Source: Proteinivorax tanatarense
GTDB taxonomy: Bacteria > Bacillota > Proteinivoracia > Proteinivoracales > Proteinivoracaceae
Reading direction: 5' to 3'
Assembly (NCBI RefSeq): GCF_040267685.1
Contig: NZ_CP158367.1
Span: forward strand, 2,976,001 to 3,040,000
Length of the DNA stretch: 64,000 nt
Each line of letters opens with the position of its first letter. Position 1 is the first letter of the stretch. The notes beneath the pieces were generated by a model. It had not been told where the DNA came from, did no database searches, and saw only the letters and a list, made by a program, of their open reading frames with translations. The translations under genes and the position numbers were made by a program. Of the stretch, positions 1 to 64,000 are shown one piece after another.

Positions 1-347
1 TTTTCAACAGATAGAAGCATTTGTCCAAACCTTAGCGATGTAGCCTTTCCTTGATATAACATATTAGCAGTTAACTCTGTATCATAAATTTCTTTAGTTA
101 TAGAGTGAAGATTTTTACCCAAGTAACCTTTAATTAAAAAGGATAACAAGTAAACATCCTCTATGCAGTCTTTTCTTCTTTGGTTCTGCACCGTCTTTAC
201 CGTTTCTAAAGTAAATAATTCCTTATACTCTTCGTATAAGTCTTGAAAGTCTCCTCTTCTTTTTTTGCCAGTTCCACCATAGTAATAGTCTTTTCCTAGC
301 TTTGTAAGAAATTCTTCTCCTGTTTTTTTAATCTCTTCTAAACCCAA
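1..347 (-). CDS. Hypothetical protein, N-terminal part (runs off the window edge)
   Basis: An open frame on the minus strand reads from the window edge up to position 362 without a stop. The candidate starts are ATG 362, GTG 356 and TTG 347. I prefer TTG 347, because the purine-rich GGGGGTGA just upstream of it works as a ribosome binding site, whereas the ATG at 362 has none. The visible ~115 residues are rich in charged residues (EEIKKTGEEF, GGTGKKRRGDF) and look soluble and mostly helical. There is no signal peptide. I do not recognise the family. It lies downstream of pyrG on the same strand. Confidence 0.55.
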   Translation of the reverse strand, partial: MGLEEIKKTGEEFLTKLGKDYYYGGTGKKRRGDFQDLYEEYKELFTLETVKTVQNQRRKDCIEDVYLLSFLIKGYLGKNLHSITKEIYDTELTANMLYQGKATSLRFGQMLLSVE

Positions 348-445
348 TTGGGTCACCCCCATTTGTAGGAGAACATTTTGTATCTTTTAAATAATTATTC
401 TATTAACTTCTTAATATTCCTGCAAACAGAGCTTATTTTTATAAG

Positions 446-2104
<1,659 letters not shown>

Positions 2105-2275
2105 CTATCTGTTTATTTTACCTTCTTTTAGCCAACGGTTCAAGGGTTTTTAATATTTTTAAAATGAACCCTTTTTATTTTTACTCAAATCTCTTAAACT
2201 TAAACAATCTTTTAATACCTTCCTATTTTACCTTTAATAATAGAAAAAGACAACCAAAAAAAGATTCTTTCAATT

Positions 2276-2303
2276 AAAAAGAGCAGGTTTTAAAAACCTG
2301 CTC
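2276..2303 (-). terminator. Intrinsic terminator of the kam operon
   Basis: The inverted repeat GAGCAGGTTT/AAACCTGCTC (2281-2303) is followed on the minus strand by a run of five T. It lies immediately after kamE and separates the lysine operon from pyrG. Confidence 0.85.
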
Positions 2304-2313
2304 ACGCTAAAAT

Positions 2314-3057
2314 TTACTTTAATCCTTTTGTCATTTCTTTAATAACAAACGTAGCTACATCTTGGGGAGTTGTACCTGGTCCAAAACCTGCATCATATCC
2401 TAGCTCTAATGCAAGTTCATGGTTGATTCTTGGCCCCCCAGCAACTAACACGACCTTTTCTCTAAGCCCTTCTGCTTCTAAAAGCTCTACTAAATGAGTA
2501 AGGTTAGGGATGTGTATATCCTTTTGAGTTACAACCTGAGACACTAGTATGGCATCAGCATTTAATTCCATAGCTTTAGCAACCAACTCCTCATTAGGAA
2601 CTTGGCTGCCCATATTAATAGCGTCAATTTCTGGGTATCTTTCTAACCCATAATTGCCATCGTACCCTTTCATATTCATTATTGCATCTATACCAACTGT
2701 ATGAGCATCGGTACCGGTGCATGCAGCTACCACTGTGATTTTTCTTTTTATATTCTCTTTTATATAATCATTTATCTCATAATAGTCCATTGCTTGTTGT
2801 TCTACTTTTGCTACTTTAATTTTGGTAGTGTCAACATCATATTTACAGTTTCCATAAACTATGAAGAAAGTAAACTGTGGCCCAAGCCCCTGCATATGAA
2901 CAACGCTAGGTTGTTCTAAACCCATTTTTTTTGCTAAGGTTATCGCCGCTTCTTTAGCTTCGTCGCTACTGTCTATAGGGAGCGTAAATGATAATTGTAC
3001 AGCCCCATCATTTAATGTGTCTCCATAGGGTTTTACTTTAGTTAAATCAACTTTCAT
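2314..3057 (-). CDS. kamE: Lysine 5,6-aminomutase, beta (B12-binding) subunit
   Basis: Small subunit of the adenosylcobalamin- and PLP-dependent enzyme that moves the terminal amino group of L-beta-lysine (or D-lysine) from C6 to C5. The Rossmann-like cobalamin domain shows the base-off DxHxxG motif (D117-A-H119-T-V-G) and the distal AGGPRI loop near the C-terminus. Lys130 lies 11 residues after the cobalt-binding His, the same spacing as the PLP-binding lysine of the characterised Clostridium sticklandii enzyme. The 247-residue length fits the family. The gene starts 4 bp after kamD with a strong GGGAGGGG site, and it is the last gene of the operon before a terminator. Confidence 0.95.
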   Translation of the reverse strand: MKVDLTKVKPYGDTLNDGAVQLSFTLPIDSSDEAKEAAITLAKKMGLEQPSVVHMQGLGPQFTFFIVYGNCKYDVDTTKIKVAKVEQQAMDYYEINDYIKENIKRKITVVAACTGTDAHTVGIDAIMNMKGYDGNYGLERYPEIDAINMGSQVPNEELVAKAMELNADAILVSQVVTQKDIHIPNLTHLVELLEAEGLREKVVLVAGGPRINHELALELGYDAGFGPGTTPQDVATFVIKEMTKGLK

Positions 3058-3060
3058 CGT

Positions 3061-4659
3061 TTACACCCCTCCCTTTTGTTGCCTTTTTTCAAAGTTTACT
3101 TTTTTCATAATATCACTAAAAGGATTATAGTAGTTCTCATTCTTTAAAATAACCCCTTCTAATCCTTTTCCTCCATTTACCGGTCGTTTTACATCAGCAA
3201 AGTACCCTCTTTCTAAAGCAGAGAAAAGACCAATATCAGCAATATCTTCTAAAAGAGTTACTGCATTTTTTAACACTTGATTTGCTCTTTTTTGAATTTT
3301 ACCATCTTTTTTAAAGGTAATTTCCGCTCCTAAGTCTTTAGCATTGTTCATAACATACTCAGCATTTTCTAACGCTAAATACCTATCTTGCATATAAGGA
3401 GTGTGTATCGCTTCTGTTAGCATACCCAGTAATTGTATTCCTTGGCCTGTCATTATAGAAGTCAGGTTAAATAACCCATTTTGTAAGTGACCTTTAAATA
3501 CATTTCCTGTCATATGTTTTGTAGGAGGCATATATTTTAAAGGACTATTGGGGAATATCTGCCTTGACATCTGAGCCTGTGCAATTTCATATAACATTCC
3601 ATTTTCCATCTTTGGATCCATCTCAAAAGCATGCCCTAACCCCAGCTGTTCCTCTAGTAGTCCTGCATCTAAGCCAAATCTTTCATTTATAAACTGAGAA
3701 GCTAAAACAGTATGAGCTTCTTCAAAAGGGTCAGCAGTAGTTAAGTAATTGTCTTCTCCTGTATTGATTACTATATTAGCATACCCGTTAATAATTCTAG
3801 AAAAGTTTTGGTCTATCAAGGTTCTTTGCATGTTTATATCTCTAAACAAGATCCCATACAGTGCATCATTTAACATCATATCTAGTCTTTCAACTGCTCC
3901 CATCGCTGCCATTTCTGGCATGCATAACCCAGAACAATAATTAACTAAGTGAATGTAACGTCCCACTTCCTCCGATGCTTCATCCAGTGCCTCTCTCATA
4001 ATTCTAAAGTTTTCTTGGGTTGCATAAGTTCCCCCAAAGCCTTCAGTAGTTGCACCATAGGGGACATAGTCCAAAAGCGATTGCCCTGTAGTTCTAATAA
4101 CCGCTACAATGTCAGCACCATTTCTGGCTGCAGTTTTTGCTTGAGTAACATCCTCATAAATGTTCCCAGTTGCTACAATTACATATAACTGTGGTGATGG
4201 GCCTTCTCCTAATTTGCATATCATATCTCCACGTTTATTCCTAGACTTATCCACTCTTTCTAGTGATTCCCTAGCATAATCATACATTGTATCTTTCAAC
4301 CTCTGAGGATCTACCGTGGGAGTTTTACTTAAATCAATTTCCCCATCAGCTACTCCTTGGGCAACTTGTTGCGGAGTCATATTATAATGCTCACAGGCAT
4401 TAACTATCCAATACATTAATCCAGATCCTAAAAGCCCTTTATCCTTTAGGTGGTCAACGATCACATTAACTAATGGAACTTGTTCAGAGTCAATCCCATC
4501 AATTCCCAATAACCTTCCCACTGTTCTTTCAACTGCTACAGTTGTTCTTGGCTCTATAAATTCACCAATTTCTTTTGCAATAACCTTTGCCGCTTCCCTG
4601 GCTCTATCTACCATCTCTTTATTTATATTTAAGCTTTCGTTAATTATCTGTTTTGGCAT
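3061..4659 (-). CDS. kamD: Lysine 5,6-aminomutase, alpha subunit
   Basis: Large catalytic subunit, 532 residues, a TIM-barrel partner of KamE for the radical 5,6-amino shift in lysine fermentation. The sequence matches the family from end to end as I recall it, including EPRTTVAVERTVGRLLGIDG near the N-terminus and the substrate/PLP-side segments DIVAVIRTTGQSLLDYVPYG and TTEGFGGTYATQENFR around residues 175-220. Its start overlaps the end of kamC by 20 bp, with a GAGGAGGG ribosome site inside kamC. This suggests translational coupling of the aminomutase with its putative reactivase. Confidence 0.96.
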   Translation of the reverse strand: MPKQIINESLNINKEMVDRAREAAKVIAKEIGEFIEPRTTVAVERTVGRLLGIDGIDSEQVPLVNVIVDHLKDKGLLGSGLMYWIVNACEHYNMTPQQVAQGVADGEIDLSKTPTVDPQRLKDTMYDYARESLERVDKSRNKRGDMICKLGEGPSPQLYVIVATGNIYEDVTQAKTAARNGADIVAVIRTTGQSLLDYVPYGATTEGFGGTYATQENFRIMREALDEASEEVGRYIHLVNYCSGLCMPEMAAMGAVERLDMMLNDALYGILFRDINMQRTLIDQNFSRIINGYANIVINTGEDNYLTTADPFEEAHTVLASQFINERFGLDAGLLEEQLGLGHAFEMDPKMENGMLYEIAQAQMSRQIFPNSPLKYMPPTKHMTGNVFKGHLQNGLFNLTSIMTGQGIQLLGMLTEAIHTPYMQDRYLALENAEYVMNNAKDLGAEITFKKDGKIQKRANQVLKNAVTLLEDIADIGLFSALERGYFADVKRPVNGGKGLEGVILKNENYYNPFSDIMKKVNFEKRQQKGGV

Positions 4660-6289
4660 GTTTACCCTCCTCTTCGTGACTGTCTAATAGATGTTCTGCG
4701 GAGTGAATTATCTCCTTTGGCAATCCTAGCAAAGCAGCTATCTTTAAACCATCTTTAGGCACCCCAGTTTCTTTTAAAGGTTTAAGTCGATAGTCCATTA
4801 CAGAGTGGATTGTCCGCAAACCATTTTTTTGTTCTAACAAGTACCTCTTCAAGTCTTTCGAAGTTAAATTGTCCAACCCTATGATACGAAGATGATTAAA
4901 TTCACCCTTTATTATCTCTTCAAAGTGGCTGGTCAACAAAACTGTACTATTTCCTTCATTTAAGTAATTAGCAATAGCTAAAGCCAACGCACCACCTTCA
5001 TGAGGATTGGTCCCTCGAGCCAGCTCATCTATTAAGTATAAACCTTTACGCTTACGATGGGCTATTACTTTTTTGATACCTGCTATTTCTGCTCCAAAGG
5101 TACTTAATCCTTCGTCCAAAGACTGTCCATCTAACTGAGAATAATAGATAAACCTTTTAGGTGAAAAGCTAAACATTTCAGCAGGCACAAGCAGTCCAAA
5201 CTGAGCCATAGCTACCATTAGACCGACAGTCTTTAAGGTAACTGATTTCCCTCCCATATTAGCTCCGGTTATAACAGTAACCCCTTTTTTTAGTTTTAAG
5301 GAAATTGGAGTCATTTTTCTATTTTGTTGCAATAGATGAACCTCTAGAACTGGGTTTTTCCCATTTACCAGTTCTATCTCTTCACCACTTGTCAATTTTG
5401 GAGAGGTTCCTCCTACTTTTTTAGCATATATAGCCTTTGTCAAAAGCCAATCCAAATACCCCAACTTGTTACAATTTTCTAAAATAGAGGTGGAAAAGAG
5501 GTTAACCTTTTTAGTTAGTTTTTTTCTTACTTTTTGTTCTTCGTCATCTAGTTGATCTTTAGCATTCAATAACTGATTCTGCAATTTTCTAATGGTTTCG
5601 TCTGGACGAATACGAAACTCTACTTCTGAATACGACTCTGAGTAATACATCAACTGCTGGTCTTTTTCTAACTTCTCCACCAACTCTATGTCAAACTTAT
5701 TTATGCTTACTGCGTCCTTATAGTTGAATTTTATCTCATACTTTTCTTCAAGCTGCTTCTTTTTCTGATTAAAGTAGTTATTTAAACTGGCATTAAGCTT
5801 TCTTATCTCAGCACGAAGTACTTTTAGATCCGCGCTGTATGAGTCTGATAAATAAAAGCTTGGACCTTCATTATCCAAAGAAAGAATTTTAGTTAGCGAA
5901 ACTAAAGGTTCTAGCCTTAAATTTTTTGGTCTTTTCCAGTAAAATTTTCTAAAATTTTCTTCTAGTATATCTACAGTTAGCAACCAACTTTTCAATCTAA
6001 AAAAATCTTCATCAAGTAAGGTTATCTCCCGTTGGGCTTTGTTAACTATCCCCGTTATGTCTTTCAGTCTATAAAAATTATCAACTAGATAAGAAAACAC
6101 CTTGCCATCCTTTTTTTGGCCCTCCATTACTTGTTCTACAAGCTTATACTCCCTTTGGAGGTTTTTTTTATTGACTGAAGGGGTTACCTTTTTTTTAAAC
6201 CTAATACCGTAAGGTGAATATGGCTCCAGTTGAAACCAAACCTGTTCAAAACCAATGCCTTCAAATGCCCTCTCACTGAAAAATTCCAT
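4640..6289 (-). CDS. kamC: MutS-like ATPase, lysine 5,6-aminomutase reactivase component KamC
   Basis: 549 residues. The N-terminal ~300 residues are helical and contain coiled-coil-like stretches (for example EEQKVRKKLTKKV). The C-terminal third is a MutS/ABC-type ATPase with Walker A TGANMGGKS (342-349), the Q-loop region FSTFGAEIAGIK and Walker B YLIDELARGTNPHEGGA. There are no MutS mismatch-recognition or connector domains, so this is not a repair protein. Genes of this type are conserved beside kamD/kamE and are annotated as reactivase ATPases that presumably exchange damaged cobalamin. That role is known from annotation of the family, not visible here. It starts 12 bp after kamB with a GGGGGTGA site. 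Confidence 0.85.
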   Translation of the reverse strand: MEFFSERAFEGIGFEQVWFQLEPYSPYGIRFKKKVTPSVNKKNLQREYKLVEQVMEGQKKDGKVFSYLVDNFYRLKDITGIVNKAQREITLLDEDFFRLKSWLLTVDILEENFRKFYWKRPKNLRLEPLVSLTKILSLDNEGPSFYLSDSYSADLKVLRAEIRKLNASLNNYFNQKKKQLEEKYEIKFNYKDAVSINKFDIELVEKLEKDQQLMYYSESYSEVEFRIRPDETIRKLQNQLLNAKDQLDDEEQKVRKKLTKKVNLFSTSILENCNKLGYLDWLLTKAIYAKKVGGTSPKLTSGEEIELVNGKNPVLEVHLLQQNRKMTPISLKLKKGVTVITGANMGGKSVTLKTVGLMVAMAQFGLLVPAEMFSFSPKRFIYYSQLDGQSLDEGLSTFGAEIAGIKKVIAHRKRKGLYLIDELARGTNPHEGGALALAIANYLNEGNSTVLLTSHFEEIIKGEFNHLRIIGLDNLTSKDLKRYLLEQKNGLRTIHSVMDYRLKPLKETGVPKDGLKIAALLGLPKEIIHSAEHLLDSHEEEGKHAKTDN

Positions 6290-6301
6290 CTTTTCACCCC
6301 C

Positions 6302-7303
6302 TTATTTTAGCGGGTCAACTACAGGTAGATGCAAAAATTTTTCTAGCCTTTTTTCTAAGTCTGAGGAAGAAAATTCATAGCCTTTTGGGGATATAGGGTT
6401 TATAAATACTCCTATTAAATTGCACTTTTTTTGTACAAATGGTTTCCCGCCTTTTTTAATAAAAGTATTAAGCTCAAAAGGAGAGCAGAAGATTTTCGTC
6501 CCATCTTTGGCTATAATATCTATTTTATAGCCTTTGGATACAAATGAAGTTAGCTGATTTATAAAATCAGAAGTCACTGCACCTGGTATAAAAACTGAGT
6601 TTCTTTCCTCTAAGCTAAAGTACCTGATTATATCCTTTGCTCCTATAGCTGATGCATATGGTGTTTTTACTATTTTTTCTCCATCTATCATTACAGTTAG
6701 TATATGTCCCTCTGGTATAGACCCTTCCCATTTAGGCAATGTTAAAAGGTTTACCTGATGAACAGTTTCTTGCACTAGCCGATTGATGTTTCTACTTACA
6801 GCTGCTCCTGTAGCCACAACTGTTCCGTCAGTTATGGTTGGGGCGGCGGAAGCCTTTCGGTTAATGGCCCCATCTACAAAAACTTTCTTTGCTCCTACTT
6901 TTCTTAACTTGCCTAAAACTCTTTTTAATTGATGGGATTGTTTAGGCCCCGCTACTATACCAGTACCATAACTTTTTATTTTTATTAACATAACTTCCCC
7001 TAACTGGTTGTAGATATCTGTGCCAGCTAAGATTTCGTATTGACAATCAAACTCTTTAAGTGTTTCTGTAGCGGTAGCAGCTAACATACCTTCGTAAAAA
7101 TATACCGCTGGCTTTTCAGTATACGTTACTTGGTCCATGTCTTCCCCATCTAACCCAACAGAGGTTATTGCCAATCCCTCTAACCATTTAAATTCATCTA
7201 TTAAATAGTTTAGTGCAACTGTTTTACCTGTATTTTTCCCCATCCCGACAATAGATAAAGAAAAAATTTCTTTCGAAGCAATGCTTTGCAAGATAGGCTT
7301 CAT
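6302..7303 (-). CDS. kamB: Lysine 5,6-aminomutase reactivase subunit KamB (P-loop protein)
   Basis: 333 residues with an N-terminal P-loop GMGKNTGKT (about 20-28), the kind of nucleotide-binding fold found in MobB/CobQ-like and reactivase proteins. The rest has no transmembrane segment or signal peptide. The start ATG overlaps the stop of kamA (TAATG), so the two are translationally coupled. The conserved position between kamA and kamC supports the KamB assignment. Its biochemical activity cannot be read from sequence. The likely role is working with KamC to keep the B12 aminomutase active. Confidence 0.8.
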   Translation of the reverse strand: MKPILQSIASKEIFSLSIVGMGKNTGKTVALNYLIDEFKWLEGLAITSVGLDGEDMDQVTYTEKPAVYFYEGMLAATATETLKEFDCQYEILAGTDIYNQLGEVMLIKIKSYGTGIVAGPKQSHQLKRVLGKLRKVGAKKVFVDGAINRKASAAPTITDGTVVATGAAVSRNINRLVQETVHQVNLLTLPKWEGSIPEGHILTVMIDGEKIVKTPYASAIGAKDIIRYFSLEERNSVFIPGAVTSDFINQLTSFVSKGYKIDIIAKDGTKIFCSPFELNTFIKKGGKPFVQKKCNLIGVFINPISPKGYEFSSSDLEKRLEKFLHLPVVDPLK

Positions 7304-8535
7304 TAGTTACCCCGCCTTTTACCTCTCTTTAAATTAGTTGGCTCTAAATGCAATCTTTGCCCTGACATTAAAGCTTCAACACCTTCTTTTTCTTCATCAA
7401 CACAATATTCACACTGACATTTATCTTCATAGCTCGTTGGTTGTGAATATGAAGAAATCACTCCCTCAAAGTTTCGTAACACTACTTTTTCTGGAGATTG
7501 ACTAATCAGATATTGAGGCATAACGGGAATCTTTCCTCCCCCACCTGGTGCATCAACGACAAAAGTAGGCACTGCATAGCCAGAAGTGTGCCCCCTAAGG
7601 CCTTCTATGATTTCTATACCTTTACTAACAGGTGTCCTAAAATGTTCTATTCCATTAGACAAATCACATTGATATATATAATACGGCCTTACACGGTTTT
7701 TAACCAGCTGGTGAACTAACTCTTTCATTATGTTAGTACAATCATTTATTCCTTTTAACAACACCGATTGGTTCCCTAAAGGAATACCAGCATTTGCTAA
7801 CATTTTTAATGCCTCTTTACTTTCTTCAGTAAGCTCTTTTGGATGGTTAAAATGGGTGTTAAGCCATATTGGATGATACTTTTTTAGCATGTTACATAGA
7901 TCTTCTGTTATCCGCTGCGGCAAAACGACAGGTGCTCTAGTTCCTATCCTAATTATTTCAACATGCTCAATTTCTCTGAGGTTTTTAATTATATATTCAA
8001 GTTTATCATCACTTAATAACAGTCCGTCACCTCCTGAAATAAGCACATCCCGTACCTCTGGTGTGTTTCGCACATATTGTAAAGCCTGATCTATTTGAGA
8101 AGTTGGCATGGCTTTGTCTGTAGAGCCTGCCATCCTCCTTCTAGTACAGTGACGACAGTACATAGAACATTGATCAGTAACTAAAAATAATATCCTATCA
8201 GGATAGCGATGGGTAATTCCGGGAACGGGAGAATCTGTATCTTCAGACAACGGATCTTCTAAATCACTCTCTCCTTTGTCCAGCTCTCTTCCTACTGGTA
8301 TAGCTTGCTTCCTTATAGGACAACTAGGATTATCTTTATCCATTAAGTTAGCATAGTAGGGTGTTATGGCCATCCGTAGGTTTTCCAAGCATTTAGCTAT
8401 TCCATCCTCTTCAGTTTTAGTTAGCGATACTACTTCCTTTAACTCTTCTACTGTACCTATACGATTTCTTAATTGCCAATTCCAGTCTTCCCAATTACTT
8501 TTTGAAACACCAGCAAATTTACCTTTCATAATCAT
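7303..8535 (-). CDS. kamA: L-lysine 2,3-aminomutase (radical SAM)
   Basis: Converts L-lysine to L-beta-lysine, the first step of lysine fermentation, using a [4Fe-4S] cluster, SAM and PLP. The radical SAM motif C123-x3-C127-x2-C130 (CSMYCRHC) and the PLP lysine K335 in APGGGGKIP are both present. A C-terminal cysteine cluster (CQCEYC) matches the zinc-binding tail of characterised lysine 2,3-aminomutases. The 410-residue length is typical. EpmB, the EF-P-modifying paralogue, is shorter and lacks this tail, and the operon context also argues for the catabolic enzyme. The gene lies 9 bp after kdd. Confidence 0.96.
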   Translation of the reverse strand: MIMKGKFAGVSKSNWEDWNWQLRNRIGTVEELKEVVSLTKTEEDGIAKCLENLRMAITPYYANLMDKDNPSCPIRKQAIPVGRELDKGESDLEDPLSEDTDSPVPGITHRYPDRILFLVTDQCSMYCRHCTRRRMAGSTDKAMPTSQIDQALQYVRNTPEVRDVLISGGDGLLLSDDKLEYIIKNLREIEHVEIIRIGTRAPVVLPQRITEDLCNMLKKYHPIWLNTHFNHPKELTEESKEALKMLANAGIPLGNQSVLLKGINDCTNIMKELVHQLVKNRVRPYYIYQCDLSNGIEHFRTPVSKGIEIIEGLRGHTSGYAVPTFVVDAPGGGGKIPVMPQYLISQSPEKVVLRNFEGVISSYSQPTSYEDKCQCEYCVDEEKEGVEALMSGQRLHLEPTNLKRGKRRGN

Positions 8536-8544
8536 TTATCCCCC

Positions 8545-9579
8545 TTAAGTATAAATTCTCTGAAACAGTGTCCTTATTGCTTGGTCCTCTCTTAAAATGT
8601 TGATAGCTATATCACTGTGATTTTGAGCATATCCATTACCTATTATCATATCTATATCTTTACCTACTCCTTCTGCTCCCAGTGCGGCTTGAGTAAAGCT
8701 GGTAGCCATGCTGAAAAAATATATGGTACCTCTTTCTTTTGTAACCAAAATACTGGATAACTCTGTACTTGGTATATTTACACAGTTAATAGTTAAGTCA
8801 GCCATTTGACCGCCATTTATATCTGTCACTTTACTTAGCAAGTCAACAGGATTTGTTGCATCACCCTGAATAATCTCATCATAAGCTCCGATCTCCTTAA
8901 TTCTGTCAATGCCCTCCTGGCTATACTCTACTGCTATAACCTTTCCATTTGGTCCTACTTTCTTCTTTGCCTCATAAAGACATAGAAGCCCTGATTTTCC
9001 GCCCGCTCCAATAACAATGACAGTATCTCCATCCTTCACTAGTCTTTGAGTTTGTGCAGGTGCCCCTGCAACATCCAACACAGCTAACGCCAAGTTATCG
9101 TCAATGTCATCAGGCAATTTTGCGTAAATTCCACTCTCAAATAAAACTGCTTTTCCCTCGACATCTACTTGATCAGTTTCATTTCTTATGCCATTTACTT
9201 TTTCAATATAAAGCGGAGTAAGAGACAAAGAAACTAGGGTGGCTACCTTGTCACCTTTTTTTAAGTCTATGTTTTTAAGCTGCTGGCCTACTTTAGCTAC
9301 TTTACCTATTAGCATTCCTCCTGAGCCAGTAACGGGATTATGTTGTTTCCCTCTTTCAGCTACCGTATCTAAAATAATCTGTGATATTTCCTTACCTTCC
9401 TTTTGACTTTGTTCCTGGATTTGAGTAAAACTTGCAGAGTCTATATTTAAGGTGTCAACATTTATTAAGATCTCATTTTCATAAATGTTAGGCGTATTGT
9501 CTATCTTCCAAGCTGGCTGTGGCAACACTCCTTTAGGCTCAATAACTCTATGCGTACCGTATCGACAAATCTTAGTCAT
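8545..9579 (-). CDS. kdd: L-erythro-3,5-diaminohexanoate dehydrogenase
   Basis: NAD-dependent oxidative deamination of 3,5-diaminohexanoate to 5-amino-3-oxohexanoate, the step after the two aminomutases. The 344-residue protein has an alcohol-dehydrogenase-like layout with the nucleotide-binding segment VIGAGGKSG (about residue 190) and the family-typical N-terminus with YGTHRVIEPKGVLPQ. It is the first gene of the operon, with a GGAGGG site, about 45 bp downstream of the sigma-54 promoter. The next pathway genes, kce and kal, are not in this window. Confidence 0.93.
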   Translation of the reverse strand: MTKICRYGTHRVIEPKGVLPQPAWKIDNTPNIYENEILINVDTLNIDSASFTQIQEQSQKEGKEISQIILDTVAERGKQHNPVTGSGGMLIGKVAKVGQQLKNIDLKKGDKVATLVSLSLTPLYIEKVNGIRNETDQVDVEGKAVLFESGIYAKLPDDIDDNLALAVLDVAGAPAQTQRLVKDGDTVIVIGAGGKSGLLCLYEAKKKVGPNGKVIAVEYSQEGIDRIKEIGAYDEIIQGDATNPVDLLSKVTDINGGQMADLTINCVNIPSTELSSILVTKERGTIYFFSMATSFTQAALGAEGVGKDIDMIIGNGYAQNHSDIAINILREDQAIRTLFQRIYT

Positions 9580-9622
9580 TTATTACCCTCCTTCTATTAC
9601 TTTTATCTTCTGCTTATTTAAT

Positions 9623-9639
9623 AGCAACTATTATGCCAA
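9623..9639 (-). promoter_or_regulatory. Sigma-54 (-24/-12) promoter of the kdd-kam operon
   Basis: The minus-strand sequence TTGGCATAATAGTTGCT matches the RpoN consensus (YTGGCAC-N5-TTGCW), with GG and GC exactly 10 bases apart. The only deviation in the core is T for C in GGCAC. It lies between the activator gene and kdd and places the transcription start about 12 bases downstream, upstream of the kdd ribosome site. The adjacent gene encodes a sigma-54 activator, which strongly supports function. Confidence 0.9.
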
Positions 9640-9640
9640 A

Positions 9641-9678
9641 ACATAAAAATATAGCCTTTAAAGGCTATATTTTTATGT
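9641..9678. terminator. Perfect 38-bp palindrome, likely terminator of the activator gene
   Basis: The two 19-base arms (first arm acataaaaatatagccttt) are exact reverse complements with no loop mismatch. The palindrome contains the TAG stop of the activator gene and ends one base before the -24 element of the kdd promoter. The AT-rich flanks give U-rich tails on both strands, so it can act as an intrinsic terminator that stops activator transcripts before the kam operon. Confidence 0.75.
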
Positions 9679-11038
9679 CGTATTGTTTTATCTTGTACTG
9701 CAACGTTTGCCTAGGCACATTTAAGTGTCTCGCAGTTTTGCTTATATTAAACCCTGAACTCGCCAAGGCTTCCTCTACTACCATTTTTTCATATGTCCCT
9801 ACTATATCCTTTAAACTTTTTTGTATTTCCTCATCTTTATATCCCTGTTTTATGGACATAGGTAAATCTTCTAAAGAAATCTTGCCGCTGGATTTAAAGT
9901 TAAGCATTCCTTCTATACAGTTTGAAAGCTCTCTTACATTACCGGGCCAATGGTAACTACATAAGGCTGTAATTGCTTTACTATGGAACCCTGTAACTTT
10001 AGAGTTAAATTTTTTATTAAACTTATCCAAAAAATGATTGGATAAACGTAGGATATCATCTTTTCTTTCCTTTAATGGGGGAATATGAATATTTACAACA
10101 CTTAATCTAAAAAATAAATCTTTCCTTAAAACATTTTTTTCTAGAGCCCATTGAGGGTCTATATTCATAGCCGCTATTACCCTGGTATTTACCTTCTTTT
10201 CATTTAGCCCTCCAACTCTTCTAATTTTTTGTTCCTCTAAAACCCGCAATAACTTGGCCTGTAATGGCAGTGGCATAGAATTGATCTCATCTAAAAAAAG
10301 TGTCCCATTATCAGCCAGCTCAAATAATCCCGGTCTATCATAGGACCCAGTAAAACTGCCCTTTACAGTACCAAATAGCAAACTTTCCAGCAAGTTTTCC
10401 GGCATAGCTGCACAATTTTGGGTGACAAAAGGACGATTCTGACGTAAAGAACCAGAATGGATTGACTGTACTATCAATTCTTTTCCGACACCTGTTGCAC
10501 CGGAAACCAAAACGGGGGAGTCAGTACTAGCCACTTTCTGAGCTCTGTCTACAGTATCCATAAAAACAGGATTTTCCCCCACTATATCACCAAACTGATA
10601 TAGTTCTGCCTTATTATCGATTTTATTTTTGTTTTTTGTGTAAAGCATTTGTTGAAGTTGAGCCACTTTTTCTGACAACATTTTTAACTGAGTTATGTCT
10701 TTGGATACTTCTACGGCCCCAATTATTTCTCCATGCCTAAAAATAGGCAGGGTAGAGTTTACTGTAACAAGTCGATTTGCTCTATAGTTAGAAAAACTTT
10801 GTTGCTGATTAAAAATCGGTTTCTTTGTGTCCAAAACTTTTAACAAAGTAGAAGAACCTTTATCTAGAGAGGGAAATACCTCGGTAATGTGTTTTCCTAC
10901 TACTTCTTCTGAAGAAAGTCCATCAAGAATTGATGCTTTGGAGTTATAAAAAATAGTAACTCCCCTTTTATCTACAACATGTATAGCCTCATCTATACTA
11001 TCGAGAACAGCTATCAAAGTTTCTTTATCATTATTCAC
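9665..11038 (-). CDS. Sigma-54-dependent PAS/AAA+/Fis transcriptional activator
   Basis: Probable activator of the adjacent lysine operon. Residues 5-120 form a PAS domain (sensor, ligand unknown), followed by a short coiled linker and a sigma-54 AAA+ domain from about 148. Walker A is GATGVGKE (180-187) and Walker B is GTLFLDEINSM. The sigma-54 contact loop reads GSFTGS (227-232) instead of the usual GAFTGA. The C-terminus is a Fis-type helix-turn-helix (ISKTARHLNVPRQTLQYKIKQY). The start is GTG, with AGGGGG eight bases upstream. With a PAS domain and no receiver domain, it is likely to respond to a small molecule, plausibly lysine or a pathway intermediate (inference). Confidence 0.92.
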   Translation of the reverse strand: MNNDKETLIAVLDSIDEAIHVVDKRGVTIFYNSKASILDGLSSEEVVGKHITEVFPSLDKGSSTLLKVLDTKKPIFNQQQSFSNYRANRLVTVNSTLPIFRHGEIIGAVEVSKDITQLKMLSEKVAQLQQMLYTKNKNKIDNKAELYQFGDIVGENPVFMDTVDRAQKVASTDSPVLVSGATGVGKELIVQSIHSGSLRQNRPFVTQNCAAMPENLLESLLFGTVKGSFTGSYDRPGLFELADNGTLFLDEINSMPLPLQAKLLRVLEEQKIRRVGGLNEKKVNTRVIAAMNIDPQWALEKNVLRKDLFFRLSVVNIHIPPLKERKDDILRLSNHFLDKFNKKFNSKVTGFHSKAITALCSYHWPGNVRELSNCIEGMLNFKSSGKISLEDLPMSIKQGYKDEEIQKSLKDIVGTYEKMVVEEALASSGFNISKTARHLNVPRQTLQYKIKQYDIKI

Positions 11039-11074
11039 AAAAATACCCCCTGCCCAATATTTGGCGTTATCTTG

Positions 11075-11103
11075 ATTATATCACAGTATAGTTTAAATGT
11101 AAT
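11075..11103 (-). promoter_or_regulatory. Sigma-A-type promoter of the activator gene
   Basis: The minus strand has TATAAT (11075-11080) preceded by the extended -10 TG dinucleotide, with ATTACA (11098-11103) 17 bases upstream as a fair -35. It lies about 40 bases upstream of the GTG start of the sigma-54 activator and downstream of the XapX terminator. Confidence 0.6.
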
Positions 11104-11116
11104 ACCATAAGCATAA

Positions 11117-11151
11117 AAAAAGCTATTGCAATATAAATTGCAACAGCTTTT
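11117..11151 (-). terminator. Intrinsic terminator after the moa/XapX unit
   Basis: The inverted repeat AAAAGCTgTTGCAAT / ATTGCAATAGCTTTT on the minus strand, with one G-U pair, is followed by T residues. It begins 4 bases after the XapX stop codon. Confidence 0.8.
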
Positions 11152-11155
11152 GATT

Positions 11156-11317
11156 TTAAAAAAATTGTATTTTGTCTCCTAACCAGTAACCAATCATTAT
11201 TCCTGCTATTCCCATTAGGCCTGCAAGATTTGGCGGCGCAGGTACAGGCAAGTTAACTTTACTAAATAAAAAGCCAACAAGACATCCAGCTACAACAGCA
11301 ATCAAAGCTTGTGACAT
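11156..11317 (-). CDS. XapX-domain small membrane protein
   Basis: 53 residues from ATG 11317, chosen for the strong GGAAGGAGG site six bases upstream; a longer frame to 11350 has none. It has two hydrophobic helices, roughly 3-22 and 32-50, joined by a short proline-rich loop (NLPVPAPPNLAG) that is typical of XapX proteins. It is therefore a predicted integral membrane protein of unknown function. It is the last gene of the moaA-moaC-DUF1934 run and is followed by a terminator. Confidence 0.8.
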   Translation of the reverse strand: MSQALIAVVAGCLVGFLFSKVNLPVPAPPNLAGLMGIAGIMIGYWLGDKIQFF

Positions 11318-11381
11318 AAAGCTACCTCCTTCCATATTGTAGACCCTCATGTAAGCTAGCGCTTACTCCCTCCCTAACATT

Positions 11382-11798
11382 TTAAGGTTTTATCGCAGTT
11401 AAGTTTAATGTCTGATGACCTACACTTTCGCCTGCAACTCTTAAGTTATACTCTAAGTAAATTTTAATTTCGTTATCAAACTTTTGAACCTCTACATTTT
11501 GTGCATCAACTTCCACTAAAAAGTTACCATAAGGGGTTTTATAAATACTTTCGGTTTTTTCCCCTGGGAAAAAAATTTGTTTCATATTAGTCATGCCTGA
11601 GCGGATAAGAGTCACTTTTCCTTCCTTTACTTTTACGGTAGTGGTAGTTCCATCTAGGCCTGTTCCCTCTGGTTCATCGTAGACAATATAATCAGTTCCA
11701 CTTTTGGTGTAAAGCTTACCTTTTGCATCTACTTGAATATTTGAACGTTCACCCTCATTATTTTGGGATGAAGATATTATTAAGTTTATAGAATCCAA
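11382..11798 (-). CDS. DUF1934 (YwiB-like) beta-barrel protein
   Basis: 138 residues, soluble and rich in beta strand. It carries the family's typical blocks: a repeated K-G-K-L-Y/G-K-V-T-L strand pattern, an RSGMTNMKQIFFPGEKT segment and TPYGNF in the second half. YwiB-type proteins have a calycin-like barrel and no assigned reaction. The start ATG has an AGGAAGGAG site and lies 14 bp after moaC, so it is probably cotranscribed with moaA-moaC, although a role in molybdopterin synthesis is not established. Confidence 0.8.
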   Translation of the reverse strand: MDSINLIISSSQNNEGERSNIQVDAKGKLYTKSGTDYIVYDEPEGTGLDGTTTTVKVKEGKVTLIRSGMTNMKQIFFPGEKTESIYKTPYGNFLVEVDAQNVEVQKFDNEIKIYLEYNLRVAGESVGHQTLNLTAIKP

Positions 11799-11812
11799 AA
11801 AAAATCTCCTTC

Positions 11813-12283
11813 CTACAAAGAAAAGTCTGACTTTCCCCCTTGCTTTTCTATCAGTTTAACCTCTTCAATATACATCCTTTTATCTATTGCTTTACACATA
11901 TCATATACTGTCAATAAAGCAATATTAACCGCTGTTAAAGCTTCCATCTCAACGCCGGTGTTTCCCTGAGTTTTTACTTCAGCAACGGCTTCAATATAAC
12001 AATGGCAGTCATCTACGGTAAATTCTATATCCACTCCTGTTAATAGTAAATTGTGACACATGGGTATAAGTTCCCATGTCTTTTTTGCCCCATTTATACC
12101 AGCCACTTGAGCTACAGCAAGAACATCCCCTTTGTTCATATGGCCACTTAATACTTTGTTTATGGTTTCTTTAGACATATATATTTTTCCAGATGCTTTT
12201 GCCACTCTAGCTGTAATCTTTTTCTCCGAGACGTCCACCATTTTTGCTCGTCCTGCTTTATTAAAATGTGTTAACTCCGACAT
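11813..12283 (-). CDS. moaC: Cyclic pyranopterin monophosphate synthase
   Basis: Converts the MoaA product (3',8-cyclo-GTP) to cyclic pyranopterin monophosphate in molybdenum-cofactor synthesis. The 156-residue length is normal. Family motifs are clear: LTHFNKAGRAKMVDVSEK at the N-terminus, the LIPMCHNLLLTGVDI active-site segment and TGVEMEALTAV. The gene follows moaA with a 2-base gap, so the first two pathway steps are coupled. No moaB, mogA, moeA or molybdoenzyme gene lies in the window. Confidence 0.96.
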   Translation of the reverse strand: MSELTHFNKAGRAKMVDVSEKKITARVAKASGKIYMSKETINKVLSGHMNKGDVLAVAQVAGINGAKKTWELIPMCHNLLLTGVDIEFTVDDCHCYIEAVAEVKTQGNTGVEMEALTAVNIALLTVYDMCKAIDKRMYIEEVKLIEKQGGKSDFSL

Positions 12284-12285
12284 AA

Positions 12286-13263
12286 CTAACCTCCTATTTG
12301 GGACATAAACCTATGTGTAGTAGTATCTCTATCTATATCATGTCCTCTTGGTTTTTGTTTAATGCCATTTTTCAAAGCTTCTATTACTTTATCTACATCA
12401 TTAGTGTTAGCAGCGGCTTTTAAATCAACTTCTCCATCTGAAAACAAACAGGTTTTTAATTTGCCGTCAGATGTAACCCTTAATCTATTGCATTCATCAC
12501 AAAAGTGATTGCTAACAGCACTTATAAAGCCCAAGGTTCCTTTTGCAGATGGGACGTGGTAATAACTTGCAGGGCCTTTGCCTTGCGGTCCTTTAGTCTT
12601 GCAAATATTGAATTTATTTTTAACATCGGCTAATACATCTTCCCATGAAATATAGCTTGCCTTCCAGTTATCTGTAACCTGTCCCAACGGCATCATTTCA
12701 ATAAACCTAACATGTAACGGTTTATCGATTGTTAGCTTTACAAAATCTCCTATCTCTTCTAAGTTATAGTTTTTTAAAAGCACCACATTCAATTTTATGG
12801 GTTCAAATCCCAAGTCTATAGCTTTATCTATACCAGCTAACGTCTCACTTAATTTATCAAATCCTGTTATTTTCTTAAACTTCTCTTTTTGCAAAGTATC
12901 CAGGCTAATATTTAACCGATTAATACCGCTATCTTTTAAATCCTTTGCCATTTCTGACAAAAGCGTGCCATTTGTAGTTAAAGCAATATCTTCAATTCCT
13001 GGAATCTTTGAAACTGTTTTTACAAAAGGTAGAAACCCTTTTTTTATTAGAGGCTCCCCACCTGTTAATCTGACACTTTTTATGCCTAACTTAGCTGACG
13101 CTCTTAAAATTATTATTAACTCTTCATAAGTTATCATCTTGTTATGCTCCATAAGTTCCACGCCTGAGCTGGGCATACAGTACGAACACCTCAAATTACA
13201 GCGATCCAATAACGAAACCCGAATATAATCAATTTTTCTTCCATAATTGTCATTAAGTGCCAT
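12286..13263 (-). CDS. moaA: GTP 3',8-cyclase (radical SAM)
   Basis: First step of molybdopterin synthesis. The N-terminal radical SAM cluster motif CNLRCSYC and a C-terminal second-cluster region with CDECNRLRVTSDGKLKTCLF are both present, as in all MoaA. I place the start at ATG 13263 (MALNDNYGRK, 325 residues) because GAGGAGGC lies just upstream and MoaA proteins begin here. The open frame extends 69 codons further upstream, but those residues are hydrophobic and unlike the family. The 3' end abuts moaC. Confidence 0.96.
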   Translation of the reverse strand: MALNDNYGRKIDYIRVSLLDRCNLRCSYCMPSSGVELMEHNKMITYEELIIILRASAKLGIKSVRLTGGEPLIKKGFLPFVKTVSKIPGIEDIALTTNGTLLSEMAKDLKDSGINRLNISLDTLQKEKFKKITGFDKLSETLAGIDKAIDLGFEPIKLNVVLLKNYNLEEIGDFVKLTIDKPLHVRFIEMMPLGQVTDNWKASYISWEDVLADVKNKFNICKTKGPQGKGPASYYHVPSAKGTLGFISAVSNHFCDECNRLRVTSDGKLKTCLFSDGEVDLKAAANTNDVDKVIEALKNGIKQKPRGHDIDRDTTTHRFMSQIGG

Positions 13264-13394
13264 TAGGGTTGCCTCCTCATATGCTGCATATGGATTTATT
13301 ATAACATAAGAAGATAAAATTCTATATATTTGATAAATAAATTTATATGTTCTAGGAATAATAAATTTTATTATAGTATTTTGGGGGAATGTCC

Positions 13395-15851
13395 ATGACT
13401 GAAAATAATAGTAAGTTTGGAAGCAGAAAAGAAAAGTACAAAAAAAAGAGAATGGAAAAGACGGCGGCAAAAAAATTTACTTATAAACAAGTTCTACTGT
13501 CTATCGTTATCTTTGTACTCTTAGTTGCAGTATCTATTGCAAGCTATTTAGTTTACCTGGCTTATACAATCCCTCAACCAAACCTAGAAGAACTTAGAGC
13601 ACCAAGCATTGTATTTTCAAATGACTATACTGAAATGGGGTTAACAAATCAACGACAAATTTATACCCCTATTGAAGAAATTAGTCCTTACTTAATCAAT
13701 GCAATAATTGCAGTTGAAGATAATAGTTTTTACGATCATATCGGTTTTGACCCCATTGCCATCGCACGAGCATCTTGGGTTAATCTAACCCAACGCCGTT
13801 ATGCTCAAGGTGGTAGTACCATAACACAACAACTTGCTAAAAACGTCTTTTTAACAGGGGAGCGGGCGATGAACAGAAAAGTAAAAGAGCTGGTGTACGC
13901 CATACGCTTAGAACAGCTTTACTCTAAAGATGAAATATTGGAGCAGTATTTGAATACTATTTATTTTGGCCATGGAAATTATGGGGTTGGGGCCGCATCT
14001 CGCTATTATTTCGACAAATCTCCAAATCAGCTAACTTTAGATGAAGCTGCTCTATTAGCCGGCATAATCAATGGTCCTTACCTATTTACCCCAGATTTTG
14101 ATCGAAACATTACACCCCCTGATGCCATAGATGACTTTAACCCTCAAGAAGAAGAAGATATAAATGTATTGAGCCAATCAAGAACTTATAGACGTCGCAC
14201 CTTAGTTCTTAGCAGAATGCTAACAGAGGATTTTATCACTCAACAACAGTTTGACGAAGCCAATGAAGTTATTATAGACTTAACCAGAATAAATTCTGGG
14301 GAAGATATCCAGACCATATTAATTGATCGCGCTGCTGAAGAAGCAAACATGATTTTAAGTGACATGGGTTATGACAACCCCTATTACGAAAGGTCTGGCT
14401 TTCAGATTATAACTACTATTGACCTAGAGATCCAAGAAAAACTAGACAGTGTCACAACCAGTACTTATAGCAGCATAGTGGGAAATAATCCACAGCCTGA
14501 AGAGTTTCATTTAGGAGCTATTACCATAAATTCTAATACCGGGGAGATTTTAGCTGCAAGGGGAAACTGGAGCACTACAGGTTGGAGCTATCTCTTTTCT
14601 GGGCAATCTCGCCCTGGCTCCTCAATGAAACCAGTTTACTATGCATATTTTTTAGAATATCAAAACTACACCCCATTAACTTTAAAAAACTGCAGTAAAG
14701 ACGTTGCTAATGACTTTGAAGAAGAATTTGGGGCACAAATTTCTGATTTTGATGGTGACTATCATTACTCTCAACTGAACCTGCGTCAAGCCATGGCTGA
14801 GTCATGTAACATCTACGCAATTACTACTGCAGCAGAGATTGTTCATCAAAATCAAGTTGAACATTTCCAGTCATTTTTAAGCTCTTTTAATATGCAAGGG
14901 ATAAATCCAAATTATCCTGCTAGTATCTTAGGCTCTGATTCACAAAATATGCTTAACATGGTCAGTGCATATGGAGCTTTTAACAACGGAGGGTATTTAA
15001 TTAATCCTTATCTGGTGAGAGAAATAAGGGATATAGATGGCAACACTATCTATTCTGCAGAGCCTGGGCAAGGTGAGCAAATTATAAGTAGTGAGGTAGC
15101 GTTTATAACCACCAGTCTAATGAGAAGCGTCATAGATCACCCAGATGGAACTGCTAGTTATATAAGAAACAGATTAGCCAATAGAGATGTGTCTGTGAAA
15201 ACTGGTACTGATATAGGAGGCAATACCAACACTTATACCATGGCTGGTTCTAGTGGAGATTTAACCACCCTCATCTCAGTTCAAGAAAGTAGAAATACAG
15301 AATTATTCCAACAAGAAACTGTTAGATTACCAAGAGGAACCGCTGCTAACTTCTGGGCTGATTATATGAATGAAGCCCTCACAGTTTTTCACCCCGATGG
15401 TGTTCCAGTTCTACGTCCCCCAGAAGGCGTTGTTGAAACAAAGCTTTGCTCTGATAGTCTATTGTTAGCAACAAACAATTGTCCTGAACCTTTTTCTGAA
15501 TTTTTTGTTCAAGGAACTGAACCTCAGAAAATGTGCGATATTCATGGTGATGGAGTTTATAGGATATGCACTGATTCGTGGCAGTTAGCTACTGAATACT
15601 GTCCAGAAGATAGGATTTGGGAAAGACAGTATCGTTTTTTTGAACCCCCTCCCAGTGAACGTTGCCAAATCCACGCTCCCCCTTTAGAAGATGAAGACGA
15701 AGAACATGGATTACCAGAGGATGATACTATTAACGAAGAAGAAACTGTTGAAGAAATAGAAGATGAGACAAATGAGGAGGAATTTCAAGAAGAAAATGAT
15801 GATAACGCTCCTATAGAAGAAAACCAACAAGAAAATGAAGAAGAAATATAA
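13395..15851 (+). CDS. Class A penicillin-binding protein (transglycosylase/transpeptidase)
   Basis: Bifunctional peptidoglycan synthase anchored by one transmembrane helix (about residues 33-57) after a Lys/Arg-rich cytoplasmic tail. The GT51 domain shows EDNSFYDHIGFD and GGSTITQQLAKN. The transpeptidase domain has SxxK as PGSSMKP (Ser near 410), SxN as ESCN and KTG as KTGTD. After it come two tandem cysteine motifs (C-x-DS-x3-LAT-x2-CPE, each ending C-D/Q-IH) and a tail of about 45 residues dominated by Glu and Asp. Start: GGGGGA sits 1 base before ATG 13389 but 7 bases before ATG 13395, so I prefer the latter. Cell-wall location outside the membrane is expected. Confidence 0.93.
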   Translation: MTENNSKFGSRKEKYKKKRMEKTAAKKFTYKQVLLSIVIFVLLVAVSIASYLVYLAYTIPQPNLEELRAPSIVFSNDYTEMGLTNQRQIYTPIEEISPYLINAIIAVEDNSFYDHIGFDPIAIARASWVNLTQRRYAQGGSTITQQLAKNVFLTGERAMNRKVKELVYAIRLEQLYSKDEILEQYLNTIYFGHGNYGVGAASRYYFDKSPNQLTLDEAALLAGIINGPYLFTPDFDRNITPPDAIDDFNPQEEEDINVLSQSRTYRRRTLVLSRMLTEDFITQQQFDEANEVIIDLTRINSGEDIQTILIDRAAEEANMILSDMGYDNPYYERSGFQIITTIDLEIQEKLDSVTTSTYSSIVGNNPQPEEFHLGAITINSNTGEILAARGNWSTTGWSYLFSGQSRPGSSMKPVYYAYFLEYQNYTPLTLKNCSKDVANDFEEEFGAQISDFDGDYHYSQLNLRQAMAESCNIYAITTAAEIVHQNQVEHFQSFLSSFNMQGINPNYPASILGSDSQNMLNMVSAYGAFNNGGYLINPYLVREIRDIDGNTIYSAEPGQGEQIISSEVAFITTSLMRSVIDHPDGTASYIRNRLANRDVSVKTGTDIGGNTNTYTMAGSSGDLTTLISVQESRNTELFQQETVRLPRGTAANFWADYMNEALTVFHPDGVPVLRPPEGVVETKLCSDSLLLATNNCPEPFSEFFVQGTEPQKMCDIHGDGVYRICTDSWQLATEYCPEDRIWERQYRFFEPPPSERCQIHAPPLEDEDEEHGLPEDDTINEEETVEEIEDETNEEEFQEENDDNAPIEENQQENEEEI

Positions 15852-15875
15852 ACCCTTGCTAACTTAAGCAAGGGT
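15851..15875. terminator. Bidirectional terminator between the PBP and helicase genes
   Basis: The repeat AACCCTTGCT-aactt-AAGCAAGGGTT forms a perfect stem between two convergent genes. Short T-rich stretches follow on both strands, and it overlaps the last base of each gene. Confidence 0.75.
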
Positions 15876-18349
15876 TATTTCATGAAATAAGTTATGTTGT
15901 TTAAAATATCAGAGCTGTTTCCACTTTTGATTGAACAACTAGGAAGGGATTTTAAAAACATCTTTCCATAATACTTGGTTAAAATTCTTTTATCAGTGCA
16001 CACAACAACTCCCTTATCTTCCTTACTTCTTATCAATCTTCCAAAACCTTGTTTAAACCTTAGAATTGCTTGAGGCACCGTATAATTCATAAATGGGTTA
16101 CCACCTTCTTTTTCAATAAGTTCTTGCCTTGCCTGTATTATTGGTTCATCAGGCACGCTAAAAGGTAGCTTCACTAAAATTACATTGCTAAGTGATTTGC
16201 CCTGAACATCTACCCCCTCCCAAAAGCTAGCTGTAGCAAATAAAACTGAGTTTACGTCATTTTTAAAAGTCTCTAATAAGTAGTGGCGTTGATGTTGCCC
16301 CTGTTTTAACGGTTTAATTCCGCAATTTTCTAAGTGACTTTTTAGTTTATAAAAAACATCATTCAGCATTTTAAATGAAGTAAAAAGAACAAAAGCTCGC
16401 CCTTCAGTTTTCAATATAGCTTTCAGTATAAATTTAGTATTTTCATCTAAAAATTCACTTGAAGATGGCAACGGTATATCCATGGGAACACATAACAGCA
16501 CCTGCCTTTTATAATCAAAAGGAGAAGGCAATATACACTCTATTAAATTTCCTTTACTTTTACTTAACCCTATTCGTTTTTTGATATAAGAAAAGTTGCC
16601 ATTAGTGGCTATTGTAGCAGAAGTTAAAATAACTGTCTCATATTTTTGGAATACATTGTCATTTAGTTCAAAAGAAACATCCAAAGGGGCTAAACACAAC
16701 GAAGCATTCTTTCCCCTACTACTAGCTTTTATCTCTATCCATCTTACTTCTTGATCCGATTGTGAGTTTAAAATACTTTCTATAGTAGAAACAATGCCCT
16801 CAATACGTTTATTCATTGCATTTAACTCCACAGCACTAGTTAATAGGTGAGAAAACACATCAGAAGGTAGTTCTTCTAAAGCATCTAACAAACTATTTAT
16901 CTCGCTAGTAAACGTATTAGCTTTATTGACATATTTTTTGCTTAACTCTTTAATAGTTTGAAATCGATGCCCTTTAGTAACTTGGTTGGTTATTCTTAGC
17001 TTACTTTTATTATCATCTGCAATCCACTTTTCAATAGCAGTAAAAAACTCGTTAGTACCATCAACTAGTTGAGCTAATAGTGGTATTATATTATTTATAT
17101 GATTTTCTATGCTTTTTTTAGCGGCAACAGGGAGCCTTCTTTGTGTTTGAGCTTTAACTAGTATTTCCTGCAAAGTACCAGTTTGCTTGCCCTTTATTTT
17201 AGTTTGATATATTCTACGCAATTGTTTTAGCACCAAAAAACGGTTTATGGATGCTCCAAAGTAAGTAGTTGCTACATCCTCCACATTATGAGCTTCATCT
17301 AGCACAATACCATGATAGTTGGGCAACACCCCACCTTCCAAGCCTTTACCTTTCAAAGCTAAATCAGCAAAAAGTAAGTGATGATTAACTACCATAATAT
17401 CTGCAGTAGCGCTCTCCCTTCTTGCAGTAAAAAAGAAACAATCCCTAAAGTGAGGACAATGAGCTTTAGTGCAAAGATCCCCTTCTGAACTCAACTTTTC
17501 CCAATGCTTTTCCAATGGTCTAAATCCCAAATCTGCTTTGCTGCCATCAGAGGTTGTAAAGGCCCACTCTCTGATCTTTTTCAGTTCCATAAGCTCCTCA
17601 TCAGTTTCCTCAAATAAATCCCCTTGTAATTTATCAAGTTTGGCTTTACATAGATAGTTACTTCTCCCTTTTACTAGCACTCCTTTAAAATTTACAGCTA
17701 GAGTTTGCTGTAAAAAGGGAATATCTTTGGATATTATTTGTTCTTGTAGATTTATTGTATTTGTAGAAACTACCACTCTTTTTTTGTTTTTTACAGCCCA
17801 AAGTATACTTGGAATCAAATAAGCTAAACTTTTTCCTGTCCCTGTCCCTGCTTCAACTATAACGTTTTTCCCTTCATTATATCCTTGGATAACTTTTTCA
17901 GCCATAACCAATTGCTCATCTCTTTTTTCATATAGAGGTAAAAGTTTTGAAATAGCACCACTTTCATCTAAAACATCCCTTACCTCACCAACTTCTATAT
18001 TTAACAGAGCATCTGGCTTTTTAGGCTCTACTACTGTATAGCTACTTCTACAATCGTTATTGACTATTATAAATCCTATACCATCGGCACCTAGCCTTGA
18101 TGCTATATTTATATCAGCAGTGGACGGGGTCAACCTGCCACTTGGGTGATTATGGATAACTACATCACCAGGCTCTAGGTCCTGCAAAATTGCTGGTACG
18201 CTAAATTGGTTCCCCCTAGCCAGGACTTCTACATCAATTACATTGCCGTCACTAATAAAACCCTTGAAAAAGACTTCGTTTCCCTTCGCAGCAAGTATAG
18301 CTGCTTCTATCGCTTTTTTACTGCTTTCCTTGAAGGCTATTCCTTCCAT
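15875..18349 (-). CDS. DinG-family Fe-S helicase with an N-terminal JAB (RadC-like) domain
   Basis: About 825-838 residues. The first ~110 residues form a JAB/MPN-like domain with the metal motif HNHPSGRLTPSTAD (H80, H82, D93 counted from ATG 18391), as in RadC. From about 140 comes an XPD/DinG superfamily 2 helicase: Walker A EAGTGTGKS, four cysteines spaced for an Fe-S cluster (one near the NYLC segment, then CTKAHCPHFRDC), DEAH box LDEAHNVED, and C-terminal motifs SFWEGVDVQG and QGFGRLIRS. Bacillus DinG carries a DnaQ-type exonuclease at this position; here it is a JAB domain. The start is ATG 18349 (GGAG 8 bases upstream) or ATG 18391. It is coupled to the HD gene upstream. Confidence 0.9.
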   Translation of the reverse strand: MEGIAFKESSKKAIEAAILAAKGNEVFFKGFISDGNVIDVEVLARGNQFSVPAILQDLEPGDVVIHNHPSGRLTPSTADINIASRLGADGIGFIIVNNDCRSSYTVVEPKKPDALLNIEVGEVRDVLDESGAISKLLPLYEKRDEQLVMAEKVIQGYNEGKNVIVEAGTGTGKSLAYLIPSILWAVKNKKRVVVSTNTINLQEQIISKDIPFLQQTLAVNFKGVLVKGRSNYLCKAKLDKLQGDLFEETDEELMELKKIREWAFTTSDGSKADLGFRPLEKHWEKLSSEGDLCTKAHCPHFRDCFFFTARRESATADIMVVNHHLLFADLALKGKGLEGGVLPNYHGIVLDEAHNVEDVATTYFGASINRFLVLKQLRRIYQTKIKGKQTGTLQEILVKAQTQRRLPVAAKKSIENHINNIIPLLAQLVDGTNEFFTAIEKWIADDNKSKLRITNQVTKGHRFQTIKELSKKYVNKANTFTSEINSLLDALEELPSDVFSHLLTSAVELNAMNKRIEGIVSTIESILNSQSDQEVRWIEIKASSRGKNASLCLAPLDVSFELNDNVFQKYETVILTSATIATNGNFSYIKKRIGLSKSKGNLIECILPSPFDYKRQVLLCVPMDIPLPSSSEFLDENTKFILKAILKTEGRAFVLFTSFKMLNDVFYKLKSHLENCGIKPLKQGQHQRHYLLETFKNDVNSVLFATASFWEGVDVQGKSLSNVILVKLPFSVPDEPIIQARQELIEKEGGNPFMNYTVPQAILRFKQGFGRLIRSKEDKGVVVCTDKRILTKYYGKMFLKSLPSCSIKSGNSSDILNNITYFMK

Positions 18350-18366
18350 CTGCTCCACTCCATTTT

Positions 18367-18969
18367 CTACAAGTTTCCTCCCATTTCCCAAGCCATTTTT
18401 TTAAAAAATCTCTCTGCGTAAAGCACCCTACGATTATATATGTTTTTTGAGATATTATAGTTAAGTTTCTGTCGTTGCTGCTCTACCATTTGATTCCATT
18501 TGCCGCCCAGGAAAAAATTTATACATCTTTTTGGACTTAGGTCTTCACTAACAACATAGTGCATACCAAGCCAAACATCCAAAGTTCCGGTATGATCAAT
18601 GATATCTGCATCTTGCAAAACTTTAGCTGGTAGACTTAAACTTCTATTTTCTCGCTTGTTGTGATAATAAATTAACTTTGCAATTTCTTCAAGTTCATTT
18701 TTGGACACCACATTTTTCAAAAGCTTTTTAGTCAACACGGCTCCTGTAAAGTTGTGAGGTTCTCTTCCTTTGGCAACATCGTGGAAAATAGCAGCTAAAT
18801 ACAACCTGTCTTTATGCTTTGAGCTTAAACCTCCCAATTTTTCTGTTAGTTTTATAGCTAAGTTAGCCACTCTCTCCCCATGATAAAATAAATATCCCGT
18901 CTCTCTCTCCTTATACTTAACTTCTCTTAGATTTTCATAGGCTATCTCTTTAGCCTTACAAACGTTCAT
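18367..18969 (-). CDS. HD-domain phosphohydrolase
   Basis: About 200 residues. The HD signature is visible as H-G-E-R-V (metal His near 34), then AAIFHDVAKG (HD pair near 66), and a later YYHNKRE and LQDADIIDHTG, giving the H...HD...D metal site. Such proteins cleave phosphate esters of nucleotides or signalling molecules; the substrate cannot be told. Start: ATG 18969 with GGTGA upstream is preferred over GTG 18978. The gene overlaps the end of mscS, and its 3' end overlaps or abuts the helicase start, so the three are likely one operon. Confidence 0.82.
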   Translation of the reverse strand: MNVCKAKEIAYENLREVKYKERETGYLFYHGERVANLAIKLTEKLGGLSSKHKDRLYLAAIFHDVAKGREPHNFTGAVLTKKLLKNVVSKNELEEIAKLIYYHNKRENRSLSLPAKVLQDADIIDHTGTLDVWLGMHYVVSEDLSPKRCINFFLGGKWNQMVEQQRQKLNYNISKNIYNRRVLYAERFFKKMAWEMGGNL

Positions 18970-20098
18970 TTTCTTCACCAGCTTTTTCTTGATTTTGGCT
19001 TTCTAAGTTATTTTCAAAGTATATACTTCTAGAAGGGAAAGCAACAGATACATTTTCTTTTTCTAAAATTTCCATAATTTTAAAGTTAATATCCTCTTTA
19101 ACAGCTAGAAACTCTCCCCAGTCTGTTGTGTTTGTGAAAAAATAAATAAATATATCCAAGCTGCTATCATTAAAACCATCAAAGTTTGCAAATATGATTT
19201 CTGGATGGACATCAGGGTGGTTTTCAAGCATTTCCCTTATAAGGATTATACACTTATCTAGCTTCTCTTTAGGAGTTGTATAAGTGACACCTAACTTAAA
19301 TGTAATTTGCCGTCTACCCATTTTAGTCCAGTTTGTAACAGCTTCATTAGCAAGTACAGAATTGGGCACAGTTACTAAGGATTGAGCAAAAGTCCTAACT
19401 TTAGTACTACGAAAAGTTATATCTTCTACAACACCCTCTACAGAAGGACTTTTAATCCAGTCTCCCATAGAAAAAGGTTTGTCCATAATAATAACTATAC
19501 CTCCAAATATGTTTCCTAAGGCATCTTGAGCAGCTAAAGCGAAAGCTAATCCACCTATTCCCAAGCCTGCAACAAAACCATTTACATCATACCCCCATTC
19601 CTGAGCAATTATACTAACACTGATAGCTACAATCACCACTCGCAGTGCTTTTGAAAGAAAGGGAAGTAAAATTTGGTCTAACTCAATCCTAAACTTCACT
19701 TTTAGTTTTTCAAAGAATGATGAAGAAGTATCCGTTAAATTATAAAATCCCGATGCTATAAAAGCAATCACCAGCGAACGGTACAAACTCAAAAGTAGCT
19801 CTTGATAGTTTTCTTCAATCAGAGGTATTGAAGTTATGGCTATATATAGGCCTAAAGTAAGTATTATACTTTTGATTGGATTTCTAAAAGCAGAAATCAC
19901 TTTTGTGTCCGCAGAGGTATTAGTTTTTTCTGTTAAATCAACTATTCGTGGGAAAACAAAAGAATCAAAAACTCTGGCAAAACAGTAAAAAATAAAATAA
20001 TAAATAATTGCAATGGTTGGGTACTTAAATACTTTCCAAACCAGCAGCAACCAAGGTGGCAAAATCTCATCTAAGTAGTTCAAGGGCAATAGTTCCAT
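18956..20098 (-). CDS. MscS-family small-conductance mechanosensitive channel
   Basis: 380 residues. Four or five hydrophobic segments cover the first ~200 residues (near 15-40, 70-95, 100-120, 150-170). The pore helix and beta-domain signature GLGIGGLAFALAAQDALGNIFGG at about 180-203 and the following IIMDKPFSMGDWI are characteristic of MscS. A cytoplasmic C-terminal domain follows. It releases solutes on osmotic downshock and would suit a saline or fluctuating habitat. It has its own GGGAGG site and begins after the glyS terminator. Confidence 0.93.
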   Translation of the reverse strand: MELLPLNYLDEILPPWLLLVWKVFKYPTIAIIYYFIFYCFARVFDSFVFPRIVDLTEKTNTSADTKVISAFRNPIKSIILTLGLYIAITSIPLIEENYQELLLSLYRSLVIAFIASGFYNLTDTSSSFFEKLKVKFRIELDQILLPFLSKALRVVIVAISVSIIAQEWGYDVNGFVAGLGIGGLAFALAAQDALGNIFGGIVIIMDKPFSMGDWIKSPSVEGVVEDITFRSTKVRTFAQSLVTVPNSVLANEAVTNWTKMGRRQITFKLGVTYTTPKEKLDKCIILIREMLENHPDVHPEIIFANFDGFNDSSLDIFIYFFTNTTDWGEFLAVKEDINFKIMEILEKENVSVAFPSRSIYFENNLESQNQEKAGEENERL

Positions 20099-20121
20099 TT
20101 TATCTGCCTCCCTTTTAATAA

Positions 20122-20145
20122 GAGACTAGGCATCAGCCTAGTCTC
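20122..20145 (-). terminator. Terminator after glyS
   Basis: The perfect stem GAGACTAGGC/GCCTAGTCTC lies between the glyS stop and the mscS start. The T-tract on the minus strand is interrupted (TTATT), so some read-through into mscS is possible. Confidence 0.7.
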
Positions 20146-20150
20146 AATTT

Positions 20151-21539
20151 TTAATAGTTTAGCTTATCCTCTAAAAACTGCTCTACCTTATTTATTTCTA
20201 CTCTAGCCTGTTCCATGGTGTCTCTGTTTCGTATTGTTACACAGTTATCTTCTAAAGAATCAAAATCATAGGTTATACAATAAGGGGTTCCTACTTCATC
20301 CTGTCTTCTGTACCTTTTTCCTATACTTCCCTTTTCATCAAAATCTACCATAAACTTATCGCTAAGTTTCTCATGAATTTCTAAAGCTTCACTACTTAGT
20401 TTTTTGGAAAGAGGTAATACAGCAGCTTTAAAAGGCGCTAGCACCGGATGGATTTTTAGCACAGTACGGGAGTCATTGTCTAGCTCCTCCTGTTGGTAGC
20501 AATCAGCTAAAAAAGCTAACGCCAGTCTATTTAAGCCTACAGAAGGTTCAATCACATACGGAACATACTTTTCTTGAGTAACTGGATCCTGATAGCTAAG
20601 ATCTTTTTTAGAATATTCCATATGTCTTTTTAAGTCAAAGTCAGTTCGGTTAGCTATGCCCCATAGCTCCCCCCATCCAAAAGGGAATTTAAACTCAATG
20701 TCAGTTGTAGCATCGCTATAATGGGATAACTCTTCTTTTTCATGATCGCGCATCCTTATACTATCTGGATTTAGACCTAAATCCAACAACCATTGCTTAC
20801 AAAACTCTTTCCAGTACTTAAACCATTTTTCCCCTTCATCAGGATGAATAAAAAATTCCATCTCCATCTGCTCAAATTCCCTGGTTCTGAAAATAAAATT
20901 CCCTGGCGTAATTTCATTTCTAAAGCTTTTACCTATTTGGGCTATACCAAAAGGAACTTGTTTTCTACAACTTCTTGCCACATTTTTGAAGTTTATAAAA
21001 ATTCCTTGAGCTGTTTCAGGACGCAGATATACTTCCGATTGAGAGTCTTCTGTAACACCTTGGAATGTTTTAAACATCAAGTTAAATTCTCTGATATCAG
21101 TATAGTTTAGCTTACCACACTGAGGACACTTAATTTCTTTCTCTTCAATAAAGTTCTTTAATTCTTGCTGGTCCCATCCGTCTACACCTGTAGCCTCTTC
21201 ACCTTTACTTTGATAATAGTCTTCAACCAGTTTGTCAGCCCTATATCTTGCTTTACAATCTTTACAATCAACTAAAGGGTCGTTAAACCCTCCTATATGA
21301 CCTGAAGCCTCCCATACCTTTGGATTCATAAGTAAAGCGGAGTCAAGTCCCACTACATTGAGGTTCCTTTTGACAAATTTTTTCCACCATGCAGCTTTTA
21401 TATTGTTTAGCAACTCAATACCTAGGGGCCCATAATCCCATGTATTGGCAAGCCCCCCATATATATCAGACCCTGGAAAAATAAATCCCCTACTTTTACA
21501 CAAACCAACTAGTGTTTCCATATCCATTTTTTTGTTCAT
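20151..21539 (-). CDS. glyS: Glycyl-tRNA synthetase (homodimeric type)
   Basis: Charges tRNA-Gly. 462 residues from ATG 21539, which has AGGAGG upstream; a 15-codon upstream extension lies in the leader. Class II motifs are clear: motif 1 region [20 protein letters not shown], motif 2 [21 protein letters not shown] and motif 3 [11 protein letters not shown]. Zinc-binding cysteines appear as CKDCKARY and CPQCGKLNY. This is the alpha-2 type (GlyQS single chain), not the alpha2-beta2 type. Expression is controlled by the T-box leader just upstream. Confidence 0.97.
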
Positions 21540-21561
21540 GCTTTTACCTCCTATTGTACAA

Positions 21562-21755
21562 TATAAAAGCTTTCCATCCCTCAAGGGACGGAAAGCTTGG
21601 TTTCCGCGGTGCCACCCTTATTGACAACTAAAATAGTTGTCCACTCTAAAAAACACTAGGAGCGCCTTCACTTAATTCAAGTGCCGAGCTTACACCATCC
21701 TCGACTCGCTGCTTACTTTGCACTTAAGTTACTACTCTCCATTATTGTGTTAACT
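21562..21755 (-). promoter_or_regulatory. Glycine T-box riboswitch leader of glyS
   Basis: On the minus strand the leader contains the T-box core GGGTGGCACCGCGG (about 21603-21617) that pairs with uncharged tRNA-Gly. Upstream is a stem I region whose specifier loop shows GAAGGCGC with the glycine codon GGC (21664-21666), and a GGATGGTG-type apical loop. Downstream is a strong terminator (AAGCTTTCCGTCCC/GGGATGGAAAGCTT, 21567-21598, then T4). Uncharged tRNA-Gly should favour the antiterminator and switch glyS on. This is a short, single-specifier glyQS-type leader. Confidence 0.93.
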
Positions 21756-21801
21756 AATATATTATTTCTTAATTTATACAAAAACTGCTTAAATGTCAAG
21801 G

Positions 21802-24699
21802 TTATAAACTAACTATACTAATTTCATTTTTAAACTGATTTTCTATTTCATCAACCATATAATCATGGCAGGTAAAAAACAACACTTGTACTTCTTTGCT
21901 TATTTCCTCAAAAACTTTTATCATCTCTCTTCTTCTTTGCTTATCAAAGTTTACCATAACATCATCGACTATCAAAGGCATAGGTTTATTAGATCTTGCA
22001 AACTCAATAGCTAAAGCCATTCTAACTGCTAAAAGCAACTGTTCTTGAGTGCCACGGCTTAGCTGCTTTAAGGAAAGTTTTTCCCTTTTTTCGTCAATAA
22101 CTTTTAAAGTTGATTGCTCATCATCTGAGATAACCTTTATATACCTTCCTCCAGTTATTATATTAAAATAACTAGAAGTTCTTTTTAGAACCTCAGGCTG
22201 CCTTTTATGTCTATGTGATTCTGTTGCATTTTCTAAAATTTTTTTTGCTATAGCCATTTCATAGTACTGTGATATTTCTTCTGCTAGCTGACTGTTTAAT
22301 CCTTCCTGTTTATATTGTAAGTCTTCAATTGTTTTATCTTTTTTAATTATTTCCAGCTGATTTTTGTTTTTTCCTAGCTCACTTAATAAAAAGTCTATCT
22401 CTTTATCTAGCTGTTTTTTATGTTCTTTAAAGCTTACTACTTCTTCTTCTAGGTCGCATCCTTTTTTATCCCCCAACTCTTTTTCTATCTGATCTTTTTC
22501 AAGTGAAGATAGCGATATTTCTAATTCTAAACTGTTAAGCTCATTTAAAAGTCTTCTTTTCTCTTCAGATTTTGTATACATTTGCTCAAGTTGGTAAAGA
22601 CTTGTCACTTTAGCTTCGTTATATAAGTTAGAAAGTTTATTTTGTTTCTTTTTTATTTGTTGTTCTAAAATTTGTTTTTTTTGCTTCAGCGTTCCCATTT
22701 GCTTTTCTAAATTGCTTTTATTTTCTTTAATATCTTTATGATTGTCAAGTTTGCTTTTAAGAATTTTTAAAACAACAATACTTTCATCAAGTGATGACGG
22801 AATCTCCTTTTCTTTGATCTCTTCCGCCAATTTAGCAACTTTTTTAATAAAATCATCTTCTAATGCTTTTGCATCACCCAGCTCTATTTCGTCCTTTCTA
22901 CATTGGTACATATGGTGTTGACACCTTTGCAAAGTTGCTATGGCGGACCTAGCTTCATCAAATGACATTTGGGGATTTAAGTGTATATTAACTAACATCT
23001 CTTCCTTTTTCTTGTTCAGCCTCATAAGTTCTGCGGATATGTTTTTTTCCTTTTCACCAAAGTTGTTAATTTGGGATAGCAACTCTTTTTTTTCCTTTAA
23101 TGAATTTTCCATGTTCATAAGCTTCTCATGTAGGCCAATCAAGCTGTGTTCGTCGGGGGAAACATTTAACTGTTCCGAAATTTTATTAATTTTACTATTT
23201 ATTATATTTTTGTTTTTCTTGCTTTTTAACCCATTAGTTACTTCTAAAGCAAACGCTATAACAAAACAAATTCCTGCAGCGACCGCTAAAATTGTAGCTC
23301 CCATCACTGAAAATACATTTAAGTAACTGGCAAACATAGCTATAATAACTACACCTGCTGCTAAAGCTGAGTATGTATAGCCAGTTTTAACAGATGTGCT
23401 TTTTGCCTGTTGTTTTAACCTCTGTAGCTTTAAAAAAAGTTCTTTTTCTATGCGATAAGTTTCTTCATCATTATTGGTTGATATTTCATTTATCTTTTTG
23501 TTAGCTAAATCTTTTTGTTGCATTATATACTCTTTTTGATTTAGGAGCCTATTATTTTCCTCTTTTAAGGTTTCAAAAGTAGCAAATAGCAATTCAAAAT
23601 CCAAATGCAATAAACTATCTATATCTTTGGAAAATCCGACTTTTTTTAAAGAACTTGCTATTTCTTCCTTTTTAGCTTTTACTTTATTTTCTAAATCTAT
23701 TAGCTTACTTTTTTTCTTTGCCAGTTCTAAGCTCATTTCAACTTTTTTTATTTCGGCCTCCATAGCTAGTAATTGTTTATTGGGCTGCTGTTCTGACAAC
23801 TCAATTTCCAGCTTTTGCTGTTCAAAAATTAGGTCATCTAGCTGCAGCTGGGCAGCTTCGATTTCCTCCTCCTGTTCACGGGCAATCCTAATATAACTAA
23901 AATCCAGTTCATCAGATGGCATTTTTTTCAGCTTGTTTTCAACTTCTAACATTGTTAAATAGCTAGGTTGTATGCGTTGCAATTTTTCAAGTTTATTAAT
24001 TTCTCTAGCTAGCTCGTCCCTTTTTTTCTTTTTGCTTTCTAGCTGTTTTTCAACTTCGAGTATCTGGTCTTCTATAACATAGAAATTCTCTGATTCTTTT
24101 TTGGCCTTTTCAAGCTCTTTTTTAACTTCATCTAATTGATTAAACAAATAATTTATTTTTTTCTTTCTGCCTTTAGGTGTGTATAGTTGCTCCATTTCTT
24201 TAGTGAAATGTTGAATAATAGAGCTGACATCCACTCCAAAACCTGCCCCCTGTAGATAGCCAGTAACTTCTTCTTTATTTAAGCTTTTAAAATTTTGAAG
24301 TTGATCTATTCCAAAACAAAATATACTCTCAAAAGTTTTTTTGTTCAGTCCAGGGGGTAAAAGTTCCGTCAAGTTTTTGACGGGTTTCCCACTTAGCACA
24401 TCTAATTTTTCTTTTACAGCACTTTTGCCTTTTAAGTTATCAATCCTTTTAACTCTGATAGTCTGATTTTCAGTGCTTATATCTATATATCCACCGTACC
24501 TTCCTCCGTTAATAGGATTGTATCTATCTATCTTATTTCTATTTTCAAACCCAAAAAATATTGAAGAAATAAACTTTTTTAAAGTTGTTTTTCCTTTTTC
24601 ATTTTTTCCATAAAAAATGTTTGTACGTGGACTTAAGTTGTTTATCTCTAATTCTTTATGAATACCAAATCCACTTACATATATATCAGTTACCTTCAT
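21802..24699 (-). CDS. yhaN: YhaN-like SMC/Rad50-type ATPase
   Basis: About 965 residues. Walker A YGKNEKGKTT lies near the N-terminus. Long coiled coils surround a central pair of hydrophobic helices (about 450-505 of the mature protein), and the C-terminus has the ABC signature LSRGTQEQLLLAVR and Walker B LIVDDVMVNFD. Central membrane helices are typical of YhaN and distinguish it from SbcC. With YhaO it should form a membrane-linked DNA-processing complex; the Bacillus pair is tied to DNA repair and genome stability. Start: ATG 24699 (MKVTDIYVSG) with AAGGGTGAT upstream, overlapping the yhaO stop by 14 bp. Eighteen upstream codons in frame are unlikely to be used. Confidence 0.9.
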   Translation of the reverse strand: MKVTDIYVSGFGIHKELEINNLSPRTNIFYGKNEKGKTTLKKFISSIFFGFENRNKIDRYNPINGGRYGGYIDISTENQTIRVKRIDNLKGKSAVKEKLDVLSGKPVKNLTELLPPGLNKKTFESIFCFGIDQLQNFKSLNKEEVTGYLQGAGFGVDVSSIIQHFTKEMEQLYTPKGRKKKINYLFNQLDEVKKELEKAKKESENFYVIEDQILEVEKQLESKKKKRDELAREINKLEKLQRIQPSYLTMLEVENKLKKMPSDELDFSYIRIAREQEEEIEAAQLQLDDLIFEQQKLEIELSEQQPNKQLLAMEAEIKKVEMSLELAKKKSKLIDLENKVKAKKEEIASSLKKVGFSKDIDSLLHLDFELLFATFETLKEENNRLLNQKEYIMQQKDLANKKINEISTNNDEETYRIEKELFLKLQRLKQQAKSTSVKTGYTYSALAAGVVIIAMFASYLNVFSVMGATILAVAAGICFVIAFALEVTNGLKSKKNKNIINSKINKISEQLNVSPDEHSLIGLHEKLMNMENSLKEKKELLSQINNFGEKEKNISAELMRLNKKKEEMLVNIHLNPQMSFDEARSAIATLQRCQHHMYQCRKDEIELGDAKALEDDFIKKVAKLAEEIKEKEIPSSLDESIVVLKILKSKLDNHKDIKENKSNLEKQMGTLKQKKQILEQQIKKKQNKLSNLYNEAKVTSLYQLEQMYTKSEEKRRLLNELNSLELEISLSSLEKDQIEKELGDKKGCDLEEEVVSFKEHKKQLDKEIDFLLSELGKNKNQLEIIKKDKTIEDLQYKQEGLNSQLAEEISQYYEMAIAKKILENATESHRHKRQPEVLKRTSSYFNIITGGRYIKVISDDEQSTLKVIDEKREKLSLKQLSRGTQEQLLLAVRMALAIEFARSNKPMPLIVDDVMVNFDKQRRREMIKVFEEISKEVQVLFFTCHDYMVDEIENQFKNEISIVSL

Positions 24700-25909
24700 G
24701 GCAATCACCCTTTTCCAGCACCTCATCGATAGCTCTTTGTAAGCCAGCTTCAAAAATTTGATCTAGATTAAGGTCCTGTTCATCTAAAAAACTAATTAGC
24801 TTTATGTTTCCTCTATTTACCTCATCATAGATTTCATGCTTGAGTAGATTGTCATTTTCAGCTTGTTCACAATAATTTAAAAAATCCCCTAAAAAACCTT
24901 GTTGCTCCTTGATAGTATCTAAATCAGCATCGGGCTTAGTTTCCTTTTGAATACTTTCTAACCAGACAAAATTAGCTGTACTAGTGAAAATAGTTCTTAA
25001 CTCATCTACAATATCCTGCAAATCTGCTTTGCTTATGTTGTGTAGTTTACCCCTACCTTTTAAAATAGTTCGTACAATTATATTTTTTTGATGCTCGTTT
25101 TTTAGATTCTCCATCCCTTCTTTGATACGCTTAACTAGTTTACTTAAATCTAAATCTTTTATGTCAATTTCTTGCTGTAGCCAAATAACTTCAGCTAACG
25201 AACAAAACTCTTTTTTTACTGAGGTAGGTGTAGCCTCTACATAGTAGCACCCTCTTTCACCTATTTCATTTGGAGTTTTTCCCATTGGGCTACCGCTGTA
25301 TATAATAGCTGGGAATTCCGAAATTACTGTAGGTTTATGTATATGGCCCAAGGACCAATACTGATAGTTTTTAGATAGAAGATCATATTTTGTGCATGGA
25401 CTATAAGAATTTAAGTTTCCCCCTATTTCACAATGAAGTACTCCTATGTCAATTTTACCTTTAGCTTGGGGGAAATCCTTTGCTAAGTTTTTTTTTACTA
25501 TCTCTGTGGGATAACTCACTCCATGTATATAAACATCATTAAACCCCTTTAAAGGCACTGTTTCAACACTTGAAGAAAAAACATGTACATTTTTTGGATA
25601 AGAATGTCGTCTTTTATGATTTATAGGGTCATGATTTCCGCCTACAATAAAAACAGATATACCTTTTAAATCAAGGTACTCAAATACATTTCTGCACCTA
25701 ATTTCCGCCTTAACTGTCTGGTCTAAGTTGTCTAATAAATCTCCGGCTATAACAATAAAATCAACTTTTCTTAAAACAGCTAATTCTGCTATTTTATCCA
25801 ACACGTTATAAGAACTTTCAGACAGCCATTTTTGTATAGTTTTATTTGTTTGCAGTCTAAAAAAGGGCCTATTTAAATGAATATCAGCACAGTGAATAAA
25901 CTTTATCAT
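24686..25909 (-). CDS. yhaO: YhaO-like DNA exonuclease (Mre11/SbcD-type metallophosphoesterase)
   Basis: 407 residues. All phosphoesterase motifs are present: HCADIHL, AGDLLD, GGNHDP (GNHD), LHCEI and GHIHKP. This is the Mn-dependent nuclease core of the SbcD/Mre11 family. The C-terminal 150 residues form the capping and partner-binding region. It overlaps yhaN, its expected ATPase partner. It is divergent from phnD, with a promoter region of about 160 bp between them. Confidence 0.92.
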   Translation of the reverse strand: MIKFIHCADIHLNRPFFRLQTNKTIQKWLSESSYNVLDKIAELAVLRKVDFIVIAGDLLDNLDQTVKAEIRCRNVFEYLDLKGISVFIVGGNHDPINHKRRHSYPKNVHVFSSSVETVPLKGFNDVYIHGVSYPTEIVKKNLAKDFPQAKGKIDIGVLHCEIGGNLNSYSPCTKYDLLSKNYQYWSLGHIHKPTVISEFPAIIYSGSPMGKTPNEIGERGCYYVEATPTSVKKEFCSLAEVIWLQQEIDIKDLDLSKLVKRIKEGMENLKNEHQKNIIVRTILKGRGKLHNISKADLQDIVDELRTIFTSTANFVWLESIQKETKPDADLDTIKEQQGFLGDFLNYCEQAENDNLLKHEIYDEVNRGNIKLISFLDEQDLNLDQIFEAGLQRAIDEVLEKGDCHEGN

Positions 25910-26070
25910 TTATCATCACTCCTCTTTAATTATCTTCTACACCGAACTTATGTTTTCCTGCTACTTTGTATCGGTACGCTTTTCAAAAAAGCGAAATCGT
26001 ATTGCCACTATTTTATGATACTGCTAAACTCAGAGTTAGCAACAAATAAATATATGGAGGCTTATAACTT

Positions 26071-26946
26071 ATGAAGAAAATATCTGTATTACTTATCCTA
26101 ATTGTTATTGTATCGGTATCGGCAACAGGTTGTGTCGACGGAAATGATAGAGATTACCTAAAGATGGGGTTTGTTCCTATGATGGATGCAGACTCACTGG
26201 TGGAAAATGTAGAGCCTTTAGCTGAAATGCTATCAGATGAGCTAGGTGTTGAAGTTAGGGCTTTTACCGCCACTAGATATGTTGGGGTTGTTGAAGCTCT
26301 AGGGGCTGAGCAAGTTGATTTCGGTTTTATACCACCTATGGCATACGTTCTAGCTAATCAGCAAAGTGATGCACAAGTTATTTTAACTGCTTTAAATGAG
26401 CATGGAGAGGCTTATTATCGTTCGCAGTTTTTAGTTCGTAAAGACAGTAATATTCACGATTTCCAAGATATTAAAGGAAAAAATGTTGCTTTTGTGGATC
26501 CTACTTCTACATCAGGACATATTTTCCCTCATGCTCATTTGAAAAATTTAGGACTTGAAGGGGATAAAGATTTTAAATATCATTTTGCAGGAGGCCATGA
26601 TAGTGCTTTACAGTTACTACTAAATGGAGACGTGGACGTGGCGACTACTTTTGTTGATGCAAGAACAAGATATTCTGATGATTTCCCTACAGCTTTAGAA
26701 GAAACAGAAGTACTTGGTTATACCGAAAACATCCCTAACATTAGTGTTACTGCAGGAAGTCACTTAGATGAAGAAATGCAGCAAGAGATAAAAACCGCAT
26801 TGTTGAATATAGCCGATGATCCTGTTGGTGAAAAACTTCTAATAGAACTTTTTAATCAACACGGATATGTAGAAGCTAGCGATGAAGATTACGATGTAAT
26901 TCGAACTACTGCAAAGCTAATGGATATTGATCTTGAGGATCAGTAG
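26071..26946 (+). CDS. phnD: Phosphonate/phosphite-type ABC transporter substrate-binding lipoprotein
   Basis: 291 residues. It has a signal peptide with lipobox SATGC (Cys21), so it is a lipid-anchored extracytoplasmic protein. The PhnD family pattern is clear: MGFVPMMDA, a DFGFIPPMAYVLA segment, and FVDPTSTSGHIFP, the loop that binds the phosphono or phosphate group. The ligand could be phosphonate, phosphite, hypophosphite or phosphate esters. No C-P lyase or phosphonatase gene is nearby, so the ligand is open. GGAGG lies 10 bases before the ATG. It is first of a three-gene operon. Confidence 0.9.
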   Translation: MKKISVLLILIVIVSVSATGCVDGNDRDYLKMGFVPMMDADSLVENVEPLAEMLSDELGVEVRAFTATRYVGVVEALGAEQVDFGFIPPMAYVLANQQSDAQVILTALNEHGEAYYRSQFLVRKDSNIHDFQDIKGKNVAFVDPTSTSGHIFPHAHLKNLGLEGDKDFKYHFAGGHDSALQLLLNGDVDVATTFVDARTRYSDDFPTALEETEVLGYTENIPNISVTAGSHLDEEMQQEIKTALLNIADDPVGEKLLIELFNQHGYVEASDEDYDVIRTTAKLMDIDLEDQ

Positions 26947-26949
26947 AAA

Positions 26950-27681
26950 ATGGTTAATCTAAAAAATATATCTGTCTCGTATCAAAGAGGGGTAAATGCA
27001 CTAAAAGATGTTTCTTTATCCATTGACAAAGGGGAATTTGTTGCAATTGTAGGCCTAAGTGGCAGTGGCAAATCAACTCTTCTTAGAAGTATAAATTATT
27101 TGACCCCTCCAACTAATGGTGAGGTTTGCATAGATGGCGTTAAGTTATCTTCTTTATCTAAAAGAAAGTTAAAAAATACTAGAGCCAAAATCGGGTTTAT
27201 TTTTCAGGACTATAACTTAGTAGATAATTCATCTGTGTTTAATAACGTTTTATTAGGAAGACTTGCCTACACCAATACATTTTCTTCGCTATTAGGTTTA
27301 TTTTCTAGTTCAGATTATAATTTGGCTGAAAAAAATATTTGTAATGTGGGATTAAAGGATAAAATGTTTCAGAGGGTGGACCGGCTTAGTGGAGGTCAAA
27401 AACAGCGAGTTAGCATAGCTAGAGCTTTAACCCAAAATCCTAATATTATTCTCGCTGATGAGCCTGTATCTAGCCTAGATATAGCTACCGCAGAGTCTGT
27501 AATGGATTACCTATTAAAGTTTAATCATAAACGCCAAATAACTGTAATAATAAACCTACATGACATTAGATTAGCAAAAAAATATGCCAGTCGTATTGTA
27601 GGCTTAAAGGATGGGAAAATTGTCTTTGATGATAAGCCTACTAAATTGACTGACAGTATATTAAATGAAGTTTACTATTAA
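26950..27681 (+). CDS. phnC: Phosphonate-type ABC transporter ATPase
   Basis: 243 residues. Complete ABC ATPase: Walker A GLSGSGKST, Q-loop FIFQDYNLVD, signature LSGGQKQRVSIARAL, Walker B IILADEPVSSLD and H-loop NLHDI. The closest family by layout is PhnC. It starts 3 bp after phnD and overlaps the permease gene by 17 bp, which suggests coupled translation. It would energise uptake with PhnD and the fused PhnE. Confidence 0.92.
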   Translation: MVNLKNISVSYQRGVNALKDVSLSIDKGEFVAIVGLSGSGKSTLLRSINYLTPPTNGEVCIDGVKLSSLSKRKLKNTRAKIGFIFQDYNLVDNSSVFNNVLLGRLAYTNTFSSLLGLFSSSDYNLAEKNICNVGLKDKMFQRVDRLSGGQKQRVSIARALTQNPNIILADEPVSSLDIATAESVMDYLLKFNHKRQITVIINLHDIRLAKKYASRIVGLKDGKIVFDDKPTKLTDSILNEVYY

Positions 27682-29215
27682 ACCTTACGGAATTATTACA
27701 GCAATTTTGGCGTTGCTAATCTTTAGCGGGATACAAATTAACTTTAGTTTAACAAGAATTATTTATGGCTTGCCTGATATGGCTGATTTGCTATTAAGAA
27801 TGTCAAACCCAAACTTTAACCACTTTGAAACTATTTTACCTAGACTTATAGAAACATTTGAAATGGCTATCCTAGGTACAATCATTGGTTCTTTTCTAGC
27901 AGTTTTTATTTCTATATTAGTCTCAAATAATTCTGCCCCTAGTAGGATTTTCCCCTTAGTTCTTAATCCTTTGTTAGCTGTTTTGAGAACTATACCCAGC
28001 GTTGTCTGGGCAGCTTTATTAGTGGCTATTTTTAGCATTGGAAAAACTTCAGGAATCATAGCCTTATCTATAACTGCTTTATGTATAGGAACAAAATTAT
28101 TAAGAGAGCAAATTGAAGCTATACCCCAAAACAAGCTAAACTCCCTGAATTCGTTGGGAGCTAACACCATCCAGTCTTTTTACTACGGCATCTTCCCTGT
28201 TATTTCACATAACTTTATAACAGTTTTTTTCTTTATTTTAGAAATAAATATTAGAAGTGCAACTGTTTTAGGTTTTGTTGGAGCTGGAGGAATTGGCCAG
28301 CTAATAGAAATGGATTTAAACTTTATGAATTACAGTAACCTTGCCACTATTATCTTGGTGCTGATAGTTTCTATAGCAATAATAGACCTTTTGTCTTTTA
28401 GTCTTAGAAAGGCATCGCAAAAGGTATGGGTTCCCTTAAAAAATTGGCGACAACAGCGGGCTGCTAACTTTTTAAAACCTATTTTTATCATGTCTATTTT
28501 TATATTATCTATAATACTGTTAATTAAAAGTGTTGATGTAGACAGCAATAGAATAGCTCTTGGCCTAGAACAAGCTCAGTATATGGTGATCAGAATGCTG
28601 AAATTTGACTTTTCTTATGCAGAGCAAACCATAACAGCTGTGTGGGAAACATTTGCAATAGCAATGTTTGCAACTATATTAGGCGGTTTTTTTGCCCTTT
28701 TTTTAGGTGCAATGACCTGCTATTATCTTGTACCCAAACCTATTTATTTTATTGCCAAACTATTGGTTAATGTAATTAGAACTTTTCCTGTTATCATAAC
28801 CGCAATCATCTTCTTTAGAGGGGTAGGTCCAGGGGCTTTAGCCGGCGCCCTAGCTTTGTCAGTTTATAGCACAGGAGTCCTATCTAAACTTTATGGAGAA
28901 ATTTTAGAAAGGGATTGTCGCAACCTTTATATGTCTTTGTTGGCCGTAGGAGCTAATCCTATACAAATTTTTAGACATGGACTTTTTTATCAATCAATTT
29001 CTGAATACATTAGTATAGTGCTATATAGATTGGAATCAAATATGCGTTCCTCAACATTGCTAGGTATAGTGGGTGCCGGCGGAATAGGTGCTCCTCTTAT
29101 CATGAATATAAGCAACAGAAATTGGGAAAGGGTTGGCATACTACTTTTGGGTATATTATTTTTAGTTTTAGTTGTTGAAAAAATAAGCTATTATCTACGT
29201 CAAAGAATAAAATAA
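27665..29215 (+). CDS. phnE: Fused double permease of the phosphonate-type ABC transporter (PhnE-PhnE)
   Basis: 516 residues, about twice the usual PhnE. Two homologous binding-protein-dependent permease halves follow each other. Each half ends in the same cytoplasmic loop pattern: EINIRSATVLGFVGAGGIG near 195-213 and ESNMRSSTLLGIVGAGGIG near 455-473. About twelve membrane helices are expected. Separate phnE1 and phnE2 genes are common in other bacteria; here they form one chain. A bidirectional terminator follows directly. Confidence 0.92.
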   Translation: MKFTIKPYGIITAILALLIFSGIQINFSLTRIIYGLPDMADLLLRMSNPNFNHFETILPRLIETFEMAILGTIIGSFLAVFISILVSNNSAPSRIFPLVLNPLLAVLRTIPSVVWAALLVAIFSIGKTSGIIALSITALCIGTKLLREQIEAIPQNKLNSLNSLGANTIQSFYYGIFPVISHNFITVFFFILEINIRSATVLGFVGAGGIGQLIEMDLNFMNYSNLATIILVLIVSIAIIDLLSFSLRKASQKVWVPLKNWRQQRAANFLKPIFIMSIFILSIILLIKSVDVDSNRIALGLEQAQYMVIRMLKFDFSYAEQTITAVWETFAIAMFATILGGFFALFLGAMTCYYLVPKPIYFIAKLLVNVIRTFPVIITAIIFFRGVGPGALAGALALSVYSTGVLSKLYGEILERDCRNLYMSLLAVGANPIQIFRHGLFYQSISEYISIVLYRLESNMRSSTLLGIVGAGGIGAPLIMNISNRNWERVGILLLGILFLVLVVEKISYYLRQRIK

Positions 29216-29250
29216 GAACTTAGACCTATAAAATGGGTCTAAGTTCTTAT
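29212..29250. terminator. Bidirectional terminator between phnE and the methyltransferase gene
   Basis: The stem ATAAGAACTTAGACC/GGGTCTAAGTTCTTAT has an 8-base loop and lies between convergent genes, with A/T-rich flanks on both sides. Confidence 0.85.
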
Positions 29251-31130
29251 TTTAAATATTTTACTTTTATCTGTTGATCGATAATTTCATCTTCTGTTTT
29301 ACTTAGTTTATACAATTTTCTTATTTCATGTTCAATTTCCCTATACATCTTATGTCTATCGCCACTTCCACTTAGAAGCTCTACCATTTCTTCTATTGGC
29401 TTTTGCTCTTTCAATGTACAAATAGGAATGGGTATTGCCTGAATTTGATATTTTAGCACCTTAACACTATAAAAGCAGTGATTAAAATATAATTGTGCCA
29501 CCATAGAGTTTAGCACCGCCATAATAAACTTAATGCCGTACCCTTTTATTTTAGGAATCAAAAAGTTAACACTATTTAAAGTTAACAAACCCTTTTCATC
29601 TAAAGCAAATACTAAATTTTTGTTTATAAACCTATATATCAGCTTTTCCTGCCTATACAAGCTTTCAGGGGCAACTTGTTGAAAGTTCTGTTTTTCACTT
29701 AAGTCAAGAAAAGTAGCTGGTTTTTCTAAATAATATTTAAACACTTCTTTTCCCGATATAATCCCTTCACCGTGATTGGGATCTTTAGATAAAAACTTTT
29801 TATTGTTTCCAGTAACTATACCCATGCCGTAATATACATTATTTTTAAGATATATACAGTTTGTTTCAATGCGCTTTGTTAGCAAAAAGTTTTGTGGTGA
29901 TGTAAAAATATTTAAAGTATAATTGTTCTGCACGAAGCTTCGTTGCGGTATTTTCCCTCGTTGTTCTTTATATTCAGTTGATATCCTATGAAACGAATGT
30001 GGATATTTATTTGTAATTGACATAAGTATAGTTTGGCTCATCACTTTCTCAAATACATTATTAAGGCAGGCGAGTAAATCTATGGTTTGGTGCTCTATTA
30101 GTTTTTTCCTACTGTTATAGTGGGCAGAAACTAAAAAGTAAGACTTGGGTAGCAGAAAGGTTAAATTGCCTTTTTCTTTAAGTATTTTCAACCCTTCTTC
30201 CAAAAAAGCTTTAAATGAATCACCTTTTACAAACTGTTGGCTAATCTTACCTCCCCAGGGAGGGTTGCCAATTATCAAATCAAAATGACTGTTCCACTTT
30301 AAATCAAAAAAATCAGAATGAGTAATATTAGGCACTTGATAGCCTCTCCCTTGTAATAAAATAAGGTTTAGCTTACAAATTAATGCAGCCATATAGTCTA
30401 GCTCAACTCCAAACAAATTCTTAATTTCTTTAGGCTGCATTTTCTTTGCAGTATATATTTCTATTAAGAAGGCCCCCGTGCCACAGCAAGGATCAAGAAT
30501 GGTATTTTGCTTACTTATTTTGTTTGCTACCTTTTCTACCAAATAACCCCTAACTTTTTTAGAGGTAAGGTAAAACCCTTGCTCGCTTTTTTTCCCCTCT
30601 CTCTTAAAAGAAGAATAAGTCATACCTAGCAAGTCTTCTCCTTTCTTATAGGGTAGATATATATTTAATGTATCAGCAATTAGCTTCTTATCTTCGCAAT
30701 CAAAGGAAACATTAAATTGTAATAACAGATTTCTAATTACCTTATCCTTTACTTCTTCCGGGTTGTGTATGGCTTTGTTAATACACTGGATAAGTCCTCT
30801 TTTTTTCAAAAGAACCACAGAAGTTATCAACAGAATTTTTCTCTCTATGTGGATAGTTTCTTTTTTATATTCTATAAAAAGGGCAAATAGATTTTTACAA
30901 GCTTCAGTAGTTTTGTTACATTGAGAATATCCAGTGTCCAAGTAATAATTATCTCTTAACACTTTGTTCCGTCTTGAACGAAATTTTTCTGCCAAAATTC
31001 CTTCTAATTTATTTTCTATACTTTTTTCATCAATGTTATATACTCTTGCCCAGTTACTCAAAGTTTTACTGCTAATGTTGACTTTTTTAAGGTTTTCTTC
31101 ATTTTTTTTCATTTTATCCCTACATTTCAT
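29247..31130 (-). CDS. Solitary adenine-N6 DNA methyltransferase
   Basis: 627 residues (621 if ATG 31112, preceded by AGGGAT, is the start). A ~185-residue N-terminal region begins with a helix-turn-helix-like stretch (SSKTLSNWARVYNIDEKSI). Then come SAM motif I DPCCGTGAF (213-221) and catalytic motif IV NPPW (289-292), the gamma-class N6-adenine arrangement. A C-terminal ~250-residue TaqI-like target-recognition region follows. No endonuclease motif, restriction gene or specificity gene lies beside it, so it looks like an orphan methylase, in layout like the sporulation-linked CamA of Clostridioides difficile. It could also be a type IIG relic. The target site cannot be read from sequence. 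Confidence 0.85.
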   Translation of the reverse strand: MKCRDKMKKNEENLKKVNISSKTLSNWARVYNIDEKSIENKLEGILAEKFRSRRNKVLRDNYYLDTGYSQCNKTTEACKNLFALFIEYKKETIHIERKILLITSVVLLKKRGLIQCINKAIHNPEEVKDKVIRNLLLQFNVSFDCEDKKLIADTLNIYLPYKKGEDLLGMTYSSFKREGKKSEQGFYLTSKKVRGYLVEKVANKISKQNTILDPCCGTGAFLIEIYTAKKMQPKEIKNLFGVELDYMAALICKLNLILLQGRGYQVPNITHSDFFDLKWNSHFDLIIGNPPWGGKISQQFVKGDSFKAFLEEGLKILKEKGNLTFLLPKSYFLVSAHYNSRKKLIEHQTIDLLACLNNVFEKVMSQTILMSITNKYPHSFHRISTEYKEQRGKIPQRSFVQNNYTLNIFTSPQNFLLTKRIETNCIYLKNNVYYGMGIVTGNNKKFLSKDPNHGEGIISGKEVFKYYLEKPATFLDLSEKQNFQQVAPESLYRQEKLIYRFINKNLVFALDEKGLLTLNSVNFLIPKIKGYGIKFIMAVLNSMVAQLYFNHCFYSVKVLKYQIQAIPIPICTLKEQKPIEEMVELLSGSGDRHKMYREIEHEIRKLYKLSKTEDEIIDQQIKVKYLK

Positions 31131-31205
31131 TATTTTTCTGATTTACTATTAATGTTGAAGCATTTTTTAGGTATAATAAAAGAAAACACTATGGAGGATT
31201 AAAAA

Positions 31206-32768
31206 ATGTACAAAGGAAATATCATAAATGAACTACTTGAAATAATAGATACTCATTATTCAAAGCCTTTTAATTTTAAGTCAATACAATATCACTCAGG
31301 GAAAGTAAAACCTGGTGACATTTTTGTTTGCATAAAAGGTTATCGAGTGGATGGCCATAAGTATATATCCCATGCTATTGAAAATGGAGCCGTCGCTATC
31401 ATTGTTGAGGAAAAACAACAGCAGTACGATATTCCTCAGTTTGTAGTAAGCAACCCCAGGTTAGCGTTAGCAAAAATTTCAGATTTTATAAATCAATCCC
31501 CTTCTAAGGATCTCACTATGGTTGGAATTACAGCCAGTAATGGTAAAACTACCACTAGTTTTATGGTAGATTCTGTCCTTTCTCATTCTGAACACAATAC
31601 AGGGCTTATAGGAACTGTTGTTGTAAAGTATGCAGATCAACAGATTCCTGCTGACCTGACTACCCCCGAATCACTAGAGCTGCAAACCTACCTTAGAAAA
31701 ATGAAGGAAAAGAATGTTGATTATGTTACAATGGAAGTTTCTTCTGCAGCACAAGAATTAGATAGAGTTGCTTACGTTGACTATGATATATTTGCTTTTA
31801 ATAATCTTACCCCAGAGCATATTGATTTTCATGGAAGTTACGAAAACTATATCTATTCCAAGACTAAAGTTTTAAGAAAACTTTGTCCGTCAAAAATTGC
31901 AATTTTTAATATCGATTGTCAAGATACAAAAAAGCAAATTCATCAAACCAAGGCCAAAGTAATAACCAGTGGGGTTCAGTCAAAAGATGCTATGGTAACT
32001 ATCCACAACTTAGACTTAACTACAGGTAAGGCTAGCTTTACTGTAAATGTAAATAAACCTCTCCCCACTCTAGATGGTAATTATATTCAGCCAACCTCTT
32101 TTGATATAAGCTTAAACGTTTTAGGGTTGCATAGTGTTTACAACTCTTTAACCGCTATAATTATTGGTCTAATTAACAATATCACCCCGAAAAAAATAGA
32201 AGAAGCTCTACAAAAGTTTAAAGGAGTAGAAAGAAGATTTGAGCTGATTTACAATGAAGAATTTAAAATACTAGATGACCACTTTGCTAATTCTGCAAAC
32301 ATAGATGTTACTTTAAAAACATTAGACTATATGAAATATAACCAATTACACCTTATTTATGCAATTAGAGGTAATAGAGGAGTGGATGTAAATAGAGAAA
32401 GCGGGGAGGCCATCTTAAAGTGGGCTAAAAAACTTTCAATAGATCATATAAGCGTAAGTTTAAGTAAGGATTATGTAGGTGTAAAAGATAAAGTATCAAC
32501 TTCAGAACTAGAGGCTTTTTCAGGTATAATGGAGCAGAGTGATATTAAAGTATCCTATTACAATTCCTTAGAGGATGCTGTTGTAGAAACTCTACAAACT
32601 GTTAAGGATGATGATGTAGTTTTACTTGCTGGAGCCCAAGGAATGGACCCTGGCGGCAAGATTGCTTTAGAATACCTGTATACCCGAAAAGTTGCTGAAG
32701 GAACTGCAACTAAAGCACTAAAAGAAAAAATCGATGCTATACTCAAAGAAAGAGTGGCAGGTTTATAG
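31206..32768 (+). CDS. Mur ligase family protein (MurE-like)
   Basis: 520 residues with all three Mur ligase domains. The N-terminal UDP-substrate domain has KVKPGDIFVCIKGYRVDGH. The central ATPase has P-loop GITASNGKTTT, where MurE normally reads GTNGKTTT, plus the MEVSSAAQ and NLTPEHIDFHG motifs. The C-terminal domain has GVERRFELI and DDHFANSANID (usually GRMExV and DYAHTPD). The DNPR motif that selects meso-diaminopimelate is absent. It is monocistronic, far from any cell-wall cluster, and flanked by a terminator. It therefore probably ligates a different amino acid or substrate than housekeeping MurE. GGAGG lies upstream of the ATG. Confidence 0.82.
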   Translation: MYKGNIINELLEIIDTHYSKPFNFKSIQYHSGKVKPGDIFVCIKGYRVDGHKYISHAIENGAVAIIVEEKQQQYDIPQFVVSNPRLALAKISDFINQSPSKDLTMVGITASNGKTTTSFMVDSVLSHSEHNTGLIGTVVVKYADQQIPADLTTPESLELQTYLRKMKEKNVDYVTMEVSSAAQELDRVAYVDYDIFAFNNLTPEHIDFHGSYENYIYSKTKVLRKLCPSKIAIFNIDCQDTKKQIHQTKAKVITSGVQSKDAMVTIHNLDLTTGKASFTVNVNKPLPTLDGNYIQPTSFDISLNVLGLHSVYNSLTAIIIGLINNITPKKIEEALQKFKGVERRFELIYNEEFKILDDHFANSANIDVTLKTLDYMKYNQLHLIYAIRGNRGVDVNRESGEAILKWAKKLSIDHISVSLSKDYVGVKDKVSTSELEAFSGIMEQSDIKVSYYNSLEDAVVETLQTVKDDDVVLLAGAQGMDPGGKIALEYLYTRKVAEGTATKALKEKIDAILKERVAGL

Positions 32769-32786
32769 TACCACTATTCAAAAAAA

Positions 32787-32830
32787 AACGGGTTGGTTCA
32801 TTAGAAATAATTCTAATGAACCAACCCGTT
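32787..32830. terminator. Bidirectional terminator after the Mur ligase gene
   Basis: A perfect 20-base stem (arm AACGGGTTGGTTCATTAGAA) with a 4-base loop, preceded by an A-tract and followed by T-rich sequence. It serves both the Mur ligase and the convergent PatB gene. Confidence 0.9.
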
Positions 32831-32851
32831 TATACTTTTTTCAAAAGAAAA

Positions 32852-34024
32852 TCAAACTGTTGGTTTGTTTATAGCCTCTTCTATTTTAAACAAAGCTTTT
32901 TGTAAAGTTTCTCTATGACAAGCCAAATTAAGGCGTATTGACGTTGTAGAACCTCCATACTTTTCTCCCGGTTCCGAAACTACCCCTGCTTTTTTAAGCA
33001 CAAAATCAAAAGCTGTTAATCCATCTGTATTCACTTCATCAAAGTCTAGCCAAACCAGATAAGTACCTTCTGGCTTTATAACCTTAACCGGCTGCAGATT
33101 TTTCTCTATAAATTCTTCAAGGTATTCTAAGTTTCCTTTAACATAATCCAACAACTCATCAAGCCAATTATCACCGTATGTATACGCTGCTTTAGTAGCT
33201 TCAATTCCCATTACATTAGGAAAAGAATTATATACTGTGGAAAACTTATGTTGAACTTTTTCTCTCAGCTTTTCACCAGGCACTATAACGTTAGCGGTTT
33301 GAAGCCCTGCTAAGTTAAACGTCTTGCTAGGAGCAGTGCATACTATTGTATTATCCACAAAGTTTTCATCTACCTGTGCAAAAACCCAATGCTTATTTTT
33401 TGGAAAAACCAAATCATGATGTATTTCATCGGAAATTACTATAATATTATATTTTGAACAAATATCTCCTAACTTCTTTAGTTCTTCCTTGTTCCAAACC
33501 CTGCCAACAGGGTTATGGGGACTACAAAGAAGCAACACCTTTACCCTCTCATCTATCATTTCCTCCAAACTGCCATAATCCATTTCATACCTATTATTTC
33601 TGTATATCAGTGGATTCTCTAGCACTTCGCACCCCACCTTTTTTACAATGTTAAGAAAAGGATGATAGACAGGTGGTTGTATAATAACTTTATCATTTGG
33701 GGTTGTCAGTTCCTCTAAAATAGAAGCTATGGCCGGTACTACCCCTGGCGCAGGAAAAATCCACTCCTGCTCTACTCTCCAATTATGCCTTTTTTCCATC
33801 CAATCAATTATTGCTTGATAATATTTGGAAAGATTGCCTGGATAACCAAAGATTCCATGCTCAACCTTTAATTTTAACGCAGATAGCACTTCATTGGGTG
33901 CACAAAAGTCCATATCCGCTACCCACATTGGTATTAGGTCATCCTTGTTATATAAAGCTCTAACCCCGTCAAACTTCATGCAATCACTATCCCGTCTATC
34001 TACGGGTTTATCAAACCTAGCCAT
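32852..34024 (-). CDS. PatB/MalY-type PLP-dependent C-S lyase
   Basis: About 390 residues, aminotransferase class I/II fold. The N-terminus DSDCMKFDG..IPMWVADMDF is the PatB/MalY signature. The PLP lysine is in TAPSKTFNLAGLQ (about residue 230 of the mature frame), and the C-terminal arginine is in SIRLNLACHRE. Enzymes of this group cleave cystathionine or other cysteine S-conjugates to thiol, pyruvate and ammonia. Start: ATG 34024 has GGGGAGGAATT upstream; a 10-codon upstream extension is ignored. It is monocistronic. Confidence 0.9.
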   Translation of the reverse strand: MARFDKPVDRRDSDCMKFDGVRALYNKDDLIPMWVADMDFCAPNEVLSALKLKVEHGIFGYPGNLSKYYQAIIDWMEKRHNWRVEQEWIFPAPGVVPAIASILEELTTPNDKVIIQPPVYHPFLNIVKKVGCEVLENPLIYRNNRYEMDYGSLEEMIDERVKVLLLCSPHNPVGRVWNKEELKKLGDICSKYNIIVISDEIHHDLVFPKNKHWVFAQVDENFVDNTIVCTAPSKTFNLAGLQTANVIVPGEKLREKVQHKFSTVYNSFPNVMGIEATKAAYTYGDNWLDELLDYVKGNLEYLEEFIEKNLQPVKVIKPEGTYLVWLDFDEVNTDGLTAFDFVLKKAGVVSEPGEKYGGSTTSIRLNLACHRETLQKALFKIEEAINKPTV

Positions 34025-34188
34025 TTTAATTCCTCCCCTTATCTCTTTTAACATAAGATTATAACAATAAACTGACTTTGTAAATATTACTTAAGTATTA
34101 AGATATTCAATAAATTTTACGCCTTATATTGATTGTACACCTTTGCTACCATATAATTAAATTAAACAACAAATTACGGAGAGTGAGA

Positions 34189-35082
34189 GTGATAACCTTG
34201 AATATCGTTCATGAAGTTAGTTTACCTAACGGAGAAACTATGGGATATCGTAAACATGGCAACGGCAACAATGTACTAATATTAGTTCACGGAAATATGA
34301 CTTCGTCCAAGCACTGGGACGTATTAATGGAAAGCCTAGCTGAAGATAAATACACCATATACGCAATTGATTTAAGAGGGTTTGGCCAATCTTCCTATAA
34401 TACCCCCATAGAATCCTTAGCCGATTTTTCCCATGACCTAAAATTGTTTTGTGATGAACTACACCTGTATAATTTTACTTTAGCTGGATGGTCAACTGGA
34501 GGTGGAGTGGCTATGCATTTTACAGCACAAAATCGTAATTATGTTTCACGTTTAATTCTACTTGAGTCCGTTGGTATAAAAGGCTTTACTCTCTACAAAA
34601 AGAATATTTTAGGTAAGGATAATTTAAACCAACGAATTACTACAAAAGAAGATTTAGCAAAACAAGTTAAGCTTATACAAAACGCTCAAAAAAAAGGGCG
34701 AAAATGGTTTATGAGATTTTTATGGAATTCCAGTATTTATGTAAACAAAAAACCTTCAAAAGAAAGATATCAAGAGTATCTTGACGATATGCTTACTCAA
34801 CGAAACATTTTGGATGTTAATTGGGCCCTTCTAACATTTAATATTTCACATGAATCAAATGGAATCTCTAAGGGGAGTGGACTTGTAGAAAAAATTAATG
34901 TCCCAACGTTAATAATCCAAGGAACCGATGACAAAGTTATAAAACCGGAAGAATCAAAACAGACAACTGATACTATTGGAGAAAATGCCAGATTAGTTAT
35001 GTTAGATAACTGCGGCCACTCACCATTGATAGATAGGTTAGATAAAGTAATAGAACTGTTAGATGACTTTATCTTATGCTAA
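34189..35082 (+). CDS. Alpha/beta hydrolase
   Basis: 297 residues from GTG 34189, placed 7 bases after GGAG; TTG 34198 is an alternative. Fold motifs: oxyanion loop LVHGNMTSS, nucleophile elbow GWSTGG (Ser near 105), acid loop GTDDKVI and catalytic His in NCGHSPLID. Lipases, esterases and C-C hydrolases share this pattern, so the substrate is unknown. There is no signal peptide, so it should be cytoplasmic. It is a single-gene unit that ends in a perfect palindromic terminator shared with larB. Confidence 0.85.
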   Translation: MITLNIVHEVSLPNGETMGYRKHGNGNNVLILVHGNMTSSKHWDVLMESLAEDKYTIYAIDLRGFGQSSYNTPIESLADFSHDLKLFCDELHLYNFTLAGWSTGGGVAMHFTAQNRNYVSRLILLESVGIKGFTLYKKNILGKDNLNQRITTKEDLAKQVKLIQNAQKKGRKWFMRFLWNSSIYVNKKPSKERYQEYLDDMLTQRNILDVNWALLTFNISHESNGISKGSGLVEKINVPTLIIQGTDDKVIKPEESKQTTDTIGENARLVMLDNCGHSPLIDRLDKVIELLDDFILC

Positions 35083-35116
35083 AAAACTGTTGAGAATATA
35101 TTCTCAACAGTTTTTT
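35081..35116. terminator. Perfect 36-bp palindromic bidirectional terminator
   Basis: Two 18-base arms (AAAAAACTGTTGAGAATA and its reverse complement) lie between the convergent hydrolase and larB genes. The A6 and T6 ends give U-tracts on both strands. Confidence 0.9.
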
Positions 35117-35861
35117 ACATTCTGTTAATCATGCTGGCTAAATAGCCTGCACCAAACCCATTATCTATGTTCACCACCGATACACCACTAGAACAGCTAT
35201 TCAACATAGTCAATAAAGCTGATAGCCCGTTAAAGTTAGCTCCGTATCCAACACTAGTAGGCACAGCAATAACCGGTTTATCTACTAAGCCTCCAACTAC
35301 ACTAGCTAACGCACCTTCCATTCCAGCTACCGCAATAACCACCCTAGCACCCTGAATTGTTTCTAAGTTAGCAAACAATCTGTGAATTCCAGCAACTCCA
35401 GCATCGTAAACTGTACGTACTTCGTTGCCCAAGGCTATTGCTGTTTCAGCTGCTTCTTCTGCCACTGCCATATCCGATGTTCCACCAGTTACTACTGCTA
35501 TATAACCTTTGTCCACTCTAACTTTTTCATTCTCTATAGTAATTACCCTAGCCATCTTATTATATTTTGCCTTAGATAATTTCCCTTTCACTGCTTCATA
35601 CATTTTGGGAGTAGCTCTAGTTGCTAATACATTATTCCCTTTTTGAGCTATATTTTCACATATAGCCACAACCTGCTCTACAGTTTTAGACTGACAAAAA
35701 ACCACTTCTGGATATCCTTGCCTTAGATTGCGATGATTATCTACTTTTGCAAATCCCAAATCATCAAAAGGCAACCCTTTTAAACGGTCAACAGCATCAT
35801 CAACGGAAACTTCGCCGTCTTTTACTTTGTTGAAGAGATCTGATAGTTTATTCTTATCCAT
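35115..35861 (-). CDS. larB: Nickel-pincer cofactor synthesis: NaAD carboxylase/hydrolase
   Basis: LarB carboxylates and hydrolyses nicotinic acid adenine dinucleotide to pyridinium-3,5-biscarboxylate mononucleotide. 248 residues. The C-terminal PurE-like domain shows VVTGGTSDMAVAEEAAETA, DAGVAGIHRL and PTSVGYGANFNGLSALLTMLNSC, all typical of LarB; the Cys in LNSC corresponds to the family's active-site cysteine. It starts at the stop of larE (1-base overlap), so the two are coupled. Confidence 0.94.
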   Translation of the reverse strand: MDKNKLSDLFNKVKDGEVSVDDAVDRLKGLPFDDLGFAKVDNHRNLRQGYPEVVFCQSKTVEQVVAICENIAQKGNNVLATRATPKMYEAVKGKLSKAKYNKMARVITIENEKVRVDKGYIAVVTGGTSDMAVAEEAAETAIALGNEVRTVYDAGVAGIHRLFANLETIQGARVVIAVAGMEGALASVVGGLVDKPVIAVPTSVGYGANFNGLSALLTMLNSCSSGVSVVNIDNGFGAGYLASMINRM

Positions 35862-36652
35862 TATAGCACCTCATTTTGACTACCCATCCTATATCCTTCA
35901 AGATCTACTGTTACATAAGAAAACCCAAGGCTTTTTAGCTCATTATTTACCTGCCTATAAATCTTAGGTGTTAAAAGCCTAGCTAAATCTTGCTCAGCTA
36001 CTTCGATTCGAGCTAACTGCCCATGTAGTCTAATCCTAACTGTAGAAAAACCTATACCCATTAAATATAGTTCTCCTTCCTCAATTTTTCTCAAATCCTC
36101 CTCTTTTATTCTTTGACCGTACTCAATTCTAGATAAAATACAAGCGTAAGCTGGTTTGTCCCATGTTTCTAACTCCAATTTCTTAGAAACAGATCTAACC
36201 TCTGCCTTTGTTATTTTTACGCTTTGTAGTGGGCTTAAAACGTTTAGCTCCCTTAAAGCCTTTAAACCAGGCCGATAATCTTTATCATCATCTGCGTTGG
36301 TACCATCTAGAACATAAACTATCCCTTCATTTTCTGCAAAATCTTTTATCACTTGAAAAACTTTCTTTTTACACAAATAACATCTATCGGAAGGATTGTC
36401 TATTATTTCCGGCATTATATCGCCAAACTCAATTATTTCATGTCTAACGCCTAACTTTTCCGCTATCTCTTTCGCTTCTTTTATCTCCCAGTTAAGATGA
36501 AAAGGAGCATGTATTGTTAGTGCAACCACCTTATCCCCTAAAGCGTCTTTTGCGGCTTTTAAAACAAGGGTACTGTCTACTCCCCCTGAAAAGGCTACTA
36601 CTACACTCTCTAGCTTTTTGATATGCTCCACTAGTTTATTATAACGTTCCAT
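35861..36652 (-). CDS. larE: Nickel-pincer cofactor synthesis: ATP-dependent sulfur transferase
   Basis: LarE adenylates the biscarboxylate mononucleotide and inserts sulfur. 263 residues. PP-loop FSGGVDST (21-28), then DRCYLCKKK with C91 and C94, and KPAYACILSR with C171. In the Lactobacillus plantarum enzyme a single cysteine at the position of C171 is sacrificed. Homologues with three cysteines can hold a [4Fe-4S] cluster and may act catalytically, and this protein has the three-cysteine pattern. It lies 17 bp after larC. Confidence 0.94.
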   Translation of the reverse strand: MERYNKLVEHIKKLESVVVAFSGGVDSTLVLKAAKDALGDKVVALTIHAPFHLNWEIKEAKEIAEKLGVRHEIIEFGDIMPEIIDNPSDRCYLCKKKVFQVIKDFAENEGIVYVLDGTNADDDKDYRPGLKALRELNVLSPLQSVKITKAEVRSVSKKLELETWDKPAYACILSRIEYGQRIKEEDLRKIEEGELYLMGIGFSTVRIRLHGQLARIEVAEQDLARLLTPKIYRQVNNELKSLGFSYVTVDLEGYRMGSQNEVL

Positions 36653-36669
36653 TTTTCCGTGCCTCCTGA

Positions 36670-37817
36670 TTAGATATATTTTATTACAGTGCTATAAACT
36701 TCTCTAAGTGGTAAGCCATGGTTTTTTGCCAGCTTAACACACTCATCGTACTCAGGCTTAGCTTTGGTAATTTTGTTATGTCTAGATATCTTAATGGTAA
36801 CCTCCCCTAGTGGAGTTGATATCTTTTTAAATGAGCGTTTCATTTTTTCTCTTTTAACTGGATAATATCTAACTCCCCAGGAGGTCGTTTCAGAAAGCAA
36901 TATTTTCACACAATTATCTAACTCTTTTTCATTGCACAACACACTTAATTTGGTAGCTGGTCTGTTTTTCTTCATTAAAATAGCTGTTGTATAAACATCT
37001 AAAGCATTATTATCAAAAAGTTTTTGAGTAACAAAGTTAAAAAGCTCAGGATTCATATCGTCGATGTTGCAATCAATTACCCATGTAGATTCTTCAATTT
37101 TTTTTTTTCACCTAACATCACTCTTAATACATTTGGAACTTGGTTATCTCTTCCACCTATGCCATATCCAGTTTTAACGACGGTAAATTCAAAATCCTTA
37201 GTGTATTCATCGCCAAATACTTTGGCAATGGCAGCTCCTGTAGGGGTGGTCAGTTCCACCTCAGCATCACCGGAAACAATAGGAATTCCCGCTAATATTT
37301 CAGTGGTAGCAGGTGCCGGAACAGGAAACTTCCCGTGGGCGCAGTTTACAAAACCTCTACCAGTAGCTAAGGGCGAAAAAACTACTTTATCCACATCCAG
37401 CTTATCTAAACACACAGCAGCTCCAACTGTGTCAACGATAGAATCAATAGCTCCAACTTCATGGAAGTGCACCTCATCTACCGACTTGCCATGTATCTTA
37501 GCTTCAGCTTTGGCTACCTCTAAAAAGAGCTGTTGGCTAATTTTTTTTATATTATTATTTAAGTCACTATTATCTAATATTGTACTAATGTCATTGAAAT
37601 TTCTATGGTGATGCCCCTCTTCCAAGCTATGTACAATAACCCTGGTTCCTGTTATACCTTTTCTCTCATCTCGATTAACCGTTATATCGTAACCATCTAC
37701 ATTGAGTTTTTTTAGCTGGTTCACCAAATACCCTTTATCAACTCCTATATCTATCATTGCACCAAGGTTCATATCACCACTTATCCCAGAAAAACAGTCA
37801 TAATACAGCACTCTCAT
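36670..37817 (-). CDS. larC: Nickel-pincer cofactor synthesis: nickel insertase LarC, expressed across a -1 frameshift
   Basis: LarC inserts nickel into the pincer nucleotide in a CTP-dependent reaction. The coding region is split. Frame 1 (37817-37077, 246 codons) holds YYDCFSGISGDMNLGA, HFHEVGAIDSIVDTVGA and PVPAPATTEIL. Frame 2 holds WVIDCNIDDMNPE and GEVTIKISRHN, down to the stop at 36670. The frames overlap around an A11 run. A -1 slip there changes GEKKK-LKNLHG-stop to GEKKK-IEESTW and gives a full-length product of about 382 residues. Frame 2 has no ribosome site before its first ATG (37056). Programmed frameshifting is known for larC of Lactobacillus plantarum, so this is probably genuine and not a broken gene. 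Confidence 0.9.
37098..37108 (-). other. Probable programmed -1 frameshift site in larC (A11 run)
   Basis: Eleven consecutive A on the minus strand, read as GAA AAA AAA AAA TTG in the upstream frame. Slipping back one base gives ATT GAA GAA and joins the downstream LarC frame. The zero-frame stop (TAA, 37077-37079) follows 19 bases after the run. I did not identify a convincing stimulatory stem-loop. Confidence 0.75.
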
Positions 37818-37980
37818 AGATTAGCCTCCTTATTTAATTAAGTTGCTTTCTCTTATTATACTATATTTTATTTCTGTTATCTAATTTATAAGAGGTTATA
37901 AGTATGAAGTTGGGCACCCAGCATATTGTGAAAGTTTGATGCTTACAGCCAATTAATCTGCGATTAAGTGTATATCAAAA

Positions 37981-39327
37981 CTACTCCTCTATTCTTTCCT
38001 CTTTATACCATAGATAAAATATAAAGGATAAGGCAAAAGAAATAAACGCTACTATTGAAGTGGCATATACACCCGTTTGCTGCACACCTTCTGGTGTTGA
38101 TACTATACTCTCCATAAGAGGCACATCCCCGCCCCAAACTAGGACGATGGGCAAAATTGCTATAGAAAGTAAAAAAGACATCTTTAAAAAGAACCCTTGT
38201 AATCCAAATAACATTCCCTCTAAATTTTCTCCTTTTTTTGCAGTGTTTACGGCACTTATTTCACTGAGCATAGCAGGGGGGAATATAAAAGCAGCGCCAG
38301 ATATTGGCAGCCCCATTAAAAAGAAAATAGCAAACCCTGCTCCTGTAGGCAAAAACCATACTTTCCCTAGGCTATATAAGAGCACAGAAAGCAACATAAG
38401 CAAAGCTAATGACCATAGCATTGGCTTTCTGTAGCCTATTTTTTTACATAATCTGTTAACTGGGTAAAAAAACAAAGCTGCACTACCAAATAATAAACCC
38501 GAAGCTATTGCAATTTCTCCTTCACCATAACCCATTATCTCTACTACGTAATAGTTAGTAGAAGCCCTTAAGATATTAAAACCCAAAAAGAAAAACATGA
38601 AACCAACCAAATAAACCCAAAAGTTCTTATCTCCCCCAATTGATTTTAGAGATTTCATCAGGGAATCTTCACTTCTTTTGCCACCTGAGTACTCCTTTTC
38701 TTTTACTGTAAACACCGTAACCATCATTCCTATAACAGCTAATGTGCTCAACAAAATAACCATGTTTCTAATTCCTTGTTCTCCTCCACCTAGTTTCACT
38801 ATCAAAAACCCTGGCAAAATCATAGCTATAGCTGTATAAATCAGCCTAAAAGCAGACTGCCATGTAGCCAAATTAAGCCTATCCACTTTATTTTGAGCTA
38901 TCTCTGGTATCAAAGCATTATACGGTGCTCCAACAACTGTATAAAACACAAAAAATAAGCTTCCTATAACAGCTAAGTATATAAACGAGCTTAGGTCGCT
39001 GGTAGTAATTGGATAGAAAAAAGCAACGGTAGCCAGAGCCAGAGGAATGGCACCAAGTCCAACAAAAGGTATCCTTCTTCCCCACTTTGTATCAGTTTTG
39101 TCAGACCAATAACCGACCAGGGGGTCAGCAATCATATCAACAAAACGGGATATAATAAGTGCTAGCGATATATATAGCGGCGCCATTATAGCCTGCATCC
39201 CAGAATCTGACGGTGGGAGATAATAGTATAGCACCCACTGTGCAAAAATTTGATCGACAATAGCATAACTAACTCCTACACCATAAAGAATCTGAATCGA
39301 ACGAGGTACACTTTTTACTTTTTCCAA
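37981..39327 (-). CDS. MFS transporter of the GPH (glycoside-pentoside-hexuronide:cation symporter) type
   Basis: 448 residues with about twelve hydrophobic helices. The loop after helix 2 reads DMIADPLVGYWSDKTDTKWGRRIPFV, the signature of MelB/GPH symporters. It would import a solute with Na+ or H+; the substrate cannot be predicted, and no sugar-degradation gene is adjacent. It lies about 160 bp upstream of larC on the same strand without a clear terminator, so a link to a LarA substrate is possible but unproven. The start is TTG with GGAG 8 bases upstream. Confidence 0.85.
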   Translation of the reverse strand: MEKVKSVPRSIQILYGVGVSYAIVDQIFAQWVLYYYLPPSDSGMQAIMAPLYISLALIISRFVDMIADPLVGYWSDKTDTKWGRRIPFVGLGAIPLALATVAFFYPITTSDLSSFIYLAVIGSLFFVFYTVVGAPYNALIPEIAQNKVDRLNLATWQSAFRLIYTAIAMILPGFLIVKLGGGEQGIRNMVILLSTLAVIGMMVTVFTVKEKEYSGGKRSEDSLMKSLKSIGGDKNFWVYLVGFMFFFLGFNILRASTNYYVVEIMGYGEGEIAIASGLLFGSAALFFYPVNRLCKKIGYRKPMLWSLALLMLLSVLLYSLGKVWFLPTGAGFAIFFLMGLPISGAAFIFPPAMLSEISAVNTAKKGENLEGMLFGLQGFFLKMSFLLSIAILPIVLVWGGDVPLMESIVSTPEGVQQTGVYATSIVAFISFALSFIFYLWYKEERIEE

Positions 39328-39510
39328 AATCTCATCTCCTTCTACATTTTTCTTCTAACTATATTTCTACTTTTTTCTTATATTTACCTTTTTTTTATTT
39401 ATTAACTTTAATTACTTATGTTAAATGCATATCTCTCGTCCCTATAGTAAAATGCCTAAGCAAAACCTTGTTAGCCTATATGCAGAGCATACAATTTACT
39501 ATAAACACCA

Positions 39511-39548
39511 AAAAGGAATTTACCCACTTTTGTAGATAAATTCCTTTT
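39511..39548 (-). terminator. Terminator of the DEAD-box helicase gene
   Basis: The minus strand has stem AAAAGGAATTTA/TAAATTCCTTTT with a 14-base loop, ending in a T-tract, 25 bases after the helicase stop. Confidence 0.8.
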
Positions 39549-39572
39549 CTATCAGGTATATTTATTTTTTAA

Positions 39573-41021
39573 CTAATGTTTTTTAAATCCACCAGGTTTT
39601 TTCCCACCACGGTCTCTATTGTTTCCTTTTTTGCTTCTACTTCGCCTAAAGTTACCACCTTTTCCTCCTCGGCCACTTTTGCCTTTATAACCACCTTTTG
39701 TTCCAACAGGAGGTTCCCCGGTCAATTTGACAGGAACATTATTAGGTTCTTTAGTAAGTAGCTTTAAAGAAGCTGCAAGTAAGGTAACCGAGTCTACTTC
39801 TTCTAACAGCTGCTCGGCTAAACCTTTATAGTTGTTGTAATCATTGGATTCAACGGTAGCCAAAAGCTTTTCCACAGTCATCTTTTTCTGGCCTTCTATT
39901 GCTTCTGCAAAGGAAGGTATCGGCCTTCTTGATATCCTACCTTTCGATACCTTTTCCACCGTTTTAAGATGTCCCATTTCCCTTGAGGTTGCAAATGTAA
40001 TAGCAAGACCTGTTTTCCCAGCACGCCCAGTCCTTCCTATTCTATGCACATAGCTTTCTGCATCTTGAGGAATATCAAAGTTATACACATGGGTTACTCC
40101 AGTTATGTCTAAACCTCTAGCTGCAACATCTGTTGCTACTAAAACTTCTATGGATCCATTCTTAAACCTTCTCATCACAGAGTCACGCTTGCCTTGGGTT
40201 AAGTCACCATGAATTCCCTCAGCACTGTATCCACGCTTATTTAGCCCTTCTGATAACTCATCTACCCTTCTTTTAGTTCTGCCAAAAACTATGGCTAACT
40301 CTGGAAGGTGAATATCTAAAAGGCGACATAGCACATCAAACTTTTGCTTTTCTGGAACTTCTATATACTGCTGTTCAATATTCGGAGCAGTCATCTTTTT
40401 TGGTTTTATAGCCACATGTTTCGGGTTTACCAAAAACTTGTTAGATAATTCTTTGATGGCCTTAGGCATAGTCGCTGAAAAAAGAAGTGTTTGTCTTTGA
40501 GTAGGTATTTCATTTAAAATAAACTCTATATCTTCAATAAAGCCCATGTTAAGCATTTCATCAGCTTCATCTAGCACTACCATCTTAATATTATCTAATC
40601 GAATATTTCTACGTCGCATATGGTCCATCAGCCTGCCAGGGGTAGCCACTATTATCTGAGGGCCTCTTTTTAAAGCTTTAATCTGTCTACCAATATCCTG
40701 TCCACCATAGATAGGTAATGTTTTGATTTTTGTATGCTGACAGATTTTATTCAGCTCTTCCGCCACTTGAATAGCAAGCTCACGGGTTGGAGTAAGAACT
40801 ATACCCTGAACCTTGTTATTCTCCTCTTCTAATTTTTCTGCTAGAGCGACGCCAAAAGCTGCTGTCTTGCCAGTTCCTGTTTGTGCCTGTCCAATCATAT
40901 CAGCACCGGATAGAGCAATAGGAATAGCCTGATCCTGAATTGGTGTTGCTTCTTCAAAGCCCATATCTGTAAGAGCTTTAGTTGTTTCTTTTCTTAATCC
41001 AAATTCAAAAAATGTTGTCAA
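39573..41021 (-). CDS. DEAD-box ATP-dependent RNA helicase (CshA/DeaD type)
   Basis: 482 residues. Q motif [13 protein letters not shown], Walker [21 protein letters not shown] box [11 protein letters not shown], and motif [13 protein letters not shown] basic, Gly/Arg-rich tail of about 45 residues ([14 protein letters not shown] and onward) should bind RNA. Family members remodel ribosomal precursors and mRNA, often under cold stress. The start is TTG 41021 with GGAG 9 bases upstream. The gene has its own promoter and a leader of about 115 bases after topB. Confidence 0.93.
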
Positions 41022-41117
41022 TGTTTATTTCTCCTTTTTTCTTTCTTCTAGGCATTTTTATTTTTTAGTTTGCCCTAAAATATAGATATCTATTAAACTT
41101 TTCAAATATTTTTAGTG

Positions 41118-41131
41118 TTGTACCAGTACAA
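41118..41131. repeat. Palindrome TTGTAC-CA-GTACAA in the helicase leader
   Basis: A 14-bp inverted repeat seven bases downstream of the helicase -10 box, that is, over the transcription start. The position suits a repressor operator, but I cannot name the protein and no second copy was noticed. Confidence 0.4.
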
Positions 41132-41137
41132 TCCATT

Positions 41138-41167
41138 ATTATATCACAGTTCGACAGTTTTTGTACA
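41138..41167 (-). promoter_or_regulatory. Promoter of the DEAD-box helicase gene
   Basis: The minus strand has TGATATAAT (extended -10, TATAAT at 41138-41143) with TGTACA (41162-41167) as a -35 with an 18-base spacer, in the gap just after topB. Confidence 0.55.
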
Positions 41168-41177
41168 TTTTTTTCAA

Positions 41178-43346
41178 TTATTTTTTAAATTTAGCTAAAG
41201 CATCTGCTAGAGCAGTGTTTAGCGGCTCATCTTTTTTATCTTGTTTTTTCAAATATTTAGCTACATCCCTTTTGTTTACCTTCTGCTTTTGCTTACCTTT
41301 GCGCTTATTAAAACTAGACATTTTTTCCTTATGTCCACATTTGCAAACAAATATTTCCCCACCCTTTTGTCCCCTAAGCTCCAATTTCTTTTTACACTCT
41401 GGGCACCGAGCATTTGTAGTTTTGGCTACGTTCTCTCTTCCTCCACATTCTCTATCTTGACAAATCAGCATTTTCCCTTTTTTACCATTAACCTCTAGCA
41501 TAAATTTGTTACATTTGGGACATCTGCTTCTAGTTAAATTATCATGGGTAAACTTTTGTTTGCTATTTTCTATTTCTTTAATGACTTTTACGGTGTAGTT
41601 TTTTATGTCCTTTAAAAACTCTTCTTTTTTTAAACTTCCTTTAGAAATAGCGGTAAGTTGTTGTTCCCACTGAGCTGTCAACGTAGGGGATTTTAGTTCC
41701 TCAGGCACTAACTCTAGCAATTGCTTGCCTTTAGAGGTAATATTGATCTCTTTTCCTTTTTTTTCTATTAAAAAACTGCTAAAAAGCTTTTCTATAATAT
41801 CTGCTCTGGTTGCAACTGTGCCAATTCCTCCAGTTTCTCCTATAACTTTTTGTAAGTCTTTACTTTTTTCATCCATATATTTTTTAGGGTTTTCCATAGC
41901 AGCTAACAAAGTGCCTTCGTTAAAGGGCGCTGGCGGTGATGTTTGCCCAGAAGTCTTTGACACCGCTGATATTTCTACTTGTTTTCCCTGCTCTATGTTG
42001 CTAAAGTTTCTTGCATCAAATGTACTTTCATCTTCCTTATCTAAAACAATTTTCCATCCTTTAGAAGTAACCTTTTTGCCTTTCGCATAGAATCTATGCT
42101 CCTTGGCACCACCCAAAACCGATATTTGCTGATATTTATATGGTGGTAGTAACACTGCTAAAAAGCGCTGGACTACTAAGCTGTATATTTTTTTCTCTCT
42201 ATCGTTTAAACTACTCAACATTGGTCTTTGCTCTGTAGGTATAATAGCGTGGTGATCGGAGACTTTTTTGTTATCTACAAAGTGTTTACCTACGTTTAAG
42301 TTTTCCTGCAACAATTTATCGGCTGCAGAAGAGTTATCAAAAAAGCTACAAGCTTTTATTCTGTCTTTTAAGGTGTCTACCATATCTGTAGTTATATACC
42401 TAGAGTCTGTTCTAGGATAAGTTAACACCTTATGTTGTTCATAAAGTTTTTGGGTGATAGACAGGGTTTCTTTTGCTGAAAAACTAAAAATTTTATTTGC
42501 ATCACGTTGTAATTCTGTTAAGTCATAAAGAGGGGGAGCATAGCTTTTCTTGTTCTCAACCTTAACTTCTTTTATGTCAAGCTTCTGACCTCTTAATGAG
42601 GAAATAATTTTCTCTGCTTTTGTCTCATCAAAAATCCTACCGTCTTTCCTTTTGTTATCCTGCCAATTAAAATCTATACCTTTAGCAGTAACTTTTACAC
42701 CAAAGAAGTTTTGTGGGGTAAACTTATTAATTTCTTCTTCTCTTTTAGCTATCATAGTTAAAGTGGGTGTCTGCACACGACCGCAGGAGAGTTGAGCATT
42801 ATACTTACAGGTCAGCGCCCTGGTTGCATTTATGCCAACATACCAGTCAGCTTCTGCCCGGGCTTGAGCTGAGTTATATAAGTTTTGATACTGCCTTCCG
42901 TCTTTTAACGAGCTAAACCCTTCTCTTATTGCCTTGTCAGTTACAGAGGAAATCCATAACCTTTTAATAGGCTTTTTCACCCTAGCCTTGGCAATAATCC
43001 AGCGGGCAACAAGCTCTCCTTCTCGACCTGCATCGGTGGCTATTATTATAGAGTCAACATCTTTTCTACTCATCTGTGTTTTTACAACGCTATACTGTTT
43101 TCCACTTTGCTTTATGACCACAAGTTTTAAAGGATCAAATAGCATAGGCAAATGATCCATAGACCAGGATTTATATTGCTCACCATACTGCTCCGGTTCA
43201 GCTAGTGTCACCAAATGGCCTAAAGCCCAGGTAACGATATGATTAACCCCTTCATAAAACCCGTTCCCCTTTTTATTACAATTAAGAACCTTCGCTATAT
43301 CTTTACCAACAGAAGGCTTTTCCGCTAAAACCAACTTCTTTCCCAT
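41178..43346 (-). CDS. topB: DNA topoisomerase III
   Basis: Type IA topoisomerase that decatenates DNA and resolves recombination intermediates. 722 residues. TOPRIM domain starts LVLAEKPSVGKDIA and includes IIATDAGREGELVARWI. Active-site tyrosine is in LTYPRTDSRYI (about 315). The C-terminus carries two cysteine zinc ribbons (CPKC...CQDREC and CPEC...CKCG) followed by a very basic KRKGKQKQKVNKR stretch. The family matches TopB and not TopA, by the N-terminus and the domain arrangement. Confidence 0.95.
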   Translation of the reverse strand: MGKKLVLAEKPSVGKDIAKVLNCNKKGNGFYEGVNHIVTWALGHLVTLAEPEQYGEQYKSWSMDHLPMLFDPLKLVVIKQSGKQYSVVKTQMSRKDVDSIIIATDAGREGELVARWIIAKARVKKPIKRLWISSVTDKAIREGFSSLKDGRQYQNLYNSAQARAEADWYVGINATRALTCKYNAQLSCGRVQTPTLTMIAKREEEINKFTPQNFFGVKVTAKGIDFNWQDNKRKDGRIFDETKAEKIISSLRGQKLDIKEVKVENKKSYAPPLYDLTELQRDANKIFSFSAKETLSITQKLYEQHKVLTYPRTDSRYITTDMVDTLKDRIKACSFFDNSSAADKLLQENLNVGKHFVDNKKVSDHHAIIPTEQRPMLSSLNDREKKIYSLVVQRFLAVLLPPYKYQQISVLGGAKEHRFYAKGKKVTSKGWKIVLDKEDESTFDARNFSNIEQGKQVEISAVSKTSGQTSPPAPFNEGTLLAAMENPKKYMDEKSKDLQKVIGETGGIGTVATRADIIEKLFSSFLIEKKGKEINITSKGKQLLELVPEELKSPTLTAQWEQQLTAISKGSLKKEEFLKDIKNYTVKVIKEIENSKQKFTHDNLTRSRCPKCNKFMLEVNGKKGKMLICQDRECGGRENVAKTTNARCPECKKKLELRGQKGGEIFVCKCGHKEKMSSFNKRKGKQKQKVNKRDVAKYLKKQDKKDEPLNTALADALAKFKK

Positions 43347-43430
43347 ATTAACATCCTTTCCAGTAGATATATATCTCCATATATTGTACCACTAAATAAA
43401 CAGTTTGAATAATTACGGATAAAATCAAAA

Positions 43431-43463
43431 AAACAGATGTCAGCTTTGGCTTAACACCTGTTT
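43431..43463 (-). terminator. Terminator after the CAP-domain lipoprotein gene
   Basis: The minus strand has AAACAGGTGT...ACATCTGTTT (one G-U pair) with an inner GCC/GGC-like loop, followed by T8. Confidence 0.75.
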
Positions 43464-43508
43464 CTTTGTTTAAAATTACTACAGAGATATCGACTCTGTT
43501 TTTTAAAC

Positions 43509-44456
43509 TTATTCTGTTAAAAACATCTGGGTAAAGTATATGCTTCTTCCCTGCTTTTCCACCCCTATACCTATGTGGGTAAAGTCTGGATTTAATATAT
43601 TTTTTCTATGTCCGTCAGAGTTCATAAGACTACGGTGTGCCTCCTTAGTTCCTACGTTAAGGGCCAAGTTTTCTCCCGCTCCTCTAAACGTTATGCCGAA
43701 ATGTCTCATCATTTCAAAAGGTGACCCGTACACCGGAGAGTCATGAGCAAAATAATCATTGTAAATCATATCTGCACTTTTTACCCTAGCTACTGAAGAA
43801 AGCCTGTTGTGTAGTTTCAGTTCAGAAACACCGGCTTTTCTTCTTTCTTGATTCACAAGCTTTAGCATTTCTCTTTCGTAACTGTTGGCTTCAAAAGCTG
43901 GCAACTTAGCTGAATCCATTTTCACAGAGTAATCAACCTGCTTATTCTGCTCCGGCTCTGGCTGCGGCTCCGGCTCTGAATCTGACTCTGGCTCTGGCTC
44001 CGGCTGCGGCTCTGGCTCCGGCTCCGGCTCCGGTTTATGATCTGAGTCTTGTTTAGGTTTTTGCACCTCTACTTCTTTAGGTTTGTTATCGTTAGCCTCA
44101 TTTGACATCGGTTGATTGGATTGATTTTCTTGCTGTGAATCACGATCACTTTTTTGGTTTTTTTCATCTGTTTCATTTATTGAAGCATCATCAGAATCAG
44201 CATCGTCTTTTGGGCTGTTTGGCTCAGGCTGCTGAGAGTGCTCTTGATGATTTTTATCTACAGTTTCTTCGTTATCACTATCGGACTCTTCTTTTTCTTC
44301 TTCATCATTATGTAGGTTCTTTTCTTCACCTTCTAGACTATTGAGTGTCAAGTCCTCTAACTCAAGCTCACCTTCACTTAGCTCCCCGCCTTCTGCACAT
44401 CCCACAAGCACAAATAACCCTAAGACAAGTATTAAAACTAACTTAGCTTTATTCAT
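43509..44456 (-). CDS. CAP/SCP-domain lipoprotein (YkwD-like)
   Basis: 315 residues. Signal peptide with lipobox VLVGC (Cys20). Then comes a ~165-residue acidic, Ser/Asn/Gln-rich linker ending in a PEPEP/QPEPEP repeat (about 140-175). The last ~125 residues form a CAP domain with LVNQERRKAGVSEL, a YNDYFAHDSPVYG metal-site region, GENLA and NSDGHRKNILNPDFTHIGIG. It should be membrane-anchored with the CAP domain held away from the surface. Function of bacterial CAP proteins is mostly unknown. ATG is preceded by GGGAGGAG. Confidence 0.9.
   Translation of the reverse strand: MNKAKLVLILVLGLFVLVGCAEGGELSEGELELEDLTLNSLEGEEKNLHNDEEEKEESDSDNEETVDKNHQEHSQQPEPNSPKDDADSDDASINETDEKNQKSDRDSQQENQSNQPMSNEANDNKPKEVEVQKPKQDSDHKPEPEPEPEPQPEPEPESDSEPEPQPEPEQNKQVDYSVKMDSAKLPAFEANSYEREMLKLVNQERRKAGVSELKLHNRLSSVARVKSADMIYNDYFAHDSPVYGSPFEMMRHFGITFRGAGENLALNVGTKEAHRSLMNSDGHRKNILNPDFTHIGIGVEKQGRSIYFTQMFLTE
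43950..44034. repeat. Low-complexity GGCTCn repeat encoding Pro-Glu linker
   Basis: Tandem GGCTCC/GGCTCT/GGCTGC hexamers on the plus strand (EP, EP, QP on the minus). This is a local GC-rich island in AT-rich DNA and a likely place for length variation between strains. Confidence 0.8.
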
Positions 44457-44678
44457 AAATTAGAAAACTCCTCCCTATTTCTAAGTTTATTTAAGTATAT
44501 ATGAATGCTTTTTAGATAGAAACCCATACTATTTGGGAATGTAAGTATTTATTTCCTACTCAGTAGTGTTTTTTCCAACTATAAACAAGGGATATTTATT
44601 CGTTTGTGGAATATAAAAAGTGACATAATATAATAACTCAATATGTAATAATTAACAACAATTTAGGGAGGTTTGTTA

Positions 44679-46472
44679 ATGCTTTCTAACAAAAAATTGC
44701 AACAATGGGTTGAAAAAATGGCTGAGCTTTGTCAACCTGATGATGTCTATTGGTGTGACGGTTCCAAAGAGGAAAATGACCGCCTTATGCAACAAATGGT
44801 GAACTCTGGTATGGCTATTAAACTAAATGAGGATAAGCGGCCTGGAAGTTATCTATTCCGCAGCCATCCCTCTGATGTAGCTCGGGTTGAGGATCGAACC
44901 TATATAGCCACCCAGAACAAGGAAGATGCGGGACCTACTAATAACTGGGTCGACCCAAATGAGCTAAAAAAGACTATGACCGAGCTTTACCGTGGCTCTA
45001 TGAAAGGACGGACCATGTATGTTATCCCCTTCTCTATGGGGCCAATTGGTTCGCCCATCTCAAAGATTGGCGTGCAGCTTACCGATAGCCCTTATGTAGT
45101 TGTTAACATGAGAATAATGGCTCGCATGGGACAAGAAGTTTTAAAAGTCCTAGGTGAAGATGGTGAGTTTGTACAATGTTTACACTCTGTAGGCTATCCT
45201 CTTAAGGATGGTGAAAAAGACGCAACCTGGCCTTGCGCTCCTATCGAAGAAAAGTATATAAGCCATTTTCCCGAAGAGCGTATGATATGGTCTTATGGGT
45301 CCGGCTATGGTGGCAACGCCTTGTTAGGCAAAAAGTGCTTTGCCCTGAGAATTGCCTCTGCCCAAGCTAAAGATGAGGGATGGCTAGCAGAGCATATGCT
45401 TATTTTAAAGCTGACAAACCCCCAAGGCAAAGTAAAGTATGTAGCAGCAGCCTTCCCTAGCGCTTGTGGCAAAACTAATCTAGCAATGCTAGTACCCACT
45501 ATACCTGGTTGGAAAGTGGAAACCGTTGGCGATGACATCGCATGGATGAAGTTTGGTGATGACGGAAAACTATATGCTATCAACCCCGAAGCCGGTTTTT
45601 TTGGCGTTGCACCAGGAACATCTAAAGAGTCCAACCCCAGCGCCATAAAAACCTTAGAAAAGAATTGTATATTTACAAATGTTGCGTTAACAGACGATGG
45701 TGATGTTTGGTGGGAAGGTATCGGCTATGACGCTCCTACGCCTCTAATTGATTGGAATGGAAGGGAATGGAACCCAGATTCTGATAAACCGGCTGCTCAC
45801 CCTAATGCAAGATTTACAGCACCAGCAAGTCAATGCCCTGTCATTGCTCCAGAATGGAAAGACCCTAAGGGCGTTCCCATCTCCGCCATTTTAGTTGGAG
45901 GTCGCCGCCCTAGCACCATCCCTTTGGTTCACGAAAGTTTTAGCTGGAATCATGGTGTGTTTTTAGGCTCTATTATGGGTTCAGAAATTACAGCCGCCGC
46001 AATTTCCGATAAAATCGGCACAGTTCGTAGAGACCCCTTTGCAATGTTACCGTTCTGCGGATACAACATGGCAGACTATTTACAGCATTGGATTGACATA
46101 GGCAGTAAGTCTTCAGAAGACAAACTGCCAAAAATCTTTTATGTAAACTGGTTCCGCAAAGGTAAAGACGGCAAATTTCTCTGGCCAGGCTTTGGGGAAA
46201 ATAGTCGCGTTTTAAAATGGATATTTGAGCGCACCTCAGGCGAAGGAAAGGCAGTTAAAACTGATATAGGCTACATGCCCACAACTGATGCTATCGACTT
46301 AGAAGGCTTAAACATTAGCAACAAAGCCATGGAAGATGTCTTAAAGGTTGATAAAAAAGAGTGGATAATTGAAGTAGACTCCATTTCCCACCACTACCAA
46401 AAATTTGGACAAAAACTACCTATAGAGCTTCAGCAAGAACTTGATGAGTTAAAAAGGAGATTGAACAGTTAA
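44679..46472 (+). CDS. pckG: Phosphoenolpyruvate carboxykinase (GTP)
   Basis: Interconverts oxaloacetate and PEP with GTP/GDP. 597 residues from ATG 44679 (GGGAGG 7 bases upstream); TTG 44673 is in frame but less likely. The GTP-class P-loop with reactive cysteine reads [12 protein letters not shown], preceded by KYVAAA. Also seen are the metal-site GDDIAWM and the nucleotide segment [16 protein letters not shown]. Most clostridia use the unrelated ATP enzyme (PckA). In a peptide fermenter it could run toward PEP for gluconeogenesis, or toward oxaloacetate. Single-gene unit with a strong terminator. Confidence 0.96.
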
Positions 46473-46480
46473 ATTTTTAT

Positions 46481-46522
46481 AAAAAAGGGACTATCTTAGA
46501 TTAAAAGATAGTCCCTTTTTTA
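46481..46522 (+). terminator. Terminator of pckG
   Basis: Stem AAAAAAGGGACTATCTT/AAGATAGTCCCTTTTTT with a short loop and a T-tract. It begins 9 bases after the pckG stop. Confidence 0.92.
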
Positions 46523-46659
46523 TATTCCTCTCAAATTTGTATGCTTTATTATTCCTTATATATCAATATGCTGGAAAATTTATGAAGGGTTTTCCTTCTT
46601 TGTTGTCAAATAATACAATTATGACAAAATTTTAGTTCTATATAGGGAGGGTAATTTAA

Positions 46660-48672
46660 ATGCAGCCATGCTTAGAAAACAAGCGAGGACCTATGAGAAT
46701 TAACACCATACTTAAGTCTTTTTTCTTTTTAGTTTTTGTTGGATTGGGTGCTACTTTTATAGGTTATAAAAATCATGTACTGCTGCACACGCTAGCTGAA
46801 CTATTCGCTATTATAATAGCTTTTACCATCACTGTAGTTTCCCTTTGCTCTTATTACGCCAATAAAAGTAACTTTATCGTTTTTTTAGGCATTGCCTATG
46901 CTTTTGTTGGGACTTTTGATTTGTTACATACTTTGGCTTTTGAAGGGGTGGGAGTCTTTCAACACTCATCAACAAATCTATCGGCCCAGTTCTGGTTAAT
47001 AGCTAGATATATAGAATCCCTATCTGTATTAATTATGCCCTTTTTGTTAAACAAAACGATTAAAGCTAACTATTTGTTTGCTGCTTATTTTACCTTAGCA
47101 CTTGGTTTACTGTTATCTATTTTTCGCTGGGATATATTCCCTACTACTTTCATCCCAGGAGAAGGTCTAACTACTTTTAAAATAGTAAGTGAATATATAA
47201 TATGTTCTATACTTATAATAGCCCTTGTTCAGCTAGTAAAAAGAAGAAAAACACTTAACAACAAGGTATATAAGTATTTTATTTTAGCCTATACTATCAC
47301 TATTGCTGCCGAAATTAGTTTAACTTTATTTGTGATTCCAAACGACTTCTTTTTCTGGCTCGGGCATGTTCTTAAAATAGCATCCTATTATTTTATCTAT
47401 AAAGCTGTTATCCAAAGTATTTTACATCTACCTCATCAAAAACTACAGGCTACCGCCAATAGGCTTGAGCTTGAAATTGAGGAGAGAAAACAACAGGAAA
47501 AGCTACGTAAAAGTATAGAAGATGATCTTGTTAAAACATCTAAAATAGAGTCAATTTCCATCTTGGCAGGAGGTATTGCTCACGATTTCAACAATCTTTT
47601 AACTATAATTATGGGACAGGCTTCTTTAACTAAAATGTATGTAAAAGATAATCCCAGAGCTACTAAAGCCTTTGATGAAATAGTTAAAACTACCAACCAA
47701 GCTACTGGACTAACTCAGCAGCTTTTAACTTTTACAAAGGGGGGAGAGCCAGTAAAGAAGGCTGTTGCCGTAGAAGAAGTAATAGAAGAGGCATTAAGTC
47801 TTGCATTATGTGGTTCAAACGTTATTTCTGAGTTTAAAAGCAAAGAGGATTTGCACCTAGTTGATCTGGACAAGGGACAATTCAAGCAGGTTCTTAACAA
47901 TCTCCTCATCAACGCCTGCCAAGCAATGCCAGAAGGTGGTCGAATCTCTGTAAAAGCTGAAAATTTATCCCTTTCTCAAGATGAGCTAAGTTATATACTT
48001 GATAAAGGAGAGTACATAAAAATATCAGTAGCTGATGAAGGAATAGGAATTTCCCAAGAAAACCTATATAAAGTTTTTGATCCCTTTTTCACTACCAAGG
48101 ATAAAGGAAATGGACTGGGTCTAGCCTCCTGTTTCTCTATTATCAAACGTCATAACGGACATATTTCTGTTAAATCAAAAGAAGGTAAGGGCACTACCTT
48201 TTTTATTTATTTGCCGGCATCCAAAAACACCGAAAACACCTCTGTCAGCAAAAAAACAAAGATATATAAGTCTTCAGGAAGTATCTTAGTTATGGATGAT
48301 GAAGAGGGTATCAGAAGTATTACAGCGAAAATGCTATCGGAGCTTGGATATGACCCTGTCTTTACAGTGGATGGAAAAGAGGCTTTTGATAAATATCAAG
48401 CGCAGCTTAATAAAGGAACCCCCTTTGATGTTGTATTACTAGACCTAACTATCCCAGGTGGCTACGGTGGGTCTGAGGCTGCAGAGAAAATTTTATCCCT
48501 CAATCCTAAAGCTAGGATTATACTTTCAAGTGGTTACTCCGATAAAAATATTAAAGAACATCTCTATCAAGGGACAGTATACTTTTTAAAAAAACCTTAC
48601 ACCTATGGACAGTTAAGAGAAACGTTAGAAAAAATCAAAAACTTTTCTTATCAAGATACCAGAGGTGCTTAG
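46660..48672 (+). CDS. Hybrid sensor histidine kinase with MASE3 membrane domain and C-terminal receiver
   Basis: 670 residues. About residues 18-245 form seven or eight hydrophobic helices, with a sequence pattern like MASE3 (FDLLHTLAFEGVGVF). A short coiled segment follows. HisKA has the phospho-acceptor in GGIAHDFNNLL (about 305). The HATPase has NLLINACQAMPEGG (N box), ADEGIGI and GNGLGLAS. The C-terminal receiver domain (about 545-665) has acidic residues MDDEE and phospho-Asp in VVLLDLTIPGG. No DNA-binding partner is encoded next to it, so the phosphorelay target is elsewhere. GGGAGGG lies upstream of the ATG. Confidence 0.92.
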   Translation: MQPCLENKRGPMRINTILKSFFFLVFVGLGATFIGYKNHVLLHTLAELFAIIIAFTITVVSLCSYYANKSNFIVFLGIAYAFVGTFDLLHTLAFEGVGVFQHSSTNLSAQFWLIARYIESLSVLIMPFLLNKTIKANYLFAAYFTLALGLLLSIFRWDIFPTTFIPGEGLTTFKIVSEYIICSILIIALVQLVKRRKTLNNKVYKYFILAYTITIAAEISLTLFVIPNDFFFWLGHVLKIASYYFIYKAVIQSILHLPHQKLQATANRLELEIEERKQQEKLRKSIEDDLVKTSKIESISILAGGIAHDFNNLLTIIMGQASLTKMYVKDNPRATKAFDEIVKTTNQATGLTQQLLTFTKGGEPVKKAVAVEEVIEEALSLALCGSNVISEFKSKEDLHLVDLDKGQFKQVLNNLLINACQAMPEGGRISVKAENLSLSQDELSYILDKGEYIKISVADEGIGISQENLYKVFDPFFTTKDKGNGLGLASCFSIIKRHNGHISVKSKEGKGTTFFIYLPASKNTENTSVSKKTKIYKSSGSILVMDDEEGIRSITAKMLSELGYDPVFTVDGKEAFDKYQAQLNKGTPFDVVLLDLTIPGGYGGSEAAEKILSLNPKARIILSSGYSDKNIKEHLYQGTVYFLKKPYTYGQLRETLEKIKNFSYQDTRGA

Positions 48673-48674
48673 GT

Positions 48675-48705
48675 AAAAAATGCAGCTTTTTAGCTGTGTT
48701 TTTTA
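48675..48705 (+). terminator. Terminator of the hybrid kinase gene
   Basis: The stem CAGCT/AGCTG with flanking A6 and T6 (AAAAAATGCAGCT...AGCTGTGTTTTTT) lies two bases after the kinase stop. Confidence 0.65.
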
Positions 48706-49300
48706 CAGCTAGGTTAGGTGTTAAAGGCTTACGTCGCCGAGGTTGTGTTATAACTCTAGGGGAGGAGTTGATGTCTGGAGCATTGCAAAAGCAGAAGTCA
48801 TTGCAAAAAACATCAGATAGTTTTATCCCAATCAGTTATCAATATGTACAACCCAAGCACAGGCATAACCACTGCGCAGGAAATTTTAAAACAGAGTAAG
48901 AGATGTTTAGACACTTTTGTGGCTACTGCTGGAACCGGAGAAATCCATTAGCGTTGCGGGCGAAATGTTAAAGATATATATACAGAATGTCAAAATGTAC
49001 GTATTGAGTCTAAAAAAATTCAGTTATAGCGGGAGGACATCCTGTCCCTCACAACTTTTTTATAGTCCATGTCCAGCTTTATCCTTAAAACTTTAAATAC
49101 AAGTGTTTTTGATATGATTATACATGTGACCGATGAGAAAGCAATTTAAACTAGTAAAAGTTTAGCCCACAAAGAAAGTTTTTTATGTGGCATCCGCTGG
49201 AGCTTCCACCTTTGTAGCTTAAATATGTCTAAAAAGCTAGGCCTAAGTAACAATCATAATCTGATTGGAAGAACGTTACTTAAGCACAGGACTACTATAA
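48706..49300 (+). pseudogene. cysK: Decayed cysteine synthase (CysK) pseudogene
   Basis: In three reading frames I can trace the C-terminal two-thirds of an O-acetylserine sulfhydrylase, in the right order. GCVITLGEELMSGAL and SFIP come first (frame of 48696). Then YNPSTGITTAQEIL and DTFVATAGTG (+1 frame), VAGEML and VKMYVLSLKK (+2), LKTLNTSVFDMIIHVTDEKAI and LAHKESFLCGI (+1), and finally LEERYLSTGLL-stop (+2) ending at 49300. At least four frameshifts and in-frame stops (for example after DEKAI, and TGA before LEERY) are visible. The N-terminal part with the PLP lysine is missing. The original terminator is still intact. No product is expected. Confidence 0.85.
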
Positions 49301-49343
49301 AGTAAGGACTGAGACAATAAAAAGAGTCTCAGTCCTTACTTTA
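49298..49343 (+). terminator. Intact terminator downstream of the cysK relic
   Basis: The arms TAAAGTAAGGACTGAGAC and GTCTCAGTCCTTACTTTA form a long perfect stem directly after the relic's final stop codon. It also shields the following gene. Confidence 0.88.
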
Positions 49344-49415
49344 TTATAGGGTTTATTTATTTGGGGTATACTATGTTTTAGTTCTTAACTTACAATAATT
49401 TATAGGGTGATAAAA

Positions 49416-50894
49416 ATGGGTAAAAAAGTCATTGTTATAGGCGCTGGGATCGCTGGTCTTTCAACTGCCGCAAGACTTTTAAGTAAAGGATATAAGGTAG
49501 TTATTTTAGAAAAAAATAAACATATCGGCGGCAAAGTGACAAGTATCTCTTCAAACGGATTTAACTTTGATTTAACAGCCTCTATTTTGATGAATCCGCA
49601 AAATTATAAAAGCTTGTTTGAAGATTTGGGAAAGAAATACCAAGATTATTTTACCCTCCAAAAGATAGAACCTAATTATAGAGTGTTTTATGAAGATAAA
49701 ACCCACATTGATTTTTCCACCGACTTTACTTCACTACTAAAAACCGTAGAAGCGGTTTCTTTTAAAGACTCCCTTGGCTATATTAAGTTTTTATCCCATG
49801 GTTATAACAGGTATTTATTGGCTAATAAGACCTTTTTTCAAAAAACACAGCAGCAAATAAGCGATTCTTTCAGTCCTCTATCTTTGGCCATTGCTTTAAA
49901 GCTAATGCCACAAACTTCCTCTTATAACCATATTTCTAAGTTTATCCAAAGTCCCAAGATTAAAGATTTTTTAACCTTTCAAGCCTTTTTTACCGGACTA
50001 TCTCCATACAAGGGACCCTGTATACATAGTTTATTATCTATTATTCCACAAGCATATGGACTTTGGTATGTTCCAGGTGGCATGTACTCTTTTGTTAAAG
50101 CTTTGGAAAAGGTGGTAAAAGAGCTAGGCGGTGTTATACAGACTGAGACTGAAGTAAAAGAGATTCTGATTGTAAAGGGTAAAGCAATCGGCGTCAAAAC
50201 CGACAAATCCATTACACAAGGGGACTTAGTAGTTTGTAGTGGAGAATATGGGTACGCCGTTCAAAACATAGTGCCACCGTCACCGAAGTTACCTAAAATC
50301 GATAGTTTAGATTACAGCTGTTCTGCTTATGTCCTAAATCTAGGTATAAATAAAAAGCTGCCCCAGTTAGCTGTGCATAACTTCTACCTAGGGGAAAACT
50401 TTAAAAAAAATATAGAATGTATTTTTAAGGGAATTCTACCTGCTAACCCCTCCTTATATATCTATTGTCCCAGCGTTCTCGATAAAGAGAGGGCCCCGCA
50501 GGGAAGCGAAACTATAAATGTTATCGCTAGAGTCCCTAACCTTAAAAGCAAACCTTATTGGGATAGTAGGACCATTAGGTTATTAGAACACAGAGTTATA
50601 AGAAACCTCAAAAAAATCAGTGGACTAGCAGATATAGATAAACATATAGTTTACAAGAACCTTACTCAACCAAAAGACTTTGAAACAACCTGGAATTGTT
50701 ATAAGGGAGCTGCTTTTGGCATAGGTCCAACAGTTTCTCAAACTAACTATCTACGTCCCCATTTTAAGTCTCCCTCTGCCGATAATCTTTATTTTGTTGG
50801 GGACTCGTTACACCCTGGTGTAGGGATATCTATGGTGTTGCTAAGCAGTAAGCATTTAATTCATGAACTTGAACATCAAAATACAACTAATTAG
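49416..50894 (+). CDS. CrtI-like phytoene desaturase-family FAD oxidoreductase
   Basis: 492 residues from ATG 49416 (AGGGTGAT upstream). N-terminal dinucleotide fold GAGIAGLSTAARLLSKGYKV followed by LEKNKHIGGK, and the C-terminal family signature YFVGDSLHPGVGISMVLLSSK. Relatives desaturate, isomerise or saturate carotenoids and other polyprenoids. No phytoene synthase or other carotenoid gene is present, so the substrate is open; in an anaerobe an isomerase or retinol-saturase-like reaction is possible. Its stop overlaps the stop of the convergent capA-like gene. Confidence 0.85.
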   Translation: MGKKVIVIGAGIAGLSTAARLLSKGYKVVILEKNKHIGGKVTSISSNGFNFDLTASILMNPQNYKSLFEDLGKKYQDYFTLQKIEPNYRVFYEDKTHIDFSTDFTSLLKTVEAVSFKDSLGYIKFLSHGYNRYLLANKTFFQKTQQQISDSFSPLSLAIALKLMPQTSSYNHISKFIQSPKIKDFLTFQAFFTGLSPYKGPCIHSLLSIIPQAYGLWYVPGGMYSFVKALEKVVKELGGVIQTETEVKEILIVKGKAIGVKTDKSITQGDLVVCSGEYGYAVQNIVPPSPKLPKIDSLDYSCSAYVLNLGINKKLPQLAVHNFYLGENFKKNIECIFKGILPANPSLYIYCPSVLDKERAPQGSETINVIARVPNLKSKPYWDSRTIRLLEHRVIRNLKKISGLADIDKHIVYKNLTQPKDFETTWNCYKGAAFGIGPTVSQTNYLRPHFKSPSADNLYFVGDSLHPGVGISMVLLSSKHLIHELEHQNTTN

Positions 50895-52170
50895 CAACAG
50901 GTAGTGTGTATTCTGAGTCTAAAAAAACATTTTTTATGTTTTCTCCTAAAACATGTTCCACCGTAGTTGTTTTTGACTGTTTTGCTCTTTTTAAAGCTTG
51001 TCCTGTTAGATTGAACTTTTCTGGAGAGCTAACAGCTTCTGTAAGGGGAATTATTTCATACACATATTTCCCTTCCTTTAAATAACGATTAACCCATGTT
51101 GGTATAATAGTTACTGACTCAATCTCAATTTTATTTTTTGATACATCCTTTGTAATATTAACATTAACAATTAAACCATCTTCAGTATACCTGTTTTCCA
51201 ATGTTTCATATCTTTGATTGGAAATAAAGTTCCCCATAGAATAAACTACTAAAGTTTCATGCTCTCCATCTGTTGATTCATACCATTGAATTGGTTGTAC
51301 CACATGTGGATGACTGCCAAAAATAATATCTACACCGCTATCAGCTAACGACTGTGAGATCTTTTGTTGATAAGAGTTAGGTTCTCTATGATATTCACTA
51401 CCCCAGTGCATGTAAAAAATTATAACTTCTGCACCTTCCTCTTCCATCTTCTCAACTCTCTGCACCATTGTTTTAAGATCTTCATCTAAATTTTGATAGC
51501 TAAAACTATCTATAAGGGGCTCTACAGTGTGTGGTATTGTTATTCCGTTTATCGTCCGATGTCCATTAACTATAGGTGTTTCATATGTGTAAGCAGAAAC
51601 ACCTACTTTAATTCCATCTACGTCGAAAATCTCATAACTCTTTTCCTCTTTGCTCCTTCTAGTCCCGATAGAAGCTAACCCTTTTTTCTCCAAAACATCT
51701 AGTGTTCGTAACATACCAGACTTGCCGGTGTCATAGGTATGATTATTTGACGTCGATATTCCATGAAAACCCGCTTTAAAAAGCCCTTCTGCCAGTTCAT
51801 CTGGGGCATTAAAAAGAGGAAATCCAGAATAACCCCTTTCGTGTCCTGCCAGAGTTGTTTCTAAATTTGCCAACGCTAAATCCGAGTCTTGGATATGAGG
51901 TTTAATATATTTAAAATTGTTGTTAAAATCATATTCTCCAGTACCTTGATCATATTGGGCGTTAATTTGAGGTTGATGTGCCATTACATCCCCAACAGCA
52001 CTTATCTGTATCGTAACTGGTTCTGGCAGCTCAGGTTTATTATCATCTTTATTTTCTACAGTTTTTTCTTCTTTATCTTCCTTTGGTTCATCTACATTTA
52101 CATCAGTAGTGCATGCGGATAACAAGAAAACGCATATAACTACAAATGTTATATTTAGTATTTTTTTCAC
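50887..52170 (-). CDS. CapA-family metallophosphatase-like lipoprotein
   Basis: 427 residues. Signal peptide with lipobox LLSAC (Cys19), then an acidic Lys/Glu linker. The CapA/PGA_cap domain shows SAVGDVMAH, ALANLETTLAG, GISTSNNHTYDTG, YMHWGSEYHREP and FGSHPHVVQP, a calcineurin-like fold with the expected Asp, Asn and His residues. Homologues act in poly-gamma-glutamate export or capsule formation, but without capB/capC nearby the role is unclear. Start: GTG with AGGAGGT 10 bases upstream. Confidence 0.9.
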   Translation of the reverse strand: MKKILNITFVVICVFLLSACTTDVNVDEPKEDKEEKTVENKDDNKPELPEPVTIQISAVGDVMAHQPQINAQYDQGTGEYDFNNNFKYIKPHIQDSDLALANLETTLAGHERGYSGFPLFNAPDELAEGLFKAGFHGISTSNNHTYDTGKSGMLRTLDVLEKKGLASIGTRRSKEEKSYEIFDVDGIKVGVSAYTYETPIVNGHRTINGITIPHTVEPLIDSFSYQNLDEDLKTMVQRVEKMEEEGAEVIIFYMHWGSEYHREPNSYQQKISQSLADSGVDIIFGSHPHVVQPIQWYESTDGEHETLVVYSMGNFISNQRYETLENRYTEDGLIVNVNITKDVSKNKIEIESVTIIPTWVNRYLKEGKYVYEIIPLTEAVSSPEKFNLTGQALKRAKQSKTTTVEHVLGENIKNVFLDSEYTLPVAN

Positions 52171-52382
52171 TTCAACGTCTACCTCCTACACTTTTTTTTT
52201 AAAGACGGTTCAAAAACTCCAGACTTTCTTAATTCGGAAATCATTTTGCTATTACCTATATTATCTTTATTATAGCATTTATACATAAAAAATGGCTTAG
52301 CTTTCTTATTTCTTTATAAAGTTGGGTTTTTTATATATAATATTAAGTAAGCTACTAACAAATAAAAGGAGTGCCAAAATTT

Positions 52383-52655
52383 ATGACTTATAATTTAAAA
52401 GATTTAAAGGAAAAACACAGAAAAAATAAAGATACTATAAGCTTAACACTACACAATAATAAAGAAGTAAAGTGTGATGTTTTGTCAATTTTTACTGTAA
52501 AAAATAAAGAGTACATAGCTGTTTTACCAAAGAAGTCTGAAACCGTCTTACTCTATCGCTACAACGAAAGAAATTACAGCCCTGTTTTAACTAATATCGA
52601 GGATAGCAGAGAGTATGCCTTGGTTTCTCACAGGTTTATGAAACTTAATCAATAA
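52383..52655 (+). CDS. DUF1292-like small protein
   Basis: 90 residues from ATG 52383 (AAAGGAG 11 bases upstream; GTG 52371 is in frame). Small, basic and beta-rich, with a central VLSIFTVKNKEYIAVLPKK strand pair resembling DUF1292 proteins, which are widespread in Firmicutes and have no known function. No signal peptide. It is followed by a bidirectional terminator. Confidence 0.65.
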   Translation: MTYNLKDLKEKHRKNKDTISLTLHNNKEVKCDVLSIFTVKNKEYIAVLPKKSETVLLYRYNERNYSPVLTNIEDSREYALVSHRFMKLNQ

Positions 52656-52684
52656 CATGTTATTACAGTCAGCAAATTTGCGAT

Positions 52685-52728
52685 AAAAAAAGTGTGAGCA
52701 CCTATCATGGTGACCCACACTTTTTTTA
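52685..52728. terminator. Bidirectional terminator between the DUF1292 gene and fbpC
   Basis: AAAAAAAGTGTG...CACC-tatcat-GGTG...CACACTTTTTTT gives a two-part stem with A7 and T7 flanks between the convergent genes. Confidence 0.85.
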
Positions 52729-53775
52729 TTATACCACAGCCACAAAATCTGGCAGAACTCGAAAGCGAACTATATCTCCATCATTAACTATTTCATCTGG
52801 ATGAAAGTGCATCAGTAGACTTTGTTTTGTGCCATTACCTAAATCAACTTCAATTTTCGCATCAATATTTTGTCCTGTATAAATAGTATCTAACACCCTT
52901 CCTTCAAATGGTCCGTTTTCATCTTTTTTTATACTCCCAGGGCGTATAGATACATAGACCTGCTCTTTTGCTTTTATATTAGGAGTATTCCTACAAGGAA
53001 TGGTTCCAAAGCTTGTAGCCACACAAGCTTCACCTTCAACCACAACACCCTTTAAAATGTTAGTTTCACCCACAAAATTTGCTACAAACTTGTTTGCAGG
53101 GTTTTGATAAATTTCCCGTGGAGTACCATTTTGTTGAATAACTCCATCCTTTATGACCACAATTCTATCAGAAATTGCAAGAGCATCTTTTTGATCATGA
53201 GATACCAGCACTGCGGTGGCCCCAGCTTCTTTAATTATTCGCTTTACTTCCAAGCGCATCTGTACTCTCAAATCAGCATCTAAAGAACTAAAAGGCTCAT
53301 CTAATAAAACCACAACTGGCCTACGAGCCAATGCTCTTGCAAGAGCAACCCTTTGCTGTTGACCTCCTGAAAGCTCATGGGGGTATCTTTTTGCAAGTTC
53401 TGATAACCCCACAAGTTCCAATACTTCCTTAACTCTTTTGGTTCGATCTTTACTTTTGTAACCAAACCCAACATTATTAAAAACATCTAAGTGAGGAAAA
53501 AGGGCAAAATCCTGAAATACCATCCCTACACCCCTGTTTTCAGGGGGGACCCACTTGGACTTATCGCTAACAAGGTTTTCAGCTAGTGATATACTACCAC
53601 TGTCTGTTCTTTCAAATCCTGCTATTAATCTCAGAGTAGTAGATTTACCACAACCGCTAGGTCCTAATAAAGTTATGATATCACCCTGTTTTACTGACAA
53701 GTTGATATCATTAACAGCTGGTTTGTTGGTTCCAAGATAAGTTTTTGACACTGATTTCAATTGTATAGCATTCAT
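52729..53775 (-). CDS. fbpC: Fe(III)-type ABC transporter ATPase
   Basis: 348 residues. Walker A GPSGCGKST, Q-loop FQDFALFPHL, signature LSGGQQQRVALARAL, Walker B VVLLDEPFSSLD, H-loop VSHDQ. A C-terminal TOBE-like domain (about 240-348) is typical of the FbpC/PotA/MalK group. It lies 12 bp after the permease gene, as the last gene of the operon. The substrate assignment rests on the binding protein. Confidence 0.9.
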   Translation of the reverse strand: MNAIQLKSVSKTYLGTNKPAVNDINLSVKQGDIITLLGPSGCGKSTTLRLIAGFERTDSGSISLAENLVSDKSKWVPPENRGVGMVFQDFALFPHLDVFNNVGFGYKSKDRTKRVKEVLELVGLSELAKRYPHELSGGQQQRVALARALARRPVVVLLDEPFSSLDADLRVQMRLEVKRIIKEAGATAVLVSHDQKDALAISDRIVVIKDGVIQQNGTPREIYQNPANKFVANFVGETNILKGVVVEGEACVATSFGTIPCRNTPNIKAKEQVYVSIRPGSIKKDENGPFEGRVLDTIYTGQNIDAKIEVDLGNGTKQSLLMHFHPDEIVNDGDIVRFRVLPDFVAVV

Positions 53776-53787
53776 TTTATCACCATC

Positions 53788-55434
53788 CTAGTATTTGCTT
53801 AACATCCACCTAAGTGGTATTAATGAAACAGCTATTATTATAAGAGCAGCTGGAGCTGCCATATGATATATAGCTTCCGTTGCCTCTATCCACACCCGAA
53901 CAGATAGTGTGTCAAATCCAGGTGGTCTTAAAGCTAAAGTTGCAGGCAGCTCTTTTAAGGACGATACAAACACCAGAGCACCTCCGGCTAAAATCCCAGG
54001 TAAGATTTGTGGAATAATAACCTTAAATAACACTTGCCATGATGGAAGCCCAAGACTCCTGGCTGATTCATCCATCTTAGGAGAAACCAAGCTTAGGCTA
54101 GACTCACCTGATTGCATAGCTTGTGGCATAAAGCGTATTATATAAGCAATTGCAACTGCCATATAGGTATTGTACAACCAAGGTATATGCTGGCTAAACA
54201 CAAAAATAAGTCCCAAAGCCACTATAACACCAGGCAAAGCATAGCCAGAGTAACTAAGTTTATCAATCACAGTTGTTATAATTGAAGGGTATCTAGATTT
54301 TAAGTAAATAATTGGAACTGAAAGGATCATGCTCACCAATGCTGCTATAGATGAAACTTTCAAGGAATTTAAAGCAAACCCCCAAAATCTATAATCTAGC
54401 GCTCCCTCAGCTATGCCCAGCCTTGCCCAGTATAATAATACCGCGATAGGTAATACCACAGACATTATAAATATCAAACTTGTCAATATAAGTGCCGGCC
54501 ACTTGAACTTACCTAAAGGCAAAATATCAGGTTTCTTATGGGAGTTAGCTGATTGGTAATATTTTCTCTTTTTCTTTCCTTTTGACTCTAACCACAGTAT
54601 AGCAACTGTTAACCCAATTAACATTACGCTAAGCACAGTAGCTGAAACATTATCAAAGCCTCCAATTTGATAATATATTGCAGCGGTAAAAGTGTTATAG
54701 CGAAGCATTGCTATTGCCCCAAAATCTGATAATACATAAAGGGCAATCAGTATTGCTCCTGCACCGATAGCGGGGCGCAAAAAAGGAAGGTTTACCTTCC
54801 AAAAAATTTCAGCTGTATTCATCCCTAACGATCTTGCGGCATCTTCAAAGTTTCTGTTCATTTTTTTTAGTGATGAACTGGTTATTAAAAAAACATAAGG
54901 ATACGTAAACATCGTCAACACAAACACTACACCCCAAAAAGAATAAATATCAAATGGAGACTGTCCTAATACATCCCTAAACCAGCCTGCCGGCCCAAAA
55001 ATAGAAATGTACGCAACAGCACCGACATAAGGTGGTATCACAAGAGGCAAAGCTAATATCCACCTCCACATCTTTCTACCAGGCAAATCACAACGTTGGA
55101 CCAGCCAAGCTAGTATAACCCCTATCGTTACTGCCATAAATGTGACTACAAATGTAAGACTTAATGTGTTCCATAAAAGGCCTGGCACCCGATCATCTAA
55201 AAGTCTTAACCACCTATCAGCCCCTGCAAACAACGAGTTTATCACTACATAAATTATAGGAAAGGCCATAACAATCGAGATACCTAACCCTAAAACCAAA
55301 AGCACCCAACCAGGACTTTCTCCATACCAAATATTAGTCCATATCCTTTGAAGAAAAAGCTTAAAGGCTCGAAGGAAACTTCGAACCTTTACATCTTCAA
55401 CTAACTGGTGTATTTTTAGTCGTAAATTGTCCAT
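53788..55434 (-). CDS. fbpB: Fe(III)-type ABC transporter permease (two fused permease units)
   Basis: 548 residues, about twelve membrane helices. Two binding-protein-dependent permease halves, each with the EAA-type cytoplasmic loop: NFEDAARSLGMNTAEIFWKVNLPFLRPAI near 205-230 and MDESARSLGLPSWQVLFKVIIPQILPGI near 460-485. This is the usual FbpB architecture. The N-terminal ~35 residues are cytoplasmic and charged. The gene starts 10 bp after fbpA. Confidence 0.92.
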   Translation of the reverse strand: MDNLRLKIHQLVEDVKVRSFLRAFKLFLQRIWTNIWYGESPGWVLLVLGLGISIVMAFPIIYVVINSLFAGADRWLRLLDDRVPGLLWNTLSLTFVVTFMAVTIGVILAWLVQRCDLPGRKMWRWILALPLVIPPYVGAVAYISIFGPAGWFRDVLGQSPFDIYSFWGVVFVLTMFTYPYVFLITSSSLKKMNRNFEDAARSLGMNTAEIFWKVNLPFLRPAIGAGAILIALYVLSDFGAIAMLRYNTFTAAIYYQIGGFDNVSATVLSVMLIGLTVAILWLESKGKKKRKYYQSANSHKKPDILPLGKFKWPALILTSLIFIMSVVLPIAVLLYWARLGIAEGALDYRFWGFALNSLKVSSIAALVSMILSVPIIYLKSRYPSIITTVIDKLSYSGYALPGVIVALGLIFVFSQHIPWLYNTYMAVAIAYIIRFMPQAMQSGESSLSLVSPKMDESARSLGLPSWQVLFKVIIPQILPGILAGGALVFVSSLKELPATLALRPPGFDTLSVRVWIEATEAIYHMAAPAALIIIAVSLIPLRWMLSKY

Positions 55435-55444
55435 CTTATCTCTC

Positions 55445-56479
55445 CTATCTAATCTCTAAATCTAGACCAGATTTTTCTATCAACTCTCTTGTATCTTCCC
55501 AAACTTCACCTAGCTTACCCAGAGGCATATCATGAGTTTTATAATCGTCTATTCTGGCAGCCTCATCAATGGCCTCAACTTCAGGGTTTATTGGAACTTC
55601 AAGTGAATTATAAGAAAATTCTCTTTGATTTTCCGGTACCAAAATCCACTCTAAAAATTTCTTGGCATTCTCATCATTAGGTGCTCCATTTATCAAACCA
55701 ACACCAGCCGCATTTACAACTGCTCCCATTCCATCTGCACCCTGGTCAGGGTAAATTACTCCTACATTGTTATTTGATGGTTCTCTTAGCTGTTGATGAA
55801 AGTAGTAATTATTGACAAGGCCAAACTTAAACTCACCTGCTCCGACAGCTCTTCTAATATCCCCATGACCTTGCATTATCCCACCAGCATTTTTCTTCAC
55901 CTTTTCAATCCATACAGATGTCTTTTCATCGCCCCACTCATTTCTAAGCGCAGAAATATGGCCAATCATACCTCCGTTACCGCCACGAGTAATTGCAAAT
56001 TGACCTTCGTATTTAGCTTCTGTTAACTCCCAAATACTTTTGGGTAAATCTTCTTCTAATACAAGATCTTTATTATACATTAACACCCGTGTACGAGCTG
56101 AAAGGGCAAACCAAGAATCATCCACTGCTCTATACATTTCATCAATAGAATCAAGTCCTTTAGGCTGATGACTTTGTAAATACCCTTCTAACCTAAGATG
56201 TTCTAAAGCTCCTACATCATTAGATATAAAAATATCGGCGTGAGCATTATCGCCTTCCTCTTTTATTCTATTTACAGCGGCATTACCAGCATGTAAGCTT
56301 TTTACCTTAATCCCAGTATCTTCTTCAAACTTATTTAATAAATCATCTACGAACCTTTCATTCCTAGCTGAATAAACAACTAATTCATTACCATCTTCGC
56401 TACTACACCCTGTTAATAAAAAAGAACCTAACACTAAAGCTACTACTAGAGTTACTGTAATTTTTGTCTTTGTTTTCAT
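55445..56479 (-). CDS. fbpA: Fe(III)-type ABC transporter binding lipoprotein
   Basis: 344 residues. Lipobox LLTGC (Cys25). ELVVYSARNERFVDDLL and FEEDTGIKV at the start of the mature protein, and the tandem-tyrosine iron ligand segment LVNNYYFHQ near 218. These match the ferric-binding FbpA/FutA cluster of family 1 binding proteins. Other members of this fold bind thiamine, spermidine or phosphonates, but the YY motif favours ferric iron. It is first of the fbpABC operon and has its own promoter and operator. Confidence 0.9.
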   Translation of the reverse strand: MKTKTKITVTLVVALVLGSFLLTGCSSEDGNELVVYSARNERFVDDLLNKFEEDTGIKVKSLHAGNAAVNRIKEEGDNAHADIFISNDVGALEHLRLEGYLQSHQPKGLDSIDEMYRAVDDSWFALSARTRVLMYNKDLVLEEDLPKSIWELTEAKYEGQFAITRGGNGGMIGHISALRNEWGDEKTSVWIEKVKKNAGGIMQGHGDIRRAVGAGEFKFGLVNNYYFHQQLREPSNNNVGVIYPDQGADGMGAVVNAAGVGLINGAPNDENAKKFLEWILVPENQREFSYNSLEVPINPEVEAIDEAARIDDYKTHDMPLGKLGEVWEDTRELIEKSGLDLEIR

Positions 56480-56581
56480 TAAATCCTCTCCTAGCTAATA
56501 TTAAAGTTAAGTACGTTATTACTGAAAATCTTTCTCAAACTACTGTATAAAAAAATACTTATATTAAATTATTATTAGATT

Positions 56582-56636
56582 AAGCGAGAATATTTCTCAC
56601 TTGGTTTATTATAATATAACCTTCCCACAAGCTCAA
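56582..56636 (-). promoter_or_regulatory. fbpABC promoter with overlapping Fur-like operator
   Basis: The minus strand has TTGAGC (56631-56636) and TATAAT (56608-56613) with a 17-base spacer. A 21-bp near-perfect inverted repeat (AAGTGAGAA / TTCTCGCTT arms) at 56582-56602 begins five bases after the -10, over the start point. Its core TGAGAAA-T-ATTCTCG follows the 7-1-7 Fur box pattern at 10 of 14 positions. The rest of this gap (56480-56581 and 56637-56764) shows only AT-rich leader and no gene. Confidence 0.7.
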
Positions 56637-56764
56637 CATCTAAATATTATGTATATCTCTTTATATCTCTATCTACTTCTTATTTATATAGATATCCTCT
56701 TTGTTTACGCAGTTCTATATAATTTATATGGTAATAGTAGGGAATAGGTTTTGTTAATAATAAC

Positions 56765-56805
56765 AAAAAGGATGCCAAAGTGTTTGCTTTGTTGGCATCC
56801 TTTTG
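56765..56805 (-). terminator. Terminator of the small membrane protein gene
   Basis: The minus strand has AAAAGGATGCCAA/TTGGCATCCTTTT with a 14-base loop and trailing T's, just after the gene at 56811. Confidence 0.88.
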
Positions 56806-56810
56806 TTTTA

Positions 56811-57128
56811 TTACTTGTTTATAAGGTTATGAGGCAATCTTTCTTCAGGGGTCATAGCTTCATAAAAGACAAAAATAGCTGTTACTATCCTCATTATGTT
56901 ACGAAGTAAAGGTACCCATGATACAAATGCAGTGATTATCCCAAAAATATTCCCTCTTGTCAAACCACTAACCTCTTTTGATAAAAACAGTGATATCACG
57001 TGTAACCCTAAAAGCGCAAGCACTGGAATCCAGAAGAATCCAAAGGCTATTGGCTCCCCTAGTAACGAAAGGCCTATAAGCAACTCAAGTACACCTATAA
57101 CCCATTTAGAAATTCTTGATTTTGACAC
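56811..57128 (-). CDS. Small membrane protein of unknown function
   Basis: 105 residues with three hydrophobic helices (about 9-27, 29-50 and 61-90) and positively charged ends (MSKSRISK). No motif I recognise. GGAGG lies upstream of the ATG. It is a single-gene unit: a terminator lies downstream, and another operon's terminator lies upstream. Confidence 0.65.
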   Translation of the reverse strand: MSKSRISKWVIGVLELLIGLSLLGEPIAFGFFWIPVLALLGLHVISLFLSKEVSGLTRGNIFGIITAFVSWVPLLRNIMRIVTAIFVFYEAMTPEERLPHNLINK

Positions 57129-57240
57129 TGAATAACCTCCTTTTATTTAACTTCTTGTAACCCTATTGTAACATTAATAAGGCTAAAATTCACTGGTTTT
57201 GGCAAAATATTTATAATATTAAGATATGTATATTCCCAAC

Positions 57241-57293
57241 ATACTAAAAAGTTCTAAACCTATATCATTTTATAGATTTAGAACTTTTTAGTA
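57241..57293 (-). terminator. Terminator of the rocB/dehydrogenase-like operon
   Basis: Long near-perfect stem (ATACTAAAAAGTTCTAAA and its complement, with TATA/TATA near the loop). The minus-strand tail is T-rich, 20 bases after the last gene. Confidence 0.8.
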
Positions 57294-57314
57294 TTACTTT
57301 TTTTATTGTCAACT

Positions 57315-58202
57315 TTAATAACTCTTTAAATTATCTAGCACCTTCAAGGATAATCTTCTTTTTGCTTGTTCGGTCCAACCAACTACTTTATCAGTATATA
57401 TAACTTTATTAAGTTTCTTTAGCTCATTATAGTGCTTTCCCATAGCTGCTTTATCAAAAATAGCATAGTTGCCCTCTTTATCTATCCAGTTCATAAACTC
57501 TTCTACATCAAAGGTGGGCTCTAAAGAGGTATTTACTATAACCTTATTGTTATTTATCTTTTTTAACATAAATTTATCTAGCACTATAGTATTTCGTGGA
57601 AGGTGAGTAGAGATAATATCCACTTTTTCCAAAAGAGATTCTAAGTCCAGATATTGGACCCCTATATCTTCCACATCTTTTTTTCTACTTCTACTGTAAT
57701 AGTATACGTTCATCCCAAAACTTTGAGCTTTTTCGGCCAACATTTTACCTAAAGTACCCATCCCTATTATACCAAGGTTCTGATCGGTAAGTTCTGTTTC
57801 CTCTTGTTTCCATTGATATTCTCCGTTGCCCTGAAACAACCTAATTAGCTCGCTAATAATAAACTCTATAACACCTTCATCACCATAATCCCGAACTCCT
57901 AAAACTTTAATTCCGTACTTTTTAGCTTCTTTAACGTCAACATTTGCACTATTTTCATCAATTAAGCTACAGCACATTCCAATATATTTTATATTAGGAC
58001 ATTTTGCTAAGACTTCTTTGTCAATAGGTGTGTTCCACGACACTAACACTGCATCGGCATCACCAATTCTAGAAATAATTTCATTATTTGATTTTGGATA
58101 ATCTTGATAAGTAACTACCTTTTTTGCAAGAAAACCTAACTCCTCCACCACTTCATCTACTAATCCTGTATTATCTATTGCTACTATTTTATTAAACTTC
58201 AT
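57315..58202 (-). CDS. 2-hydroxyacid dehydrogenase-fold protein lacking the usual catalytic residues
   Basis: 295 residues from ATG 58202 (GGAGGG five bases upstream). The fold is that of NAD-dependent D-2-hydroxyacid dehydrogenases: LAKCPNIKYIG, IIGMGTLGKMLAEKA (GxGxxG, about 148-162) and ISTHLPRNT. But the catalytic Arg segment (normally NxxRG) reads VNTSLEPTFD. The DVFxxEP glutamate is replaced by FDKAAMG, and the PHxxxxT histidine by TDKVVGWT. So the Arg-Glu-His triad appears to be missing. It may be a binding or regulatory protein, or use other residues. It overlaps rocB by 11 bp. Confidence 0.8.
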   Translation of the reverse strand: MKFNKIVAIDNTGLVDEVVEELGFLAKKVVTYQDYPKSNNEIISRIGDADAVLVSWNTPIDKEVLAKCPNIKYIGMCCSLIDENSANVDVKEAKKYGIKVLGVRDYGDEGVIEFIISELIRLFQGNGEYQWKQEETELTDQNLGIIGMGTLGKMLAEKAQSFGMNVYYYSRSRKKDVEDIGVQYLDLESLLEKVDIISTHLPRNTIVLDKFMLKKINNNKVIVNTSLEPTFDVEEFMNWIDKEGNYAIFDKAAMGKHYNELKKLNKVIYTDKVVGWTEQAKRRLSLKVLDNLKSY

Positions 58203-59850
58203 CTTTTCCCTCCAACAGTTCATTTATTAATTCAAATATTATTGTAGGAATTCGCTCAAAAACGTCAGGTCCATACACCCTCTCAGTAGTTTTATGCAAA
58301 TCCTTTCCCCATGGCCCTATATTAACAACCTGCATATTATGTTTTTTTAACTTATCAAAGGGTATTTTATATACATTATCCCACCCAGGACTATTTTGTT
58401 TTATTGCATTTACATCTTTATCTTGACCAATAAATCCACAGTAACTGAGATCTGAAATGCCCATAAAATATTGATTTGATTGATATTGGATAGGGTAAAA
58501 CTTTGAACAAATTCTATTTAGCCTTTCTTCTAAATCAAACTTCTGGCCCCCCTTTAACAGCTGGTTATTTATATGTGGATAGAAAGGTCCAGAAAGCGCT
58601 ATTATAATTAAAGGATCACTTATGCTAATACTTTCAACAGTAAACTCTATCAATTTAACAGCAACCTCAGGCAAGGTAATTTTTTTGCTATGGAAATCCT
58701 CTTTAGCTTCTTCTAATTTTTCTTTATACGCTTTTTCAAACTTATCGCCATTTTCTTCTACAGCAAGCTTATAAGCTTCAGAGAAACTAAGAACCTCTGG
58801 TTCGTAATCTAGAGGTTCAAATTTTTCATTGTTCATTCGACAATACTGCCTATATGACAGCTCAATATCACTAATTGTTTGATCCATCGCCTCTGTACAG
58901 AAGTTACTTAAGTCATTTAAAATATCTGTAGGTTGCTTAGTAAAGGTTAACCAATTAAAAAAACCTACTGCCGCCTCTGGTATAGAAGCATCATAAACCT
59001 TTTTCCTATCTTTCAAATGCACCCAAATTGGTGGCGGTGTTGCATCTCTATGGTAAACATCACACATTTTTGGATTTAGCTCAGTTTTCCTTTGTATATT
59101 TGCCAAAATCATTGATGGGCTTACCCCGGCATAAGGATCACCGATATGACTTTTAACTCCTTTTATATAAACTATAGGCATGATTTTGCCTACAGATCCT
59201 TCGAACATAATTGCTTTATCTTTCACATTATTAAAGTATGGTTCTGAGTTTATCGCCAATATATAGTCTAGTTGGTGCTTATTGCTTAACTCATCCATCA
59301 ACGAAATAGCTGATATCATACCTTTTGATATTGTTTCTTCATCGGGAACAGAAATAAATAATATATTTCCATTAAAATTTCTTAATTCGGAAAACTTATC
59401 TACAACCCCCATTTGCAGTGCAACGCCTGCTTTCATATCTGCCGTTCCTCTACCAAAAATCCAGTGGTCATTTTCAAAATCTTGAATTAAGCTCTTACTT
59501 TTTCTTTTTTTCTCCTTTAGCTTTTCTTTAAGTTCATCAGGCCTAAAAGCTACATCCCGAAATTTTCCGAACTCTTCTATTCCAATAGCATCATGGTGGT
59601 TAATAAGTACAACTGTTTTTTTACTCTGTCCCTTTACCAAGGCCCAAACTACTTCACGACGCAAGGCATCATCGGGCAAGGGGAAAGTACCCACATGCTC
59701 TGAATGTTCTTTAAAATAATTTCTTTGCTTAAACCAGTTTAAAATTAAATCCTCAATAATAGGTTCATATATTGAATTTGTGTCACTTCTTACAGAAACT
59801 AACTTATAAAATAGTGATGCAATTGTTTGCTGTTCTTTTTTACTAAACAA
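58192..59850 (-). CDS. RocB-type M20 family hydrolase
   Basis: 552 residues. Zinc peptidase motifs INHHDAIG, FGRGTADMKAGVALQMG (bridging Asp) and VPDEETISKGM (catalytic Glu pair). The overall length and the N-terminal FYKLVSVRSDTNS match RocB of arginine utilisation, whose exact reaction is unsettled; M20 relatives cleave amide bonds of amino-acid derivatives. Start TTG 59850 with GGAG 8 bases upstream. It lies 21 bp after the DMT transporter gene, so an imported or exported amino-acid derivative may be its substrate (inference). Confidence 0.88.
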   Translation of the reverse strand: MFSKKEQQTIASLFYKLVSVRSDTNSIYEPIIEDLILNWFKQRNYFKEHSEHVGTFPLPDDALRREVVWALVKGQSKKTVVLINHHDAIGIEEFGKFRDVAFRPDELKEKLKEKKRKSKSLIQDFENDHWIFGRGTADMKAGVALQMGVVDKFSELRNFNGNILFISVPDEETISKGMISAISLMDELSNKHQLDYILAINSEPYFNNVKDKAIMFEGSVGKIMPIVYIKGVKSHIGDPYAGVSPSMILANIQRKTELNPKMCDVYHRDATPPPIWVHLKDRKKVYDASIPEAAVGFFNWLTFTKQPTDILNDLSNFCTEAMDQTISDIELSYRQYCRMNNEKFEPLDYEPEVLSFSEAYKLAVEENGDKFEKAYKEKLEEAKEDFHSKKITLPEVAVKLIEFTVESISISDPLIIIALSGPFYPHINNQLLKGGQKFDLEERLNRICSKFYPIQYQSNQYFMGISDLSYCGFIGQDKDVNAIKQNSPGWDNVYKIPFDKLKKHNMQVVNIGPWGKDLHKTTERVYGPDVFERIPTIIFELINELLEGKDEV

Positions 59851-59871
59851 TTAAACCACTCCTTTAGTCAT

Positions 59872-60300
59872 CTATTTAGATTGAAAAACTAACACCCCTG
59901 CTATCATTATAAGTAACCCTACTGGTTTATTAAAAGACAATGGGATCTTTTCCATGCCAAACAGTCCAAAGGTGTCTATCGCTACTGCCACCAGTAATTG
60001 AGCAACCAACAGAATTGAAATCGAAAAAGCTGCACCTAAAAGAGAAACTCCTTTCATCGCACTAAAAACAATTCCAACTCCTAAAACACCTCCCAGTAAG
60101 TAAATTTTATTTACATCACCTATTTTAGTAATGTCTCCACCTTTTAGAAAAAATACTAATATTAAAGATGCCAAAAAACCTACTCCATGCACAATAGCTG
60201 TTGTTTCAGCACCGCCAATTTTTGCACTGACATTAGCATTAAAAGCACTTTGCACACTAATAAAAACCCCCGCTAAAATCGAATAAATGATTCCTAACAT
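59872..60300 (-). CDS. DMT-superfamily transporter (YdcZ/DUF606 type)
   Basis: 142 residues, five hydrophobic helices. The first, LAGVFISVQSAFNANVSAKIG, and AIVHGVGFLASLILVFF are typical of the YdcZ family, half-size drug/metabolite transporters that probably work as dimers. Substrate unknown. ATG with AGGAGG upstream. It is the first gene of the operon with rocB and the dehydrogenase-like gene. Confidence 0.87.
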   Translation of the reverse strand: MLGIIYSILAGVFISVQSAFNANVSAKIGGAETTAIVHGVGFLASLILVFFLKGGDITKIGDVNKIYLLGGVLGVGIVFSAMKGVSLLGAAFSISILLVAQLLVAVAIDTFGLFGMEKIPLSFNKPVGLLIMIAGVLVFQSK

Positions 60301-60429
60301 TATATGCCTCCTACTAGTTTAATTAAGTTATTAACTAGTATTATACCCTATTTTTGAGCATTAGTGTAGGAGATAAACTTTTGTTAACTTAAAGAGGAAA
60401 GCCTGTTGACTTTCAACCGACTTAACGCT

Positions 60430-62475
60430 TTAATTTTCGCAATAGTAGTTAAACCAGCTAATTAAACGCTCTAAAATGTCTAGCCTATGAATTGGTTTTG
60501 TGGGTCCGTGGAACTCATCTGGATATCTAATCATAATAGCTTCTTTTCCCAGCCTCTTTAAAGCAATATAAAATTCCTCTGTTTGAGCCACAGACACTCT
60601 AAGATCATTTTCTCCATGCATTAGCATTACCGGTGTTGAAACATTTTTTACATGCCCTATTGGAGAATGCTTAATTAAGTGATCATAATCCTCCCATGGG
60701 GTTCCACCATACTCATATTCATCTGCTAGTGTAATGTCTGAAGTGCCATATCCGCTGAGCATGTTGGTGACACTGGCCCCTGCACATATAGCTTTAAATC
60801 TATCAGTTTGTGTGGAAATCCAACATGCCAAATACCCACCGTATGACCACCCGTGTGCTACCATTTTTTCTTTATCTATAAATCCTCTTTTTAGTAAAGC
60901 ATCCACACCTGCCATAACATCAGCATAGTCTTTTTCTCCCCAGTTTTTATCAATTACACATGCAAACTGCTGACCGTAACTTTCGCTCCCCCTTGGGTTA
61001 GTATAAAGTATTACATAACCTTGAGCAGCCAAAGTTTGACCCAAAAACATAAATGAAGGACCGTAAGCTCCATGAGGTCCTCCATGGATAAGTAGTGCCA
61101 TGGGATATTTTTTTTCTTTGTTAAATTTAGGGGGATAAATAATCCAACCATTTATGTCAGTGTTATCATAACTCTTATAAGTAAATTCTTCCCACTTTCC
61201 TATATCAATCTCCGATGAAAACTCTGTATTAAAATTAGTAAATTGCTTTTCTTCTCCATTATAGACATATAGTTCAGTTGGTTTTGTAGGGGTAGTATAA
61301 CTATAAATAAGTTTATCTTTTCCCACTTTTAGGTTTGAAATAGACTTTTTCCTGTCAGCTATGATAGGGCTAGGTTCTTTAAATGGAGTAACTCCATAAA
61401 TAGCTCCTGCGCCTCTATCTAACATTTGAAAAATCAACTTGTCATTCTGCCATCCTTTAGCCCCAACTGCCATCCTGTCTAGCTGTGACATTACATTCTG
61501 TGCTTTATTACAAGTAATTGGTGTAGGATTACCTTGCTTTAGTTCAGTTATGAATTTTTTTACATTAATAACCCATAAATGGGCAGAGGTGGATGCACCT
61601 TCTTTGTTATCATGCCCTGAAAAACCAACATAGCTACCACATGGAGACCATGAAGGACTGTAGGTAGGGCCAGGAGCATCATAAATTTTATATCCTTCTT
61701 TTTTATCTAGGCTCCACAACCATAAATCAGTTTTTTGCTCAAGGTCTGCTTGTTCCGTTCTTCTTGCACTAACAATTATATAGTTGCCACATGGTGATAG
61801 GGTAGGTCCATTATGATCAAAATCACCATATGTTATTTGTTCACCTTTATCCTCTGCATCAGGTTCATAAAATTCAGGTACATCTGTTATAAAAACCTGA
61901 GATCTCGTATCACCAAAATAACCTAACCCATCTCTTTTATAGCTAAACCTTGTTATAACCTTAACAGCATTTTCTTTTTTCTTTTTATCTTCCTTTTTAT
62001 CACAATGAGATTTATCTGCTATAGTCATTAAGCGTTCGCTATCATACTTAGGCGCCCCCGGATATGGAGTCCACTTTTCTCTATGGTTACTGAAAACATC
62101 AGCTGTGTAAAGAATTCTTTTGCCATCTTGTGTCCAAATAAGAGGCCCGTTAACTGACTCCTTTGTTTTTATCGGCCAAGCCTCTCCACCATCTAAAGGC
62201 AAAATCCATACCTGGCTTTTTTTATCCCTAGTAGAAATAAAGGCTATTTTGCTACCGTCAGGTGAAAAGGTAGGACTTCTATCTTTACCTGAAAAAGTTA
62301 ATTGGCTAGTTCGTTCGTTACATAAGTTGGTTATAAATATGTTTGAAAATTTTTTGTCTTTTTCCTTATTTAGCTTTTCCTCAACAAATACCACTTTACT
62401 ATCATCTTTGGCAATATCCATGTTTGAAATACTTTTCAAACGATAAAAATCTTCTGCTTTAATATTTCTTTTCAA
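60430..62475 (-). CDS. S9-family serine peptidase (acylaminoacyl-peptidase/prolyl-oligopeptidase type)
   Basis: About 681 residues. The N-terminal ~400 residues form a TolB/WD-like beta propeller with repeated FSPDGSKIAF, LSPCGNYIIV and WSPCGSYVGF blades. The C-terminal alpha/beta hydrolase has nucleophile elbow GWSYGG, Asp in HGENDLRV and His in DEFHGP. It hydrolyses short peptides. There is no signal peptide, so it is cytoplasmic. I prefer TTG 62475 as the start because AGGGAG is 8 bases upstream; GTG 62484 overlaps that site. The 226-bp upstream gap shows no gene. Confidence 0.92.
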   Translation of the reverse strand: MKRNIKAEDFYRLKSISNMDIAKDDSKVVFVEEKLNKEKDKKFSNIFITNLCNERTSQLTFSGKDRSPTFSPDGSKIAFISTRDKKSQVWILPLDGGEAWPIKTKESVNGPLIWTQDGKRILYTADVFSNHREKWTPYPGAPKYDSERLMTIADKSHCDKKEDKKKKENAVKVITRFSYKRDGLGYFGDTRSQVFITDVPEFYEPDAEDKGEQITYGDFDHNGPTLSPCGNYIIVSARRTEQADLEQKTDLWLWSLDKKEGYKIYDAPGPTYSPSWSPCGSYVGFSGHDNKEGASTSAHLWVINVKKFITELKQGNPTPITCNKAQNVMSQLDRMAVGAKGWQNDKLIFQMLDRGAGAIYGVTPFKEPSPIIADRKKSISNLKVGKDKLIYSYTTPTKPTELYVYNGEEKQFTNFNTEFSSEIDIGKWEEFTYKSYDNTDINGWIIYPPKFNKEKKYPMALLIHGGPHGAYGPSFMFLGQTLAAQGYVILYTNPRGSESYGQQFACVIDKNWGEKDYADVMAGVDALLKRGFIDKEKMVAHGWSYGGYLACWISTQTDRFKAICAGASVTNMLSGYGTSDITLADEYEYGGTPWEDYDHLIKHSPIGHVKNVSTPVMLMHGENDLRVSVAQTEEFYIALKRLGKEAIMIRYPDEFHGPTKPIHRLDILERLISWFNYYCEN

Positions 62476-62701
62476 AAAAACCACTCCCTATTTTTTAGTA
62501 TTAGGGATTGCAAACTCTGCTCCCTCAAAAAGCTAAGTTTAGGCGAAAAGCCTGTCTTTTCACAACAAACTGAACTGCAATCAGTGCATTTTTATGACTT
62601 TTTCTACCACTTATGCTTTTAGTAATATCAGTGTAACAGAAGGAGTTGTTCTAAACAACAAAATAATTATTAAATATTTTAAACTTTTTTCAATTTTATA
62701 T

Positions 62702-63598
62702 TTAACTTTCCAAAGCAGCCTTTGCTAGAGCTACTGTTCCGTTTAAAGATTTTGCTGCTGCAAAAAAAAGCCCACTATGACAAAAAACAGCATCTTCTAC
62801 GTTCGTCAACTGAGCTAATTCAGCCTCTTCCTTGCCGCCCCATTCCTTTGGCAGTTTTATTCTATCTTTTCTATCTTTTCCTTTTACGGTTTGCAAAGCA
62901 TACTTATTCAAATCTGGAAAAATGGTTATTTTTACTTCCTCTTTTTTGTCCAACTCTAAAATGGCTTCTTGCCAAGGACAATTTACATCTAGAATTAATA
63001 TCTCTGGATTTTTACGTTTATCATAAGCTTCTTTTACAGGACCCCTTGCTTTAATTACCCCTACTTTTTGCAAAATAACATTATTTAATATTTGTTTTGA
63101 GAACAAAACACCTTGATTAAACCTTTCTTCTTCTTTTCCCTTAATATACCAAGGAGGGTTAAATCCTGATAAAATTGTTGTGATACTCATTGTTGAAAAA
63201 TAATCATTTTGCTCTGGACGCAAACCATTATCCAGCGCATCTATCCCTTTGATTAATATTTTATCCACATGTTGATAGACCTCTTTTATATCTTCTTTAG
63301 ATAAAGAGCTATCAAATAACTCAACTACTCTTTCACCAAATTCTCTCCATATAAGACCACTTGCAGCATAAGGAATTTTGTCATCTCTTAATTCTTTTTC
63401 CACTCCATGATGATCAAACTTTCCTCCTCCTACATCATAAACAATATCCAACTTATCCAAAACATCTGGGTTTCTAGTTCTTATTATTTCAACTTGAAAA
63501 ATCTGTTGCAATATTGCAGTTGCCATCATTTCATCAGCATGAAAGCGCCCATCATGAGTTCCTATTTTTTTAAATGACTTTGCGCTAATTTTAATCAC
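62702..63598 (-). CDS. MYG1-family (UPF0160) putative metal-dependent hydrolase
   Basis: About 296-299 residues. Family motifs GTHDGRFHADEMMA at the N-terminus and YDVGGGKFDHHG resemble the DHH phosphoesterase metal site; eukaryotic MYG1 is an RNA exonuclease. The longest frame starts at ATG 63664, but that ATG lies in the loop of a terminator hairpin and has no ribosome site. The site AGAGGTGATT (63593-63602) points to GTG 63598 or, at better spacing, to a non-standard ATT at 63589. The codon before the conserved motif therefore needs care. Confidence 0.85.
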   Translation of the reverse strand: MIKISAKSFKKIGTHDGRFHADEMMATAILQQIFQVEIIRTRNPDVLDKLDIVYDVGGGKFDHHGVEKELRDDKIPYAASGLIWREFGERVVELFDSSLSKEDIKEVYQHVDKILIKGIDALDNGLRPEQNDYFSTMSITTILSGFNPPWYIKGKEEERFNQGVLFSKQILNNVILQKVGVIKARGPVKEAYDKRKNPEILILDVNCPWQEAILELDKKEEVKITIFPDLNKYALQTVKGKDRKDRIKLPKEWGGKEEAELAQLTNVEDAVFCHSGLFFAAAKSLNGTVALAKAALES

Positions 63599-63647
63599 CT
63601 CTAAAAAACTATTTTCTTTTAGTATGTCTTTCCTATTGCAGTTATAT

Positions 63648-63679
63648 AAAAAAAGCAAAAGCATTATTATGCTATTGCT
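63648..63679 (-). terminator. Terminator downstream of the alpha/beta hydrolase at the window edge
   Basis: The minus strand has AGCAATAGCAT-aata-ATGCTTTTGCT (one mismatch) followed by T7. It directly follows the stop at 63683. Confidence 0.82.
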
Positions 63680-63682
63680 TCA

Positions 63683-64000
63683 CTACCCAGACTTTAATAC
63701 ACTCCTAGTTTTTTGCTTCTTTATAAAGCTATCTATTCTTTGTCTTATATACCGTTTTCTATCTTCGTTAGCAAAAATAAAATGGGAGCTATCCTTCAGA
63801 AGATGAACTTCAGCATTAGGCAGCATTTTTTTGGCTCTTTTAGCTAATTTCTTACCAGAGAATATTTCATCTTTCCCACCAGTAAAAATTAAAAAAGAGG
63901 TCTTTTCACCGCTTATTTCATCTTTTTGTATCTTGTTAAACCTAGTAAAAATTATATTATTTTTAACATGTTCTAAATTTACTTTAGTCATCTCTATAAT
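63683..64000 (-). CDS. Alpha/beta hydrolase, C-terminal part (continues beyond the window)
   Basis: The frame is open to the window end. An ATG at 63991 exists but has no visible ribosome site and sits inside the fold. The visible ~105 residues match the C-terminal half of serine alpha/beta hydrolases: an acid-loop strand FLIFTGGKDEIF followed by the catalytic histidine in LLKDSSHFIF. The nucleophile elbow should lie outside the window. Substrate unknown. Confidence 0.7.
   Translation of the reverse strand: MIEMTKVNLEHVKNNIIFTRFNKIQKDEISGEKTSFLIFTGGKDEIFSGKKLAKRAKKMLPNAEVHLLKDSSHFIFANEDRKRYIRQRIDSFIKKQKTRSVLKSG

Follow-up and report, generated by a model that had tools for sequence, protein, structure and literature searches.

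The larC gene of Proteinivorax tanatarense, within the 64,000-nucleotide window analysed here, cannot be read through in a single frame, because its two domains, LarC1 and LarC2, lie in overlapping frames that meet at a run of eleven adenines (A11). This raises the question of whether a gene split in this way still yields a complete nickel insertase and, if so, by what means. An earlier note on this DNA had proposed that a -1 frameshift at the run rebuilds the protein. On balance, and with modest confidence, we favour the A11 run as a slip site that fuses LarC1 and LarC2, the slippage being mostly that of RNA polymerase with a contribution from ribosomal -1 slippage.

Two overlapping frames and their joined product

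The run and the two frames lie exactly where the earlier note had placed them (Table 1). The run occupies the first part of the frame overlap, an A_AAA_AAA heptamer is present there in the zero frame, and, since the stops of both frames bound these 28 nt, the change of frame must take place between 37107 and 37080. The same note had expected a -1 change at the run to restore the family sequence, and this is borne out: in a profile search the joined protein matched PF01969, of which DUF111 is the old name, with 489 bits over its whole length (1-375/375), and the separate halves matched it with 306.5 (LarC1) and 169.3 bits (LarC2). Additionally, the distinct models that NCBI maintains for the two domains scored well above their curated cut-offs (LarC1, TIGR00299, 212.4-213.8 bits against 90; LarC2, NF052512, 150.1-153.2 bits against 50). 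By these profiles the predicted joined product belongs to the LarC nickel insertion protein family. It also aligns end to end with the solved LarC structure 12bi, and the solved stand-alone domain 6bwo starts at residue 245 of joined LarC, just past the slip site.

Table 1. Features of the larC locus (window coordinates)
Feature	Positions	Strand	Details
larC zero frame, LarC1 (N-terminal domain), 246 aa	37077..37817	-	ORF listing; C-terminus LKNLHG, TAA at 37079-37077
Shine-Dalgarno AGGAGG of larC	37825..37830	-	7 nt ahead of ATG 37817; read in sequence
A11 slip site of larC (putative)	37098..37108	-	T on + strand; zero frame GAA AAA AAA AAA TTG
larC frame overlap, 28 nt	37080..37107	-	Limits: -1-frame stop TGA 37110-37108, zero-frame stop TAA 37079-37077
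larC -1 frame, LarC2 (C-terminal domain), IEESTWVIDCNIDDMNPE...	36670..37098	-	Stop at 36670-36672
larE, sacrificial sulfur transferase	35861..36652	-	Next downstream of larC; TIGR00268 325 bits
larB, cofactor biosynthesis protein	35115..35861	-	One-base overlap with larE; NF033503 299 bits
Junction-spanning sequence of predicted joined LarC			LGEKKKIEESTW

Separate, even distant, genes encode LarC1 and LarC2 in other Bacillota, which shows at the level of gene organisation that the boundary between them is a true domain border. The stand-alone LarC1 genes (L040/L041, L042, L060, L062, L065, L066, L059, L061, L163, L200 and L228), whose LarC2 partner lies elsewhere, lies on the opposite strand or was not found, represent repeated gene fission at this boundary. 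Two further larC genes (L038 and L074, in G099 and G326) have no slip site; at the domain boundary they contain instead a long His-rich insertion that keeps the frame.

Directly downstream of larC, larE and larB are both intact. No match to the LarA N-domain (PF09861) was found in the whole genome despite the presence of larC, larE and larB (35115-37817), so the nickel-pincer cofactor may here serve another, non-LarA enzyme.

Adenine runs at the LarC1/LarC2 boundary in relatives

The earlier note had suggested looking for the same run in relatives, and it proved to be widespread. Of 398 genomes sampled across the phylum, 225 had larC, and in at least 23 of these, from 11 families, the gene was split by overlapping frames at the LarC1/LarC2 boundary; the in-frame insertions (L038, L074) and the stand-alone LarC1 or LarC2 genes (L039, L040, L041, L042 and others) were excluded from this count. 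The set was extended with one genus and one family in full, Lactobacillus plasmids and named loci, giving 51 larC genes with a run of at least eight A at the boundary, 45 of them split and six in a single frame. The split genes carry runs of A8 to A11 and come from at least 11 families plus the Clostridium, Romboutsia and Lactobacillus loci; they include Clostridium brassicae (A10), C. jeddahtimonense (A9), Romboutsia timonensis (A9) and a Thermohalobacteraceae MAG (A9). A -1 change is needed in 38 of them (A9 in 32, A10 in five, A11 in one) and a +1 change in seven (A8 in four, A9 in three), and the six single-frame genes need no shift (A10 in four, A11 and A9 in one each). The larC of the window thus has the longest -1 run collected. 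Every overlapping split contained an uninterrupted run of at least eight A and none a shorter one, and all three codon phases serve as the run start, whereas 26 intact homologues have at most 2-7 consecutive A around the junction. In the family f126 (L063, L069, L073) the stretch past the A9 run is dual-coding: its unslipped frame encodes a His-rich tail that ends LarC1 and could bind nickel, and its +1 frame encodes the linker into LarC2.

Run length and direction change between close relatives. The genus of G160 has seven species with A9/-1, one with A8/+1, three with A10 in frame and one with A9 in frame owing to another indel; the family of G383 is mostly A9/-1, with three species A8/+1 and one A10 in frame. 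A tree of LarC1 sequences that left out the junction region gave at least 11 changes between run and no run and at least 10 changes of direction, and the three A8 species of the G383 family did not group together in it, several forks there being weakly supported. Among Lactobacillus plasmids, larC is in frame with A11 in seven from Lacticaseibacillus paracasei and has A10 in four records of the same gene (two of which are one plasmid), a within-species difference to which older sequencing could add, and it has A10 in two plasmids of Lactiplantibacillus plantarum. In the genus of the window both species use -1. larC was missing from the genomes sampled from other genera of the family and from the class (G002-G012), and the tree places the window gene beside Anaerovirgula, so the lar genes of the window may have been acquired horizontally.

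The run is also exceptional within its own genome, which is AT-rich. Of six runs of A11 or longer in 3.09 Mb, only that of larC lies within a gene and the other five are intergenic, outside any ORF of at least 100 aa; the A11 in larC is therefore not due to chance. Shorter runs are commoner, with 13 of A10 (seven in genes, in sense orientation) and 117 of A9 (many in genes): A11 in a gene is extreme for this genome and A9-A10 are tolerated. Three 467-aa ORFs (L237, L239 and L248; G000:C1 near 328208, 726363 and 2953605) each contain an A10 run, and L237 proved to be an IS1182-like transposase (DUF772), a family in which frameshifting has reportedly been seen.

Polymerase or ribosome as the site of the proposed slippage

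In the reading that we favour, the A11 run would be a slip site within the interdomain linker of LarC. Without slippage the product would be LarC1 of 246 aa, and slippage equivalent to one added A (or two removed) would give the LarC1-LarC2 fusion, the full nickel insertase of about 382 aa, so that both short and full-length products would be made. Most of the slippage would occur in RNA polymerase, yielding mRNAs with variable numbers of A, and -1 slippage of tRNA-Lys on A_AAA_AAA would contribute. We infer that this organism makes the slipped product and, more weakly, that RNA polymerase does most of the slipping. The earlier note had further stated that 10 or 12 A would restore a single frame; 12 (or 9) would, but 10 would not.

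Bacterial polymerases begin to slip at run lengths of 8-9 (PMC1088944, PMC3711429), and such A/T homopolymers are present throughout, as A11 here and as A8-A11 in all 45 split genes. Furthermore, both directions occur among orthologues irrespective of codon phase, and mixed direction is, for Antonov et al. (PMC3711429), the mark that distinguishes transcriptional realignment from ribosomal frameshifting. We place polymerase slippage ahead of the ribosome because of this mixed direction and because the shortest runs, of 8-9, match the slip length of the polymerase. Against this, -1 far outnumbers +1 (38 versus 7), an excess that is predicted by ribosomal slippage and not by symmetric transcriptional slippage, and both species of the genus use -1. 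In addition, the genome tolerates A9 and several A10 in genes, and according to Baranov et al. (PMC1088944) the polymerase may slip little where a genome does not avoid 9A.

These points bear on the main rival, which we regard as rather unlikely, namely pure programmed ribosomal frameshifting in which tandem tRNA-Lys slips one base back on A_AAA_AAA of a faithful mRNA. The zero-frame heptamer of the window fits it, as do the -1 majority and the shared direction in the genus of the window, and reporter frameshifting in E. coli is described for the family (PMC3711429), by an assay that does not separate transcription from translation. Seven A in the right phase would nevertheless suffice for the ribosome, yet all split genes have at least eight, and +1 and in-frame orthologues substitute for -1 between sister species, so that conserved direction was found only in the two-species genus of the window and not among the orthologues overall. 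The earlier note's -1 change of frame at the run therefore stands, but not its choice of the ribosome as the agent, since the orthologues are 38 with -1, seven with +1 and six with none; this mix and the flips between sister species fit RNA-polymerase slippage at least as well as ribosomal slippage. Stimulators of programmed -1 frameshifting, an upstream Shine-Dalgarno sequence or a downstream stem-loop, are frequent but not obligatory. No consistent downstream structure was detected in the 70 nt past the run (mean z -0.54 over 36 distinct sites; window z +0.90), nor any consistent Shine-Dalgarno stimulator about -10 to -14 across the split sites, and both elements were rejected as slip stimulators. 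As far as these comparisons reach, the A run is the only element common to split larC sites.

A second rival, which we consider very unlikely, dispenses with slippage and has LarC2 translated alone, by re-initiation at ATG 37056 or at a non-standard ATT, to act in trans with LarC1. Separate LarC1 and LarC2 genes do exist in other Bacillota, and in Paenibacillus LarC2 is preceded by its own ribosome site. For the LarC2 frame of the window, as the earlier note had observed, no ribosome site was found: the first standard start, ATG 37056, has a Shine-Dalgarno match of at most two of six, and it sits within the conserved NIDDM motif, so that starting there would drop the conserved NIDD segment. 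The only other candidate is the non-standard ATT 37098, and an internal start was rejected. Moreover, the A run would then have no reason to be retained.

Still less probable is phase variation at the DNA level, with expansion and contraction of the run toggling full-length LarC. Run length does vary among sister species, and L. paracasei plasmids have either A10 or A11, but only six of the 51 run-bearing genes are in frame, against about a third under random switching, and LarC is not a surface structure.

In the sister species (G001, L033) the split falls at the same codon and also requires -1 (GGT GAA AAA AAA AAT TAG, A10); the flank differs by a net 3 nt, which preserves the -1 relation despite the A10. 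Between the two species, changes at the three codon positions, each half being read in its own frame, number 25/16/114 in LarC1 and 15/10/45 in LarC2, with dN/dS of about 0.06 and 0.13, respectively; judging from these changes, both halves are under purifying selection. A sequencing error or recent pseudogene is accordingly scarcely credible, even though homopolymers are prone to errors and a one-base change would rejoin larC in one frame, since the same -1 split at a different run length in the sister species rules out an assembly error, the third-position bias in both halves, frame 2 included, argues against a dead gene, the split recurs across families and the adjoining larE and larB are intact.

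Known systems and significance

Frameshifting in the larC family is already known and the window gene is a further member, although only the DUF111 work was found in the literature on larC frameshifting. In its accessible part, Antonov et al. 2013 (PMC3711429) describe a DUF111 GeneTack cluster that resembles the window in protein family, in its two overlapping frames and in its poly-A-type site, with frameshifting measured at up to 39% in E. coli; relative to what is described there, the larC relatives collected here add +1 and in-frame runs. The precedent in Lactobacillus claimed by the earlier note also holds, larC1/larC2 of L. plantarum and L. paracasei plasmids sharing with the window the gene, the boundary and a bare A run read by -1 (A10). 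The contrast that the note implied does not, because that site is itself a bare run, of A10 (-1) or, in the seven L. paracasei plasmids, of A11 in frame; the Lactobacillus run is, however, followed by a stable fold (z -2.7) that the window lacks. In dnaX of Thermus thermophilus, too, a bare A run (A9, transcriptional slippage; PMC1088944) gives short and long products, but there the unslipped frame gives the long product and in the window larC the short one. PMC3711429 also contains magnesium chelatase genes, an enzyme family unrelated to larC, in which -1 at an A11 run likewise restores a fused two-part metal-insertion protein, with 63% frameshifting in E. coli.

Tentatively, and with some doubt, we suggest that the larC poly-A run may be a transcriptional-slippage device that tolerates differences in length and works in both directions. 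It would have evolved repeatedly at the border of LarC1 and LarC2 and would supply both products whatever the genomic frame, the run and not the frame being under selection. This bidirectional turnover of run length, of which an incomplete literature search found no description for larC, is the interesting part of the finding. A cofactor gene that looks broken very probably still functions, and gene callers will report it as two fragments or as a pseudogene. The series of sister species with A8/+1, A9/-1 and A10 in frame provides a natural test of RNA polymerase versus ribosome as the site of larC recoding, and it also bears on why cells would keep free LarC1 beside full LarC.
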